From Sulfurimonas sp. (lineage in GTDB: Bacteria > Campylobacterota > Campylobacteria > Campylobacterales > Sulfurimonadaceae): DNA of 64,000 nt. Under the pieces are notes generated by a model, which saw nothing but the letters and a program-made list of their open reading frames with translations, did not search any database and had not been told where the DNA came from. Both the position numbers and the translations under genes were made by a program. The stretch covers positions 123,668-187,667 of the forward strand of contig JAOFSE010000002.1 of the NCBI GenBank assembly GCA_028044295.1, read 5' to 3'. Positions 1-64,000 of the stretch are shown one piece after another. Every line of letters begins with the position of its first letter. Position 1 is the stretch's first letter.

Positions 1-659
1 TCTGCTGGCTTTACATGTAAGTTATATATCTCTTTAGTATCTTTAGAAAAGTTCAATCCTGCTAGTTTTTTCTCTTCACCTTCTAAAAATGAGAGAGTAA
101 CTTTATTTTTATTGTTATATGCACCTACAGCAAGAAGCTCATACTCTTTTGTTTTAGCATTAGAGTTTTCTCTAGCATTTAAAAAAGCTGTTAGCGAGTC
201 AGAAGCCACATAGGTGTCTAAAGTTTTTTCTTTACGTGATGTTTCATTGACATCCTCTATACACATCTCAAATTTTATTGCATCAAATTTAGTTTTAGAA
301 ACTATTTTTTCCTTATCTTCAACTAAATGAACTTTCTTCTGTGAGTGATTAAAAGTGTAGTTCTGAACTCTACTTTTTCTATCATTTCTTTTTATTTTTA
401 CAAAACTATCAGGAATATATTTCCCATTAACTATCCTACCTATACTTGTAAACCTTTCAACTCTATTTGAAGTCAAAGTTGCTGCAACACCGATTATGAC
501 AGCATCAAGATGAGCCTTGTACTTATCTTCATCTACCTCTACATGTAGGTCTGCGTAACCAACTTGTCCGAACATCCCTACATTTACATGATACTTCGAA
601 AAAAATCCACCAGCATTTACTAGAGAAAGACCTAAAATAAGTAGTACAAAAAATTTCAT
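1..659 (-). CDS. DUF3108-like exported protein (partial, runs off the left edge)
   Basis: Minus-strand translation from CAT at 657-659: MKFFVLLILGLSLVNAGGFFSKYHVNVGMFGQVGYADLHVEV...; open to window start; signal peptide. Confidence 0.6.
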   Translation of the reverse strand, partial: MKFFVLLILGLSLVNAGGFFSKYHVNVGMFGQVGYADLHVEVDEDKYKAHLDAVIIGVAATLTSNRVERFTSIGRIVNGKYIPDSFVKIKRNDRKSRVQNYTFNHSQKKVHLVEDKEKIVSKTKFDAIKFEMCIEDVNETSRKEKTLDTYVASDSLTAFLNARENSNAKTKEYELLAVGAYNNKNKVTLSFLEGEEKKLAGLNFSKDTKEIYNLHVKPA

Positions 660-1703
660 TTATATATTTCCAAAGTAAAAATCTAAGTTTAATCTTATCA
701 TGTAATTAGCTTTATAATCATACTGTCGATGAAAACTAACACCTGGTTGCACTTCATAAGAGAACCATTTTCTCCATACACTTTTACGCCAATTTAGAGT
801 AGTTGAGTAATCATTTATACCAGAATATGGTGTGTCATATTCATCAACTTTATATTTCGTATTTCCACTAAAAGACTGAGAAAGACTGAGACCACTTTTA
901 CCTTTAATAGTATGGTAGTATGTAGATGAAAGACTATAGTCCATACCATCTATGTGAGACTGTGATTGACGACGAAGACCAAACCTTAGCATGGAAGTAT
1001 CTTTTAATTTTCTATCAAAGTAAACAATTGAGGTTTCCCTCCAATCATCTTTTATAGAAAATTTAAACTCCTGGATAGGTTCTATAGTCCATTTTCCTGT
1101 GTTAAATACTTTAGAATATCTAGCCCTTGCATATAAGTTTAGACCACTCGTACCTATAGAATATCTTGACTTAATACCATGATATTCTGGTGAGAAGTAA
1201 TTGACACCAATATCTGGTAGATTTTCAATGTCATCTTCTGGATTTGTTTCGTCTATATAGCTATCTTTAATATTATCTATAAAGAGATTGAAGTTCTTCT
1301 TTGTTCTGCTAAGTGGAATATGGGCTCTGATTTTATAGTTATATCTTGTAGATTCTTTTGATTGAAGTAGCGTTGACAAACGAAGTCTTATAAAAGTCTT
1401 ATTGGTCTCATTTAAGAATTTTTCATTTTGAAAAAACTCATCAATGGCATTTTCATTGCCACTATAAAAAGCTTTATCAAGTCTATCTTCTAAATCGTTA
1501 CATGTAGAATCACTTAGTGAGTCACTGAACATGCCTCCTAAACTTTTATCTATATAATTAAAAAGGGTATTTACATCTTGGGATATGTTCTTTTGTTTAG
1601 TATCTATATATTCTTGAAAATCATATTTTTCTTGTACTTCTTGAGCATGAAGAGTAGTTAAAAATAGTACATGTGCAAAAAAAATTGTTATACGAAAAAA
1701 CAT
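660..1703 (-). CDS. Exported hypothetical protein, beta-rich (possible outer-membrane protein)
   Basis: 347 aa ORF with signal peptide; C-terminus ends with alternating hydrophobic/aromatic residues; immediately upstream of the 1-659 CDS. Confidence 0.65.
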   Translation of the reverse strand: MFFRITIFFAHVLFLTTLHAQEVQEKYDFQEYIDTKQKNISQDVNTLFNYIDKSLGGMFSDSLSDSTCNDLEDRLDKAFYSGNENAIDEFFQNEKFLNETNKTFIRLRLSTLLQSKESTRYNYKIRAHIPLSRTKKNFNLFIDNIKDSYIDETNPEDDIENLPDIGVNYFSPEYHGIKSRYSIGTSGLNLYARARYSKVFNTGKWTIEPIQEFKFSIKDDWRETSIVYFDRKLKDTSMLRFGLRRQSQSHIDGMDYSLSSTYYHTIKGKSGLSLSQSFSGNTKYKVDEYDTPYSGINDYSTTLNWRKSVWRKWFSYEVQPGVSFHRQYDYKANYMIRLNLDFYFGNI

Positions 1704-1757
1704 ATGACTTTCCTCCCCTACCTATATTAATTATATCGACATTTTTATTAAAATAAG

Positions 1758-2663
1758 ATGGGTATAATTTCGTTTATGAAATTAATTAAAGAATTAAATA
1801 GTGGTGTGAAGTATATGCTTTTAGCATCTTTTCTTTTCGCATTTATGGGAGCATTTGCTAAGCTTGCTTCCGAGAGCATACCATCACTTGAAGTTGTATT
1901 TTTTAGAAATATTTTTGGTGTAATTATCATAGGTTATGCAGTGTACAAAACACCAATGGTACACAAAGGTGGTAGACCTTTTTTACTCTTTTTTCGTGGG
2001 TTTATGGGTTTTATTGCAGTTCTTGCATATTTTTATAATATCGCAAATATACCCCTGGGGGATGCTGTTACTTTTTCTAAAACATCACCTATTTTCACAG
2101 CAATATTTGCATGGGCTTTTTTACAAGAAAAATTGACACTAAGTGCATGGAGCGCAGTTTTTATAGGTTTTATCGGAATAATTTTGATTACACAACCAAC
2201 AGGTTTTTCTTTTACTAAGTATGACATTCTTGGTATCTTTAGTGGAGTAGGTGCTGCTCTTGCATACACTTCTGTAAGAGAGTTGAAAAAACATTATGAC
2301 ACGAGAGCAATTGTACTCTCCTTTACACTCACAGGTACTATTGGACCAATACTTCTTTTTATATTCTCAGAGTATTTTTATATGCAGGAGCTTGACTTTC
2401 TTTTGGGTGAATTTGTTATGCCTAGTGGTGTTGTCTGGTTGTATATATTTGCTCTTGGAATACTAGGGACACTGTCTCAGTTTTATATGACAAAAGCTTA
2501 TGGTGAAACTAAGGCGGGTATAGTTGGAGCAGTGAGTTACACTAACATTGTTTTTTCTATATTCTTAGGTGTTTTACTTGGAGACTCATTCCCAAGTTTA
2601 CTTACTACATGTGGAATCTGCCTAATCGTTTTTGCAGGGATAATGGTAGCAAAAGCTAAGTAA
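1758..2663 (+). CDS. DMT/EamA family transporter
   Basis: 301 aa, about 10 hydrophobic segments; EamA-like repeats ([47 protein letters not shown]). Start could be 1776. Confidence 0.85.
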
Positions 2664-2703
2664 AAAGATTTTTAGATATAATCATAAAAATAAAGTTAAG
2701 GAT

Positions 2704-3501
2704 ATGCAGTTGACATTACTCACAGGACCGTGTGTTATCGAGAGTGAAGAGAATATTTTTAAAATAGCTAAAGAGTTAGAAGTTTATCATAACGATAGTT
2801 CTATAGACTTCTATTTTAAAGCTAGTTTTGACAAAGCAAATCGTACATCTTTAGAGTCTTTTCGTGGACTTGGTATTGATGAAGGGTTAAGAATTCTTCA
2901 AAAAGTAAAAGATGAGTTTGGCTACAAAATAGTTACTGATGTACATGAATCAAATCAAGTAGAACAGGTAGCAGAAGTTGTAGATATGTTGCAAATACCA
3001 GCTTTTTTATGTAGACAAACTGACTTGCTAGTAGCATGTGCAAAAACAGACAAGATTGTAAACATCAAAAAAGGTCAGTTTCTTTCTGGTGATGCAATGG
3101 AGTATCCAGTTTTGAAAATACTTCAAACAAGAGGTTGTAACGAAGCAACTTATGAAAACTCAAAAAAACATGGTGTATTTTTATGTGAAAGAGGAAACTC
3201 TTTTGGATATGGGAATATGGTTGTAGATATGAGAAACCTTGTAACTATGCGAGAATTTGCACCAGTAATATTTGATGCTACTCACTCTGTACAGATGCCA
3301 ACAGCAAAAGATGGTAAAACTGGTGGAGATAGTTCAATGGTTCCATACCTAGCAAGTGGGGCAGCAGCAGTTGGAGTAGATGGTTTCTTTATGGAAACAC
3401 ACTTTGACCCAAGTGTAGCTCTTAGTGATGGTCCAAATATGGTTAAATTAGATGACTTAAACAAATTAATAACAAAAATTAAAAAAATACAGGAGATATA
3501 A
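2704..3501 (+). CDS. kdsA: 3-deoxy-8-phosphooctulonate synthase
   Basis: [28 protein letters not shown] motifs typical of KdsA. Confidence 0.95.
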
Positions 3502-3966
3502 ATGAAGTTAGTTGAAGGTAAATTAAAAGTAGTAAATGGCAAGAAAATTGCAATAGTTAGTACAAGATGGAATCACTTTATTGTTGATAGATTAGTTGAA
3601 GGTGCAGAAGATGCATTTAAACGTCATGGTGGAAATGAAGATGAACTTACTCATGTACTTATCCCAGGTGCGTTTGAACTTCCAATGGTTGTTGACCAAC
3701 TTCTTTCGAGTGGTAAATATGATGCTGTTTGTGCTTTAGGTGCTGTTATAAGAGGAGCTACTCCTCATTTTGATTATGTATCAGCTGAAGCTACTAAGGG
3801 AATCGCTACTATGAGTCTTAAGTATCAAAAACCAGTTTCATTTGGTCTACTTACTACTGACACAATCGAGCAAGCAATAGAGAGAGCTGGAACAAAAGCT
3901 GGAAACAAAGGTTTTGAAGCAATGACTACAGTTATCGAGATGCTTGACCTTTACGAGGCTATATAA
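3502..3966 (+). CDS. ribH: 6,7-dimethyl-8-ribityllumazine synthase
   Basis: [38 protein letters not shown] motifs. Confidence 0.95.
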
Positions 3967-4365
3967 GTGGCAACTAGACATCACGCTCGTATGGCGGTAG
4001 TATCTTTACTGTACGCTTACGATTTAGGAAATGGTAGCATTGCAGATCATACAGATGAGATATTAGAAGAAAAAAAGATTCGTAACAAACAAAAAGATTT
4101 CGCGATTGGTCTTTTTAAAGGTGTTATGGAAAATCTTGAAGCTTGTGATAAAGCTATTATAGAACATCTTAAAGATTGGGATTTTGAAAGATTAGGAAGT
4201 ATTGAAAGAGCTACTCTTAGACTTGCTTCTTATGAGATTCTTTTTGGAGAACTTGATTCTGCTGTTGTTATAAATGAAGCTGTCGAAATTACTAAAGCTT
4301 TTGGAACAGAACAATCACCTAAATTTATTAATGGTGTTTTAGACGCAATCTCTAAAGACAAATAA
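3967..4365 (+). CDS. nusB: Transcription antitermination factor NusB
   Basis: 132 aa; RHHARMAVVSLLYAYD, INEAVEITKAFG...KFINGVLD; adjacent to ribH. Confidence 0.93.
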   Translation: MATRHHARMAVVSLLYAYDLGNGSIADHTDEILEEKKIRNKQKDFAIGLFKGVMENLEACDKAIIEHLKDWDFERLGSIERATLRLASYEILFGELDSAVVINEAVEITKAFGTEQSPKFINGVLDAISKDK

Positions 4366-4372
4366 TAAAATC

Positions 4373-6781
4373 ATGAACAAGTTCCTGTTTTTAGTACTAT
4401 TTTTTAATACTATAGTTTTTGGTGCAAATCAGTGTATCTCTTGTCACAAAGGTATAGAGCATATTCGTTCAGAGAGTTCTGGAATGATGAATGCCATACT
4501 TGATGTTGCGGAGAAAGCTGGACACAAAGGCAATGACTGTATCGTTTGCCATGGTGGTAATCCAAAACAAAAAAGTAAAAGATATGCTCATAATGGAACT
4601 GTAAAATATTTTAAAGAAAACAAGGGTCCTAAAGAGTTTTATCCAGCCCCTGGAAGTACATGGATAAACCAGAACACTTGTGGAATGTGTCATCAAGAGC
4701 AAGTAGATGCTCAGATGAATTCTCTGATGATGACAGAGCAGGGTAAAATCCAAGGTGCACTATGGAGCTTTGGAGCTAAAAATGGTTACCAGCATGATGT
4801 TGGAAACTATGTAACTAAAAATCCTGAAGATCCTCATAAACGCTTAGGTACTGAGAAGTATCAAAAGTATATGAATAAACTCTCACTCATGGAACCACAA
4901 GCGTTTCCAAAAGAGATGAAAGAACTTCCAGCTGCACCTACGGCTGAGGAAGTTCAAAAAGATCCATCACTAGCTGTATATACTTATCTTCGTCAAGAAT
5001 GTCTTCGTTGTCATACTGGTTCTAAAGGTAGACAAAAACGTGGAGACTTTAGAGGAATAGGATGTGCATCATGTCATATACCTTACTCAAATGAGGGCTA
5101 TTATGAAGGTGGCGACAAAAGTATAAACAAAAAAGAGAAGGGTCATCTTCTTGTTCACTCCATACAGTCTTCTCGTGATGCAAAAGTAAAAGTACATGAC
5201 GTAGAGTACTCAGGTATACCAGTTGAAACATGTTCAACTTGTCATAACCGTGGTAAAAGAATAGGTGTTTCTTATCAAGGACTGATGGAGAAGGCGTATT
5301 CATCTCCTTATGATTCAGAGGGTAATGAACAACCAAAACTTCATACTAAACGTTATATGCATATGCAAGAGGATATTCATTTTCAAAAAGGTATGCTTTG
5401 TCAAGATTGTCATACATCAAATGATATGCATGGAGACGGCTTCTTAAGTGGTGCTAATTTAGCAGCTGTTGAGGTTGAATGTCAAGATTGTCATGGTACG
5501 ACTTCGGCTTACCCTTGGGAATTACCTCTTGGTTACTCGGATGAGTTTAACACGACTGTAGCTACTGGTAAAGCTCGTGGAACTACTATGACTATGGCAG
5601 AGTATCTTAAAAAGGGTAGTGTAAACGAACCTAAAGATGGCTATCTTTTAACTGCGCGTGGTAATCCTCTCATCCATGCTGTAAAAGATGGAAATGAAAT
5701 TACTATTCATTTAGCTAGTGGAAAAGATATTACACTCCAACCACTTAAAAAGCTAAAAGAAGAAGAGAAGCTTTCATCTGCTGGACTACTTGCGATGGAC
5801 AGTATCTCTTCACATAATGACAATATGGAATGTTATACATGTCATGCTACTTGGGCACCACAATGTTATGGTTGCCATATTAAAATAGACTACTCTGGTG
5901 GGAAACAAAATGTAGACTACTTAAAAGCTTCACACGACCAAGATATTCACGGAACAACTGGTGGTATGAGAGATCTTAAGAAGTACCTTGTTGATGGTAA
6001 GGTTTCAGAGACTAGAAGTTTTATGAGATGGGAAGACCCACCACTTTCACAAAATGGTGAAGGTCGTATTAGCCCTACAATTCCTGGGTGTCAAACAACT
6101 ATTACAGTAATTGGTAAAGATGGGGAGGCACTTCTTCAAAATCATATTTACAAAAATGAACATGTAGAAGGTGCTGGAGCAGAGGGGCAAAATGCGATAG
6201 ATATGTCACCTGTTCAACCACATACTATTTCTAAAGGCTCTCGTACATGTGAGTCATGCCATACAACTAAGAAAGCTATGGGTATGGGAATAATGGGTTC
6301 AAGCCCTACAAAAGATCCTTCAAAGACTACTATAACTGATATTATGACCGCTTCTGGAAAAGTTTTACCAACTAATGTAGATGAACAGATGCCAGCAATT
6401 CCTAATCTTCATCATGATTACTCTAAATTTTTAGATGAGAACGGAACACAACTACAAACGGTGGGGCATCACTTTAAACTATCGGGTCCATTAAGTAAAG
6501 AACAAAGAGACAAGTTAGATAGAAGTGGAGCTTGTCTATCTTGTCATTCAGATATGCCAGAAGGTAATTTAGCTGTTTCTGCTATGACGCACATGGCTCA
6601 AATGGTTGATTATAAGGTAGATACAAAAGAACATGGAAGCATACTTAATAAGCTGCTTAACTTTGGAGCTTGGTTACAAATATCAATAGTACTTTTTATA
6701 GTATTTTTAGTATTGTACGGTATTTACAATACATTTTTTAAGAAAAAGCCAAAAAATCCACGAAATGAAGGATGGAAATAA
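4373..6781 (+). CDS. Multihaem c-type cytochrome, 12 CXXCH motifs, C-terminal TM anchor
   Basis: CISCH, CIVCH, CGMCH, CLRCH, CASCH, CSTCH, CQDCH x2, CYTCH, CYGCH, CESCH, CLSCH; signal peptide and C-terminal hydrophobic helix. Confidence 0.9.
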   Translation: MNKFLFLVLFFNTIVFGANQCISCHKGIEHIRSESSGMMNAILDVAEKAGHKGNDCIVCHGGNPKQKSKRYAHNGTVKYFKENKGPKEFYPAPGSTWINQNTCGMCHQEQVDAQMNSLMMTEQGKIQGALWSFGAKNGYQHDVGNYVTKNPEDPHKRLGTEKYQKYMNKLSLMEPQAFPKEMKELPAAPTAEEVQKDPSLAVYTYLRQECLRCHTGSKGRQKRGDFRGIGCASCHIPYSNEGYYEGGDKSINKKEKGHLLVHSIQSSRDAKVKVHDVEYSGIPVETCSTCHNRGKRIGVSYQGLMEKAYSSPYDSEGNEQPKLHTKRYMHMQEDIHFQKGMLCQDCHTSNDMHGDGFLSGANLAAVEVECQDCHGTTSAYPWELPLGYSDEFNTTVATGKARGTTMTMAEYLKKGSVNEPKDGYLLTARGNPLIHAVKDGNEITIHLASGKDITLQPLKKLKEEEKLSSAGLLAMDSISSHNDNMECYTCHATWAPQCYGCHIKIDYSGGKQNVDYLKASHDQDIHGTTGGMRDLKKYLVDGKVSETRSFMRWEDPPLSQNGEGRISPTIPGCQTTITVIGKDGEALLQNHIYKNEHVEGAGAEGQNAIDMSPVQPHTISKGSRTCESCHTTKKAMGMGIMGSSPTKDPSKTTITDIMTASGKVLPTNVDEQMPAIPNLHHDYSKFLDENGTQLQTVGHHFKLSGPLSKEQRDKLDRSGACLSCHSDMPEGNLAVSAMTHMAQMVDYKVDTKEHGSILNKLLNFGAWLQISIVLFIVFLVLYGIYNTFFKKKPKNPRNEGWK

Positions 6782-7833
6782 TGTTTAAAAGATTGACAAA
6801 AACTGAGGCCCTTGACCTTATTAGAAATGCTGATTTAAAAGAACTCGGTAAGATGGCAACTGCTCGTAAGAAGCAATTACATCCAAAAGGTATCACGACA
6901 TTTGTAATAGATAGAAATATAAACTATACAAATATCTGTTGGGTTGACTGTAAGTTTTGTGCCTTTTATAGACATGAAAAAGATGCTGATGCTTATGTAC
7001 TTACATTTGATGAGATAGATGCAAAAATAGATGAACTTTTAGAGATTGGTGGAACACAGATACTTTTTCAAGGTGGAGTTCATCCAAAACTAAAAATAGA
7101 GTGGTATGAAGATTTAGTTGAACATATTCATACTAAATATCCATCAATTACTATTCATGGATTTTCATCAATCGAGTTAAATTTTATAGCAAAGGTATCT
7201 CGTATAACTATTCAAGAAGTTCTTTCTCGTCTAAAAGTAAAAGGTTTAGCTTCTATACCTGGTGCAGGGGCTGAGATACTTTCAGATAAGGTTCGTGATA
7301 TTATTGCACCTAAGAAGATAGATGCTGAAGTATGGGTTGATGTTCATCGTCAAGCTCATAAGCTAGACATTATGTCTACAGCCACAATGATGTATGGAAC
7401 TGTTGAGACGGATGAAGATATCATAGATCATTTTGATATGATCAGAAATCTTCAAGATGAGACTGGTGGATTTCGTGCATTTATCATGTGGAGCTTCCAA
7501 GGAAGTAACACTGAGCTTTTAGCTCAAATTCCAGATATGGAAAAACCATCATCAAACAGATACTTAAGACTTCTTGCAGTTGCAAGACTTTACCTTGATA
7601 ATGTACCAAACATACAAAGCTCGTGGGTGACTCAAGGTCCATATATCGGTCAGATGGCTCTTATGTTTGGAGCGAATGATTTAGGCTCAACTATGATGGA
7701 AGAGAATGTTGTAAGTTCTGCAGGAGCTGCTTACTCTATGGCAAAAGATGAGATGGTAAATCTTATCAGAGATATAGGTGAAGCACCAGCGGTTAGAAAT
7801 ACAGCATATGAGACATTAGAAAAACTCGCATAA
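6781..7833 (+). CDS. mqnC: Cyclic dehypoxanthinyl futalosine synthase (radical SAM, menaquinone futalosine pathway)
   Basis: NYTNICWVDCKFCAFYR radical-SAM CxxxCxxC; ILFQGGVHPKL. Confidence 0.88.
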   Translation: MFKRLTKTEALDLIRNADLKELGKMATARKKQLHPKGITTFVIDRNINYTNICWVDCKFCAFYRHEKDADAYVLTFDEIDAKIDELLEIGGTQILFQGGVHPKLKIEWYEDLVEHIHTKYPSITIHGFSSIELNFIAKVSRITIQEVLSRLKVKGLASIPGAGAEILSDKVRDIIAPKKIDAEVWVDVHRQAHKLDIMSTATMMYGTVETDEDIIDHFDMIRNLQDETGGFRAFIMWSFQGSNTELLAQIPDMEKPSSNRYLRLLAVARLYLDNVPNIQSSWVTQGPYIGQMALMFGANDLGSTMMEENVVSSAGAAYSMAKDEMVNLIRDIGEAPAVRNTAYETLEKLA

Positions 7834-7835
7834 CG

Positions 7836-9119
7836 ATGATAAAAACACTTTTAATATTATTACTTTTAGGAAATACAATTATGGCAGCTACAATACAAAA
7901 TATAGAGCTTAAAAGCTCTCAGATACCTCTAATTTATGAAGAGGACAAAAGATTACCACTAGTGACTATGCAGTTTGTTTTTACAAATTCTGGAAGTATC
8001 ACAGATACAACTAAAGCTGGTCTTGCAAAGTTTTCTGCAAGAGTTATGGGTGAGGGTACTAAGAAGTTAGGCTCAAATGCATTCGCTGAAGCTCTTGAAG
8101 CTAAGGCTATGCATATATCTGCATCGACTGGTACTGAGACTTTTGTTATGGAAGTTGGGTGTTTAAAAGAGCAATTTGATGAAGCATTAGATTATTTCTC
8201 AAAGCTAATTAAAGATCCAAACTTTACTCAAGAAGCAGTTGATAAAGTAAAAACAACAACTATTGGTTCACTTAGTTCAAAGGCAAGTAACTTTGACTAT
8301 GTAGCTGGTAATGAGTTAAAGAAAGTTCTTTTTGCCGGATCTGCACTTGAAAATCCAAGTTCTGGAACTATTGAGAGTGTTAAAAGTATAGAGCTAGAAG
8401 ATGTAGAAGCTTTTATCAAAAAGAATCTTGTAAGTTCTAAACTTATCGTAGTGATTGGTGGGGATGTAAATCTTAAAAAAGTTAAACCAAAAATAGCTCA
8501 GATAATAGAAGGTATGAATAAGGGTAGAAGTACAAAACTAAAAAAACTATCTGCTTCATCAAAGAAAACTGAGAAGGTACTTTTAAAAGAGACAGAACAA
8601 GCATACATCTACTTTGGTTCTCCATTTAACATGGATGTTAACTCTCCTGATTTTCACAAGGCTAGAGTAGCTACATATATTTTAGGTGCTGGTGGTTTTG
8701 GTTCTCGTCTTATGGAAGAGATTAGAGTTAAAAAAGGTCTTGCTTATTCTGCTTATGCTCGTGTACATGTAAGTCAATCAAGTTCGTACATGAGTGGTTA
8801 TCTTCAAACGAAGCTAGACTCCATGGATGAAGCTAAAAAGACTGTGAAAGAAGTTATCTCTGAGTTTGTAAAAAATGGTGTTACAAAAGACGAGTTAAAA
8901 CACACTAAAAAGTTTTTACTTGGAAGTGAACCTCTTCGTGTTGAGACTATGAGTCAAAGACTAAACCGTACTTTTATGGAGTACTATAAAGGTCAAGACT
9001 TAGGACACTCACAAAGAGAGTTAGAACTGATTAAAGAGCTAAAATTAAAAGATTTAAATGCTTTTATAAAAGAGCATACAGAGATTTTAGATATGAGTTT
9101 CGCGATAGTTACTAAGTAG
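7836..9119 (+). CDS. M16 family peptidase-like protein (no HXXEH seen)
   Basis: M16-like fold text (TKAGLAKFSARVMGEGT; ILGAGGFGSRLMEEIRVKKGLAYSAYA); HXXEH absent. Confidence 0.8.
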   Translation: MIKTLLILLLLGNTIMAATIQNIELKSSQIPLIYEEDKRLPLVTMQFVFTNSGSITDTTKAGLAKFSARVMGEGTKKLGSNAFAEALEAKAMHISASTGTETFVMEVGCLKEQFDEALDYFSKLIKDPNFTQEAVDKVKTTTIGSLSSKASNFDYVAGNELKKVLFAGSALENPSSGTIESVKSIELEDVEAFIKKNLVSSKLIVVIGGDVNLKKVKPKIAQIIEGMNKGRSTKLKKLSASSKKTEKVLLKETEQAYIYFGSPFNMDVNSPDFHKARVATYILGAGGFGSRLMEEIRVKKGLAYSAYARVHVSQSSSYMSGYLQTKLDSMDEAKKTVKEVISEFVKNGVTKDELKHTKKFLLGSEPLRVETMSQRLNRTFMEYYKGQDLGHSQRELELIKELKLKDLNAFIKEHTEILDMSFAIVTK

Positions 9120-9189
9120 TTATTGCATTTTGTCATAAAATATGTGAGTTTTTTTAAAATGAGATAGTATTAGATACTAAGGAATTAAG

Positions 9190-10980
9190 ATGAAGCTCAC
9201 AAAAAATTTACAAGAGAAGTTTGACAAGCTTGGTATTAGCTCATACTCTGAGTTAGCTCTTATAATTCCATCTTCATATGAAGACTTACGACTTCATGAT
9301 AGTATTCTTTCAGATACTCCACAATTAATAGATGCTACAGTTGAGTCTGTTTTTCGTGCTCCAAACTCTATTCAAATAACTTTTTTTGCTCATAATCTTG
9401 GGCATACTATGACAGGTGTACTTTTTCGTCCTAGACCATATATGATGCATCAGTTTACAGTAGGGGAGCGAGACTACTACTTTGGAAAGATAGAGTGTAA
9501 AACTGGACAATGCAGTATGAGTATGCCTCGAAAGGTCACGACAGTAGGTCAAATCACTCCTAAGTATAAATCAGCTCTTAGAGGTGATGTAATGTTACGT
9601 CTCATACAAAATAACTTAACAAATGAATCTCTACATGTAGAGGGTATAAAAGATGAAGTAATTGATGGTATTTTAAAACCTCATTTTCCAGTAGAGCCTG
9701 TTATGGATTTAAAAGTGTTAGATGATAAAACTTTATACTCTTTAAAATATATAGAACTTTTTACATATATGAAACAACTAAGTGCAAAAAGAAGGTACTT
9801 TAAATCTCTTACATGTAAGGCTAAAAGTTACAAGAAATGGGCTAAAAGTTTACCGTTCGAACTTACAAATGAACAGGTAGCTACTATAGAAGACATAAAA
9901 GCCGATCTTAGTAAAGATGTAAGTGCTAGACGTATGATAGTAGGAGATGTTGGAAGTGGAAAGACTATGGTAATCCTAGCCTCTGCACTTATGATGAGAC
10001 CTTCACGTTCAATACTTATGGCACCTACAACTATACTTGCTAATCAACTTTTTGAAGAAGCACAAAAATTTTTACCAAACATAAAATCAGTTCTTGTTAC
10101 AAATAAAAGTAAAAAAATAGATTTAAGTGAATTTGATTTTATTATAGGTACGCATGCACTTCTATATAGAGAACTGCCAAGGGCAGGTTTAGTTATGGTA
10201 GATGAGCAGCATAGGTTTGGAACTGCTCAAAGAAACTTGCTTGAAAAGTTAGTTTCTAAGGGTGATAAGAAGCCACACTTTTTGCAGTTTTCAGCTACTC
10301 CTATTCCAAGAACACAAGCTATGATAGAGACAGCTCATATTGATGTCTCCCTTATTACTTCCGCACCGTTTAAAAAAGATATAACTAGTAAGGTAATTCA
10401 TAAGAATGATTTCAAAGATTTACTCCTACATGTAGAAAGTGAAATAGCAAAAAACAACCAAGTACTTTTAGTCTATCCACTAGTTCAAGAGAGTGAAGTT
10501 ATAGAGTACCAAAGTATAGAAGAAGCGAGAGGTTTCTGGGAAAGTAGATTTAAAAATGTTTATGTAACTCATGGAAAAGATAAAGAAAAAGAAGAGGTAT
10601 TAAAAGAATTTTCTCAAAAAGGGGATATTTTGATGGCTACAACTGTTGTAGAAGTTGGTATATCACTTCCTAAACTTAGTACAGTAGTTATCGTTGGGGC
10701 AGAGAGGTTAGGCCTTTCAACTTTACATCAACTTCGTGGTCGTGTTAGTCGTACAGGTTTAAAAGGTTATTGTTATCTTTACACTAATAAAAATAGTTCT
10801 GAGAGACTCGAAGAGTTTACGAAAACAACAAGTGGTTTTGATATAGCAAATCTTGATTTGAGGTATAGAAAAAGTGGTGACTTGTTAAAAGGTTCTGCTC
10901 AAAGTGGTAAACAGTTTAAGTGGATTGATTTGGCTGAGGATGAGGAAATAGTTGAAGAGGTAAAGAAGGACTTAGTATAG
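9190..10980 (+). CDS. recG: ATP-dependent DNA helicase RecG
   Basis: GDVGSGKT, VDEQHRFGTAQR, QFSATPIPRT, GRVSRTG. Confidence 0.9.
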   Translation: MKLTKNLQEKFDKLGISSYSELALIIPSSYEDLRLHDSILSDTPQLIDATVESVFRAPNSIQITFFAHNLGHTMTGVLFRPRPYMMHQFTVGERDYYFGKIECKTGQCSMSMPRKVTTVGQITPKYKSALRGDVMLRLIQNNLTNESLHVEGIKDEVIDGILKPHFPVEPVMDLKVLDDKTLYSLKYIELFTYMKQLSAKRRYFKSLTCKAKSYKKWAKSLPFELTNEQVATIEDIKADLSKDVSARRMIVGDVGSGKTMVILASALMMRPSRSILMAPTTILANQLFEEAQKFLPNIKSVLVTNKSKKIDLSEFDFIIGTHALLYRELPRAGLVMVDEQHRFGTAQRNLLEKLVSKGDKKPHFLQFSATPIPRTQAMIETAHIDVSLITSAPFKKDITSKVIHKNDFKDLLLHVESEIAKNNQVLLVYPLVQESEVIEYQSIEEARGFWESRFKNVYVTHGKDKEKEEVLKEFSQKGDILMATTVVEVGISLPKLSTVVIVGAERLGLSTLHQLRGRVSRTGLKGYCYLYTNKNSSERLEEFTKTTSGFDIANLDLRYRKSGDLLKGSAQSGKQFKWIDLAEDEEIVEEVKKDLV

Positions 10981-11505
10981 TCCAAATTTACCATCATTTC
11001 TTTTGTAAAGAACTCTAGTTTTATCTTCATTGTCTAGAAAAATCTCAAACATTTTATTTCCCTCTTTGAGGTCATTTAAAACATCTTCAACTTCACGAGG
11101 TTTATAAAGGTCAAGTTCTACGGGAATTATTTCATCTTCATTAGCTTCTGCAACTTGTTTTACATCTACATTTTCAGCCTTCATCTCATTCATGCCAACC
11201 TTACGGTGACCAACATCTTTGTCATGTATGCGACGCATTGCTTTTTGAGCTCTTGAAGTTGCTAGGTCTATAGCATTGTACAAGTCATCATCATTTTGCT
11301 TTATAATTATTGAGTTTTTATGAGCGAGGTGGATAGCAAACTCAACCATTGAATGCTCTTTACCTTTTTTTGTTTGTGCTGTAGCGATAACATTTACGGA
11401 GATAATATCCATGTTAAATTTGTTTAGTGTATCTACTGAGGTATTCATATGAGCTTTGATAGGCTCTGTAAGTTCTAAGTGTCTTCCAGTTAGAGAAATA
11501 TTCAT
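10972..11505 (-). CDS. hpf: Ribosome hibernation promoting factor HPF/RaiA (long form)
   Basis: MNISLTGRHLELTEPIKAHM...; C-terminal EVDDVLNDLKEGNKMFEIFLDNEDKTRVLYKRNDGKFGLY-like domain. Confidence 0.88.
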   Translation of the reverse strand: MNISLTGRHLELTEPIKAHMNTSVDTLNKFNMDIISVNVIATAQTKKGKEHSMVEFAIHLAHKNSIIIKQNDDDLYNAIDLATSRAQKAMRRIHDKDVGHRKVGMNEMKAENVDVKQVAEANEDEIIPVELDLYKPREVEDVLNDLKEGNKMFEIFLDNEDKTRVLYKRNDGKFGLY

Positions 11506-11550
11506 AATAATCCTTTGTATTCGTATATAAATTATTATATCATGAAAAGA

Positions 11551-12054
11551 TTAAAGTTTTTGAATAGTTCTTCTAAAATATCTGATAGGTTCAGTTCCCT
11601 CGTTTGTAGTAACTGTAATGTCCATTCGTACTGAACCACTCTGTTCAGGTGTAGTAACTGTAAAATAATCATCTAGTGCTGTTGCATTACAGGGTGATTC
11701 ATTTATGAGAAGAGTCGAAGGGTCATCATAATAGATATAATTTATAGTTACATTTACATCATAAACACCACTTGTATTTGCCGTGTAAACACCATTAGAG
11801 TAACTTCCATTCATGCTAGCAACTGTACAAGGATTAGCTTGTGCAATATTTAAAAGAGCTCTTTCAGCAGCACTTTTAGAGTAAAGTACTGACTGCTCAT
11901 AAAGATATAAATCTGTTGTCTGTTTACTTGTTTGTGTTGTTAAAGAGAGTGATAAAGCCATGATTGTAGAGATTACCACTATAACTATAATTGCCATTAT
12001 CATGGCAAAGCCAGTTTTCTTATGAGGCATCAGTAAATTGTTTTTTCTTTGCAC
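11551..12054 (-). CDS. Pseudopilin-like protein (MshP/PilX-like)
   Basis: HKKTGFAMIMAIIVIVVISTIMALSLSLTTQ N-terminal helix; overlaps preceding gene. Confidence 0.6.
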   Translation of the reverse strand: MQRKNNLLMPHKKTGFAMIMAIIVIVVISTIMALSLSLTTQTSKQTTDLYLYEQSVLYSKSAAERALLNIAQANPCTVASMNGSYSNGVYTANTSGVYDVNVTINYIYYDDPSTLLINESPCNATALDDYFTVTTPEQSGSVRMDITVTTNEGTEPIRYFRRTIQKL

Positions 12055-12965
12055 AGTGAATATCCCTCCCCATCTTCATTTCCATCTATAATATCAGTAC
12101 TAACACATACTTGAATTTTTACAACTGAACCTACAGCTTTAAACCTAAATGTATCTACATCTTCCATAAGAAGTTGGCTGTCTCCATCAGCATAAGTTTC
12201 TCCAGCCCAAGGTTGATAATCATAATGTAGAGTTAAGTTACCATCTGTGGAATGTACAACTGCATATGCTGTCCATGCAAGTTGGTAGTACTCATATACA
12301 TCTTCTCCCGTGAAATTATTATCGCCTCCTGTATCTCCATTTACTGGTATAAGTAAGTTCTCTTGACCAGGGGTTAAACTTCTTCTTATAGGGTGCATAG
12401 TAGAACTTTGATTAATCATACCTGTTCCTGTTGTTTCCCATCCATAACCAGTTTGAATATTACTGTCTGAGCCTATAAAGTATATTGCAGAATCATTTAT
12501 ACCACTTGTTCCAGCTCCACCACTGGATAAAATCCCTATAAGAGTATTAAGTGCTGTAGTATTTGTCTCTGGAGAATCTAAAAAGTTTGTTGATGAATTC
12601 TCTAAGTCAATTATCCCACTCCATAAAGGGTCTAAATCTCCACGAAGACCCTCTATATCTGTTCCTACCCACTCTAATATGTTCGCATCATCCCCAAGCG
12701 TAGAACCGGATAAAGCTTCAAATGCTGGTACTGCTATAGGGGAAATTCCATCCCTTGCAATAATAGAGTCTTTTATACGAAACTGTAGTCTTGAAGCGAT
12801 ACCTTCAACAGCTGCAGTACTTCGTGATTGAAGAGAGTTGTTAATTTGCGAAAAAATAAAGTTATTGTATGCTTGAGATAAAAACTCAAGCCCAAATTTA
12901 CTAAGTATTCCCATGATAACTATAACAAAGATGAGTTCCATCATAGTAAAGCCAACTCTACGCAT
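12030..12965 (-). CDS. Prepilin-type N-terminal methylation protein (MshO/PilW-like)
   Basis: MRRVGFTMMELIFVIVIMGILSKFGLEFLSQ. Confidence 0.75.
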   Translation of the reverse strand: MRRVGFTMMELIFVIVIMGILSKFGLEFLSQAYNNFIFSQINNSLQSRSTAAVEGIASRLQFRIKDSIIARDGISPIAVPAFEALSGSTLGDDANILEWVGTDIEGLRGDLDPLWSGIIDLENSSTNFLDSPETNTTALNTLIGILSSGGAGTSGINDSAIYFIGSDSNIQTGYGWETTGTGMINQSSTMHPIRRSLTPGQENLLIPVNGDTGGDNNFTGEDVYEYYQLAWTAYAVVHSTDGNLTLHYDYQPWAGETYADGDSQLLMEDVDTFRFKAVGSVVKIQVCVSTDIIDGNEDGEGYSLCKEKTIY

Positions 12966-13576
12966 TAAAATCTCCTCTTATAGTAGTCAATTTCACCGAT
13001 GTTAGCACTTTGCATTCGGAGTCTTGTTATAAGATTTCCATCATTATCTGTAACTAGTGAAGTTAAGGTTTTTATATCACCAGCTCTTGTTACTAAAAGA
13101 GTACTTCTATAAGTCTCTTTATATCCAGTAGCATTTGTTATATTGTCAGTAAATAATTCATCATTGGTAGAATGATGAGCATTGTTGAGGCTAATAAATG
13201 TAGCATTTGCTGAATCATCTACATTCCCACTAGTATCGTCCACACATCTTCTATGAAGAGTTTGGGCTATATGACCAGGACGAAGTCTATTTCTAGAGCT
13301 TGAAGTATTGTTTTCACAGCTAGAACCAATATCTACAACACGAGATAAATGACTCATATTGTTATCACTCATAGAGTTTGTATCCCAGTACCCAGCGGAG
13401 GCACCCATAAGTTCAGTTGAACCTGCAAATATCGCTTCTTGAAGGATATTATTCTCTATAGTTTCTGAAGTTATCCTAGCCATCATAGGAAGTGACATAA
13501 CAGCTATGGACATAATTACGATAGCAAAAATCAGCTCTATAAGGGTAAAAGCTTTTTTATAAGACTTTTTTACCAC
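12965..13576 (-). CDS. Prepilin-type N-terminal methylation protein (MshD/PilV-like)
   Basis: KKAFTLIELIFAIVIMSIAVMSLP; start overlaps stop of the 1315 aa ORF. Confidence 0.75.
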   Translation of the reverse strand: MVKKSYKKAFTLIELIFAIVIMSIAVMSLPMMARITSETIENNILQEAIFAGSTELMGASAGYWDTNSMSDNNMSHLSRVVDIGSSCENNTSSSRNRLRPGHIAQTLHRRCVDDTSGNVDDSANATFISLNNAHHSTNDELFTDNITNATGYKETYRSTLLVTRAGDIKTLTSLVTDNDGNLITRLRMQSANIGEIDYYKRRF

Positions 13577-16500
13577 ATGCTTCTCCTGTTAGTTTTAACA
13601 GCTGGTGCATCTTTGGTAGTAGTGTTTGTCTCATGAGCACCACTCCATCCAGTTCCAGGAACATCAAACTCTACAGAGAAGTTGTTCCGAGTTGATGTAG
13701 GGTCATTTTTGTTATAGATCAGCCAACCAGATGCATTGTTCTCCATGGTAGTCTTGTATGGATAATAATCCGTACCACTCGTATGGTCGTAAGTTAAGTT
13801 AGCAAAGTCTTGGACTATTCCACCTGTAGTTGCAGTCGCTGTTACATTAGTTAAAGTTCTTTCTGTTACAGTTCCAGCATTACCACCACTTGGTGTATGA
13901 CTCTCATTTATAAACCATCTAATATCATCACTTCTTTTAGATGGTAAACCTTGCTGAAGAAGAGATTTATTACAATCATTTCCATTTACATTTTCAAAAC
14001 AGTACACTTCATAATGGAGGTTAGCTGTATACGGAGCATCAGTATCAACACTATATCTTTGTCTAGTCGCATGTGTCCTACCATAGTAATGTTTGATAGT
14101 TTGGTTCAAGTCTAATTCACCATAAGATTCTCTAGAACCTAAGTTAGCAAGCATTGTACAGTTTGCTGATGTTGTACATTTAGTAGAGTATTTACTAAAT
14201 GTTAGTGTTTCAGGGTTCTGAACATCGGTAGTGTTTCTATCAAAATTTAGGTTTAAGTTAGTGTTTACTACACCATTATTCGATTTGTTAAAGTCATCTG
14301 TTGCTAAGTCTATTGTATTTATAGAAATATTCATACTTCCATTCTTATCATTAGCACTTAAATCAGTATTTTTAAACATATATCTATAGTTATTTAAAGT
14401 AGAAGCCGCTAAAGTTTTATCGATGCTTAGACTTACCGGCTCTGCAAAACATTCATCAACAAAATTACTAAGAGTAGAGTTATCTTCACCTTCTGCTATA
14501 ATTGGGCCATTTAAGTGAAAAGACATTTCTTCATCTTGATCCATATCTGTCATATATATAAATGTATTGGTATTAAATACTTCGTTATTGTCTTGACCAT
14601 GAGAGGGAATAATAGTTGGATCCATTCTAAATCGATATGGATGGAATTTTAAGTTGTAATCTCTATATTTTATATTAGAAGCTCCACCATAACTTGCATC
14701 ATGATTTGAACTAATATTACAACCATTTTTAAGGCTTTGCGTAACTCCTCCATATAATTTAGTATTTGATATATTTGGCGTACAGTCAAGGTATCCATCA
14801 AAATAGGGTGATACATGATGCGTCATTTGACTTGCATTTGAATCAACACTTGTCCATGTTACATCTTCTACATGTAGTTTATATATACCAACTTCAGGCA
14901 TACTTGAATTTGTCTCTAAAAAACCTTCATTTAGAGTGTGTGATAGTGGTTTTGAAGTGATATCATTACATCCTGTAATGGTTGTAGCTCCTGGAGTCCA
15001 TTGGTATTCGATAGTATCACTTGATGAAGAAAGAAAACTTTTTCTATAGCCAGATGATGGATTATTACTAATGTGGTCTGTCGCAGTAATTGCTAAACTA
15101 TACTGATAACCAGAAGCTAAATGATTTATATCGGTTGAAGGATCTGGAGTTGTTACTCCTGAAACATTTGTCAATATAGGGAGAATAGAAGCTGAGTTTG
15201 TTTGGTTTTGGTCTTGTATTTTAATCATAAATGCTTCAGGACGAATGGAAAAGTTGTCTCTTGAACAAACAAATTTTGTGTTTCTACCATAAATACATTC
15301 CATACATTCTTCAACTTCAGCTAAATCCATACCACTATTACCATTACCCCCACCATTACTTCCACAAGCAGATGGAACAGTTGGTATTGATCCACTTAAA
15401 CACTTTTCTCCGCTATAAGATGTGAAATTTTTTAACTTATAAGCACTATTACAGTCAGAAGAGGAAATATCCAAATTATCATCTGAACACTCTAGCAATT
15501 GTAAACCGCCATCTTCATCAGTATTATATGAAACCCTAAAAGCGGCATTTTCTGTAGCCTTTGAATAAAAAGATCCACCAAAAGCTGTAGAGTTCATGTC
15601 TACGCTTGTTCCATTAATCATTAACCACACTTTGTCATTTATTTTACTTTCTATTTCAGAACAAGAAGCATCCGTATAGTGAAAACCACTATTATTAATA
15701 ATCTCAACTGCAACAAGAGTAGAAATTGACTTTAGGGTATCTGGTGAAGATGGATAGTCTAGAGCAATAACTTTTGTATCAGCAGCTCTATTTACAATTT
15801 GAGTTGGAAGATTATAAAAAGAGTCTGTATTATTATAGTATTCGTTATGAACAATGTTAAATATTCCATTTGCTGGTTCATATGAGTGTAGAGTATTTTG
15901 GCATAAATCAACTCTTGCTCCAAGTTCTAACTCATAATCAAGTGAAGTTGAGGCATCAATAACCAACTTGTAGTTTCCAACTATATCTATTGGCATATCT
16001 AAAGAGGTAGTTAAAGGATTTATTTTATAGTAAAAATAAGCATAGTCTTGGGATTCCATATTATTAAAAGGTATATTGCTGATATTTGTATCACTTACAA
16101 CTAATGGCCAGTCTGCATCATCTTTAGCAGTTGCAACAGTTTGACCCACATTAGCTACCCTTGTTGTATCTCTTATATAGGTAGCTTGAGAAGTATTGAT
16201 ATCACGAACATTAAATGTAAGGTCTGAAATAGATAAATCACTGTCTATAAGGTTTTTAATAAATATTTTAACCTCTACAGGAGTTCCAGTTGTAAGGTTA
16301 CTACCCTTAATGTATGGATTATTATTTCCATTATTATCTTCTGTAAATTCATTATTGTCTTGTTTATATGAATAGTCATAACAAAACTGTGGTTCATAAA
16401 CTTCGGTTGAAACTACTACGGTACTTGCATAAAAGGAATCACTGTTAGTTTTGATTTTTACGTCTAAACCATCTTCTGTGTTACCAATTATCTTTTGAGA

Positions 16501-17517
16501 AGTATTAGGATTATCTGTACTGTCTCCTATTTCAATAGAATGAAGATCAATCGCGTAGTTATACTGAAGAGATGGTGAACGAGTTAGAGACCCAGGATAA
16601 CCATCGGGTAAAGATATACCAGATACGAAAACATTATTTGAATTACCACCCTCATAAATGATATTTGTAAAGTCAGTTGTATCAGGATTATTATGAGCTC
16701 TTATAAGTAATTGGTCACCTGAAAATGCAGCGTCACCCTCAGCTGTAAAGATTGACATGGTTGCATTTACATTTTCTGATCTTGGAGTATAAAAACCGGA
16801 AATCTCAAAGTCTGTATCCGGAACACCATTACCATCTAGAATTGCTTTGAATCCATTAAATACAGATATATCTCTCTTAGCTATTGTTGAAGATTTATCG
16901 TTATCATGATAAATTACAGCAATCATCCAAGCTCCAAAGTTACCATCTGGATTACTTGTAGCTCCAGTGTCAGTAAATAAATTGTTGATTTTATATGTAC
17001 CTTCACCACCAGATTTAACTATGTCAGTTATTTCTGTGTATGATTGATATGTAAGAAACCATCTTCCATTTTGTTTTGTGTATGTATCATGTTTAGAGTC
17101 AGCTGTCCATGTTGGTGTATGATTAACATTATCTGGTGTTGTTATTGTTAAAGTTTTTGCTGAAGCTGCATTAAAGTTTGTGATTGCGGTTGCTTCAGTA
17201 GTAGCTTCAGGAGCTACACCCATCCAAAAAATACCAGCCCATTTGATATCATAGTCTGAAACAGGTATATCTAAGTCAGCAGAGGAGTCAGTTATAGTTT
17301 GTAAATCAACATCATCATTTTGAGCAGCAGTATCTTGGCATGTACCATCATTGTTTTTAGGACATAAAACAGTATTACCAATAAAAATAACATCTCCACG
17401 AACAACTGAGTGTTTAATAACTTCAAAATCTCTACCACCATCACCATTAGCAGAGAATAAAGAGGAGGTAAAAAGGATTGATAGTATTAGGACAGAATAA
17501 AGTTTAAAGAATTTCAT
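13570..17517 (-). CDS. Large exported protein (1315 aa), candidate pilus-associated/adhesin-like (MshQ-like position)
   Basis: Signal peptide MKFFKLYSVLILSILFTSSLFSANGDGG; Asn/Ser/Thr-rich; CMECIYG Cys motif; cotranscribed with three pseudopilins. Confidence 0.6.
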   Translation of the reverse strand: MKFFKLYSVLILSILFTSSLFSANGDGGRDFEVIKHSVVRGDVIFIGNTVLCPKNNDGTCQDTAAQNDDVDLQTITDSSADLDIPVSDYDIKWAGIFWMGVAPEATTEATAITNFNAASAKTLTITTPDNVNHTPTWTADSKHDTYTKQNGRWFLTYQSYTEITDIVKSGGEGTYKINNLFTDTGATSNPDGNFGAWMIAVIYHDNDKSSTIAKRDISVFNGFKAILDGNGVPDTDFEISGFYTPRSENVNATMSIFTAEGDAAFSGDQLLIRAHNNPDTTDFTNIIYEGGNSNNVFVSGISLPDGYPGSLTRSPSLQYNYAIDLHSIEIGDSTDNPNTSQKIIGNTEDGLDVKIKTNSDSFYASTVVVSTEVYEPQFCYDYSYKQDNNEFTEDNNGNNNPYIKGSNLTTGTPVEVKIFIKNLIDSDLSISDLTFNVRDINTSQATYIRDTTRVANVGQTVATAKDDADWPLVVSDTNISNIPFNNMESQDYAYFYYKINPLTTSLDMPIDIVGNYKLVIDASTSLDYELELGARVDLCQNTLHSYEPANGIFNIVHNEYYNNTDSFYNLPTQIVNRAADTKVIALDYPSSPDTLKSISTLVAVEIINNSGFHYTDASCSEIESKINDKVWLMINGTSVDMNSTAFGGSFYSKATENAAFRVSYNTDEDGGLQLLECSDDNLDISSSDCNSAYKLKNFTSYSGEKCLSGSIPTVPSACGSNGGGNGNSGMDLAEVEECMECIYGRNTKFVCSRDNFSIRPEAFMIKIQDQNQTNSASILPILTNVSGVTTPDPSTDINHLASGYQYSLAITATDHISNNPSSGYRKSFLSSSSDTIEYQWTPGATTITGCNDITSKPLSHTLNEGFLETNSSMPEVGIYKLHVEDVTWTSVDSNASQMTHHVSPYFDGYLDCTPNISNTKLYGGVTQSLKNGCNISSNHDASYGGASNIKYRDYNLKFHPYRFRMDPTIIPSHGQDNNEVFNTNTFIYMTDMDQDEEMSFHLNGPIIAEGEDNSTLSNFVDECFAEPVSLSIDKTLAASTLNNYRYMFKNTDLSANDKNGSMNISINTIDLATDDFNKSNNGVVNTNLNLNFDRNTTDVQNPETLTFSKYSTKCTTSANCTMLANLGSRESYGELDLNQTIKHYYGRTHATRQRYSVDTDAPYTANLHYEVYCFENVNGNDCNKSLLQQGLPSKRSDDIRWFINESHTPSGGNAGTVTERTLTNVTATATTGGIVQDFANLTYDHTSGTDYYPYKTTMENNASGWLIYNKNDPTSTRNNFSVEFDVPGTGWSGAHETNTTTKDAPAVKTNRRSMW

Positions 17518-17661
17518 GAAAAGCTCCTTGGAGGCACATAATTAATTGCACATCAAGAATCGGGCTCAGTAGCAATTTTTACATGTAATTAGTATATTAT
17601 ACATATAAAAGCACTTAATAACTACTGAATATAATAATATATAGCTATATTATAAGAAAAA

Positions 17662-18042
17662 CTATTTACCCAAAAAAGTAGATATTTTTTCTGCAACACT
17701 GTATTTTACACTGTCTTGAAGTATTATTTGGGCTGCTAAGTTGTTGTCTGTGTTAAAAACTACTGGACCAATAAAGTTGATAACTGAGTCTTCTATAGGT
17801 GTTTGTATTAGAACAATATTCAATATGATGATATTAGAATCTTTATTTATACTTAAAAGTTCTTGGACTGAATCTGGCACTTCAAAATCATATTCTCTTA
17901 ATACAAATGGATCGATTAGAGTAAATGATATATGTTCATCATCTAATGATTGCATTTTCATGAAAATATCATCAATCTTTTCTAAGCTTACTTGCTTAAC
18001 ATTTTCAAATCCTAAAAGAGGTACACATATTTCAAATTTCAT
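17662..18042 (-). CDS. fliW: Flagellar assembly factor FliW
   Basis: LLGFENVKQVSLEKIDD..FTLIDPFVLREYDFEVPDSVQELLSI..NIVLIQTPIEDSVINFIGPVVFN. Confidence 0.85.
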   Translation of the reverse strand: MKFEICVPLLGFENVKQVSLEKIDDIFMKMQSLDDEHISFTLIDPFVLREYDFEVPDSVQELLSINKDSNIIILNIVLIQTPIEDSVINFIGPVVFNTDNNLAAQIILQDSVKYSVAEKISTFLGK

Positions 18043-18182
18043 AAAAGCCCTTGTTTATTGGTAGTATTTGCTACTTATCTTTCTAATTGTAGTACTTAAA
18101 GCATAAAATGTACCTAAGTTTAACAAGCGTTGTATATCTTTTGGATAAAATAACAACCTATTTATTATTAGGAAAATATTAT

Positions 18183-19046
18183 ATGAAATCAAAATGTTAT
18201 TTATTAGTTGTCTCGTTAATTGTAATAGGACTTTTTAGTGGTTGTTCAAAAAATATAGATGAGTATAACAAACCTGCAATCTACTGGTATTCAAAGTTAG
18301 TTAGTAATGTTGCAAACGGAGACTTAGAAAATGCAGACCAATATTACAGTTCGCTACAAGGTGAACATATAGGTTCACCTTTACTTCCAGAGGCTACAAT
18401 GATTTTAGCAATTGCACATATGCAATATGAAGAGTACCTCTTAAGTGATCATTTTTTAGATGAGTATATTAAAAGATATGCAACTGCAAATGAAAAAGAA
18501 CAAGCAGAATTTCTAAAAATAAAATCTAAGTATATGGCATTACCAAACCCAAGACGTGATCAAGGACTTATAGATGAAGCTATTGTAGAAGGTGAGAAGT
18601 TTAAAAGAGAGTATCCAAACTCTATGTACATAGAAGTTGTAAATACAATTTTAACAAGGTTATACCTTGCCCAAGCTGTACTTAATGAAACGATTGCAGA
18701 TTTATATGAGAGAATAGATAAACCAAAAGGTGCAGCTTATTATAAAAACTTAAATCCTCAACCTTGGATAGTCTGGAACGACATAAATAGAGCTAACACT
18801 GGTTGGTTTAGAGAGCTATTTGAAGGTGATGGAACTTCTAGTTGGTACGAGTATATGATTCCCGATACTAAAAGTGTAGTTTCTAGAAATTCTATTTCAG
18901 AAGAAGACTTCTTAGGCGAAGAGTATAAAGCAAAAGTTATTAAAACAGTTGAGAAAGTTAAAGAAGAAGATGATGACTCTAGTTGGTATGACTTTTTAAA
19001 CCCATGGAGTAAATTAGATAATAAAGGTGAAAACTATGAAGCTTAG
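18183..19046 (+). CDS. bamD: Outer membrane assembly lipoprotein BamD
   Basis: Lipobox LFSGCSK; ADQYYSSLQGEHIGSPLLPEATMILAIAHMQYEEYLLSDHFLDEYIKRY (TPR); upstream of lon. Confidence 0.82.
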   Translation: MKSKCYLLVVSLIVIGLFSGCSKNIDEYNKPAIYWYSKLVSNVANGDLENADQYYSSLQGEHIGSPLLPEATMILAIAHMQYEEYLLSDHFLDEYIKRYATANEKEQAEFLKIKSKYMALPNPRRDQGLIDEAIVEGEKFKREYPNSMYIEVVNTILTRLYLAQAVLNETIADLYERIDKPKGAAYYKNLNPQPWIVWNDINRANTGWFRELFEGDGTSSWYEYMIPDTKSVVSRNSISEEDFLGEEYKAKVIKTVEKVKEEDDDSSWYDFLNPWSKLDNKGENYEA

Positions 19047-21450
19047 TGATTATGGAGAATTTCCATCGAATATACCAGTTATAGCAGAGGACGAACTTTT
19101 TTTATACCCATTTATGATTTCACCACTTTTTTTAAGTGATGAAAGCAATATTGAAGCTGCAACAAAAGCTATTGAAGAAAATTCTTTAGTAATTGTATGT
19201 CCTACGCAAGCATCAAAAGAAGGGGAAAGAGACTTTGACTCCTTATATGATGCAGGAGTAGTTGGCTCTATTATGAGAAAAGTGGCTTTACCAGATGGTA
19301 GAGTTAAGGTTCTTTTTCAAGGGCTTGCTCGTGCTAAAACATTTGGTAAAGTTTCGGATAACCCGTTAACTGCAAGTGTAGATATAATAGAAGCAGTAAA
19401 TGTTGATTCTTTAAAAATTGATGCTATTTTAGAAGTTGTTCGTGAAAAGGTTAGAACACTTTCAAGTGTAAGCAACTATTTTCCACCCGATTTACTAAGA
19501 ACAATAGAGGAAAATCATGATCATAATAGAATCATTGATTTAATATGTTCAAGTGTGAAACTAAAAAAAGAGCAAGCGTATAATCTTTTCGTAGAATTCG
19601 ATACTGAAAAAAGATTTCTAGATCTTATTGAGTACCTTATAGATGAAATTGAAGCAAATAAACTTCAAAAAGAGATTCGATCTAAGGTTCATACTCATAT
19701 AGAGAAGGTAAATAAAGAGTACTTCTTAAAAGAACAACTAAAACAGATACAAAAAGAACTTGGTAGTGATACTGCAAGAGATGAAGAGATTGAAGAGTAT
19801 CAAAAGAAATTAGAAGCAAAAAAAGACAAGATGGGTGAGGATGCTTATAAGGAAGTAAATAAGCAGATAGAGAGGTTCTCTCGTATGCATCCAGACTCTT
19901 CTGATGCGTCTATGACCCAAACTTATCTTGATTGGGTATTAGAGATTCCATTTGGTGACTTAAGTAAGAGAGCTTTACATATCTCTGATGTTGAAAAGCA
20001 ATTGGATAAAGATCACTATTCACTAGAAAAACCAAAAGAGAGAATCGCTGAATTTTTCGCAGTAAAAGAACTTATGGATCTAAGAGGTATAAAAGGTGAA
20101 AGTGCAGGAGCAATACTATGTTTCTCCGGACCTCCAGGTGTTGGTAAAACATCCCTAGCTAACTCCATAGCAAAAGCATTAAAAAGACCACTTGTGCGTA
20201 TAGCCCTTGGTGGACTCGAAGATGTTAATGAACTAAGAGGTCATAGAAGAACTTATGTTGGTGCTATGCCTGGACGTATTACACAGGGTTTAATAGACTC
20301 TAAAAAGATGAATCCAGTAGTTGTACTAGATGAGATAGATAAAGTTGCAAAATCAGGACGTGGTGATCCAACTGCTGCTTTACTAGAAATACTAGATCCA
20401 GAGCAAAATAAAGAATTTAGAGATTATTACCTGAACTTTAATATAGATCTTTCTAAGGTAATATTTATTGCTACTGCAAATGATGTAGGTCGTATTCCTG
20501 CACCTCTTCGTGATAGAATGGAATTTATCCAAATAAGTTCATATACACCTCAAGAAAAATTTGAGATTGCATCAAGATATCTTGTTCCTCAAGAGTTAAA
20601 AAAGCATGGTTTGAAAAAGAGTGAAGTTAGTATCTCTAAGCCAGCATTAAAAGAGCTTATACATAGTTATACGCGTGAAGCAGGAGTTAGAAACTTACGT
20701 CGTCGTCTTGCAAACATGTCAAGAAAAGTAGCACGTGAAATTTTAGAAAAACCAGAGACTAAAAAAGTTACTCTAAATCTTAAAAATCTAAAAGATTATT
20801 TTGATAAAACAGTATTTGAAATAGAGAAAACTACTAAAGTACCAGTAATTGGTGTAGTTAATGGACTAGCATGGACAGCAGTTGGTGGAGATGTACTTAA
20901 AATAGAGAGTATGCGTATCAAAGGTAAGGGTGGCATGCAATTAACTGGTAGTCTTGGTGAGGTGATGAAAGAGTCAGCTCGTATTGCATATAGTGTTGTT
21001 AAAAGTCTTATAGATACAAAAAAATTAAAAATAGATCCTAAAAATATTCCTATGACATTTAAAGAAAAAGAGGATAAGATTAAAATGGATCCTAGTGAAG
21101 TTTATAAACGATATGACCTACACCTTCATGTTCCAGATGGTGCAACACCAAAAGATGGACCAAGTGCAGGTATCGCTATGGTTAGTGTTATATCATCTAT
21201 ACTCAGTTCTAAAAAAGTTCGTTCAGAAATCGCAATGACTGGTGAAGTTTCATTAAGTGGAGATGTATTGCCAATTGGTGGACTTAAAGAGAAGTTAATT
21301 GCTGCACATAAAGCAGGAATGACTAAGGCTCTTATACCTATGAAAAACTACGAAAGAGATATAGAGGATATTCCTTTAGAAGTAAGAGAGTCTGTAGAGA
21401 TTATTGGTGTTACAAGAGTTGAAGAGGTTTTAAAAGAGATTCTAATATAG
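19036..21450 (+). CDS. lon: ATP-dependent protease La (Lon)
   Basis: GPPGVGKTSLANSIAKAL, LDEIDKV, catalytic PKDGPSAGIAM. Confidence 0.96.
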   Translation: MKLSDYGEFPSNIPVIAEDELFLYPFMISPLFLSDESNIEAATKAIEENSLVIVCPTQASKEGERDFDSLYDAGVVGSIMRKVALPDGRVKVLFQGLARAKTFGKVSDNPLTASVDIIEAVNVDSLKIDAILEVVREKVRTLSSVSNYFPPDLLRTIEENHDHNRIIDLICSSVKLKKEQAYNLFVEFDTEKRFLDLIEYLIDEIEANKLQKEIRSKVHTHIEKVNKEYFLKEQLKQIQKELGSDTARDEEIEEYQKKLEAKKDKMGEDAYKEVNKQIERFSRMHPDSSDASMTQTYLDWVLEIPFGDLSKRALHISDVEKQLDKDHYSLEKPKERIAEFFAVKELMDLRGIKGESAGAILCFSGPPGVGKTSLANSIAKALKRPLVRIALGGLEDVNELRGHRRTYVGAMPGRITQGLIDSKKMNPVVVLDEIDKVAKSGRGDPTAALLEILDPEQNKEFRDYYLNFNIDLSKVIFIATANDVGRIPAPLRDRMEFIQISSYTPQEKFEIASRYLVPQELKKHGLKKSEVSISKPALKELIHSYTREAGVRNLRRRLANMSRKVAREILEKPETKKVTLNLKNLKDYFDKTVFEIEKTTKVPVIGVVNGLAWTAVGGDVLKIESMRIKGKGGMQLTGSLGEVMKESARIAYSVVKSLIDTKKLKIDPKNIPMTFKEKEDKIKMDPSEVYKRYDLHLHVPDGATPKDGPSAGIAMVSVISSILSSKKVRSEIAMTGEVSLSGDVLPIGGLKEKLIAAHKAGMTKALIPMKNYERDIEDIPLEVRESVEIIGVTRVEEVLKEILI

Positions 21451-21460
21451 AATCTCTTTT
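21432..21460. terminator. Intrinsic terminator (bidirectional) overlapping the lon stop codon
   Basis: Perfect stem AAAAGAGATTCT-aatat-AGAATCTCTTTT; between convergent genes. Confidence 0.8.
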
Positions 21461-21466
21461 TGGTTA

Positions 21467-21841
21467 TTAAACTAAAATAGAAGATATTTTAGTGAATAGC
21501 TCACTATTTCTAATTGGTTTCATAAGAAACCCATTTGCTCCCAGCTCTAAAGCTTCACTTCTTTTTGTTTCATCTGTTGTTAAAACAATTATAGGCATTT
21601 GTTCTATATTTTCATCTGAACGTACAACTTTAAGTACTTCTATACCATTCATTACTGGCATAATAATATCAAGTAGCATAAGGTCTATATCTGGTCTACT
21701 TTTTATTACACCTATTGCGTCAGAACCATTTTTAGCCTCTAATACTTCTTTTACATCTTCATGTTTTGTAAGCATTGATTTTAAAAGCTTTAAGTTTATC
21801 ATATCGTCGTCTACTGCTAAAATTACTAATTCTTTTGACAT
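21467..21841 (-). CDS. CheY-like response regulator
   Basis: VDDDMINLKLL, LMLLDIIMPVMNG, LTTDE, MKPI. Confidence 0.9.
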   Translation of the reverse strand: MSKELVILAVDDDMINLKLLKSMLTKHEDVKEVLEAKNGSDAIGVIKSRPDIDLMLLDIIMPVMNGIEVLKVVRSDENIEQMPIIVLTTDETKRSEALELGANGFLMKPIRNSELFTKISSILV

Positions 21842-21855
21842 GTTTTACCTTTTGT

Positions 21856-24800
21856 TTATTTAGTAAAAAGAGATGAAATCAACTCTTTATTTACTGCATT
21901 TTTAATTATTTTATCTACATGTTGCTCATGAGTAGATGCATTTTTTGCTAGTGTATCATCAATTAAAACAATACTTGTAGTTAATGCATTGGAAGTACTT
22001 GTTTTTCTGATAGATGCTGTAGCATGTTCTAAGTTTAGACCAGGGTACTCTTTATCAAATAAAACAACTTTATATGAATCATTTTCTATAAGTTCATTAA
22101 AGTCTACTACAGATGATGAAACTTCATAGCTTATATTCATTTTATCCATTATTCTAGTATATAGCTTAGTCTCAAAACTACTTTTCTTAGCTAATAAAAT
22201 ATCCGCTCTATATTTAGCTGTTTTCTTCTGAGTATCAACTATAACTTCAGGTACTGACTCTTTTTCAACAACTTGCTCTTTTCTAGGAGAGTTCATATGT
22301 TCTACGATATGATCTGATAAGAATTGATTTAAAAGAAAAATAATATCTTCACGAATTAAAGGTTTAGTAGTATATTCATCCAATCCTGCTGCTAAGAACT
22401 TTTCTCTATCACCTTTAAGTGCATTGGCAGTTAAAGCTACTATAGGTATATGCGCTTTTCCATGATCTTCTTCCCACTCTAAAATCTCTTGAGTTGCTTC
22501 TACCCCATCTAAAAATGGCATTTGTATATCCATGAAAATCATGTCGAAATTGCCATCTTTTCTTTTTTGGAAAGCCTCTAGACCATTGTTAGCTATAGTA
22601 ATATTTAATCCTAAGTCTTCGAGAGTTCTTTTAATCAGTTTTTGATTAATTATATTATCTTCAGCAATTAAGACATTTGCCATAAATTTAGAAGTATGAG
22701 AGTCAAACTTTTTACGAGCCTCTTTTTTTACAGTTTTCTTTCCTGTAGTTTTTGACTGAGAATAGTTCTCTAAAGTCTGTTTTAGTTTAGATGAGTGTAG
22801 AGGTTCATAAAGAGTTTTGAATATATCAAGATTCAGTGAGTCTATTTTTCTCATTAGATTAGATTTAGTAAGTACTATAAGTTCTTGAGGAAGTTTTGAC
22901 ACCTCTTCTAATATATCCTCATCAACATAATCGAAGTCAACTATAACAAGGTTGTAATTTGTATCTTTTTGTAGCATAGATACTTTAGATATGTCTTTAA
23001 ATGTTGTATATCCTACACCATAGTAGTCTAGATACTCTCTTAAATACTTATCTTGTTTTTTAAGTTTTAGGGAATCACTTAGTATTAAAGCATTTAATGA
23101 GTGGAAACTATCTTGTGTACTCTCATTTAATGTTTCAACCTCTTCTAGTTCAATTGTAAAGAAGAATGTTGTTCCTTCACCAGGTTTTGAATTAAGATCA
23201 AGTGTACCACCCATAAGCTCGATAAAGTTACTAGAAATTGTAAGTCCTAGACCTGTACCACCGTATTTACGTGTAATTGATGTATCTGCTTGTGAAAATG
23301 CTTCAAATATTTTAGCTTTTTGTTCACCAGTAACACCAATACCACTATCTTGAATCTCAAACTTAATTCTTGTCTTACCAATTTCGTCACAATTAACTTT
23401 TCTGATATCAACGTTGATAGAACCAGCGTTGTTTGTGAATTTAACAGCATTTGAAAGAAGGTTAATTACAACCTCTTTTATCTTAGTAGGATCACCTTTT
23501 AAAGGGAATTCTAATTGAGGGTCAATATAACATCCAAGATTAATATGTTTTTCTGCTGCACGAACAGCATAAACTTCGACAGCACTTTCAAATTCAACAA
23601 TTGGGTTGAATGCTATATCTTCAATTTCTAGTTTATTAGATTCAATTTTAGATAGGTCAAGAATATTATTAATAATTTCAAGAAGGTTTTCAGATGACTT
23701 TTCAATAATATCAACAAACTCACCTTGTTCTTCTTCGAGACCAGAATCTTTTAATAGTTCAGTAAACCCAACAATACCATTTAGAGGTGTACGAATTTCA
23801 TGAGACATATTTGCCAAGAACATAGATTTAGCTTCACTAGCTTCTTGAGCTGATAATTTATCTTGTTTAGTCTGTTCAATAATCTCTTCTAGAATTTCGT
23901 AAGCTCTATTTGTTCCTTCTGAAGTATGCAGGTTGATTTTAGAATCTTTTGCATCTGTATCTTCAGCAACTTTTTTAAGTACACCCTCAAGATTCTTGAT
24001 ATTTGCAGAAATTTCATTTGATAGTAAGAAACCAAGTGCACCAAGGAGGATAGCTATAATCCATATAGTAAATGTAATAATGAGTATTTGAAGAGACTCT
24101 TCTTGTACTGTCTGAGCTCTTTTTGACATAGCGCCGATTAGAATATCTTCAGCTTGTGTTAAAACATTAATCTTTTCAGACAACATTGTAAACCAGATAC
24201 CAGAACTAATTTCATATTCACCACTATCTGAGACGGTAATAATAGCTGTTCTTTCAGCATTGATATCTTCTAGAAGTTCAACAGTATCTTCATTCTTAAA
24301 TATAGACTCAAATGATGCTATTAAACCTTTGTCCTGTAGACGAGAATAGTCAAAAGAATCGGCCTTACCAATAATAGAAATCCATTTATTTAAATCATCT
24401 TCAGTTAGTGGAGTTGAACGGGATATCATAAATGACATATATCCCCTCTCTACTCCAGAAGCTTCTTTTGCATGAACCATAGAAATATATATAGAGTATA
24501 ACTCTAGGATTTCTTGATCAATTTGATTTTTTGTAATTTGTTGAAGTTGTTTTACAAACCCCTCTTGAGCATTTCCATATACATCGTTAAACATCTCATC
24601 GAAGTCAATGTTGTTTTCATCTATTAGAGGTCTTGTTGCGTTGATTTGTTTAGATACATTTTCTACATAAGATATATTCTCACATGCTAAACATGGGTCA
24701 ACTTTATTGGACTCATGAGTATGTAGTTTTTTATCAGATTTAGTTGTACTAATATAAGCATTTATTTTTGTGTCAACAACTTTTCTTTGCTGTGTAAGAG

Positions 24801-25035
24801 ATTTTAATATATTTCCCTCTTGATTACCTAAGTACATAGCACTCATACCACGTTCACGTGCAACATTACCAATAATATCATTTAGATATTTGTTTTGGTT
24901 AAGTTTATTTTTTAACTGTTGTGCAGATTCATAAGCCAAATATGAATGGTAAACATAGTAACTTGTCATCGAGAAAAGTACCACAATAGGTACTAGAGAA
25001 ATTAGTCTTAGTCTGTTTTTTAGTCCAAGTTGCAT
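21856..25035 (-). CDS. Hybrid sensor histidine kinase with NIT sensor, HisKA/HATPase and receiver domains
   Basis: NIT region (NIIGNVARERGMSAMYLGN-like); FLANMSHEIRTPLNGIVG; TGLGLTIS; IFMDIQMPFLDG. Confidence 0.9.
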   Translation of the reverse strand: MQLGLKNRLRLISLVPIVVLFSMTSYYVYHSYLAYESAQQLKNKLNQNKYLNDIIGNVARERGMSAMYLGNQEGNILKSLTQQRKVVDTKINAYISTTKSDKKLHTHESNKVDPCLACENISYVENVSKQINATRPLIDENNIDFDEMFNDVYGNAQEGFVKQLQQITKNQIDQEILELYSIYISMVHAKEASGVERGYMSFMISRSTPLTEDDLNKWISIIGKADSFDYSRLQDKGLIASFESIFKNEDTVELLEDINAERTAIITVSDSGEYEISSGIWFTMLSEKINVLTQAEDILIGAMSKRAQTVQEESLQILIITFTIWIIAILLGALGFLLSNEISANIKNLEGVLKKVAEDTDAKDSKINLHTSEGTNRAYEILEEIIEQTKQDKLSAQEASEAKSMFLANMSHEIRTPLNGIVGFTELLKDSGLEEEQGEFVDIIEKSSENLLEIINNILDLSKIESNKLEIEDIAFNPIVEFESAVEVYAVRAAEKHINLGCYIDPQLEFPLKGDPTKIKEVVINLLSNAVKFTNNAGSINVDIRKVNCDEIGKTRIKFEIQDSGIGVTGEQKAKIFEAFSQADTSITRKYGGTGLGLTISSNFIELMGGTLDLNSKPGEGTTFFFTIELEEVETLNESTQDSFHSLNALILSDSLKLKKQDKYLREYLDYYGVGYTTFKDISKVSMLQKDTNYNLVIVDFDYVDEDILEEVSKLPQELIVLTKSNLMRKIDSLNLDIFKTLYEPLHSSKLKQTLENYSQSKTTGKKTVKKEARKKFDSHTSKFMANVLIAEDNIINQKLIKRTLEDLGLNITIANNGLEAFQKRKDGNFDMIFMDIQMPFLDGVEATQEILEWEEDHGKAHIPIVALTANALKGDREKFLAAGLDEYTTKPLIREDIIFLLNQFLSDHIVEHMNSPRKEQVVEKESVPEVIVDTQKKTAKYRADILLAKKSSFETKLYTRIMDKMNISYEVSSSVVDFNELIENDSYKVVLFDKEYPGLNLEHATASIRKTSTSNALTTSIVLIDDTLAKNASTHEQHVDKIIKNAVNKELISSLFTK

Positions 25036-26633
25036 TAGTTACTCTCCAAGTTTGATATTTGATCTAGTTGAGCACTAACGATCTGTACATGTTCTTTTAC
25101 ATCTTGTGAGCTTAGTGCACCCACTATCTCATCTAGTTCAGTGTCAAATCTATGAATTCTCATATTATCACTCATACCTTTCATTTTACTAGCAGTTGTT
25201 TTACAAGCTGTTAGGTTGTTTTCTTCAGCAGCTTGAACAATTGTATTTATCATCTCTTTTGACTCTTGAATAAAATCATCAAATAGTTCATTGAAACTCT
25301 CTATGTCCAATCCAAAGTCATTAGCTATGCTAGCTTTGTCATAAATCACTTCTTCTTCTTGAGGTATTTCAATATCATCCTCTAATGTAGGAAGGTTCTC
25401 TTCATCAATAGCTTCATTGACAGGTGCTACAAATTCATCATCTGCTAGTTCAGGAAGTGATATGGCTTCAGGAACATGTATATCAAGTATCTCTTCTTCA
25501 ACAACAGTTTCTTCTTGTTTTGGAACTTCTGGAGTATTGTCATTTTTGAAAGATAATACAAATTCATCTTCCTCATCATCTTCTTCTTCTGGGATAACAA
25601 CTTCTTCATTTACAGAAGGGATGTCAGCTGGTGCATTACCAAGTTTGTTAATCATAATGTAAAAGTTATCTAGATTAGTCAATATCTCATCACTGTCCTC
25701 AGATGAGTTAATTGTCGTTAGGGCATCTAGTGCATCTTGAATTCTAAGGTTGGCAGCAACACCTTTGAGTTTATGAGATTGTATTTTTAGATGATCAAGG
25801 TCATTATCTCTTACTGAATTATATAGCTCAGTTTTAAAACTATCAGCTTGAGAGATAAAGTCTTCAATAAATTCTTGAATTAGATCAACCGGCAGTCCAA
25901 GCTCATCTGAAGCTACATGAGGATTATATACATAATCTGAAAACTCACCTTCAATTTCTTGAGAAGGTTGACTTACAGGAGGAGTTACTTTCTCTTGAAC
26001 CTCAGGAGTTGGTTCTGGCTCAGTATACACTTCTTCATCTGTGTCATCCATATCTATTTGTAGTGGCTCTTCATCGACAGCGAAGTTCTCTTCCGTAACT
26101 ATGTTGTTTTCATACATATCCATTTTTGTTGAAGCTTCAGGTTCACTTTCTTCATATGGGTCAAAAGCTACTGCAGTTGTTTCTTTACTTGGTGATTGAG
26201 TATGAGTTATAGAACCTTTTTCAGTGAATAGCTCAGTAGCCTCGGTTGTAGAAACTGGAGCTTCTCGTGTAGAAATATCTGATGATAATCTATCTAATTG
26301 TGAACCGGATAGTTGTCTAAGATTTGTAAGCTCTATTAGATACGCATTTGAACTAGGGTTGTCAACTAAAAATATAGTTTTTATATTTATTACTGTTGAA
26401 AAGTTCTTGTTTTTAATATGAATAATAGCTTTTGCTTCAGCTCCACTACCATCTAAAACATAATCAATCCAGTGAACATGTTTAAAGTTATGTATATGAC
26501 CAGGTGTTTTGACAAATAGATCTGCAAAATCTGCCGCTTCAGCACGCAGGTCTGCTAAGTCAGATAAACCTAAAGCTGTTATATCGGCTTCATCAATTCC
26601 TAGAAATTCTTTTTTATAGTTATAAATTAGCAT
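25035..26633 (-). CDS. Tandem HPt-domain protein
   Basis: First HPt KIQSHKLKGVAANLRI (His present); second TTASKMKGMSDNMRI (His position Ser). Confidence 0.75.
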   Translation of the reverse strand: MLIYNYKKEFLGIDEADITALGLSDLADLRAEAADFADLFVKTPGHIHNFKHVHWIDYVLDGSGAEAKAIIHIKNKNFSTVINIKTIFLVDNPSSNAYLIELTNLRQLSGSQLDRLSSDISTREAPVSTTEATELFTEKGSITHTQSPSKETTAVAFDPYEESEPEASTKMDMYENNIVTEENFAVDEEPLQIDMDDTDEEVYTEPEPTPEVQEKVTPPVSQPSQEIEGEFSDYVYNPHVASDELGLPVDLIQEFIEDFISQADSFKTELYNSVRDNDLDHLKIQSHKLKGVAANLRIQDALDALTTINSSEDSDEILTNLDNFYIMINKLGNAPADIPSVNEEVVIPEEEDDEEDEFVLSFKNDNTPEVPKQEETVVEEEILDIHVPEAISLPELADDEFVAPVNEAIDEENLPTLEDDIEIPQEEEVIYDKASIANDFGLDIESFNELFDDFIQESKEMINTIVQAAEENNLTACKTTASKMKGMSDNMRIHRFDTELDEIVGALSSQDVKEHVQIVSAQLDQISNLESN

Positions 26634-26642
26634 ATAGAACCC

Positions 26643-27053
26643 TTACTTTTTTGTTTGATTGTTGTTGAAGATTTTTTCATTTTCTTTAATGTTTTTTCGT
26701 GGACTTGGTTTACTAACAGATATGTAACCTGTCACCTGTTCTTGGTCATCAAAAATTGGTGCTATTTCCATGTCAACCCAGTAGAACATACCATCTTTAC
26801 GTAAGTTCTTAAGAGGACCGTTCCATACTTGTCCACTTTTTAATGCTGTCCACATTTTATCAAAGACCTCATTTGGAGCACTTGGGTGTCTTATAATGTC
26901 ATGGTTACTTTCGATTAATTCAGTTGATGTATATCCTGATATCTCACAAAATTTTCTATTTACAAAAGTAATATTACCATCTACGTCTGTTTGACTAATG
27001 GCAACTCTTCCTTCGTAAATAAACTCTTCATTTTTTGGTACAACTTTGTCCAT
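26643..27053 (-). CDS. PAS domain protein (Aer-like)
   Basis: ITFVNRKFCEISGYTSTELIESNHDIIRHPSAPNEVFDKMWTALKSGQVWNGPLKNLRKDG. Confidence 0.88.
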   Translation of the reverse strand: MDKVVPKNEEFIYEGRVAISQTDVDGNITFVNRKFCEISGYTSTELIESNHDIIRHPSAPNEVFDKMWTALKSGQVWNGPLKNLRKDGMFYWVDMEIAPIFDDQEQVTGYISVSKPSPRKNIKENEKIFNNNQTKK

Positions 27054-27122
27054 AAAAAACCCTTATATATAGGTGGTGTCATAAATTGTACTAAATATAT
27101 CATGAATAGTTTAAAATAAAAC

Positions 27123-28925
27123 TTATTTATAAATGTTTTTTATAATTTGTGCATCTTTTGAGTTTAAAACTGAACTTATATCCTCTATACTTAACTTTTT
27201 AAGTGCTTCAAAAGTACCAAAGTGATTAAGTAGCTTAATGACTTTGGCTTGAGAAATTCCTTTTAATGTAAGCAGTTGACTCTCTTGATCTAACTTTAGC
27301 TTTGTTTTTTTATGAAAGTTTATTGCAGAGCGGTGTGCTTCATCTCTAAGGTTTTGAGCCCATTGAAGCCTTTTATCACTGTTTTTTAGTCTAAATACAT
27401 CATCTTTTGTGTGAATGATATCATTAGCTTTCCCCTTCGCTCTATGAGCTTTAGCATCTATTTTTTCTTTGGATATTGCAATTACATCGATAAATACACC
27501 ATTTGAGTCTAGTATTTCTAATGCTAGTTTTAATAGAGTGGCACCACCATCAAGTACCCATAAATCAGGAGGGGAGTTTTTAGAAAAACTATCTACTCTT
27601 CTACTTAATGTTTCTCTCATTTGTGAGTATTCATCTTTTGAATCAAGATGATACGTTCGATATGATTTTTTATCAAATTTAGAATTTTCATAAACCACCA
27701 TAGCGCCAACTGTTGCTACACCTGACATATGTGAGTTGTCAAATATTTCTACACGAGATGGGACTCTTTGTAGTTGAAACAACTCTTTGATGTCATTTAG
27801 AATTTCAGAGTTATTTTGTTTTTTGTCTTTTTTTAGTAACTCTTTAGCATTTAGTATTGCTAAATCTACAAGATGTTTTTTATCACCTTTTTTTGGCATT
27901 TTTATATCTGCTTTTTTGGCAAAAATTTTAGATAAATGCTCTTTTATGATTTCTACATGTAGAAATTCTTTTGCTACTAAGATAGGTGCCGTGATTGGTG
28001 GCTTTTCATCTTTATAAAAATCTATAAGTACTCTTTGGTATAACTCATCTTCATCATATCCATCATTTATTTGTATGTAATCATGTGAAGATGAGATGAT
28101 TTTTCCATTTCTCATAAATATTCTTACTACAACAGCTCTAGTTTTAGAACTCTCAATCACAAATATGTCGTAATTCTCATTACTTGCAAAATCAATTTCA
28201 CTTCTGATTTCACTTTTACCAATTCTCTCTATCCTATCACGAATTTCTGTGGCTTCTTCAAAACGTAACTCTTCGGCATAAAAGGCCATTTTATCGCTTA
28301 ACTTTTCAAGTAGAGACTTTTTGTTTTCTATTAGATACTGTGCTTGGTCTAGCTCTTTTTTATATGTTTCTTTTGATATATCTAATTCACACGGACCTAG
28401 ACATTGATCTATTTGATAGTATAGACATAGTTTTTTAGACTTTAAACACCCTTTTTTTTGAACAAGCTTACATGTCTCATATATAGAATCTAAAATATCT
28501 TTTGCTCCTACCGAGTAGGGTCCATAGTATTTTATAGTTGATGATTTGATGATTTTTCTTGTTATCTCAAATCTTGGATATTCGTGAGAGAAGTCTACGT
28601 ATATATAGGGATAAGTTTTATCATCACGAAGTAAAATATTGTACTTAGGGTTTAACTGTTTAATAAGTGAGTTTTCAAGAATCAGGGCATCATGCTCTGA
28701 GTTTACAACTATGTAGTTTAATGATACTACTTGTTCTATCATCTTTGTAATTCTAAGAGATAGATTAGAGTTTGCTTTTAGCTCAGGGGTAAAGTTAAAG
28801 TAGCTCTTTACCCTGTTAGATAAATTCTTAGCTTTTCCTATATAAAGTAGCCGACCATCTTTATCAAAATATTGATATATTCCAGCGGATGAAGGAAGTT
28901 GCTTTATGGTTTCAATCAGAGTCAT
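27123..28925 (-). CDS. uvrC: Excinuclease ABC subunit C
   Basis: [37 protein letters not shown]-like [22 protein letters not shown]. Confidence 0.95.
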
Positions 28926-29370
28926 TTTTTGCTTTTATAATATCTTGAATACTTTTTACAAGTGAGTTTAATTTCTCATCTTTAATTTCTACATTTATTT
29001 TTCCAGAAGCTCTCTCTGGATATACATGTTTGGTAGTATTTGTTTCTACATGTAGAGCTTTTTTTGGTGTGTGAGTAACAAAGGCTTTTATATCATTAAA
29101 TAAAGCTTCTTCACACTCCTTACATTCATCAGGAGTATGGAAATTTAAAGCGCTTTTAATGCTTTGTATACTATTATCAAACTCTTGTTTTCCAACAGGA
29201 TGATTAAATACAAAAAATAGAGTTTTGTTTTTAATATATGCAAAGTTTATCATCTTCCTAACAGGTGGTGTAAACATAGACTGTACTATATTGATACACT
29301 TATAATAAGATAATTTAGAAAATTGAGGTTTACTTTGAATAGAATTAATAATTTGACCAGCGTTTTTCAT
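28912..29370 (-). CDS. DUF721/DciA-like protein
   Basis: 152 aa; [27 protein letters not shown] pattern; overlaps uvrC start. Confidence 0.45.
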
Positions 29371-29520
29371 ATAGCAATTATAGCAGTGTTTTTGTTAAGT
29401 TTGAGTGGATGTGGTTATAAAGCGGATCCGTATTATGGTGAAGATGCACCTAAGAGTGATGATAATGTAAAGTTCATAATTAAAGAACCAACTAAAGAAA
29501 AGTCAAAAGGTAGTTACTAA
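29323..29520 (+). CDS. Small lipoprotein
   Basis: Lipobox LSLSGCGYKADPYYGEDAP; start codon uncertain. Confidence 0.55.
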   Translation: MRFTLNRINNLTSVFHIAIIAVFLLSLSGCGYKADPYYGEDAPKSDDNVKFIIKEPTKEKSKGSY

Positions 29521-29525
29521 TCTAG

Positions 29526-30977
29526 ATGAAATACGATGTGATTATAATAGGTGCTGGCTTAGCAGGTCTATATGCTGCTTTGCACATTCCAAAAACTAAA
29601 AAAGTATTAATTATAAATAAACGTGAGAGTTTTAAATGCAATAGCTTTTATGCTCAGGGTGGCGTAGCACTTGCACGTGATGAGGATGATATTCCCTCAC
29701 ATATAGAAGATACGTTAGCTGCTGGGGATGGACTTTGTGATGAAGAAGCTGTTAAAGTTTTAAGTGAGAACTCTCGCGCTGCTATTGATGATTTGATTAG
29801 TCGTGGATTTGAGTTTGATAGAGACAAGGATGGAAATCTGCTCTACACAAAAGAAGCAGCACATTCAAAAGAGCGTATACTTCACGCTGGTGGCGATGCT
29901 ACAGGTCGTTACATGCACCATTTCTTACTTGAAAAAAACCCACATCCAATGCTTGGACATACTAGAGTTGTAGACTTACTTATAAAAGATGGCGAGTGTT
30001 ATGGTGTTACTGTGCTAGATCATAGAGAATTAAGAAACATATACGCCAAAGATGTAATTATAGCTAGTGGTGGAGTTGGTTCTTTATTTGAGTTTCATAC
30101 AAATGCACCTACTATTAGTGCAGATATTCAGGGTTTATGTGTAGAAAAGGGAATAGCATTAGAATCTATGGAAATGATGCAATTTCATCCAACGGTCTAT
30201 GTTAATAGTGACAACGCTCAAAAACTTTTACTGACCGAGGCTCTTCGTGGTGAGGGTGCGACTATAGAAGATGAAAATGGTTATAGATTTTTAAGAGACT
30301 ATGATGAGAGAGAAGAATTAGCATCTAGAGATATAGTAAGTAAGGCTATATACGAGCATACTAAAGAAACAGGTCTACAAACATATTTGTGTTTTCAAAA
30401 CTTTGATCATTTATACTTTACTAAGAGGTTTCCAAACATATATAAAAACCTTCAACTTTTAGGATTTGATGTTCCAAGACAAAGAGTACCAATATATCCA
30501 GCTTTTCATTATGCAATTGGTGGAATAAAAAGTGATTTAGATGGAAGAGTTCCAAATGTAAAAGGTCTATATGCTGTTGGTGAAGTGGCTTCTACGAAGA
30601 TTCATGGTGCCAATAGGCTTGCATCAAACTCACTTTTAGAGGGTCTGGTGTTTTCTAAAAGAGCTGCATTAAGCATCATTAGAGACACAAGAGTACAAGA
30701 AGGTGTAGAATTTGAATTGACAGATGAGGTGATGAGTCTTAAAGATGATAAGAGCAAAAAGAACTTACTTCGTAAAATAATGTGGGAAAATGTGTCAATT
30801 GTTAGAACAAAAAAAGGATTAAATGATTCTTTAGAGAAAATTAATGCTCTTTTAAATGAAAAAATAGGTAGACTATTAAAATTTCGTTTACTAACTGCTA
30901 AGGAGATAGTTACTTCGGCTCTCTCTAGAGAAAATTCAGTTGGTGTACACTTTATAAAAAAGGAAGATAATGATTAA
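29526..30977 (+). CDS. nadB: L-aspartate oxidase
   Basis: IIGAGLAGLYAALHI; FYAQGGVALA; HGANRLASNSLLEGLVF. Confidence 0.93.
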   Translation: MKYDVIIIGAGLAGLYAALHIPKTKKVLIINKRESFKCNSFYAQGGVALARDEDDIPSHIEDTLAAGDGLCDEEAVKVLSENSRAAIDDLISRGFEFDRDKDGNLLYTKEAAHSKERILHAGGDATGRYMHHFLLEKNPHPMLGHTRVVDLLIKDGECYGVTVLDHRELRNIYAKDVIIASGGVGSLFEFHTNAPTISADIQGLCVEKGIALESMEMMQFHPTVYVNSDNAQKLLLTEALRGEGATIEDENGYRFLRDYDEREELASRDIVSKAIYEHTKETGLQTYLCFQNFDHLYFTKRFPNIYKNLQLLGFDVPRQRVPIYPAFHYAIGGIKSDLDGRVPNVKGLYAVGEVASTKIHGANRLASNSLLEGLVFSKRAALSIIRDTRVQEGVEFELTDEVMSLKDDKSKKNLLRKIMWENVSIVRTKKGLNDSLEKINALLNEKIGRLLKFRLLTAKEIVTSALSRENSVGVHFIKKEDND

Positions 30978-32352
30978 GTTATTTATGACATTAATGCTAA
31001 GCATGAGCTTTGCATACGCAAGTTCTGGTGCATCTACTGATGTGATTCCAGATATAACATTTACATGGGTAGGTATTGCTGCACTAGTAATATTTGTAAT
31101 AGGGTACTATTTTGTAGCCATGGAAGAGGCTTACCATATGGATAAAGCAAAACCTGCTTTATTTATAGGTACATTTATGTTTATACTTGTGGCTCTGTAT
31201 TACTATATGAATCATTTAAATATGGATATTGTTCATGTACAAGTAGAGCACTTAATTTTAGAAATTGCCGAGATCTTTTTCTTCTTATTTGTTGCAATGA
31301 CTTATATTGAAGCAATGATTCATATGAATGTCTTTGATCTTTTAAAATATAACCTTGTATCAAAGGGCTATAGCTATAGAAAACTTTTCTGGGTAACAGG
31401 TATCATAGCATTTTTCTTATCGCCAATTGCGGATAACTTAACAACAGCACTTATATTATCAACTGTACTGATTACAATTGAAAGAGAAAATAGAGCGTTT
31501 TTAGTACCAGGTGCTATTAATATTGTTGTAGCGGCAAATGCTGGTGGTGCATGGAGTCCATTTGGGGATATTACAACTCTTATGGCTTGGACAGCAGGAA
31601 AAGGAGCATTTGGTGACTTCTTATACTTATTCCCTGCAGCAAGTATTGGTTACATAGTGACAGCGGTTATCTTGTCAAAATTTGTTCCTACTGACGTACC
31701 TGCATTTGATGCTTCTAAAGAAGTGAAGCCAACACTTGCTCCTGGAGCAAAAGCGGTAATGTTTTTAGGTGTATTGACAATTGTATGTGCTGTTCTTTCA
31801 CACCAAGTATTACATTTACCTGCAATGTGGGGTATGATGTTTGGTTTAGCATTGTTAAAACTTTTCGCGCATAATATTAATAGAAAACATGGAAAGGGAC
31901 ATTTTGATATTTTTGATTCAATGAGTAAAATTGAAAATAATACTCTAATGTTCTTTTTTGGTATTTTAGCTGCAGTTGGTGCACTTTACTTTATAGGTTG
32001 GTTAGGATTAGCTGTTGTTGTTTATGACCCTTCAGTTCTTGGTCCAACATGGTCAAATATAGGGGTAGGTTTCTTATCTGCAATTGTTGATAATGTACCT
32101 GTAATGTCAGCAGTATTAAAAGCTTCTCCAGATATGGGACTTGATCAATGGATGCTAGTAACACTTACAGCCGGTATTGGTGGTAGTTTAATTAGTTTTG
32201 GTTCAGCTGCTGGAGTTGGTGTTATGGGTAAATTACCAGGTGTTTATACATTTGGTGCTCATATGAAATACTCTTGGACTATTCTTATAGGATACATAGT
32301 TTCTGTATCTATTTGGTATGTTCAGTACGAAGTATTAGGTATCATACATTAA
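30970..32352 (+). CDS. nhaD: NhaD-type Na+/H+ antiporter
   Basis: Polytopic; FFLSPIADNLTTALI, VAANAGGAWSPFGDITT, SAIVDNVPVMSA. Confidence 0.88.
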   Translation: MIKLFMTLMLSMSFAYASSGASTDVIPDITFTWVGIAALVIFVIGYYFVAMEEAYHMDKAKPALFIGTFMFILVALYYYMNHLNMDIVHVQVEHLILEIAEIFFFLFVAMTYIEAMIHMNVFDLLKYNLVSKGYSYRKLFWVTGIIAFFLSPIADNLTTALILSTVLITIERENRAFLVPGAINIVVAANAGGAWSPFGDITTLMAWTAGKGAFGDFLYLFPAASIGYIVTAVILSKFVPTDVPAFDASKEVKPTLAPGAKAVMFLGVLTIVCAVLSHQVLHLPAMWGMMFGLALLKLFAHNINRKHGKGHFDIFDSMSKIENNTLMFFFGILAAVGALYFIGWLGLAVVVYDPSVLGPTWSNIGVGFLSAIVDNVPVMSAVLKASPDMGLDQWMLVTLTAGIGGSLISFGSAAGVGVMGKLPGVYTFGAHMKYSWTILIGYIVSVSIWYVQYEVLGIIH

Positions 32353-32375
32353 ATACTAAATTTATCTTTTATTAT

Positions 32376-32399
32376 AAACTCTGTTTTTAAACAGAGTTT
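32376..32399. terminator. Terminator-like hairpin after nhaD
   Basis: AAACTCTGT-ttttaa-ACAGAGTTT, 9 bp perfect stem; weak U-tract. Confidence 0.55.
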
Positions 32400-32489
32400 A
32401 TCTCTAGACTTTCTCCCATCATTAAATATTAATCTTAATTATTGTATCCTTTCACACTTACTTATTATATATTTATAAAAGGCATTTAA

Positions 32490-34028
32490 ATGACAAATGT
32501 TAGCATTGTAGTTCTAGATTTTGGTTCTCAGTACACTCAACTTATAGCTCGTCGTCTTCGTGAAGATAAAATTTATTGTGAAATACTTCCGTATCATACT
32601 TCTGTAGAAGATATTAAAGCAAAAAATCCTAAAGGTGTTATCCTTAGTGGTGGTCCATCTTCTGTTTACAATGAAGATGCATATACTGTAGACCAAGGTG
32701 TTTACGCTATGGGTATACCTGTTCTTGGTATCTGTTATGGTATGCAAAGAATTGCGGTTGATTTTGGTGGTAGTGTTATTCGTTCATCTCATCATGAGTA
32801 TGGAAAAGCAGAGTTAAAACTAGAGACAAATTCTCCACTTCTTGCAGATTGTGATAATAACCGTATTGTATGGATGTCACATTCAGATAAAGTTGATGAA
32901 TTACCAGAAGGCTTTTCTCCTATAGCAACATCTGATAACTCACCATATGCAGCTATAGCAAATGAAGAAAAACGTGTATATGCAATGCAGTATCATCCAG
33001 AAGTACAACACTCAGAAGAGGGTTACCTTATGCTTCGTAACTTCGCAAAAAACATTTGTGGTGTTACTGAAAAATGGAAAATGGAACACTTCTTAAAAGA
33101 GCAAATAAAAATTATTCGTGAAAAAGTTGGTACTGGTAAAGTTCTTTGTGGACTGAGCGGTGGAGTTGATAGTTCTGTTGTTGCTGCTATGCTTTATGAG
33201 GCAATCGGTGATCAACTTATTCCTGTATTTGTAGATAATGGATTGCTTAGAAAAGGCGAGCGAGAACAGGTTGAAGAAGTATTCAAAATCAATCTAAAAA
33301 CTCCACTAATTACTGTTGATGCAGTTGATAATTTTCTTGGAAAACTTGAAGGTATATCTGACCCAGAGCAAAAACGTAAAATTATTGGGCATACTTTTAT
33401 TGAAGAGTTTGAAAAAGAGGCTAAAAAGCACGATGGCATCAAGTTCTTAGCTCAAGGTACTCTTTACCCTGATGTTATTGAATCTATCTCTGTGAATGGT
33501 CCTTCTGAAGTTATTAAGTCTCACCATAATGTTGGTGGTCTACCTGATTGGATGGATTTCGAGCTTATTGAGCCTCTTCGTGAACTATTTAAAGATGAAG
33601 TTCGTAAAATTGGACTTGAGCTTGGACTTCCAGAAGGTATGATTAACCGTCATCCATTCCCTGGACCAGGTTTAGCTATTCGTATTATGGGTGATGTTAA
33701 TGTGCCTGATTTAACTATCCTTCGTGAAGCTGATGTTATTTTACTTGATGAGTTAAAAGCTAGTGGTTACTATGCTAAAACTTGGCAAGCATTTGCAGTT
33801 TTACTAAATGTAAAATCTGTTGGTGTTATGGGAGATAACCGCACATATGATAACACTGTATGTGTAAGAGTAGTAGAGGCAGTCGATGGAATGACTGCTA
33901 CATTTGCTCATCTTCCACATGACTTACTTGAGAGAATATCAAGAAGAATCATAAATGAAGTTGATGGAATTAACCGTGTTGTTTATGACATAAGTTCAAA
34001 ACCACCTGCAACAATCGAGTGGGAGTAA
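32490..34028 (+). CDS. guaA: GMP synthase (glutamine-hydrolysing)
   Basis: [46 protein letters not shown]. Confidence 0.97.
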
Positions 34029-34043
34029 GCGTTAGCTTCTCTC

Positions 34044-34676
34044 ATGTCCAAACAAATATATCTTTTCTCGACCTCTTCACATCCAGATACTATAAATGTC
34101 AACTCTCTACATGTAACACTTTTAAGACCAGATATTGATTTTTATAAATATGATTATCTGATTATTACTTCTAAGCAAGTTAGTAATGCTTTAAAATGTT
34201 ATAACAATGACTATATAGCCAAAAAAGCTTTATGCATATCAAAACATACGGCAACATCATATGAATCTATAGGTGGAACAGTTTTAGACATAGCAGATGG
34301 TTATGGTGATGATATTAGTAAACTAGTTATGAATTACCCTAAGAAGAGTAAATGGTTATATTTAAGAGCTAAGGAGATTGCTTCTGATTTTGTTTCTACA
34401 TGTAGAAATGGTGGTTTTAATATTGATGAAAAAATTATATATGAAACATCATGCTCAAAAGATATTGAGACGTTACAACTCAAGCCTGACTCAGTATTTA
34501 TATTTACTTCTCCATCATCAATAAAGTGTTTTTTAAATTCACATCAATTAAGTAGTGATAGTAAAGTTGTAGTTATAGGTGAAACAACCGCTAAATCTGT
34601 GCCTAAAGGTGTTATATATAAACTTTCTGATGAGACTTCAATAGAGAGCTGTATAAAATTAGCAAAAACTTTTTAA
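34044..34676 (+). CDS. hemD: Uroporphyrinogen-III synthase
   Basis: 210 aa; YLIITSKQVSNAL..., FIFTSPSSIKCFL..., VVIGETTAKSV pattern. Confidence 0.75.
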   Translation: MSKQIYLFSTSSHPDTINVNSLHVTLLRPDIDFYKYDYLIITSKQVSNALKCYNNDYIAKKALCISKHTATSYESIGGTVLDIADGYGDDISKLVMNYPKKSKWLYLRAKEIASDFVSTCRNGGFNIDEKIIYETSCSKDIETLQLKPDSVFIFTSPSSIKCFLNSHQLSSDSKVVVIGETTAKSVPKGVIYKLSDETSIESCIKLAKTF

Positions 34677-34710
34677 AAAAAATAAAGTTTTACAAGAGTA
34701 TAATTATATT

Positions 34711-34910
34711 AATAGTCTGAGTTGTTCGAGATATCGCACAAATGAGGGTTCTACATTTTCAAATCGTGAACTAGTAGACTTTTCGTGTGTCGGTGCTATC
34801 GTTTGAGATATGTTAACTCTGTCGAGATAATGCCGCCGTTAGAGAGTTCTCTCTTCACCCAAATTCGGCTTTTAGAACCAAGCCAAATGCGAGACGGCTT
34901 CTTGGGTTAT
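34711..34910 (+). ncRNA. Structured ncRNA candidate, 6S-RNA-like (purD-neighbourhood RNA)
   Basis: TATAAT -10 at 34699-34704; about 200 nt less AT-rich noncoding stretch; 5'/internal pairing GATA(tc)GCAC..GTGC-TATC and GTTC..GAAC; sits one gene before purD. Ends approximate. Confidence 0.45.
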
Positions 34911-36778
34911 TTTATAACTTCTTTTATTGCACCTATAATTACTTTCGTTGAAATACTTTTCGAAAACATTTTAAATATTGGAAATGGTGATGCTTTTGGT
35001 TTTTGACCTAAAATTATAACTTCTGGCTTTAAAAATATGTTTTTTTGATATACATGTAAAAACCTCTCGGCAGTAGTTTTTTGAAGCCTATCTTCTAGTA
35101 TTATCAGTTTTACAGAATTTTTCATTGCCCACTTTAGAGCACTTTTTTCATCGATGAAAGATCTTACATTTATCGTTTTACAAGAATGTTTTATAGAGTT
35201 TTCATGTTCCATCACATCCTGAGCTGAACTCATTACAATTAAAATATAATCTGGATTATTAGCTTCTAATTTTTCGTACAATGTAAACAGCTTTTTTTGA
35301 TCTTCTGATATTTTATCAGAGCTTAAAGTCTCCAAGTAGTACTTGAGATATGTTTTTGTTGTCATGTCTCCAACAATATTTGATTTTGCAAAATGGGCTT
35401 TTACTGCTTTAGACTTTTTAGCTTCTTGCCACATATGTAAATCAAATATATAAGCCTGAGAGTCTAAAATGTCTAAAACTTTCTTTTTATAAATTAGAGA
35501 TTCTATTCCAAAAACTTCATAAAAATCTTCTCTATACTCATCTTCAAATTTTGATAGAAGCTTCATGTCATTTTTATATCTTTCATCTAATTCTGCCATC
35601 ATATGCACGACATCTACATATGCACCATTAAGCGATTTTAATTCATGCTGAAGCGCTGTAAACTCTACCGTTTTTATATTTTTGTCAAGTTCTTCTTTTT
35701 TTACTTTAAGCATACCACCCATAGATGCTTCATTTGCTTGAAGTGTTTTTAGTTTATCTATTGCACGTTGTGCACCAACTTTTACTTTCATGTACTCTGC
35801 TTGACAAGCTAAAAAAACCTCTTTGTAGGCCACATGTGGATGCCTTGTTTTATTTCTAAAATCTTCGTATACCCCACCCATCTCTTTTAAATCACTATTT
35901 AATGCTTTTATTTTAGGAGTGATAATATGAAGGTCAATATCTGTAAGGTTATTAAATGTTGTATTTATAAATCTCTTAGCAAGCGCATACTCTATTCTCC
36001 CATCTACTTTTTTGTAAGCAGCTCTTTTGTTGACATGCTCTTTAATTTGATCAAAATAATTTGCTACTGCTGTTGATATATTTAGAGTGATAGTAATACT
36101 GCTACGTTCTTCGTCTAAAGCCACCCTCTCTAACTCTTCTTTTTCTCTGTCTAAATCTAATTGCATAGCTGCTTCAGTTGCTTTTTGAGCTTCTATAGCT
36201 TCTTTTTCTAATTCTTGTTGCTTCTCTTCTTCTTTTAGTAGTTTGTTATGGTCATCTAGGTATTTTTGAGCTTCTTCTTTAACACTAGTAGATTTTTCAA
36301 TGAACTCTTCTTCATTGGATAAAACTTCTTTATGCTCTTGTTCACAACGCTCTTCTTCTATTGCAATGTTTTCTTCTAATGTTATATCATCTTCTATGGT
36401 TTCATCTGATTTTTTTTCTAGTTCAGCTTCATTGTTAAGTTCTTCGATTTCACGAATTTCTATATCTTCACTAGATTCATTGTCAGGCTCGGAACTTACG
36501 TCTTCATCAGATTTCATAATTATATCAGTAGGTATATTTTTAGTTAACGAGAAGCTTACCTCAAGTCCAAGCGATGGCATATTATCAAAGTCATTCCACT
36601 CAGCTACACTGAAATCAAATTTCTTTTTATCACTGGTAATAATTATTCCTTTTCCTTCATTATCATTAAAGAAAAGAACTTTGCCATATATATTCATGGT
36701 GAAAAGTATAGCTAAGAAAAGATTAATATCAATTATATGAGTTTGAACATTATGCTTGGAAGTTGTTTTAATATACAA
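34907..36778 (-). CDS. Cold-shock-like domain / coiled coil / receiver-like domain protein
   Basis: [34 protein letters not shown] (CSD-like); long Glu/Lys coiled coil; C-terminal [17 protein letters not shown]...[18 protein letters not shown]...[38 protein letters not shown]. True start probably the internal Met of MNIYGK. Confidence 0.6.
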
Positions 36779-36832
36779 TGTGATATAATCTATAAAATTT
36801 TAAAATATATTTATAATAACAGCGGAGTGTTG

Positions 36833-38098
36833 ATGAAGATTCTAATTTTAGGTAGTGGTGGTAGAGAATATTCTATTGCTCGTGCAATTTCAAATGAGAA
36901 AGAGGATCATGAACTTTTTTTCCAACCTGGAAATGGTGCTACAAATAACTTAGGAACTAACCTTAATATTAAAGACTACAATCAATTAGCAGCCTATGCA
37001 AAAGAGAATCAAATAGAACTAACAATAGTTGGTCCTGAAGCACCCTTGGTAGATGGTGTTGTAGATATTTTTAAATCTGAAGGTCTTACGATATTTGGAC
37101 CGAGTAAAGAAGCTGCTCAGCTAGAAGGCTCTAAAGTTTATATGAAAAACTTTTTAGCAAAGTACAATATACCAACAGCAAAATATATAGAGACTTCATC
37201 AATAGAAGAGGCTTTTAAATTTTCAGACAGTTTAAATACTCCAATAGTTGTGAAAGCTGATGGACTTTGTGGTGGCAAGGGTGTAATTATTGCTCAAACA
37301 CACGATGAAGCTAAAGTCGCAATAAGTGAGATGTTAAGCGGAAAAAGCTTTGGAGATGCTGGTCTTAAAGTTATAGTTGAAGAGTTCTTAGATGGTTATG
37401 AACTTTCAATGTTCGCAGTATGTGATGGAGATGACTATATACTACTTCCAGCTGCACAAGACCATAAAAAACTACTTAACAATGATGAGGGGCCAAATAC
37501 TGGTGGTATGGGTGCTTATGCTCCTACTCCTCTTGTTGATGATGAACTTTACCAAAAAGTAAAAGATAGAATCATTCGTCCAACTCTCGATGGTATGAAA
37601 AAAGAAAATGCTCCATTTGAGGGTGTTTTATTTATTGGAATAATGGTCGTAAATGGCGAACCAATTACATTAGAATTTAATGTTCGTTTTGGTGATCCAG
37701 AGTGTGAGATACTTATGCCTCTTATGACCTCGAGTGTCTCAGATATGTTTTTAAAAGCTTCAACAAATAGACTTTCAGAAATAAAAGTAGAATTCTCATC
37801 TCAATATGCTGTTGGCGTTGTTATGGCAAGTGCAAACTATCCATACAGCAGTTCAACTCCTGCAGAGATTATTGTTGATGAAGTTCATCATGAAGCAATA
37901 AAAAACTTTACTCATATATCTTACGCTGGCGTTAGTATGGAAGATGGTGTTATCTATGCTAATGGTGGAAGAGTACTGGTATGTGTTGGTCTTGGAGATT
38001 CGATTAAAGAGGCAAGAGATAGAGCATATTTGAGATGTGGTCAAGTGCATTTTGTAGGTAAGAAGATAAGAACAGATATAGCTTATCAAGCTCTTTAG
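36833..38098 (+). CDS. purD: Phosphoribosylamine-glycine ligase
   Basis: [43 protein letters not shown] ([15 protein letters not shown]). Confidence 0.96.
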
Positions 38099-38110
38099 GA
38101 AATATTAGTA

Positions 38111-38560
38111 GTGAATGAAGAGGTTCAAAACTTATTACATCGTGAGGGTATGACATTAGCATCAATAGCTAAAAGAAGCGTTGCGTTTTTTATTGATGAA
38201 CTACTATTGTCTTTTTTACTAATATTATCTTTAGGAGATGCTTTTTTTGAAGCAGAGACTACTGAAGAGATGATTATATTAACAAACAAATTTATTTTGG
38301 AGTATATAGCTATGAAGATATTTTATCAAGCATTTTTTACTATGCAGTATGGTGCCTCATTAGGAAAGCTTGCTATGAAAATTAGAGTTATAGATATAAA
38401 TACACTTTCTAATGTAAACGTTCTAGTCTCACTAAATCGTGCTGTAGTTAGAGTTGTAAGTGAAATGTTCTTTTACCTTGGTTTTCTTTGGGGAATGATG
38501 GATAAGTCAAGTCAAGCTTGGCACGATAAAACTGCTAAAACGTTGGTAATAAATGTTTAA
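38111..38560 (+). CDS. RDD family membrane protein
   Basis: ASIAKRSVAFFIDELLLS; YGASLGKLAMKIRVID; KSSQAWHDKTAKTLVI. Confidence 0.85.
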   Translation: MNEEVQNLLHREGMTLASIAKRSVAFFIDELLLSFLLILSLGDAFFEAETTEEMIILTNKFILEYIAMKIFYQAFFTMQYGASLGKLAMKIRVIDINTLSNVNVLVSLNRAVVRVVSEMFFYLGFLWGMMDKSSQAWHDKTAKTLVINV

Positions 38561-40739
38561 GTATATATTATTACTGATTTTATCAGTCACATTTTTATAC
38601 GCAGATACCGTTCCGATAAACGATAAAGTTGAAATATATGCGACAAATATGGACACAAAGGGAGATATAGTTACAGCAACAGGTGAGGTTGTAGTTGTAT
38701 ATAAAGATTATCATTTAAATTCTGATAAGGCTGTTTATAATAGAACTAATGGTGATTTAGAACTATTTGATAATATCAGTGCTAATCAAGGTAGTAAAAT
38801 AAAACTTCTTGGTGAATACGCAAAGATGAATATTGCTAAAAAAGAAAGAATGTTTAAACCATTTTATATGCTTGAACGCACATCAAACGTATGGTTAAGT
38901 GGTTGTGAAAGTTCTGCTAAAGATGTTGAAATAACAGTTAAATCAGGTATCATGAGTGGATGCGACCCAGTGAATCCTTTATGGAAAATGGAATTCTCTT
39001 CTGCTGAATATAACAGTGATACAATGTGGCTTGACCTTTATAATACAAGAATTTACATATATGATATACCTGTGTTTTATACGCCATATTTTGGTTACTC
39101 TTTGGATACCACAAGAAGAACAGGGGTCCTTCCCCCAATGATGGGATATTCTCAAAAAGAGGGCTTTTATTATGAGCAGTCTCTTTATATAGCAGAGTCA
39201 AACTATTGGGATTTAGAGTTAATACCTCAGATTAGAACAAGTCGTGGAAATGGATTGTATTCAACATTTAGATTTGTAGATTCCAGAGTATCTAAGGGTA
39301 CCTTGTCTCTTGGAACTTTTAAAGAGAGTAATAGTTATCTAAATGAAAATAACAATACCTTAGCAAATAGTAGTCACTATGGTTTTGATTTCAATTACTA
39401 TCATCGTGATTTTATAAATGATTGGTTTGGAACAAGTCTAGAAGGTCAATCTGGATTATATGCGGATATACATGACATGAATGATGTAGAGTATATAAAT
39501 CTATCTAGTAATGATACTATTGAAACTACTACTACAACTCAACTTTTGTCTCGTATAAACATGTTTTATAATAATGATGATAACTATTTTGGTTTATATA
39601 TGAAGTACTATAAAGATTTAACGCTAGAGAGTAACAAGGCTACTATTCAAAACCTTCCTGCACTTCATTATCACAGCTATCTTGACACACTTTTAAATAA
39701 TCATCTTCTTTATAGTTTTGATATACAATCAAATAACTATTATAGAGGAGAGGGTAAGACAGCGATTCAAACAGATATGAACATACCTATAACTCTTCAA
39801 ACTTCACTTTTTGATGAGCATATGAATATTTCGTACAAGGCAAATCTATCTGGACAACATTCATCATTTGGTTCTGATGATAACAATTCTGCGAATATAT
39901 ATAATAACGGATATATAGGTAAAAGTACCCATACATTTTCAGTATCTTCACAGCTAACACGTAGCTTTGATGAGTTTACGCATGCAGTTGATTTTGGAGC
40001 AGAGTATACAGTGGATGGTGCTGAAACTAGAGATGGTTACTATAAGGAACAAGAAGATTATTGTGCTATTGCTTCAAATAGACAGCAATCAATTTGTGAA
40101 TTTTATAATGTATCTGTCGCAAAAGAAAATTTAAAACTTTACTACTCACAATATTTTTATGATTCAAATGGACAAGAGAGACTTTATCATAAACTAACTC
40201 ATAATATATCTTACGATAACAACATATCTGATTCACTTGAAAATGAGATAGATTATCAAATAAGTGATAATATAAATTTCTATAGTAATGTTTTCTATAG
40301 TTATGATGAGGGATCTTTTTCCAAAACGTACAACTCAATATCTTATAGTGGAGAGAAGTTTACACTTGCTCTAGCGCATGTGTTTGCAGACACTTTTTTG
40401 CCAGAAACAGCTACATACTCTCCTTATACAAGCTTTGTAACTTCAAGTTTATTTTACCGTTATAACAAACGTTACTCATACCATTTTAAAATGGATTATG
40501 ACTTAGATAGAAGTGAGAAAAAAAGTGCTGAAGTTGGTTTTTTATACTCTAAAAGATGTTGGGATTTTGGACTTAGATATGTTGAAAACAATAGGCCTGT
40601 TTTGGATGAAAATGGTGTTTCTAGTGCTATATACGATAGATATATATTTATGACAGTTGCACTCAAACCTGTTATGTCAGCTGGTAATAAGTCATCAGGT
40701 TTTGTTTACAAAATCCCTGATAAGGAAACTGGAAACTAA
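38553..40739 (+). CDS. lptD: LPS-assembly protein LptD
   Basis: Signal peptide, OstA-like N-terminus (VTATGEVVVVYKDYHLNSDKAVYNRTNGDLELFDNI), DTTRRTGVLPPMMGYSQKEGFYYEQSLYIA. Confidence 0.88.
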   Translation: MFKYILLLILSVTFLYADTVPINDKVEIYATNMDTKGDIVTATGEVVVVYKDYHLNSDKAVYNRTNGDLELFDNISANQGSKIKLLGEYAKMNIAKKERMFKPFYMLERTSNVWLSGCESSAKDVEITVKSGIMSGCDPVNPLWKMEFSSAEYNSDTMWLDLYNTRIYIYDIPVFYTPYFGYSLDTTRRTGVLPPMMGYSQKEGFYYEQSLYIAESNYWDLELIPQIRTSRGNGLYSTFRFVDSRVSKGTLSLGTFKESNSYLNENNNTLANSSHYGFDFNYYHRDFINDWFGTSLEGQSGLYADIHDMNDVEYINLSSNDTIETTTTTQLLSRINMFYNNDDNYFGLYMKYYKDLTLESNKATIQNLPALHYHSYLDTLLNNHLLYSFDIQSNNYYRGEGKTAIQTDMNIPITLQTSLFDEHMNISYKANLSGQHSSFGSDDNNSANIYNNGYIGKSTHTFSVSSQLTRSFDEFTHAVDFGAEYTVDGAETRDGYYKEQEDYCAIASNRQQSICEFYNVSVAKENLKLYYSQYFYDSNGQERLYHKLTHNISYDNNISDSLENEIDYQISDNINFYSNVFYSYDEGSFSKTYNSISYSGEKFTLALAHVFADTFLPETATYSPYTSFVTSSLFYRYNKRYSYHFKMDYDLDRSEKKSAEVGFLYSKRCWDFGLRYVENNRPVLDENGVSSAIYDRYIFMTVALKPVMSAGNKSSGFVYKIPDKETGN

Positions 40740-40742
40740 ATC

Positions 40743-41405
40743 ATGATTAAGTATAAGCATATACTAAAAGACCGCGAAGATGCTGCAAAAAAGCTTTGCG
40801 ATGTTATTCCGATGCAGAAACTTAAAGATGAGAATTGGAAAATAGTTTCAGTCTCTCGTGGTGGCCTTGATTTGGGATATCATATATCAAAGAAATACTC
40901 TAGCAGCTTAGATTATCTTTTTTCAGAACCTATAATGGCACCTAACAATAGTGAATGCGAAATTGCAAGAGTTAGCGAGAGAGAAGAGATTGTTATAAAT
41001 GAGCAATTAGTCTCTACTTTTGAAATACAATACGATTATATTTATGGTGAAGCGCATAGAAAACATGAAGAAAAGATTCTTAGCTGTATATATCAGTATA
41101 GAAAAGGAAGGGCATTCCCATCACTTTCAAACGAAGTAGTTTTACTTGTCGATGAAGGAAGTGAGACGGGGATGAAACTTATGACTGCTCTAAAAACTGT
41201 TTTAGCCGAAAAGCCTAAAGCGGTTTATATCGCAGTACCAGTTATACCGAGTGATGTTTTAGAACAGTTAGAGCCTTTTGCAGATGATATATTCTTTTTA
41301 TATAACATTGATGACTATGTTGAGACATCACTATATTATGAAGATTTACAAAAAATAGATGAAGATAGAATTGAGAAATTATTGGGAGATAAGAATGAAA
41401 TATGA
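40743..41405 (+). CDS. Phosphoribosyltransferase-like protein
   Basis: IVSVSRGGLDLGYHISK; VVLLVDEGSETGMKLMTALKTV. Confidence 0.7.
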   Translation: MIKYKHILKDREDAAKKLCDVIPMQKLKDENWKIVSVSRGGLDLGYHISKKYSSSLDYLFSEPIMAPNNSECEIARVSEREEIVINEQLVSTFEIQYDYIYGEAHRKHEEKILSCIYQYRKGRAFPSLSNEVVLLVDEGSETGMKLMTALKTVLAEKPKAVYIAVPVIPSDVLEQLEPFADDIFFLYNIDDYVETSLYYEDLQKIDEDRIEKLLGDKNEI

Positions 41406-43563
41406 TGTAAGTGTAGAACTTAAAAATAGAGTAGAAGATTATAATTTTAGTGATGTTGCTAAACAAGCTAATGGGTCAGCATGGATAAAAAGTGGTAATA
41501 CTGTAATCCTAGCTACTATTGTTATAGATGAAACAGAGATAGTAAAAGATGATTTTTTACCACTTACCGTACAGTATATTGAAAAAACATATGCAGCTGG
41601 TAAAATCCCTGGTGGTTTCTTTAAGCGTGAAACAAAGCCTAGTGATTTTGAAACACTTACTTCTCGTATAGTTGACCGTTCTCTACGTCCACTTTTTCCA
41701 AAAGGGTTTGGTCATCCAACACAGATAACTATTATGACATTTAGTGTTGATAAAGAATCAGACTTACAAGTGCTAGCTCTTAATGCTGCTTCGGCTGCTC
41801 TATTTGTTAGTGACATTGATATTAATACTTCAGTTTCGGCTGTTCGTGCAGCTAAAGTAGATGGTGAATTAGTTCTTAACCCAACTCTTAGTGAACTGAA
41901 AAATTCAACTCTAGATTTATACTTATCAGGTACTAAGGATGATCTTCTTATGATTGAAATGAGAAGTCTTGGGTCAAACGAGGTAGATGCAAGTATGATT
42001 ATTGATCCTATACTAGATCCAGCTATGAGCACACCACTGATTTCAACTCACGTATCAAACGCATTAGGTGAAGATGAATTAATTTCAGTCTTTGAAAAAA
42101 CTCAAGCTCTTCTATTTGAATCAAATGCAAAATATGAAAACTCTTTTGCTACACATAAAAAAGATACTCTAAGCATAGAATATAAAGCTCACACTATTAA
42201 CGATGAGATGATTAGATATGTAGAAGATAACCATATGTCTGATATAAAAGATGCTATGAGTCAAATGGCTAAATCAGAACGTTCAACTGCTCTTAGACAA
42301 CTTAGAAAAAAGATACTTTTAACTAAAGAGGACTTTGAAGAAGTAGAACTTAAAGATGCTATAGAGAAAGTTAAAAAAGAGCAAGTAAGATCTCAAATAG
42401 TAAATGAAAATATTCGTGCTGACGGTAGAGCGTTAACAGAGGTAAGACCAATATCTATAAGTACAAACGTTCTACCAAATGCTCACTCATCATGTTTGTT
42501 TACTCGTGGACAGACTCAAGCTTTAGTAGTTCTCACTATGGGTGGACCTAAAGATGCACAGATGTTCGAGACTCTTACTGATGAAGGTACTCAAAATGAG
42601 AACTTTATGGTTCACTATAATTTTCCAGGTTTTTCAGTAGGTGAAGCGTCACCAGTTCTTGGAACAAAAAGAAGAGAATTAGGACATGGTAATCTTGCGA
42701 AACGTGCACTAGAGTCGAGTATAGATTTGGATGGTCAAACTGTTCGTTTAGTTTCTGAGATACTTGAATCAAATGGTTCATCATCAATGGCTACTGTTTG
42801 TGGTGGTTATATGGCACTTCGTGCTGCAGATATTGACACATCAGATACTATTGCAGGTATTGCTATGGGTATGGTTAGTGAAGGTGATAAATACGCGATT
42901 CTTTCTGACATTATGGGTCTTGAAGATCATGATGGAGATATGGACTTTAAAGTAACTGGTTCTAAAGATGGAATTACTGCTATGCAGATGGATATTAAAC
43001 TCGGTGGAATTTCACTGGATGTTTTAAAAGAAGCACTGTATCAAGCCAAAGATGGTAGAAGTCATATTATTGATATCATGTTAGAAGTTGAAGCAAATAT
43101 TGAATTTAATGACGGTGTTCTTCCAAGTACGGACTTCTTTCACATAGACCCTAGCTTTATAGGCGAGATTATTGGTCAAGCTGGTAAAACTATTCGTGAA
43201 ATGATAGAGAAATTTGAAGTAGCTATAGACATAGATAAAAAAGATGGAAAAGTTAAAATTACTGGTAAAAACAAAACAGGTGTTTCTGGTGCTAGAGAGC
43301 ATATAGAGAGCATAGTAAATACTCCTAAAATAGCTAAGATCCAGTACGAAGTTGGAGATAAGCATCCAGGTAAGGTTAAAAAGATTGTTGATTTTGGTGC
43401 ATTTATAGAATTACCAGATGGAACAGATGGACTATTACATATCTCTAAAGTGTCAAAAGAGAGAGTTGAAAGAGTTTCAGACGTACTGAACGAAGGTGAA
43501 GAGATAAGTGTTGAAATTCTAGAGTTCAAAGGAAACAAAATTTCTTTAGGTCGCTGTTACTAA
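41395..43563 (+). CDS. pnp: Polyribonucleotide nucleotidyltransferase
   Basis: GGFFKRETKPSDFETLTSRIVDRSLRPLFPKGF; KH and S1 domains at C-terminus (GEIIGQAGKTIREM; GKVKKIVDFGAFIELPDGTDGLLHISKVS). Confidence 0.97.
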   Translation: MKYDVSVELKNRVEDYNFSDVAKQANGSAWIKSGNTVILATIVIDETEIVKDDFLPLTVQYIEKTYAAGKIPGGFFKRETKPSDFETLTSRIVDRSLRPLFPKGFGHPTQITIMTFSVDKESDLQVLALNAASAALFVSDIDINTSVSAVRAAKVDGELVLNPTLSELKNSTLDLYLSGTKDDLLMIEMRSLGSNEVDASMIIDPILDPAMSTPLISTHVSNALGEDELISVFEKTQALLFESNAKYENSFATHKKDTLSIEYKAHTINDEMIRYVEDNHMSDIKDAMSQMAKSERSTALRQLRKKILLTKEDFEEVELKDAIEKVKKEQVRSQIVNENIRADGRALTEVRPISISTNVLPNAHSSCLFTRGQTQALVVLTMGGPKDAQMFETLTDEGTQNENFMVHYNFPGFSVGEASPVLGTKRRELGHGNLAKRALESSIDLDGQTVRLVSEILESNGSSSMATVCGGYMALRAADIDTSDTIAGIAMGMVSEGDKYAILSDIMGLEDHDGDMDFKVTGSKDGITAMQMDIKLGGISLDVLKEALYQAKDGRSHIIDIMLEVEANIEFNDGVLPSTDFFHIDPSFIGEIIGQAGKTIREMIEKFEVAIDIDKKDGKVKITGKNKTGVSGAREHIESIVNTPKIAKIQYEVGDKHPGKVKKIVDFGAFIELPDGTDGLLHISKVSKERVERVSDVLNEGEEISVEILEFKGNKISLGRCY

Positions 43564-43569
43564 TACCTT

Positions 43570-43601
43570 TTACATGTAGAGATAATGAATTCTACATGTA
43601 A
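43570..43601. terminator. Hairpin after pnp made of two TACATGTA motifs
   Basis: TTACATGTAGA-gataatgaat-TCTACATGTAA, 11 bp perfect inverted repeat. Confidence 0.5.
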
Positions 43602-43761
43602 GTCTTCTTTTTAAAGATTAAACTCCCTTTTATTACTTTTTATGTATAATCTCCCATCAATTTTTAGTAGGGAAATCTAGGCATTTATGTTTGGGTTGCT
43701 TCATTTTACAATGAGGTTACGCTATCCGAAAAAACTTGTAAAACTTATAATGGAGAAACTT

Positions 43762-44076
43762 ATGAAAAAAGTTCTATTTTTAATGCTAACTCTTGCTACT
43801 GCTGCATTCGCTGCTGATGGTGAAGTTGCTAACCAAACTCTTAAAGCTTACTCAATGATCGCTGCTGGTCTTGGTCTTGGTCTTGCTGCTCTTGGTGGAG
43901 CTATCGGTATGGGTCATACTGCTGCTGCTACTATCGCTGGTACTGCTAGAAACCCAGGTCTTGGTGCTAAACTAATGACAACAATGTTCATCGCTCTTGC
44001 AATGATCGAAGCACAAGTTATTTATGCACTAGTTATTGCACTAATCGCTCTTTATGCTAACCCATATTTAGGTTAA
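43762..44076 (+). CDS. atpE: F0F1 ATP synthase subunit c
   Basis: MKKVLFLMLTLATAAFAADGEVANQTLKAYSMIAAGLGLGLAALGGAIGMGHTAAATIAGTARNPGLGAKLMTTMFIALAMIEAQVIYALVIALI. Confidence 0.96.
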   Translation: MKKVLFLMLTLATAAFAADGEVANQTLKAYSMIAAGLGLGLAALGGAIGMGHTAAATIAGTARNPGLGAKLMTTMFIALAMIEAQVIYALVIALIALYANPYLG

Positions 44077-44104
44077 TCTTTAAGATTTAACTAAATATAC
44101 CCTC

Positions 44105-44139
44105 AAGCCTAGTTGGTTTTCCAGCTAGGCTTTTTTTTT
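44105..44139 (+). terminator. Rho-independent terminator of atpE
   Basis: AAGCCTAGTTGG-TTTT-CCAGCTAGGCTT stem then TTTTTTTT. Confidence 0.9.
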
Positions 44140-44152
44140 ACTCTATTTTTAT

Positions 44153-44194
44153 GCGATCGTGGTGGAACGGTAGACACGCAGGCTTGAGGGTATG
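44153..44194 (+). pseudogene. Truncated 5' part of a tRNA-Leu(GAG)
   Basis: gcgatcgtggtggaacggtagacacgcaggcttgaggg: acceptor 5' strand, D-arm and anticodon loop present; no matching anticodon-stem 3' side, T-arm or CGATCGC acceptor 3' strand follow. Confidence 0.75.
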
Positions 44195-44232
44195 CCTTAA
44201 TGAAGGAAAAAGAAGACAAATTATTGTTAAAT

Positions 44233-44316
44233 GCATCTGTGGCGGAATGGTAGACGCGCGGGCTTGAGGGGCTCGTACTTAACGGTGTGGAAGTTCAAAT
44301 CTTCTCAGGTGCACCA
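44233..44316 (+). tRNA. tRNA-Leu (anticodon GAG)
   Basis: GCATCTG...CAGGTGC acceptor, D-arm gcggaatggtagacgc, anticodon arm cgggc-ttGAGgg-gctcg, variable arm, T-arm ggaag-ttcaaat-cttct, CCA encoded. Confidence 0.93.
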
Positions 44317-44949
44317 TCTTAACCCCTATATATAGGGACTTTCAAAAATAAATAAAAAAACAAAAAATAATTGTAGTCTCACAGACAATTTTGTTTTTCT
44401 TATATAAAATTAACTTTCTTAAAAAAATTAAATTTTTCTATATTGTCAGAATGTAAGCTTCTTGACAGTCTTATGGCACAAAAAACATGCACAGTTTTAA
44501 AGTAATCTACTATTTTTAGCACTTTTATTGCACAATGAAATAAGGTTGTTTTTATAATACTTTAAGGATTAATTAAAAAAAAGTGTGATTTAAAAAGTTA
44601 AGAAAAGAAAGAACAAAATATTATTGTTGTGATAAAATACAGTTATTGAATATGTGGAATAGCTTTTAGCTTTATTTTCTAAAATTATTCTATAATTTTA
44701 ACTAATTTTTTAATAAACAAGGTGTTGATTTTGAATGATTATAAGATAGACTCATATTTTTAAACAAAATACACTAAAATAGGGATGTCTACACAAATAA
44801 TTTCCTACTTTTAACGAAAAAGACTCAAACAAAAGGCATAGTTTGGGCACACCTTCAATTTGAATATAAACTTACTCTTAAATACATCCTCTTCTCTTAC
44901 TATATGTCATTTAAAAGGTATAATACACATAAAATTATCAAGGATAGAT

Positions 44950-45738
44950 ATGAGTTCAGTCAATAATGATACGAAAAAAAGTTTAGAAGAATTAGAGGAA
45001 GAAAAATATGAAGAGATTGAAGATTTATTCTATTCTAAATCAAGTAAAATAATTTTATCTGATGAACTATTTGAGATACTTAATCATGCTGACATAACAA
45101 AGAATATTCTAACAAAATTATTAGGTAGTAGAGGTTCTAATTATTATCTTGAATTACTTATTGATATTCTCAATGATGTTAATTGCCCCTTGAAATTCAA
45201 AGAAGCTGTAAATTCTAGTGATAACAAAACTCTTCAAGATATATTATCAAATCCATCAAAACTTACAGATTACAAAAAATATCAGAACTCCTTTTCAGTT
45301 TATCCAATTGAAGAAATAATAACAAATTTATTATACTCTCATGTTAAAACTACATATTGGGAAGTAGATATTAAAGAAGAAGTTTACAATTCTTTAATTG
45401 AAGGGAAAAGAAAGATTGATTGTGACACTCAACACTCAAGAGAAATATTAGGAGAAACAAATTTTAAAGATTTTAAAATAGTATTTCTTTTAACTTGTTG
45501 TATTGATGTTGATTACGATGATGAAGAAGACTCTTTGAATTATGATATTCAACACAGATTAAATAATATTGTTATTATTGGTAACGATGAACTAAATAAA
45601 ATTAAAAACGATGTATTGAAAACTCTCGATGAAGATATGAGTTATGGTAATAAAGAGATAGATATAATTTTTGATTTAGACAATGGTGCAAATGATGTTA
45701 TATACAATATGGGAGATGAATCTTTTTATGATTTTTAA
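44950..45738 (+). CDS. Hypothetical acidic protein
   Basis: 262 aa from MSSVNNDTKKSLEELEEEKYEE; no recognised domain. Confidence 0.6.
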   Translation: MSSVNNDTKKSLEELEEEKYEEIEDLFYSKSSKIILSDELFEILNHADITKNILTKLLGSRGSNYYLELLIDILNDVNCPLKFKEAVNSSDNKTLQDILSNPSKLTDYKKYQNSFSVYPIEEIITNLLYSHVKTTYWEVDIKEEVYNSLIEGKRKIDCDTQHSREILGETNFKDFKIVFLLTCCIDVDYDDEEDSLNYDIQHRLNNIVIIGNDELNKIKNDVLKTLDEDMSYGNKEIDIIFDLDNGANDVIYNMGDESFYDF

Positions 45739-46144
45739 TATTTTACATATTAGAGATCAATTTTCTACATTAAGTGAAGTGGTTTATAGCACCACAATAC
45801 TTTAGATTAGATTTATATTATGTTTTAATCTATAAATAACTTTTATTGTTCCATAAGTCTTTAAGGTTTATGAGAATTTGATATTTAGACTTTTTGAACA
45901 CTTTGTGGAACATATAAAATTCGAAATTGTAAATGATGTTCCAAATATAAGGGAAACTGGGATAAAAAGTAGTTGGCTAGGAAATAACTATATTAACCTG
46001 ATTTATTTTGGTAGGGGAGTCCTTTTAGGGACATCTAAAGACGGCTGATAGTGTGGCTTTTCCAAAAAAATATTTTCATACGTATTAAAATTATTTATAT
46101 TATTTTTCGATACAATAGTTGAATTATATTTAAAAGGATTAAAA

Positions 46145-47653
46145 ATGTTTGATAAATTTGCAGCTTTAGTATCACTAATAACCGTACTACTATTAAGTGG
46201 TTGTGGCCAAGCAAGATACTCACAACCAAGTCCTAATACATATGTTCCACCTAAACCTATAGTGGTCGATAAAATGTTAGTAGCAATTCAAAGTAAAGAT
46301 TTATCAAATGTTAAAAAAGTCATTGACAATGGATATGATGTTTCATCTGCTTCTATTCCATTGGTAAAAGAGGCGGTTAAAAAAGGCACTTATGATATTT
46401 TAAAACTATTGTTAATGGAAGGGGCTAATCCAAATTATGGAGGGACTTCTGATGCTCTAAGTGAAGCTATAGAACTAGAAAACTTACAATATGTTGATTT
46501 ACTAATAACTGCAGGAATAGATGTTAATCTTGCATATAATGGATACAAGGGAGAAATTAGTTATCCAATCATTAGTGCGTCTTGTGATGATACAAGATTT
46601 GAAATCACTAAATCTTTGTTAGCAGCCGGAGCTAATCCAAATGCTAATCAAATAGATGGCTATACAGCACTTCATATAAGTTATGATAGTCTAAGAATAA
46701 CTGAACTTTTACTCTCTATGGGGGCTAATCCAAATCTGACTTCATCAAAAGTCTACTCTACACCTTTAATGTTTGCTGCAATGTATGACAAGGGAGAAGT
46801 ATGTGAATTGTTATTAAATGCAGGTGCTAATGTCAATGTAAGAGATGACAGAGGAATGACAGCATTGGATTATGCTACAGATGCTAAAGGTAAAGTGGAG
46901 AATTATGATGCATATTCAACAATAACAAGTTATGGTGGACGGGCTTTAAAAGATGAATCAAATAGAAGAAGTAATATATTTGCGAAAATATTTGCAACAG
47001 GAGCTATCGCAGGAATTGCTAGTAGTTCAGGAATATCAGCAGAAAACCAAGCGAGTGTATTATCAGCAGCAGTTAATGATATATGGGTTGAGGATGGAAA
47101 AGGTAGTCAGTTAAATAACTTACATAAGAGCGTTCAAGAAGAATTAAAAAATAGACCAAACTCACCACAAAGTCAAATAATTCGTGCCAAAGTAAAACAA
47201 AACACTGCTACAAGTAATTATAAATCTGAATTGAATAAATATCAAGAAGAAAAGAACAGGGTAGCACAAGCAAATCAACAAAATGTCACGCAATCTACTC
47301 AAAGTAACGCTACAACACAAAATAACAAACTCATTGTACAAAATTCAGTAGTAAAAAAACGTCTCTCTACTGCATCTGGATGTGAAGAAAGCACTTACAC
47401 GGCACCAAGTTTTACTGAAGAGGGAAAAGGTGCTACGCCAGGTAATGAACTCTATACTAAATCAGAAAAATATATGAAACAAAAATGTGTTAATAGACAT
47501 TATCGTAAACATGGAAACTTAAAGTTCAAATGTGATGTGTTAAAGAAAGGGAAATACGGATTAAATCTTGAAAGATGTACTTCGCAACCACTTACTTTCA
47601 CTTGCGGATGTGAACGTAAAAAGAGTAAACCAGGTATAGGTGCTATTAGATAG
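46145..47653 (+). CDS. Ankyrin-repeat lipoprotein
   Basis: Lipobox LLSGCGQ; ankyrin-like repeats (LLLMEGANPNYGG; LLAAGANPNANQIDGYTALH; LLSMGANPNLTSSKVYSTPLMFAAMYDKGEVCELLLNAGANVNVRDDRGMTALDYA). Confidence 0.85.
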   Translation: MFDKFAALVSLITVLLLSGCGQARYSQPSPNTYVPPKPIVVDKMLVAIQSKDLSNVKKVIDNGYDVSSASIPLVKEAVKKGTYDILKLLLMEGANPNYGGTSDALSEAIELENLQYVDLLITAGIDVNLAYNGYKGEISYPIISASCDDTRFEITKSLLAAGANPNANQIDGYTALHISYDSLRITELLLSMGANPNLTSSKVYSTPLMFAAMYDKGEVCELLLNAGANVNVRDDRGMTALDYATDAKGKVENYDAYSTITSYGGRALKDESNRRSNIFAKIFATGAIAGIASSSGISAENQASVLSAAVNDIWVEDGKGSQLNNLHKSVQEELKNRPNSPQSQIIRAKVKQNTATSNYKSELNKYQEEKNRVAQANQQNVTQSTQSNATTQNNKLIVQNSVVKKRLSTASGCEESTYTAPSFTEEGKGATPGNELYTKSEKYMKQKCVNRHYRKHGNLKFKCDVLKKGKYGLNLERCTSQPLTFTCGCERKKSKPGIGAIR

Positions 47654-47903
47654 TCAAACTTCAAGTTTGACTATAATCTGTACCTTTTGGAGTTTTTAGC
47701 TCATTTTTAATGGTGGCTTAAAAAGTTGTTCCAAATATAAGAGGCTTATGAACATTAAAATCTAGTAGTTCTTGACTTTTATATATCATAAATTGCATCC
47801 GCATAACTATCAAGAAAAGACAAGTCAAATAAAGTATTTCAGAAAGTGGAATATATATTTTATAATAAAATTAAAATTAACATTATAATGTTACAATGGC
47901 TAG

Positions 47904-48209
47904 ATGAAATCAAAAAGCATAGTAGCATTGGCATTACTGTTTATAATGAGCTTCTCTCTCCTTCACGAGTTTACATTTGCTTATTTAGATGATGACCATT
48001 GTACTACTGCTGAATATGTAGCTGAACTTGAAGGCCCAATAGAAAAAGGTGATATATGTGATATACATTATGAATATCATAACACTTATATACTACCTCA
48101 AGTCAATACTGCATTTAATGCCTTACAAATTAGCTATAGTCAAATTTCAAGAAGTGATTCTTATCTTTTTAAAACTTACTCAAAAACGATTAAACCTCCT
48201 ATCACTTAA
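47904..48209 (+). CDS. Small exported/membrane protein preceding efflux genes
   Basis: Hydrophobic N-terminus, DDDHC and CDIHYEYHN segments. Confidence 0.5.
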   Translation: MKSKSIVALALLFIMSFSLLHEFTFAYLDDDHCTTAEYVAELEGPIEKGDICDIHYEYHNTYILPQVNTAFNALQISYSQISRSDSYLFKTYSKTIKPPIT

Positions 48210-48262
48210 TACCTCCTTCAACCTATACCTATACAATTTTTTTATTATTACAAAGGATAATT

Positions 48263-49432
48263 ATGTTCAGAAATATAATTATATCTCTACTATTATGCAC
48301 ATATTTGAGTGCAGAAAGTTTTGATGAATTTTTACAAAAGGCTATAAAAAATAGTCCTTATTTAGAGTCTTTGGCTTTATCTGTTAAGCAAACAAAAGAA
48401 GAGGGTGAGATTCTTACTAGATATAAAAACCCTACTTTAGAGTTAGAGTATTCCTCACTTAACCCAGATTTGGGTTCTAGTGATGATTCATATCGTGTTA
48501 ATCTTTCACAGCCTATTCGTTTATGGGGTGTTGGTGATGATAAAAGAGATGTTGTGAATAGTAGTATCAATACTGCAAATGCAAGTTACTCTCAAAAAAG
48601 AGCTATTTTCATTCGTGATATTTCACTTTTATACACAAACTATTCAAAGATGAAAATGCTACTTAAACTAGGTGATGAAGAATTGAATATTGCTAAAAAA
48701 ATATATGACATATCTATTGCAGAATTTGAAGAAGGCAGAATCTCAAAAGGATTAAAGCTTCACTCTTTAGTAGAATATGAAATAGCCAATAATTCAAAAG
48801 AAGCTTTGTCTTTAGATGAATTGGAGTCATATTTTTCACTATTGAAATTTGCAGGAATCAACGAAGAGATAGAGATTGAAGAGAATTATTTATTTAGCGT
48901 AAATGGTGATATTCAAAATATTAAAAACCCTAGTGTCGTTCTTTTAGAAAATCAACAAAATCAAGCACTATCTAAAGTGAAATTAAATTCTAATAGTCTG
49001 GAATGGATAAATTTATTTGCTGAGTTAGAAAATGAACCAGACCAAGATATATATAGAGTTGGTCTGGAGTTTCCCTTAGCGATATTCAATAATAAGTCTC
49101 AAGAAAAGACTATAGCTATGTTGAAAGCATCAAGTTCAGAGCTTTTAATTCAAAATGAGACAAATCGTTTAAATATGGATTTCTTAAGGCTTAAAAGAGA
49201 GAGAGCATCATTAACTAAACTGTATGAGAGTAATGAAAACATACTAAATATACAGCTTGAGCTTCTAAAAATGCACGAAGATAGCTATAAAATTTCACAT
49301 ACAAACTTGCTTCAACTACAAGAAGTTAACAATAAAGTTATTAAGACGAAAAAAAGTCTTATTCAAATACAAACAGCATTAGATAAAAATGCTATTTACA
49401 CTAATTATTCTAAAGGAAATTTCAATGAATAG
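48263..49432 (+). CDS. TolC/CzcC-like outer-membrane efflux protein
   Basis: Signal peptide; LALSVKQTKEEGEILTRYKNPTLELEYSSLNPD...YRVNLSQPI. Confidence 0.82.
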   Translation: MFRNIIISLLLCTYLSAESFDEFLQKAIKNSPYLESLALSVKQTKEEGEILTRYKNPTLELEYSSLNPDLGSSDDSYRVNLSQPIRLWGVGDDKRDVVNSSINTANASYSQKRAIFIRDISLLYTNYSKMKMLLKLGDEELNIAKKIYDISIAEFEEGRISKGLKLHSLVEYEIANNSKEALSLDELESYFSLLKFAGINEEIEIEENYLFSVNGDIQNIKNPSVVLLENQQNQALSKVKLNSNSLEWINLFAELENEPDQDIYRVGLEFPLAIFNNKSQEKTIAMLKASSSELLIQNETNRLNMDFLRLKRERASLTKLYESNENILNIQLELLKMHEDSYKISHTNLLQLQEVNNKVIKTKKSLIQIQTALDKNAIYTNYSKGNFNE

Positions 49433-50531
49433 AATATCTATATTTCTATTACTATCTATTACCTCATTATTTGGTATAAATGTACCAACTGAACACTCCA
49501 AGCTACATTCATTTGGAAAGTCAATAGAATTAAACTCTAAAATCATTCAGTTGTCGAATGCAAAGCAATCAGTAACCTCACTAGTTAATGGGCATCTGGA
49601 AAAATATTTTGTTGAGGCTGGTCAAAATGTAAAAGCTGGGCAAAAAATTGCTTTAATAGAATCAATATTAGTTTCTAAAATGACAGCAGATTATATCTCA
49701 TATAAAAAACAGTTTACAAGTTTAGAAGAAAATTATAGTGCCAACAAAAAACTTTATGAAAAAGGTATGCTATCTCTTCAAAAGTTAAACACTTTAAGTA
49801 ACGAACTAAATTCTATGCGTGCCAATGCTTCAGCTTTAGAATCACAATTAGGAACACTTGGTATTGATACTAATAATATAAAGGAAGCAACAGGTAATTT
49901 TATTCTTTACGCGCATAGTGCAGGACGAGTGTCAAGTCTTCTTCAACCATTGCATACAGTAATTAGAGAGGATGAAGCATTAATAACTATAATAAAAAAC
50001 CAAGCATTTTATGTAAAGTCTTATCTACCGTTAGAGTATTCTAATGTAGTAAAAGTTGGTCAAAAGCTTAGTGTGAATTACAATGGTAGAAAAATTGTAA
50101 CTCATGTAGCCCAAATACTACCAGAATTAGATGTGAAAACACAAAGAATAATTGTGCTGTCAAGTATTGATGAAAAAGCAGATGATTTGTTTATTAACAC
50201 ATTTGTTTCATCTACTCTTTATTTTGAGCCAACAAAAAAACAAGTGGCTGTCAAGAAGTCAGCATTGTCATTCTTCAATAATGAGTGGGTAGTCTTTATT
50301 CATAAGCTAGACCACGATGAAGAAAAACATGATGAACATGATGAAGAAGAACATGATGAAAATGAAGAGGAGACAGTTCCATACGAAGCTCGTGTTGTTG
50401 AAATTATTAATCATGACGATGATTACGTAGGAGTTCAAGGCTTAGAAGTAGGTGAAGAATATGTCAGTGACAAGAGCTATTATGTGAAGTCAATGATGTT
50501 AAAATCATCACTTGGCGAGCATGGGCATTAG
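49425..50531 (+). CDS. Efflux RND periplasmic adaptor (CzcB/CusB-like)
   Basis: VNGHLEKYFVEAGQNVKAGQKIALIES lipoyl-like motif; His/Glu-rich C-terminal segment; between OMF and RND genes. Confidence 0.85.
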   Translation: MNRISIFLLLSITSLFGINVPTEHSKLHSFGKSIELNSKIIQLSNAKQSVTSLVNGHLEKYFVEAGQNVKAGQKIALIESILVSKMTADYISYKKQFTSLEENYSANKKLYEKGMLSLQKLNTLSNELNSMRANASALESQLGTLGIDTNNIKEATGNFILYAHSAGRVSSLLQPLHTVIREDEALITIIKNQAFYVKSYLPLEYSNVVKVGQKLSVNYNGRKIVTHVAQILPELDVKTQRIIVLSSIDEKADDLFINTFVSSTLYFEPTKKQVAVKKSALSFFNNEWVVFIHKLDHDEEKHDEHDEEEHDENEEETVPYEARVVEIINHDDDYVGVQGLEVGEEYVSDKSYYVKSMMLKSSLGEHGH

Positions 50532-50541
50532 GTGATAAATT

Positions 50542-53500
50542 ATGTTAAATAAACTTATTGATTTATCACTAAAGTACAAGCTTTTAGTATTGACCTTTTT
50601 CATAGTAATTACTGTTTTTGGCTTTAAGGCTTATCAAGAGATACCTATAGACGCTTTTCCTGACATTACGCCTAAGCAAGTTGTCATTTATACAGAGAGT
50701 CCTGGTAACTCAGCTGAGGATATAGAAAAGTTACTCACATATCCAATAGAGTCAGCTTTATCAGGTATGGCTGGAGTGAAAATGATTATGTCAAATTCTT
50801 TCTTTGGTTTATCCTATGTTTCTGTATTTTTTGAAGATGATTTAGACATTTACTTTCTACGTCAACTAGTAAGTGAAAGACTAACTGGAATAAATATCCC
50901 GCAAGGCTGGGGGAAACCTGTATTAGGACCGAATACTACAGGTCTTGGACAAGTATTTTGGTATGAGATAAAAGATAGCACAGACAAATATTCACTTCGT
51001 GAGATTAGAGAGATGCAAGACTACATTGTGACTCCTTTATTTAAAAGTGTAAGTGGTATTGAAGAGGTAGTTGGATGGGGTGGACATGAAAAGCAATACA
51101 ATGTGCTCATAGATACTAAGAAACTTCAAAATATTGGTGTTACATATGGAGATGTTGTTAGTGCTTTACAAAAAAGCAATCGCTCCGCAGGTGGTCAATA
51201 CCTAGAGTTTAACCGTGAACAATATCTTATCCGTGGTGCAGGACTTTATAATAGTTTGGACGATATTCGTAACACTGTTGTTAAGTTTGAAGCAGGACAA
51301 TCTGTGACTATACAAGATGTTGCTACTGTTGAAGCAGGTTCAGCACCTAGGTTTGGAGCTGTAAGTATAGATGGTAATGAAGCAGTAATGGGAATGGTTC
51401 TACAAAGGACTGCGACAAATGCTGCTCAAGTTGTAGAATTAATCAAAGAAAAAATCGATACAGTAAACTCAGCACTTCCAAAAGGTGTTACTATTGAGAC
51501 TATTTACGATAGAACAGAGATAACTCATAAAGCGGTAAGTACAATGACAACTGCTCTTATATCTGGAGTTATTTTAGTTGCAATAGTTCTATTCTTATTC
51601 TTATTTGAACTTCGTTCTGCGTTTATAGTTATTGTATCTTTGCCACTTTCTCTTCTTATAGCATTTTTACTTATGGACTATTACAACTTAAGTGCGAATC
51701 TTATGAGTCTTAGTGGTCTTGCAATAGCAGTAGGAATGATTGTTGATGGAACCATAGTCGTTGTTGAAAATAGCTTTAGAAAGCTTCACGATGAACCAGA
51801 TGCACCTAGACTACAAGTTATATCAGATTCAGCCAAAGAGGTGGCAACACCTGTGACTTTTGCAGTCTTAATTATCGCAGCTGTTTTTATACCTCTTTTA
51901 TCTCTTGATGGATTAGCAGGTAAACTTTATAGTCCAATGGCATTGAATATTGTTTTTGTAATGCTTGGTTCATTACTAGTAGCGTTAGTGCTGGTTCCAG
52001 TTTTAACATTATTATTACTCAAGCCATCAAAGTCTAAAGAAAATCTAGTAATGAAAAGCATCAAAAAAGTTTACACTCCTTTATTGATATCAGCTCTTGC
52101 TAATGCCAAAAAATTTCTAATTGGAATATCTGTAATATTTGTTGTATTAGCTTTTGTATTAACTCAACAAGGTCGTGAGTTTATGCCTGAGCTTAATGAA
52201 GAATCAATTATGTATAGGGTTATATCTATTCCAGGAACAGGATTAGAACAATCAACTCAAACAGCAAGTAAAATTGAGAAGCATATTTTAAAGAACTATC
52301 CTAATGAAGTTACATCTGTTCTTTCAATGATAGGTCGAAGTGAGAAAGGTGAAACAGCTCAAGCAAATTATATGGAGATTCTTTTAACTTTAAAGGATGA
52401 TGTAGTAAATCTTGAGGACTTAACGGATAGTATGAATAAAGATTTAAAGCATACTTTTGAGTATGTTCAGTTTATACCTACTCAACCTATTGCTATGCGT
52501 ATTGAAGAGCTGCTTGAAGGTGTAAAAGCTGAACTTGCAGTTAAAATATATGGTGATGACCAAAAAGTATTAGACTCGATTGCCAAATCTATTCAAGCAA
52601 ATCTAAAAGGTATTGATGGTTTAGAGGAAATGGAAGTTGAAGTTCAACTAGGTCAAGCTCAGATAAAAATTGAACCAAATTATCTAGCACTTGCTCGTTA
52701 TGGGATTAGTGTTGAAGAAGTTATGAATGTAATTCGTAATGGAATTGGTGAAGAGGCTGTTTCTGAAAAGATTGAAGGTATTCGTCGTTTTGGAATTGTT
52801 CCTAAGATAAAAGGTGCAAAAAAAGATATTGAAGCGGTGAAAGCTGTAACAATACGTTCACGAAGTGGTGCTTTAGTAAGCTTAGAACAAATTTGTGACA
52901 TTAGTGTAAGTCATGGTTCATCTTTTATTAAACGTGAGAATCTGAGTAGATATATGGTTTTATCAATGGAAGTAGAAGATAGAGACGTTGCATCGTTTGT
53001 AGACGAAGCTAATCAGATTATTAAAGAACAAGTAAATATTCCAAATGGTTATTATATAGGATGGGCTGGCGACTTTAAAAATATGAAGGAAGCTACTGAG
53101 AGGTTAATGATTATTATTCCAATTACAATACTCTTAGTTATCTTACTTTTATACACAGCTTTCAACTCTCTTTCAAAAGCAATGCTAATTTTAATGAATG
53201 TTCCTTTTGGTTTTATTGGCGGTATTATCGCTCTTCTTATTAGTGGAATTTATCTTTCAGTCTCTGCTATTATAGGATTTTTAGCTATTTTTGCTATTGC
53301 AATTTTAAATGGGATTGTGCTTGTAAGTTTTATCGATGATTTAAGAATAAAGTATCCACATGTAAAATTAGAGACTTTACTTAAAGATGCAACACTTTTA
53401 AGACTTCGTCCAGTGCTTATGACAGCATTTACTACACTATTTGGTATTTTACCACTACTTTACGCTACAGGTGTAGGAAGTGAAATACAGTATCCATTAT

Positions 53501-53646
53501 CAGTTGTTATAACAGGTGGAATTATTAGTTCAACATTATTGACACTGTTGATACTTCCTTCAACTTATTTGTTATTTTACAAAAATGAGCATACACATGA
53601 AGATATTGTACTTCATGATGACAGAAAAAAGAGTGCCTTAGAATAG
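50542..53646 (+). CDS. Heavy-metal efflux RND transporter (CzcA/CusA family)
   Basis: PIDAFPDITPKQVVIYTESPG; YPIESALSGM; GLAIAVGMIVDGTIVVVEN; 1034 aa. Confidence 0.93.
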   Translation: MLNKLIDLSLKYKLLVLTFFIVITVFGFKAYQEIPIDAFPDITPKQVVIYTESPGNSAEDIEKLLTYPIESALSGMAGVKMIMSNSFFGLSYVSVFFEDDLDIYFLRQLVSERLTGINIPQGWGKPVLGPNTTGLGQVFWYEIKDSTDKYSLREIREMQDYIVTPLFKSVSGIEEVVGWGGHEKQYNVLIDTKKLQNIGVTYGDVVSALQKSNRSAGGQYLEFNREQYLIRGAGLYNSLDDIRNTVVKFEAGQSVTIQDVATVEAGSAPRFGAVSIDGNEAVMGMVLQRTATNAAQVVELIKEKIDTVNSALPKGVTIETIYDRTEITHKAVSTMTTALISGVILVAIVLFLFLFELRSAFIVIVSLPLSLLIAFLLMDYYNLSANLMSLSGLAIAVGMIVDGTIVVVENSFRKLHDEPDAPRLQVISDSAKEVATPVTFAVLIIAAVFIPLLSLDGLAGKLYSPMALNIVFVMLGSLLVALVLVPVLTLLLLKPSKSKENLVMKSIKKVYTPLLISALANAKKFLIGISVIFVVLAFVLTQQGREFMPELNEESIMYRVISIPGTGLEQSTQTASKIEKHILKNYPNEVTSVLSMIGRSEKGETAQANYMEILLTLKDDVVNLEDLTDSMNKDLKHTFEYVQFIPTQPIAMRIEELLEGVKAELAVKIYGDDQKVLDSIAKSIQANLKGIDGLEEMEVEVQLGQAQIKIEPNYLALARYGISVEEVMNVIRNGIGEEAVSEKIEGIRRFGIVPKIKGAKKDIEAVKAVTIRSRSGALVSLEQICDISVSHGSSFIKRENLSRYMVLSMEVEDRDVASFVDEANQIIKEQVNIPNGYYIGWAGDFKNMKEATERLMIIIPITILLVILLLYTAFNSLSKAMLILMNVPFGFIGGIIALLISGIYLSVSAIIGFLAIFAIAILNGIVLVSFIDDLRIKYPHVKLETLLKDATLLRLRPVLMTAFTTLFGILPLLYATGVGSEIQYPLSVVITGGIISSTLLTLLILPSTYLLFYKNEHTHEDIVLHDDRKKSALE

Positions 53647-53693
53647 GCTTTTAATGAAGTGCTATTAAGCACTTCACATAATAAAGGATTAAT

Positions 53694-54014
53694 ATGAAAA
53701 TTATAATTACATTATTAATGCCATTAGTAGTATTCGCTTCTTCGGAAACACTAAGTCCATCAGAGCACAACTCTATTCACGGTTATAATAATAGACCTGT
53801 AGTGAAAATGAATAAAAAATTGAACATGCATAAGTTACATAAGATTGATGAAGAACAAGCAAGAAAGATAGTTGAAGATGATACAAATGAAGAAGTGATT
53901 TCACTAAAGTTAACTCATAGTGGTAGATATATTATATATAAAGCTAGAACAAAAAATTATTTCTTAGTTATAAATGCATTAGACGGAACGATTGAGAATA
54001 AAGAGATAAAATAA
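53694..54014 (+). CDS. Small exported PepSY-like protein
   Basis: Signal peptide; KIDEEQARKIVEDDTNEEVISLKLTHSGRYIIYKARTKNYFLVINALDGTIENKEI. Confidence 0.6.
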   Translation: MKIIITLLMPLVVFASSETLSPSEHNSIHGYNNRPVVKMNKKLNMHKLHKIDEEQARKIVEDDTNEEVISLKLTHSGRYIIYKARTKNYFLVINALDGTIENKEIK

Positions 54015-54030
54015 TATAAAAAGGTAAGTA

Positions 54031-54921
54031 ATGTCTGTACATCATCATAAAGTAAATGCTAAAAACCTATTTATAGCAATTATTTTAAACATCATTATTA
54101 CAATTGCTCAGCTAATTGGTGGATTAATCTCAGGTTCGCTTGCATTACTTAGTGATGCAATTCATAATTTTAGTGATGTTATTTCCCTTATCACTGCTTA
54201 TGGTGCAAATAGGCTTGCAACAAGACCATCTGATATTGAAAAAACTTTTGGTTACCGTAGAGCAGAGATAATAGCTGCACTTTTTAATTCAGCTACTTTA
54301 ATCGCTATATCAATTTATATAATGATAGAAGCATTTAATAGACTTTATCACCCAGAGCCTATAGATTCTATTCTTGTAATTATTCTTGGAATTTTAGGAA
54401 TTATTGTAAATGGATTTAGTGTACTAATAGTTAAACATGATGCAAAAAAGAATATGAATATGAAAGCAGCCTATTTGCATTTGTTGGCTGATGTCATGAC
54501 ATCTGTTGCTGTAGTTTTAGGTGGTGTACTGATGCATTATTTCAATCTATTTTGGATTGACCCTATTATTTCAATTTTAATTGCTATTTATCTTCTTTGG
54601 GCATCTTTCGCATTACTAAAAAGTGCAATATTTGTATTAATGCATTTTACACCAGTGGACATAGATGTAAATGATGTAATTCAAACGATAACTGAGCAAG
54701 AGCAAATAGATAATATACATCATTTACATCTTTGGCAATTAGATGACAGTCGTATACATTTAGAAGCCCATTTGGATTTTAATGAAAATATTCAACTTCA
54801 AGAATCTACAGATGTTATAGACCTATTAGAAAAAAAGCTAAATAAAGAATTTGGGATTTCTCACATCACTTTTCAATGTGAATATAATAGATGTGACAAT
54901 AAAGAAATGATAAATAAATAA
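54031..54921 (+). CDS. Cation diffusion facilitator family transporter (CzcD-like)
   Basis: SGSLALLSDAIHNFSDVISLI; HLLADVMTSVAVVLGG; HHLHLWQLDD. Confidence 0.93.
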   Translation: MSVHHHKVNAKNLFIAIILNIIITIAQLIGGLISGSLALLSDAIHNFSDVISLITAYGANRLATRPSDIEKTFGYRRAEIIAALFNSATLIAISIYIMIEAFNRLYHPEPIDSILVIILGILGIIVNGFSVLIVKHDAKKNMNMKAAYLHLLADVMTSVAVVLGGVLMHYFNLFWIDPIISILIAIYLLWASFALLKSAIFVLMHFTPVDIDVNDVIQTITEQEQIDNIHHLHLWQLDDSRIHLEAHLDFNENIQLQESTDVIDLLEKKLNKEFGISHITFQCEYNRCDNKEMINK

Positions 54922-55325
54922 AGTTCAACAACCTGTAATATTTGGAACTTTTCAAGACACACATAAATACTGGATGAGGATGTAATTAAAAATTACTTCC
55001 ATTAAAACACTTCTAAACTTTCTAATTTTTGTTGCACACCACAACTCCAATCAAATCAATAACCTCTCAAATATCAATCATTAGTTCAAGTTTTCGTCAT
55101 TTAACTCTATTAAATTATTTACAGATACTAAAATAAAATACTGCATATTTATATTTAATTCTCAGTAAAAATTCATATCACACAATCCTACAAACCCGAT
55201 GAACTAACGAAAGAGATATTTGAAAGATTAAGAGATTAGTTTGAAGTTCTTAAAATTAAAAAGTTAAGAAGAAAAAACACCCCTCAAAATCTTCAAAAAA
55301 GATATTTAAATTTAAAGGACAAGAG

Positions 55326-55856
55326 ATGAGAATATATATAACAGACTTAGAGGCATACAATAACGGACATTTAGTTGGTTCTTGGTATCAACTACCAATG
55401 AATGAGGATTTACTTGCAGAGAGTATAGAAAACGAACTACAAAGAGGAAGAGATATCTGTGGAGATAGTCATTTTCACGAAGAGATTTTTTTAAGTGATA
55501 GTGAGTGTTCGTATATGGAAATAGAAGAGTATTCCAACTTAACTAAACTAAATGAGATTGCTGAGTCTATGGAAAGTATAGATAAAGACGGAGTAAAAGC
55601 GATTACTTTTTTAATGGAGAATCACTTTGTAAAAGATATTTTTGAAGCAATAGAGAGTTATGAAGATAGTGTTAGAATATACGAAGATAGCACGATGGAA
55701 GATATAGCTTATGACTTAATCCAAGAGTGTTATGGTTTAGATGGTATTCCTGACATTATTGCCAATAATATAGACTATGAAAAAATAGGAAAAGATTTAG
55801 AGATAGAGGGTTCTTATTATAAAGTAGGTTCAGATACCTATGAGTATATAGGGTAA
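55326..55856 (+). CDS. ardA: ArdA-type antirestriction protein
   Basis: MRIYITDLEAYNNGHLVGSWYQLP (ArdA N-terminal signature), acidic protein. Confidence 0.87.
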   Translation: MRIYITDLEAYNNGHLVGSWYQLPMNEDLLAESIENELQRGRDICGDSHFHEEIFLSDSECSYMEIEEYSNLTKLNEIAESMESIDKDGVKAITFLMENHFVKDIFEAIESYEDSVRIYEDSTMEDIAYDLIQECYGLDGIPDIIANNIDYEKIGKDLEIEGSYYKVGSDTYEYIG

Positions 55857-55900
55857 AATACCCTATATTTAATAAACATTTTAAAAAGGAATATAAAACT

Positions 55901-56368
55901 ATGAAAAACTTAATTTTAATGATTTTACTATCAGTGAGTAGCTTATTACAAGCTCAGTCATTTTCAAAAAATAATATCTTAGGTGTATGGGAGGTATCAT
56001 CACTTAAAGAGAATGGTTTTGCTATGTTTGGTAAAGATAATTCAAAAGTAAGAGGAGAACCTTACACTCTTATTTTTAATAGACAAGGACTTGTTAAAAA
56101 TAAAAATACTTCAGAGGTATATAACTACGAGATTATAAATAATCAACTAAAAATCTACCAAACTAAAACCTATAAGAACAACTACAAGATAAAAAACAAA
56201 TACAAATTTGACTTAATGGTTATGTCAGGGGATTTTGAGAATTGTTCATTGGTTAAAATTACAAAGAAAAAAATCACTGGATATTATCGTAAAGAGGGTT
56301 ATAAGTGGTGTAAGGTTCAAGACTATCCACAAGTAATTTCTTATACAAATGAAGATTTTAAATTTTAA
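55901..56368 (+). CDS. Exported hypothetical protein
   Basis: Signal peptide; NILGVWEVSSLKENGFAMFGKDN...YTLIFNRQGLVKNKNTSEVYNYEI (lipocalin-like pattern). Confidence 0.55.
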   Translation: MKNLILMILLSVSSLLQAQSFSKNNILGVWEVSSLKENGFAMFGKDNSKVRGEPYTLIFNRQGLVKNKNTSEVYNYEIINNQLKIYQTKTYKNNYKIKNKYKFDLMVMSGDFENCSLVKITKKKITGYYRKEGYKWCKVQDYPQVISYTNEDFKF

Positions 56369-56637
56369 TTGTCTTTCTTTTTATCATCTATTAATGGAAT
56401 TATCTTATCAGGTTTGCTTTTACCACCAATAAAAGGAATGGTCAGTCTTGAATTAATAGCTTCAGAGTTAAAATTATTTTGTCCGTATGTTGGTTCTTCT
56501 TTTGAATCAGAAGTATCAACTTTTTTATAAGTAGGGTCTAATTTCATTGAATTATCTAATTTTTCATCATATCTTTGATTGAAATTTTAACAAAATAAGT
56601 ATTTATTTCTATCTTATAAAAATGAAGATTAAAATCT

Positions 56638-57555
56638 TCATTTATTATTTAGTAAATTATCAAGTATTTTTTGTTCTTCTTCTTGAATAACTTCCTCCTT
56701 GGTTTGCTTTTTATTATTTTGATTTTTGACCGCTTGGGCAATCTCTTCGTCAGTCATGTTATCTCGATTTATTTCAATTTTAAAACTAATAAGTTTATAT
56801 TTTTTATCTACCTTGTAGGATACGAGAATATCTGTATATTTATTGATAGGTTCCAATGCTCTTTTAACTATTTTTTCTGCTTCAGATATATATTTTAAAG
56901 GTTTTTTATTTATTGTGTTTTTTATTTTTTTACTACTTGCTTTATCGTCTATTATTTTTGTTCTTGTGATGGGTAAAAAACCTTTGAATGTTTCTAAATC
57001 TATTTCATGCTTTTTATACTTTAAAAATTGTAATGATTTCAATCTTTGATATAAAACTATATGTACACCAGTTCGTAGCTTCTCTTGGTGCCTTGAATAT
57101 AGGTTTGTAAAGTTCTTTTTCTTCTTTTGAGTTATTAAATTAAATAGTTCAGAAGATAGAGATATTTCATAAATTTTCTCTTTTGCATTTTCTATACTGT
57201 TATCATACTCTTTATAAGAAAGTATATTTTGATTTGCAGTTTTAACTACTTTACCATCTCTATCAGTATAATTTTTTATCTTAATACTGACACATAACCC
57301 ATCCAAGGCTTCTTCGATAATTGAATGATAGCTTTTAACACTATCAGGTAGGTTCAAAAAACTCTTTAAATCTTGAAGAGAGTATTTAGTATTAAACCTT
57401 TCTTCTAATCCTAATTTACCTCTCTTATGAACTTCTACTTCCATCTCATGCCAGAACCTATCAATCAACTTTACAGAGTTGGCTTGCGTATCCGCTAAAA
57501 AAGTTTCTATAATTTCATTGGGTTTAAATATTTTAAAATCTTTGATTTTAGTCAT
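56638..57555 (-). CDS. Plasmid replication initiator (Rep_3/RepB-like)
   Basis: VKLIDRFWHEMEVEVHKRGKL...YEISLSSELFNLIT...NFTNLYSRHQEKLRTGVHIVLYQRLKSL winged-helix-like arrangement; iteron-like repeats upstream. Confidence 0.65.
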   Translation of the reverse strand: MTKIKDFKIFKPNEIIETFLADTQANSVKLIDRFWHEMEVEVHKRGKLGLEERFNTKYSLQDLKSFLNLPDSVKSYHSIIEEALDGLCVSIKIKNYTDRDGKVVKTANQNILSYKEYDNSIENAKEKIYEISLSSELFNLITQKKKKNFTNLYSRHQEKLRTGVHIVLYQRLKSLQFLKYKKHEIDLETFKGFLPITRTKIIDDKASSKKIKNTINKKPLKYISEAEKIVKRALEPINKYTDILVSYKVDKKYKLISFKIEINRDNMTDEEIAQAVKNQNNKKQTKEEVIQEEEQKILDNLLNNK

Positions 57556-57850
57556 TGCTTAAGTCTTTTATATTTTCTTCCAATAAAACCAACATTTTTT
57601 TGTGGTAGTTTTTAATTTTTTTATACTCTCCAATATTTTCAAAATATTGAATATCTAACAGAAGTCTAAATAAGTACTCTTGTCTTCTGTGATAATCCAC
57701 ATAGTTTAGCGATTCTAACTGTTGTGAAAAGAAGTATTCTATATTCTTTAATTTATATCTTTTAGCATTATTCGGAACATCTGATTTTTCTTTTAAATAT
57801 TTTTCCTTCAATTTATAATAATGATATATTTTTTCTTTATTCATTCTCAT
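57548..57850 (-). CDS. Hypothetical protein upstream of and overlapping rep
   Basis: 100 aa ORF, overlaps rep start by 8 nt; same strand. Confidence 0.5.
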   Translation of the reverse strand: MRMNKEKIYHYYKLKEKYLKEKSDVPNNAKRYKLKNIEYFFSQQLESLNYVDYHRRQEYLFRLLLDIQYFENIGEYKKIKNYHKKMLVLLEENIKDLSND

Positions 57851-58012
57851 GATTTTTCCTTTTATTCTTATAAATATTTGATATATTTATAAGTTAGGAT
57901 ACATAATAATATAAACTATCGCTTTAATCAAAAAAATGAAAGTCTGGGCTATATAAATACAAATATTTCTTTTTAAGCCCATATTTTAGGTATTTCATTT
58001 TCCCTTACAAAG

Positions 58013-58113
58013 TGAAATTATTCCCCTGAAAATTGAAAGTATTCCCCTACCTATATGAAATTATTTCCCTGAAAAAAACAAGGAAGACCCTATCAATATG
58101 AAAGTTTATCCTT
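58013..58113. repeat. Iteron-like direct repeats (candidate oriV)
   Basis: TGAAATTATTCCCCT (58013), TGAAAGTATTCCCCT (58034), TGAAATTATTTCCCT (58056), TGAAAGTTTATCCTT (58099); 21-22 bp phasing, last at 43 bp. Confidence 0.65.
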
Positions 58114-58364
58114 GAAACACATTTATATTTGGGAAAATATACTCTCTGAAAGAAAGAAACTATAGAAACTTTTTGAAAAAGGATTGAAGCTCAATTTAAC
58201 ATATACAGATAAAGAGATTCAATTTTATTGATAGGTTATCTTTTATGTCTTTGTACCACTATAATCTTCCATCGGAAGAGTAAAGAACTCTAAGCCGAGT
58301 TCATATTAGGATATTGAGATATTTATCTCTTATCCCTCTTTTTTAAGTTTGTATCTTCTTGGGT

Positions 58365-58490
58365 TTATCTTCCTAGTCTAGGTGGTTTTTTAGTATTTTC
58401 AAGTTTAGGAGCATTTAACTCTAAGATATCTTCAATAATCTCGATAAATAAATCGAGTAAGTCTTCTATCATAAATAACAACATAAACAT
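58365..58490 (-). CDS. Tiny ORF (41 aa), hypothetical
   Basis: MFMLLFMIEDLLDLFIEIIEDILELNAPKLENTKKPPRLGR; not in ORF track (below size cut). Confidence 0.3.
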   Translation of the reverse strand: MFMLLFMIEDLLDLFIEIIEDILELNAPKLENTKKPPRLGR

Positions 58491-58492
58491 AA

Positions 58493-58660
58493 TTACTTAT
58501 CCTTACTACTGACTATTAACGATATCCCATCAACAACCATATCAATAATATCTTTTAGTTCACTAGGTGCATTTTTTTGTTCTTTATAACTTTTAATCTT
58601 TTCTAGTTTTTTAATAACTCTATCAATTCGACTTGAATCTTTTTCATCTTTTTTACTCAT
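58493..58660 (-). CDS. Tiny ORF (55 aa), hypothetical
   Basis: MSKKDEKDSSRIDRVIKKLEKIKSYKEQKNAPSELKDIIDMVVDGISLIVSSKDK directly after the relaxase-like ORF. Confidence 0.45.
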   Translation of the reverse strand: MSKKDEKDSSRIDRVIKKLEKIKSYKEQKNAPSELKDIIDMVVDGISLIVSSKDK

Positions 58661-58671
58661 AATATTTTTCC

Positions 58672-59664
58672 TTAATCTTTTGTAGGAGCTGGATATAGGG
58701 TAGATTGAGATTTTCGTTTTAATTCTAGGGACTTTTTCAGTTCTTCGAATTTAGACAATTTTTCTTTATGTTCTTCGCTTACCAAGCTCTCTAATTTATT
58801 ATAGGACTTCTCTACAAGTAGTTGGTTCTTGTTGAACTTTTCAGTATCATCTTCTTCAAGTGCAGTAGCCATACGGTTTAAATAGTTGTCAATCCTCTTT
58901 TTGAGTTTTTGAGAATACTCTTGTAGGAACTCCATCTCTTTAAAAAGTTGTTGGAGTTGTTTCATTTCTTGGAGTGAATCATCAATTACTTCATTGAGTT
59001 TATTAATTGTATGAGGGAGTTTATTTTTTCGATTACGAGCTTTTCGTTGAGACTTAATTTGGTAGTCTAAATAATTTTGACCATAGTTCAAAAGCACTTT
59101 ATTCGTCATATTTTTTAAAAATTGACTATACATTTTTTTACCTAAGTCAACTCTCTTCAACTTTTTATCATTGTTTAAATCTAAAAATACATTTCCTATC
59201 ACAAAGTTTAAATGGTCATTTCTAGTTTTGTCTTGTCTATGTAGTGAAGATAAAATAAAATTTCTTTGAATATATTTTATTTGCTCATCTGTATACTTTA
59301 AATCATTATTTACTGATATAAAGTTTATGAGTTCATAAATCAACTTATTACTAATTTGTTTATATTCACTATCAGTTAGTTTGATTTCCGGAGGAAATGA
59401 AACTAACAGGTTCTTACCATAAGAAGCTGTTCTTCCTCCTTTACGAGCCAATTTTACTTCTATATCTTTACTCTGTTGTATCTGTAAAATATTTTTTAGT
59501 ACCTTGTGAGAGTTCTTAATACCATCGTAAGCTACTATCTCATGTCCATCTTTTTTGTGATTGTCGTGGTTGTCGTCAAAAATGTAATCAACACTATTGA
59601 TTAAACCAGTTGCTCCACCCTTGATTGTATCAAATGATACAAACCAATTCTTCAATTTTTTCAT
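58672..59664 (-). CDS. Putative relaxase/mobilisation protein
   Basis: LHRQDKTRNDHLNFVIGNVF resembles a relaxase His motif; basic protein with C-terminal coiled coil; plasmid-like context. Confidence 0.5.
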   Translation of the reverse strand: MKKLKNWFVSFDTIKGGATGLINSVDYIFDDNHDNHKKDGHEIVAYDGIKNSHKVLKNILQIQQSKDIEVKLARKGGRTASYGKNLLVSFPPEIKLTDSEYKQISNKLIYELINFISVNNDLKYTDEQIKYIQRNFILSSLHRQDKTRNDHLNFVIGNVFLDLNNDKKLKRVDLGKKMYSQFLKNMTNKVLLNYGQNYLDYQIKSQRKARNRKNKLPHTINKLNEVIDDSLQEMKQLQQLFKEMEFLQEYSQKLKKRIDNYLNRMATALEEDDTEKFNKNQLLVEKSYNKLESLVSEEHKEKLSKFEELKKSLELKRKSQSTLYPAPTKD

Positions 59665-59734
59665 ATAATTATTTCCTTTGTTTAGAAATTATTATAAGAA
59701 GTATTGAACCGACTATATGCCACAAGAAAACGGC

Positions 59735-59755
59735 TATACATCCTCGTTATGTATA
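59735..59755. repeat. Inverted repeat in relaxase/ParA-like intergenic (candidate oriT or regulatory site)
   Basis: TATACAT-cctcgtt-ATGTATA, 7 bp arms. Confidence 0.35.
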
Positions 59756-59909
59756 AAATAGGAAACTATACACCTTAATAATTTATATGACACCTTTGGG
59801 TTCATATATTATTAAAAAATATAAATATATTTTATGTGTATTAGTTTCCGATTTTATGAAGTATTGCTCATACTTTCAAAACGAGTTTAAGAGAGGGGAG
59901 AAAAGAAAG

Positions 59910-60830
59910 TTATTTATATAATTCATCAACTAAATAACTTATATATGCAAAATCTTTTATAAGTTTAGTTTCCTTATTTCTTAAATATGTATTATCAATT
60001 AAGTCACTTATAGAGATTATCTTTGTACGATCGCTTTGATAATGCCCTAGATCATAACAAATATCCCTTTCTAAATTAGAAAACCTTTCTTTTACATAGT
60101 CTTGATAGTTATTTCTAAATACAACCATATCTTTATCTTGAATATATATTTCTTCATCTCTATAGTTTACTTTATGAATCGTATTCTTCGAAATATTAAC
60201 AAAAAATCTATAATCAAATTCTTTTATTTTTTTTCTAAAGTCATTGTTGTTAAATACTTTTTCTATATACCTATTATTAAAAAATTTATCTAAAAAATAT
60301 TCTCCAGAGTCCATGCTTGATTGAAACTCATAAGAGTTTCTTAAATATGTTAAATAAAAATTTCCATCATCATTTGGATCAAATATATTTTGTTTAAATC
60401 TAAAACCTGCTTCTTGGAACCTATCTCTCATTTCACTAGTGTAGTTAAAGTCTCGGTCACTATCTTGCCTGTCAAGTCTATTTAATACAAGAATAGTAGG
60501 TACATTTCTATTTGTTGTGTATTCAATGTATTTTAATGTGCTAATGGTTTTCATAATACTTTCATATCCAAATTCAAAAGGAACGATTATAAGTTTAGCT
60601 TGTTTTATGAATTTTTTTGAATATGCAGTTTCTATATTCGCACCTATATCAACAATGCCATTTTTCATATTTGGTGTTATCTTCTTAACTTCAGGGTATA
60701 AAAGACTATGCTCTTCATCTATCATATAGTTATCTTTATTAACATATATATTCAGATTAAATAACCTACCTAAATTGTAAGTTAATAATGAACACCCTAC
60801 ACCATGTTTTTTATTCATAACTAATATCAT
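59910..60830 (-). CDS. ParA/MinD-like P-loop protein with degenerate Walker A and C-terminal extension
   Basis: MNKKHGVGCSLLTYNLGRLF; NGIVDIGANIE; AKLIIVPFEFG; PTILVLNRLD. Confidence 0.65.
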   Translation of the reverse strand: MILVMNKKHGVGCSLLTYNLGRLFNLNIYVNKDNYMIDEEHSLLYPEVKKITPNMKNGIVDIGANIETAYSKKFIKQAKLIIVPFEFGYESIMKTISTLKYIEYTTNRNVPTILVLNRLDRQDSDRDFNYTSEMRDRFQEAGFRFKQNIFDPNDDGNFYLTYLRNSYEFQSSMDSGEYFLDKFFNNRYIEKVFNNNDFRKKIKEFDYRFFVNISKNTIHKVNYRDEEIYIQDKDMVVFRNNYQDYVKERFSNLERDICYDLGHYQSDRTKIISISDLIDNTYLRNKETKLIKDFAYISYLVDELYK

Positions 60831-60991
60831 ATTATTAAATATACCTTAAAAATAATTTTTTTACACCTTTAAAGAACTATTTTACAATAAAAAAGTTCAA
60901 AAAGCACCTTGTTTTAGGTCTTTTAATACTTCAAAGTGCCTTCTTCGCATTTTTTTATACTTGCAGTATCTAAAATATAAAAGGCTAAAAA

Positions 60992-62500
60992 ATGATAGTT
61001 AAACCAAACAGTAAATATAATCAAAACCAAAGTCATACGAAAGGTAATATAAGTAAATTTAAAAAAGTATCTAACCTATTATCATTAGAGAATATCAACA
61101 ATGAAAGTAAATCACTAATCAATATGATAAGTGAAAAAATTCTTGATATTAATTTTGGTAACGACAAGTTATCAAAAAAATTCAATGGACTACTTAATAG
61201 TATTGTTAAAACAGATAAATCACTTGTAGATTTTGAGATATCACTACTATTTAAAGTTTTTACACTAATTGTAGAAAAGAGTAGTGATTTTGTTAATGTA
61301 CATAAATCTTGTTTTCCAATGAAAAACAAAAAAAGTATAGTGATTCACTATATTCAAAACCTTATCACTTCTGAAAACGACTTCAATAAGAACGAACTAC
61401 AAAATTTTGTAAATCGTCTTCAAAACTCTAACCATATGATAAATTATTACTATTTGAATATGACTCAAAGAAATATGACCAATATTGAATTAGTAAAATC
61501 TATGAGAAATCTACTGACAGACAATCAACAAGTCAATTCAACTTCTTTATTTAACTTGTCTGGTGGAAAGGGTCAATTTATTGGTTCTGTACAAAATGTT
61601 ATACACCAATATATCAATTTAGAAAAAGTCAATAGGTTGATTATTCCCTTTGGTGGGAGTGGAATGGACTTTATGAATGTCACTCCACTCATAGAACCAG
61701 GAACTGAAGTCATATTGAACTCTATCAACAAGACAAATTCTCAACTTTTTAAAGATATCAAAGAAAATCGACAGAAGTTAATAGAAGGGGTTTTAGGTCT
61801 TGAAGTTGAATTCACAACCTATTCTCGTGAGTGTTCAGGTAAGAAAGTATTACTGGAGGTGTATCAAGATTTTTTTGAACAGAAATTAAAAGAACTAAAT
61901 CAACTCGAGAGTTATGGTTTCTATGGGATAGGGACAAGTGTCTTATTCATATTCCTATCCAATAAAACATATGGTGGAAACATAGAATGGACTGATGGTA
62001 TTACATATATTCCAACTGGTAAGTGTAAGAGTAAATATGAGAAATCAGTAGTCTCAAAGATTGAATACTTTGGATATTGGTTAGACCAGTTCAATGTAGT
62101 TGTAGAGTGTGAGGACTATACAACAATTTTAGATAAATATGACAATGAATCTTCATTGACAATATCAGACCCATTATATGTAAAAGAGAATGAGAGTGAA
62201 TTACTTCAAACTCGTGTTACTTATGGAGAAGATAACTTTCCACACCGTCAATGTATTGACTACACAATGGGACTCAAAGGACAATTTATCTATCACAACT
62301 ACAACAACTCAAAATTGATTGAATTGTTCTCAGAGAGAAGTGATATAGGTTTTGTTCAACACAAGAAATCTATCCAAAACACAGAGTCAGTAAATGGTAA
62401 AAAACCAAAATGTGTTGAACTTATCTTCTTCACAAAAGAAGTTGATAGTCAAAGTTTAAATAACAATGACTATCAACCACAACTTCAATTAGTTTCATAA
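60992..62500 (+). CDS. D12-class (Dam-like) DNA N6-adenine methyltransferase homologue, divergent
   Basis: NLSGGKGQFIGSVQNVI; IPFGGSGMDFMN; NSINKTNSQLFKDIKENRQKLI; SDPLYVKEN; YTMGLKGQFIYHNYNNSKLIELF; about 180 aa extra N-terminus. Confidence 0.7.
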   Translation: MIVKPNSKYNQNQSHTKGNISKFKKVSNLLSLENINNESKSLINMISEKILDINFGNDKLSKKFNGLLNSIVKTDKSLVDFEISLLFKVFTLIVEKSSDFVNVHKSCFPMKNKKSIVIHYIQNLITSENDFNKNELQNFVNRLQNSNHMINYYYLNMTQRNMTNIELVKSMRNLLTDNQQVNSTSLFNLSGGKGQFIGSVQNVIHQYINLEKVNRLIIPFGGSGMDFMNVTPLIEPGTEVILNSINKTNSQLFKDIKENRQKLIEGVLGLEVEFTTYSRECSGKKVLLEVYQDFFEQKLKELNQLESYGFYGIGTSVLFIFLSNKTYGGNIEWTDGITYIPTGKCKSKYEKSVVSKIEYFGYWLDQFNVVVECEDYTTILDKYDNESSLTISDPLYVKENESELLQTRVTYGEDNFPHRQCIDYTMGLKGQFIYHNYNNSKLIELFSERSDIGFVQHKKSIQNTESVNGKKPKCVELIFFTKEVDSQSLNNNDYQPQLQLVS

Positions 62501-62620
62501 ATATGTTTGAAACTAAAATTGGAGGTGTTTAGGGAATAGATATATCATTGAAAAATCAACAAATAAATAGGTGAATAGTAAGTTATTTTAACAATTTTAA
62601 AAATATAAAAGGAATTAAAA

Positions 62621-62980
62621 ATGGGTTTAGATATGTATATAGAGAATAGTAGTGAAGAATTAGTATTTTCTTGGAGAAAATTTCCAAGTGTTCATGAGTG
62701 GTATAGAGAACTTGGACTTAAAAAAGGGATTGATGGTTGTGATGAATTGGGTTTTAATGGAGTTCAAGTTCCAATTACGATGAAAGATGTAAAAAAGTTT
62801 AAAAAAGATTTATTGAATAAAAATATGAACTACGATGTTAAGGGTTTTTTCTTCGGTTCTGATAGTAATATGGATAAGGAACAGTTCTCATATTATATGG
62901 AAGAAAATATGAAGTCTATCAAAGTGATGAAAGAAGAACTTAATAAAGGTAAAAAAATCTATTACTCCTCTTGGTGGTAG
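62621..62980 (+). CDS. Hypothetical protein with MGLDMY N-terminus
   Basis: MGLDMYIENSSEELVFSWRKFPSVHEWYRE; family seen in phages/plasmids. Confidence 0.5.
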   Translation: MGLDMYIENSSEELVFSWRKFPSVHEWYRELGLKKGIDGCDELGFNGVQVPITMKDVKKFKKDLLNKNMNYDVKGFFFGSDSNMDKEQFSYYMEENMKSIKVMKEELNKGKKIYYSSWW

Positions 62981-63016
62981 TAGGTAAGTATAAATATTAA
63001 AAATAAAGGAAAAAAT

Positions 63017-63400
63017 ATGTTAATAGAAGTAAATGACAAAAAAGTAAGAGAGTATTTTAAAAATATGTATCAAGATTTTAAAGACAGTTTAGTTCATACA
63101 GAAGAAACGATTTTATTAAGAGATTCATTAAGAAAAGTTGTAAATAACAACAAAATCAGCCTTGTTGGTGGTGGATTGATTTATGACTATATAAGTAGTC
63201 AGTTAGAAAATGATTGTAGTTACTATATAGAAAAAAATTTAACCTTACAACAAGATATTCCAGTATCTGAAAATATACAAATGGTAGAAAATATTTATGA
63301 AGAATGGGAGTATTTAAATAATTGGCTAAAAGAGAGGTTTATACTAAAAACTAGTGATTTTGGATTACGAGAAATAAAAGTAAAGGAGAGAATATCGTGA
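63017..63400 (+). CDS. Hypothetical protein
   Basis: 127 aa ORF, same strand and tight spacing with neighbours. Confidence 0.5.
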   Translation: MLIEVNDKKVREYFKNMYQDFKDSLVHTEETILLRDSLRKVVNNNKISLVGGGLIYDYISSQLENDCSYYIEKNLTLQQDIPVSENIQMVENIYEEWEYLNNWLKERFILKTSDFGLREIKVKERIS

Positions 63401-63768
63401 AGAAGAGAGAATTAAAAAAGGAACTTGAAGAACAAATACATCAGAATAGACAAGAGAAAATATATAGATCAAAGTTAAATGAAAGTAATGATAATTATTT
63501 TGAAATTTTATCTGAATTACTTTCTAATCCTAGTGTTCCCCAACTATTATTGGAGAAATTTTCAGAAAATGAAGATGAGTATATAAGAGCTATGGTCGCT
63601 TCAAATTATAATACACCAATACAAGTGTTAAAAAAATTGAGTAAAGATATGGAATACATAGTTACTGACACACTATTTGAAAATCCTATATATAAAAGTA
63701 ATAAAGAACAAATAGGGGAGGTTATACCTTCTGTAGAATTTGAATCAGTATGTTCAGTTAAATATTAA
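63397..63768 (+). CDS. LRV/HEAT-like small protein
   Basis: LSNPSVPQLLLEKFSENEDEYIRAMVASNYNTPIQVLKKLSKD repeat pattern. Confidence 0.45.
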   Translation: MKKRELKKELEEQIHQNRQEKIYRSKLNESNDNYFEILSELLSNPSVPQLLLEKFSENEDEYIRAMVASNYNTPIQVLKKLSKDMEYIVTDTLFENPIYKSNKEQIGEVIPSVEFESVCSVKY

Positions 63769-63777
63769 AGGAAAAAT

Positions 63778-63993
63778 ATGAATAAGAAAATTATATTTGA
63801 AGAATTTACATTTGTGCTACATAGGTACCCAGTTGAAGTTGAAATTTCTAATGAAGATTGTGAACTTTTAGAAAATAAAACGATATCACTTAGTGATATT
63901 GTAGAAAAATATTCTGTTGAATATGGAAGTGATGAAATAATATATGATGACTTTGAATTTGATAGTTATGATAATTTGGAGATAGTTGAATAG
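63778..63993 (+). CDS. Hypothetical acidic protein
   Basis: 71 aa ORF following in the same run of genes. Confidence 0.45.
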   Translation: MNKKIIFEEFTFVLHRYPVEVEISNEDCELLENKTISLSDIVEKYSVEYGSDEIIYDDFEFDSYDNLEIVE

Positions 63994-64000
63994 TAAGAAA

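Follow-up and report, generated by a model that had tools for sequence, protein, structure and literature searches.

What does a D12-class adenine methyltransferase (MTase) gene do when its catalytic tetrapeptide reads DPLY in place of DPPY? We addressed this for one gene of a Sulfurimonas-like host genome, lying in a window of 64 kb (the whole stretch of DNA that was analysed). Inspection of the sequence confirmed the ORF as real, with an ATG start and a product of 502 aa, and SGGKGQF (residues 190–196), PFGGSG and DPLY are all present as the first-pass annotation had described. That annotation overlooked a second motif change, NSIN for NDxN, as well as the mobile-element setting of the gene and a C-terminal tail resembling a tmRNA tag. 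It also described the gene as having no restriction gene beside it. Within reach this stands, as neither the window nor the surroundings of the two closest homologues contained a restriction gene, but the 188-kb contig stops where the window does, 1.5 kb past the end of the D12-like gene. Coordinates are collected in the table.

Table. Features of the element and of the D12-like gene, in positions of the window.
Feature	Position	Strand	Evidence
tRNA-Leu(gag), inferred site of attachment at the element's left end	44233..44316	+	G318 and G488 have this tRNA to the left of their elements
ArdA antirestriction protein	55326..55856	+	Pfam ArdA, E 1e-28
Rep3-type replication initiator (weak)	56638..57555	-	Rep3_C, E 0.03; PHROG_2172 (function unassigned), E 1.3e-4
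Putative relaxase, His...HLNxxI pattern	58672..59664	-	homologues in G318 and G416
Divergent ParA-like gene, degenerate P-loop KKHGVGCSLL	59910..60830	-	sequence inspection; G318 and G367 each have a homologue
D12-like methyltransferase family protein, 502 aa	60992..62500	+	hhalign, PHROG_1996, PADLOC MTase_II, relatives' Pfam MethyltransfD12 matches
N-terminal four-helix bundle, residues 13–97	61028..61282	+	AlphaFold2 on residues 1–185
MTase domain, residues 184–479	61541..62428	+	profile-profile alignment to canonical D12
Motif X G-G-K, residues 191–193	61562..61570	+	family alignment
Motif I PFGGSG, residues 219–224	61646..61663	+	family alignment
Motif II NSIN, residues 243–246	61718..61729	+	family alignment
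Motif IV DPLY, residues 393–396	62168..62179	+	ORF translation, family alignment
tmRNA-tag-like tail NNNDYQPQLQLVS, residues 490–502	62459..62497	+	host tag ANNTNYRPAYAVA; anchored score 31

The proposal that the protein belongs to the D12 family was borne out, by a less direct route than the HMM search that had been suggested. Searches of Pfam, NCBIfam and PDB sequences with the 502-aa protein alone gave no match, and it matched PHROG_1996 (DNA methyltransferase; E 1.8e-4) and the PADLOC type II MTase model MTase_II (E 1.6e-5) weakly. By contrast, a profile made from this protein and its homologues in G318 and at L010 (hereafter the DPLY trio) aligned by hhalign with five canonical D12 proteins across the whole MTase domain at 97% probability and E 8.2e-11, placing DPLY on DPPY (CDPPYV) and NSIN on NDIN; the 502-aa protein is therefore a D12 homologue. 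Relatives of the protein match Pfam MethyltransfD12 (PF02086) directly, at E 7e-12 and 1.6e-16. These alignments show a divergent homologue of the D12 class (Dam superfamily), whose fold is shown by homology; AlphaFold2, run on the whole protein with two sequences, gave a mean pLDDT of 36 and no usable MTase model. With the D12-class N6-adenine DNA MTases (PF02086; EcoDam, T4Dam, DpnM) the protein shares the motif order X, I, II, IV and C-terminal segment, along with GxK, FxGxG, the Asp and Tyr of motif IV and a later Tyr. It differs from them in DPLY for DPPY, in NSIN for NDxN, in an added helical N-terminal domain of ~183 residues, in its tag-like tail and in lying below Pfam detection.

The closest named homologue lies in a Sulfurimonas metagenome-assembled genome, and the family members compared here were drawn from one order plus the host's own genus and family. 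The family occurs on mobile elements integrated in Campylobacterota. Phage records held no match, plasmid records held only weak D12 matches, and the viral contigs scanned contained no relative, one of these scans being without any pattern match.

In G318 and at L010 (genome G488) the genes after the D12-like gene are small ones, an excisionase-like ORF of 85–90 aa and a tyrosine integrase, with a complete tRNA-Leu(gag) to the left of the element and a 3′-half tRNA fragment starting TTGAGG to the right of the integrase, giving elements of about 21.6 kb and 23 kb, respectively. The acceptor end of the right-hand fragment differs, and a different tRNA was considered as its source and rejected, as no other copy exists. 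Because the L010 fragment shares TTGAGGTGGTAGCGC with the left tRNA-Leu(gag), and no other copy was found, we accepted this tRNA as the site. The window shows only the tRNA, a putative relaxase for which Pfam gave no match, and the shared genes, because the contig ends. The D12-like gene is probably carried by an integrative element in tRNA-Leu(GAG), and this element is predicted to be mobilisable. The gene at the place corresponding to the weak Rep3-type initiator is a Rep3 gene in G318 (E 2e-18), the L010 element has a Mob_Pre relaxase, and elements of other relatives carry MobA/VirD2-type relaxase, Rep3, ParB-like and integrase genes. The ParA-like gene, which also lacks a Pfam match, is transcribed divergently from the D12-like gene in both the window and G318.

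Other gene content varies between these elements. Positions 48263–54921 of the window hold outer-membrane, membrane-fusion and RND efflux (AcrB/CusA-type, ACR_tran) genes with a cation diffusion facilitator, probably a metal-efflux set carried as cargo, and at this place the G318 element has a BREX-like operon (BrxL, BrxC/PglY, BrxP; L011:1468-10541). In G416 the gene immediately upstream of the D12-like gene is of the ParB_N type, with a homologous arrangement in G409 (L057:6855-7826, L058:10480-11478). A related D12-like protein with DPPY and an N-terminus of ~200 residues occurs at L014, L015 and L056 on another integrated element, located at a tRNA-Gly/Leu/Cys/Ser cluster and encoding a G2P-like replication protein and an FtsK-like one; the L056 copy is interrupted.

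The D12-like gene is under purifying selection. Across the whole gene dN/dS was 0.11 against G318, the other two pairs of the DPLY trio giving 0.21 and 0.25, and ArdA of the same elements gave 0.13 to 0.14; these are simple Nei-Gojobori estimates at high synonymous divergence. A decaying pseudogene was rejected on these values. The long N-terminal extension that had been noted, ~180 residues, is present and conserved in the close homologues, and at a dN/dS of 0.11 against G318 it is constrained to the same degree as the MTase domain. AlphaFold2 modelled residues 1–185 as a helical fold at an overall pLDDT of 63, with about 80–89 over most helices of the four-helix bundle, and comparison with PDB folds found no match at E <= 0.001 (best E 0.9). 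The N-terminus is thus a predicted helical domain without known relative.

Having placed the gene, we compared motif IV across the family. The G318 homologue (83% identity) and the L010 homologue (61%), the two closest, both read DPLY, as does the distant G561 relative, so a strain mutation of DPPY was rejected. DPPY occurs only in relatives of ~35% identity or less to the window protein, the nearest being G396 at 35%, beside which the four DPLY proteins group in the tree with moderate support (82/77). Across the 15 family members compared, whose median identity in the MTase domain is ~23%, motif IV reads DPPY, DPLY, DPEY, DPVY, DTVY or DVPY, and position 395 is Pro in seven, Leu in four, Val in two and Glu in two. 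The [DN]PP[YFW] pattern fails in the window, G318, L010 and G561 proteins, which keep its Asp and Tyr. Only 14 positions are invariant in all 15, namely Met1, G191, K193, F220, G222, N246, G329, D393, Y396, Y411, H418, Y434, N436 and E476. The motif X Lys (K193), the catalytic Asp (D393) and its Tyr (Y396) are therefore unchanged throughout, as are F220 and G222 of FxGxG. Motif II behaves differently: position 244 is Asp in canonical D12 proteins and Asp or Glu in all other family members, but Ser (S244, in NSIN) in the DPLY trio only. The L010 protein additionally has GCK where GGK is expected in motif X.

For T4Dam and M.TaqI, the proton acceptor is the motif IV Asp or Asn, positioned by a motif X residue (K11 of T4Dam); the first Pro contributes a carbonyl, and stacking on the base is done by the Tyr (PMC3814359). 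The catalytic groups of T4Dam, M.TaqI and RlmJ comprise Asp, its partner Lys, the carbonyl of the first Pro and Tyr, and E118, the acidic residue of motif II in RlmJ, holds the SAM ribose (PMC3814359). The D12-like family keeps the Asp, Lys and Tyr set of T4Dam and M.TaqI, and the DPLY trio loses the acid of motif II. Invariance of Asp, Tyr and Lys leans toward a working base-binding pocket, whereas loss of the motif II Asp leans against a working enzyme, and S244 with a broken DPPY and, at L010, GCK could mean that catalysis was lost.

Read together, these changes raise the possibility of a D12 fold that has died as an enzyme: the DPLY clade would have lost methyl transfer and would serve as a DNA-binding regulator of replication, of excision or of the divergent ParA-like promoter, with its level set by proteolysis through the C-terminal tail. 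The two motif changes occur together in the three closest members, the family holds at least five non-DPPY variants, and the N-terminal domain is under strong selection as well; the divergent ParA-like gene and, in G416 and G409, the upstream ParB_N-type gene would also suit a regulator. Against this, the catalytic Asp and Tyr and the motif X Lys never vary, and half of the family keeps DPPY. Well-known dead MTases lose catalytic residues, as in the EPPL of METTL14. We regard a dead fold as a distinct possibility that falls short of probable. A related proposal, that the family mimics the tmRNA tag so as to be timed by the host's trans-translation proteolysis and that the DPLY branch is a non-methylating DNA-binding switch or ClpXP adaptor, appears rather unlikely to us.

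METTL14 and plant MTB are non-catalytic partners of a catalytic MTase paralogue. They resemble the 502-aa protein in joining an MTase fold to an altered motif IV under selection (PMC13408939); in contrast, no paralogue of the D12-like protein was found in its host genome. The three functions offered by the first-pass annotation, a DNA-binding regulator, an altered-specificity enzyme and a non-DNA MTase, are all candidates on the sequence. Since Lys, Asp and Tyr never vary, we place a working enzyme somewhat ahead of a binding-only protein for the DPLY branch. On the explanation favored below, the second Pro of DPPY would not be essential to the D12-like family, and DPLY and the other variants would persist for that reason. 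The occurrence of DPPY, DPLY, DPEY, DPVY, DTVY and DVPY in one family offers a natural series for testing what adenine methylation needs of motif IV.

We then turned to the C-terminus, where NNNDYQPQLQLVS of the window protein resembles ANNTNYRPAYAVA, the host's own tmRNA tag. Family proteins end in NNNDYQPLQLVS (G318), NNNTYQPLQLVS (L010), NNTEFRPFLVLKSA (G561), ANEATYQPLHLVA (G367), LNTTNYLPIKIAS (G165), INNTTYISKIEKVA (G345) and NQPDYAPKKAA (G416), and in G253, whose own tmRNA tag is ANNTNYAPAYAKVA, in NNTDYSPSQLVA. When aligned from the C-terminus, nine of the 15 family tails scored 26–38 and the window tail 31, whereas none of 237 other proteins encoded at these loci (element neighbourhoods) scored above 16; tails shuffled 300 times reached 17 at the 99th percentile and 25 at most. 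Grouped by eye from the tree into 12 lineages, the family exceeds background in seven, compared with none of the 237 (Fisher P 7e-11), and likeness to the full tag is weak in the other five (G396, G325/G078, G409, G176, G008). An ending in [VASC][AS] is common to all 15 family tails but found in only 9 of the 237, and several of those nine also belong to these elements, as methyltransferases, an integrase or an excisionase-like protein.

As a separate approach, the DNA pattern for NNxxYxPxxx[VA][AS]-stop was searched in 135 Sulfurimonas and 399 order-level genomes. Matches came nearly always one per genome and were taken as tmRNA genes, an assignment that rests on the tag-like sequence, with a tmRNA model run on part of the genomes. 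Beyond these, the pattern found three family members (G318, G488 and G253) and one match in G484 at which no ORF ends, while the reversed control pattern gave zero matches in the same genomes; the window tail has one extra residue, so it was caught by the alignment and not by the fixed-spacing pattern. A second protein family was a candidate from tag-like matches in some Arcobacter-type genomes (NNTNYAPQRVAA) and was rejected: no ORF ends there, and they were therefore read as tmRNA genes. We conclude from these comparisons that the C-terminus of the D12-like protein imitates the host's tmRNA degradation tag. The likeness might instead be a chance product of AT-rich C-termini rich in Asn, Tyr and Lys, on an otherwise ordinary divergent orphan MTase; the weak full-tag match in five of 12 lineages, in genomes that are all AT-rich, would fit this, but with background and shuffled tails so far below the nine members, and with a pattern that was specific over about 500 genomes, we consider it improbable.

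Degron-like ends also occur on other genes of these elements (L057:845-1774, L055:1278-2492, L061:10635-11849, L058:7599-8732, L058:8828-9214), where two C5-methyltransferase-like proteins, an N6_Mtase, an integrase and an excisionase-like protein end in ELVAA, YIEAA, NEAS, KLVA or SLVS. Ends of this kind may be a more general trait of the elements.

The explanation that we favor, at about an even chance, is that the gene encodes an orphan D12 homologue of an integrative mobilisable element, short-lived by virtue of its tag-like tail and acting briefly on the element's DNA. ClpXP, or another protease that recognises the tag, would degrade the protein directly, so that it would act only in a burst, most probably as the element enters a new cell or at the start of excision and replication. 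During this time its role would be to bind adenines of the element DNA and probably to methylate them, alongside ArdA; its removal afterwards would spare the host chromosome from modification. Both degron and timing are inferred here. The host encodes ClpX, but SspB was not found in its genome, which we count against this explanation, given that the NN..Y.P half of the tag is kept. Seven lineages keep NN..Y.P...[VA][AS], and the family therefore points to the residues that count in the Campylobacterota tag where SspB is not found. If the explanation is right, a quality-control tag of the host is put to use by the element to shorten the life of a DNA-modifying protein, a simple way for orphan MTases to act at establishment and leave the host genome unmarked. 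That the tail is instead a docking or decoy signal, occupying ClpX or drawing ClpXP to a partner that the protein binds, for example a restriction complex, and so helping the element to establish, seems very improbable. In its favor, the mimicry spans the whole tag, beyond its last two residues, the presence of ArdA means that restriction is something the element copes with, and EcoKI restriction complexes are proteolysed through ClpXP in restriction alleviation (PMC11109961). Against it, a plain degron is the simpler account.

Parts of a short-lived orphan MTase on a mobile element have precedent. M.EcoGIX is a plasmid orphan m6A MTase that acts briefly at conjugal entry beside ArdA, and it and M.BceJIII, both single-strand-specific, resemble the 502-aa protein in being orphans that a transferable element encodes next to ArdA and replication genes, with short action on entry proposed for them as it is here (PMC7736820). 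They differ in having DPPY and no reported degradation-tag-like tail, and we liken them by setting (PMC7736820). Genomically encoded ssrA-like tags on mobile elements are already known: in integration-dependent immunity phages (mycobacteriophages, Bifidobacterium prophages) the repressor carries an ssrA-like tag that promotes its degradation and is removed on integration (PMC9934374, PMC6109161). In those phages attP lies within the repressor gene, whereas the 502-aa protein is MTase-like, the attachment sites lie at tRNA-Leu(gag) and beyond the integrase, and the tail is intact in integrated copies. As the integrated copy keeps its tail, the tail is a constant property of the protein.

The tag searches also brought up paired sequences in two genomes. 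G396 has two tmRNA genes with the same tag ~140 bp apart (C4:1999076-1999936; L074, L078), and G230 has two tag sequences 25 kb apart (L127, L128), possibly left by elements that integrated at ssrA.
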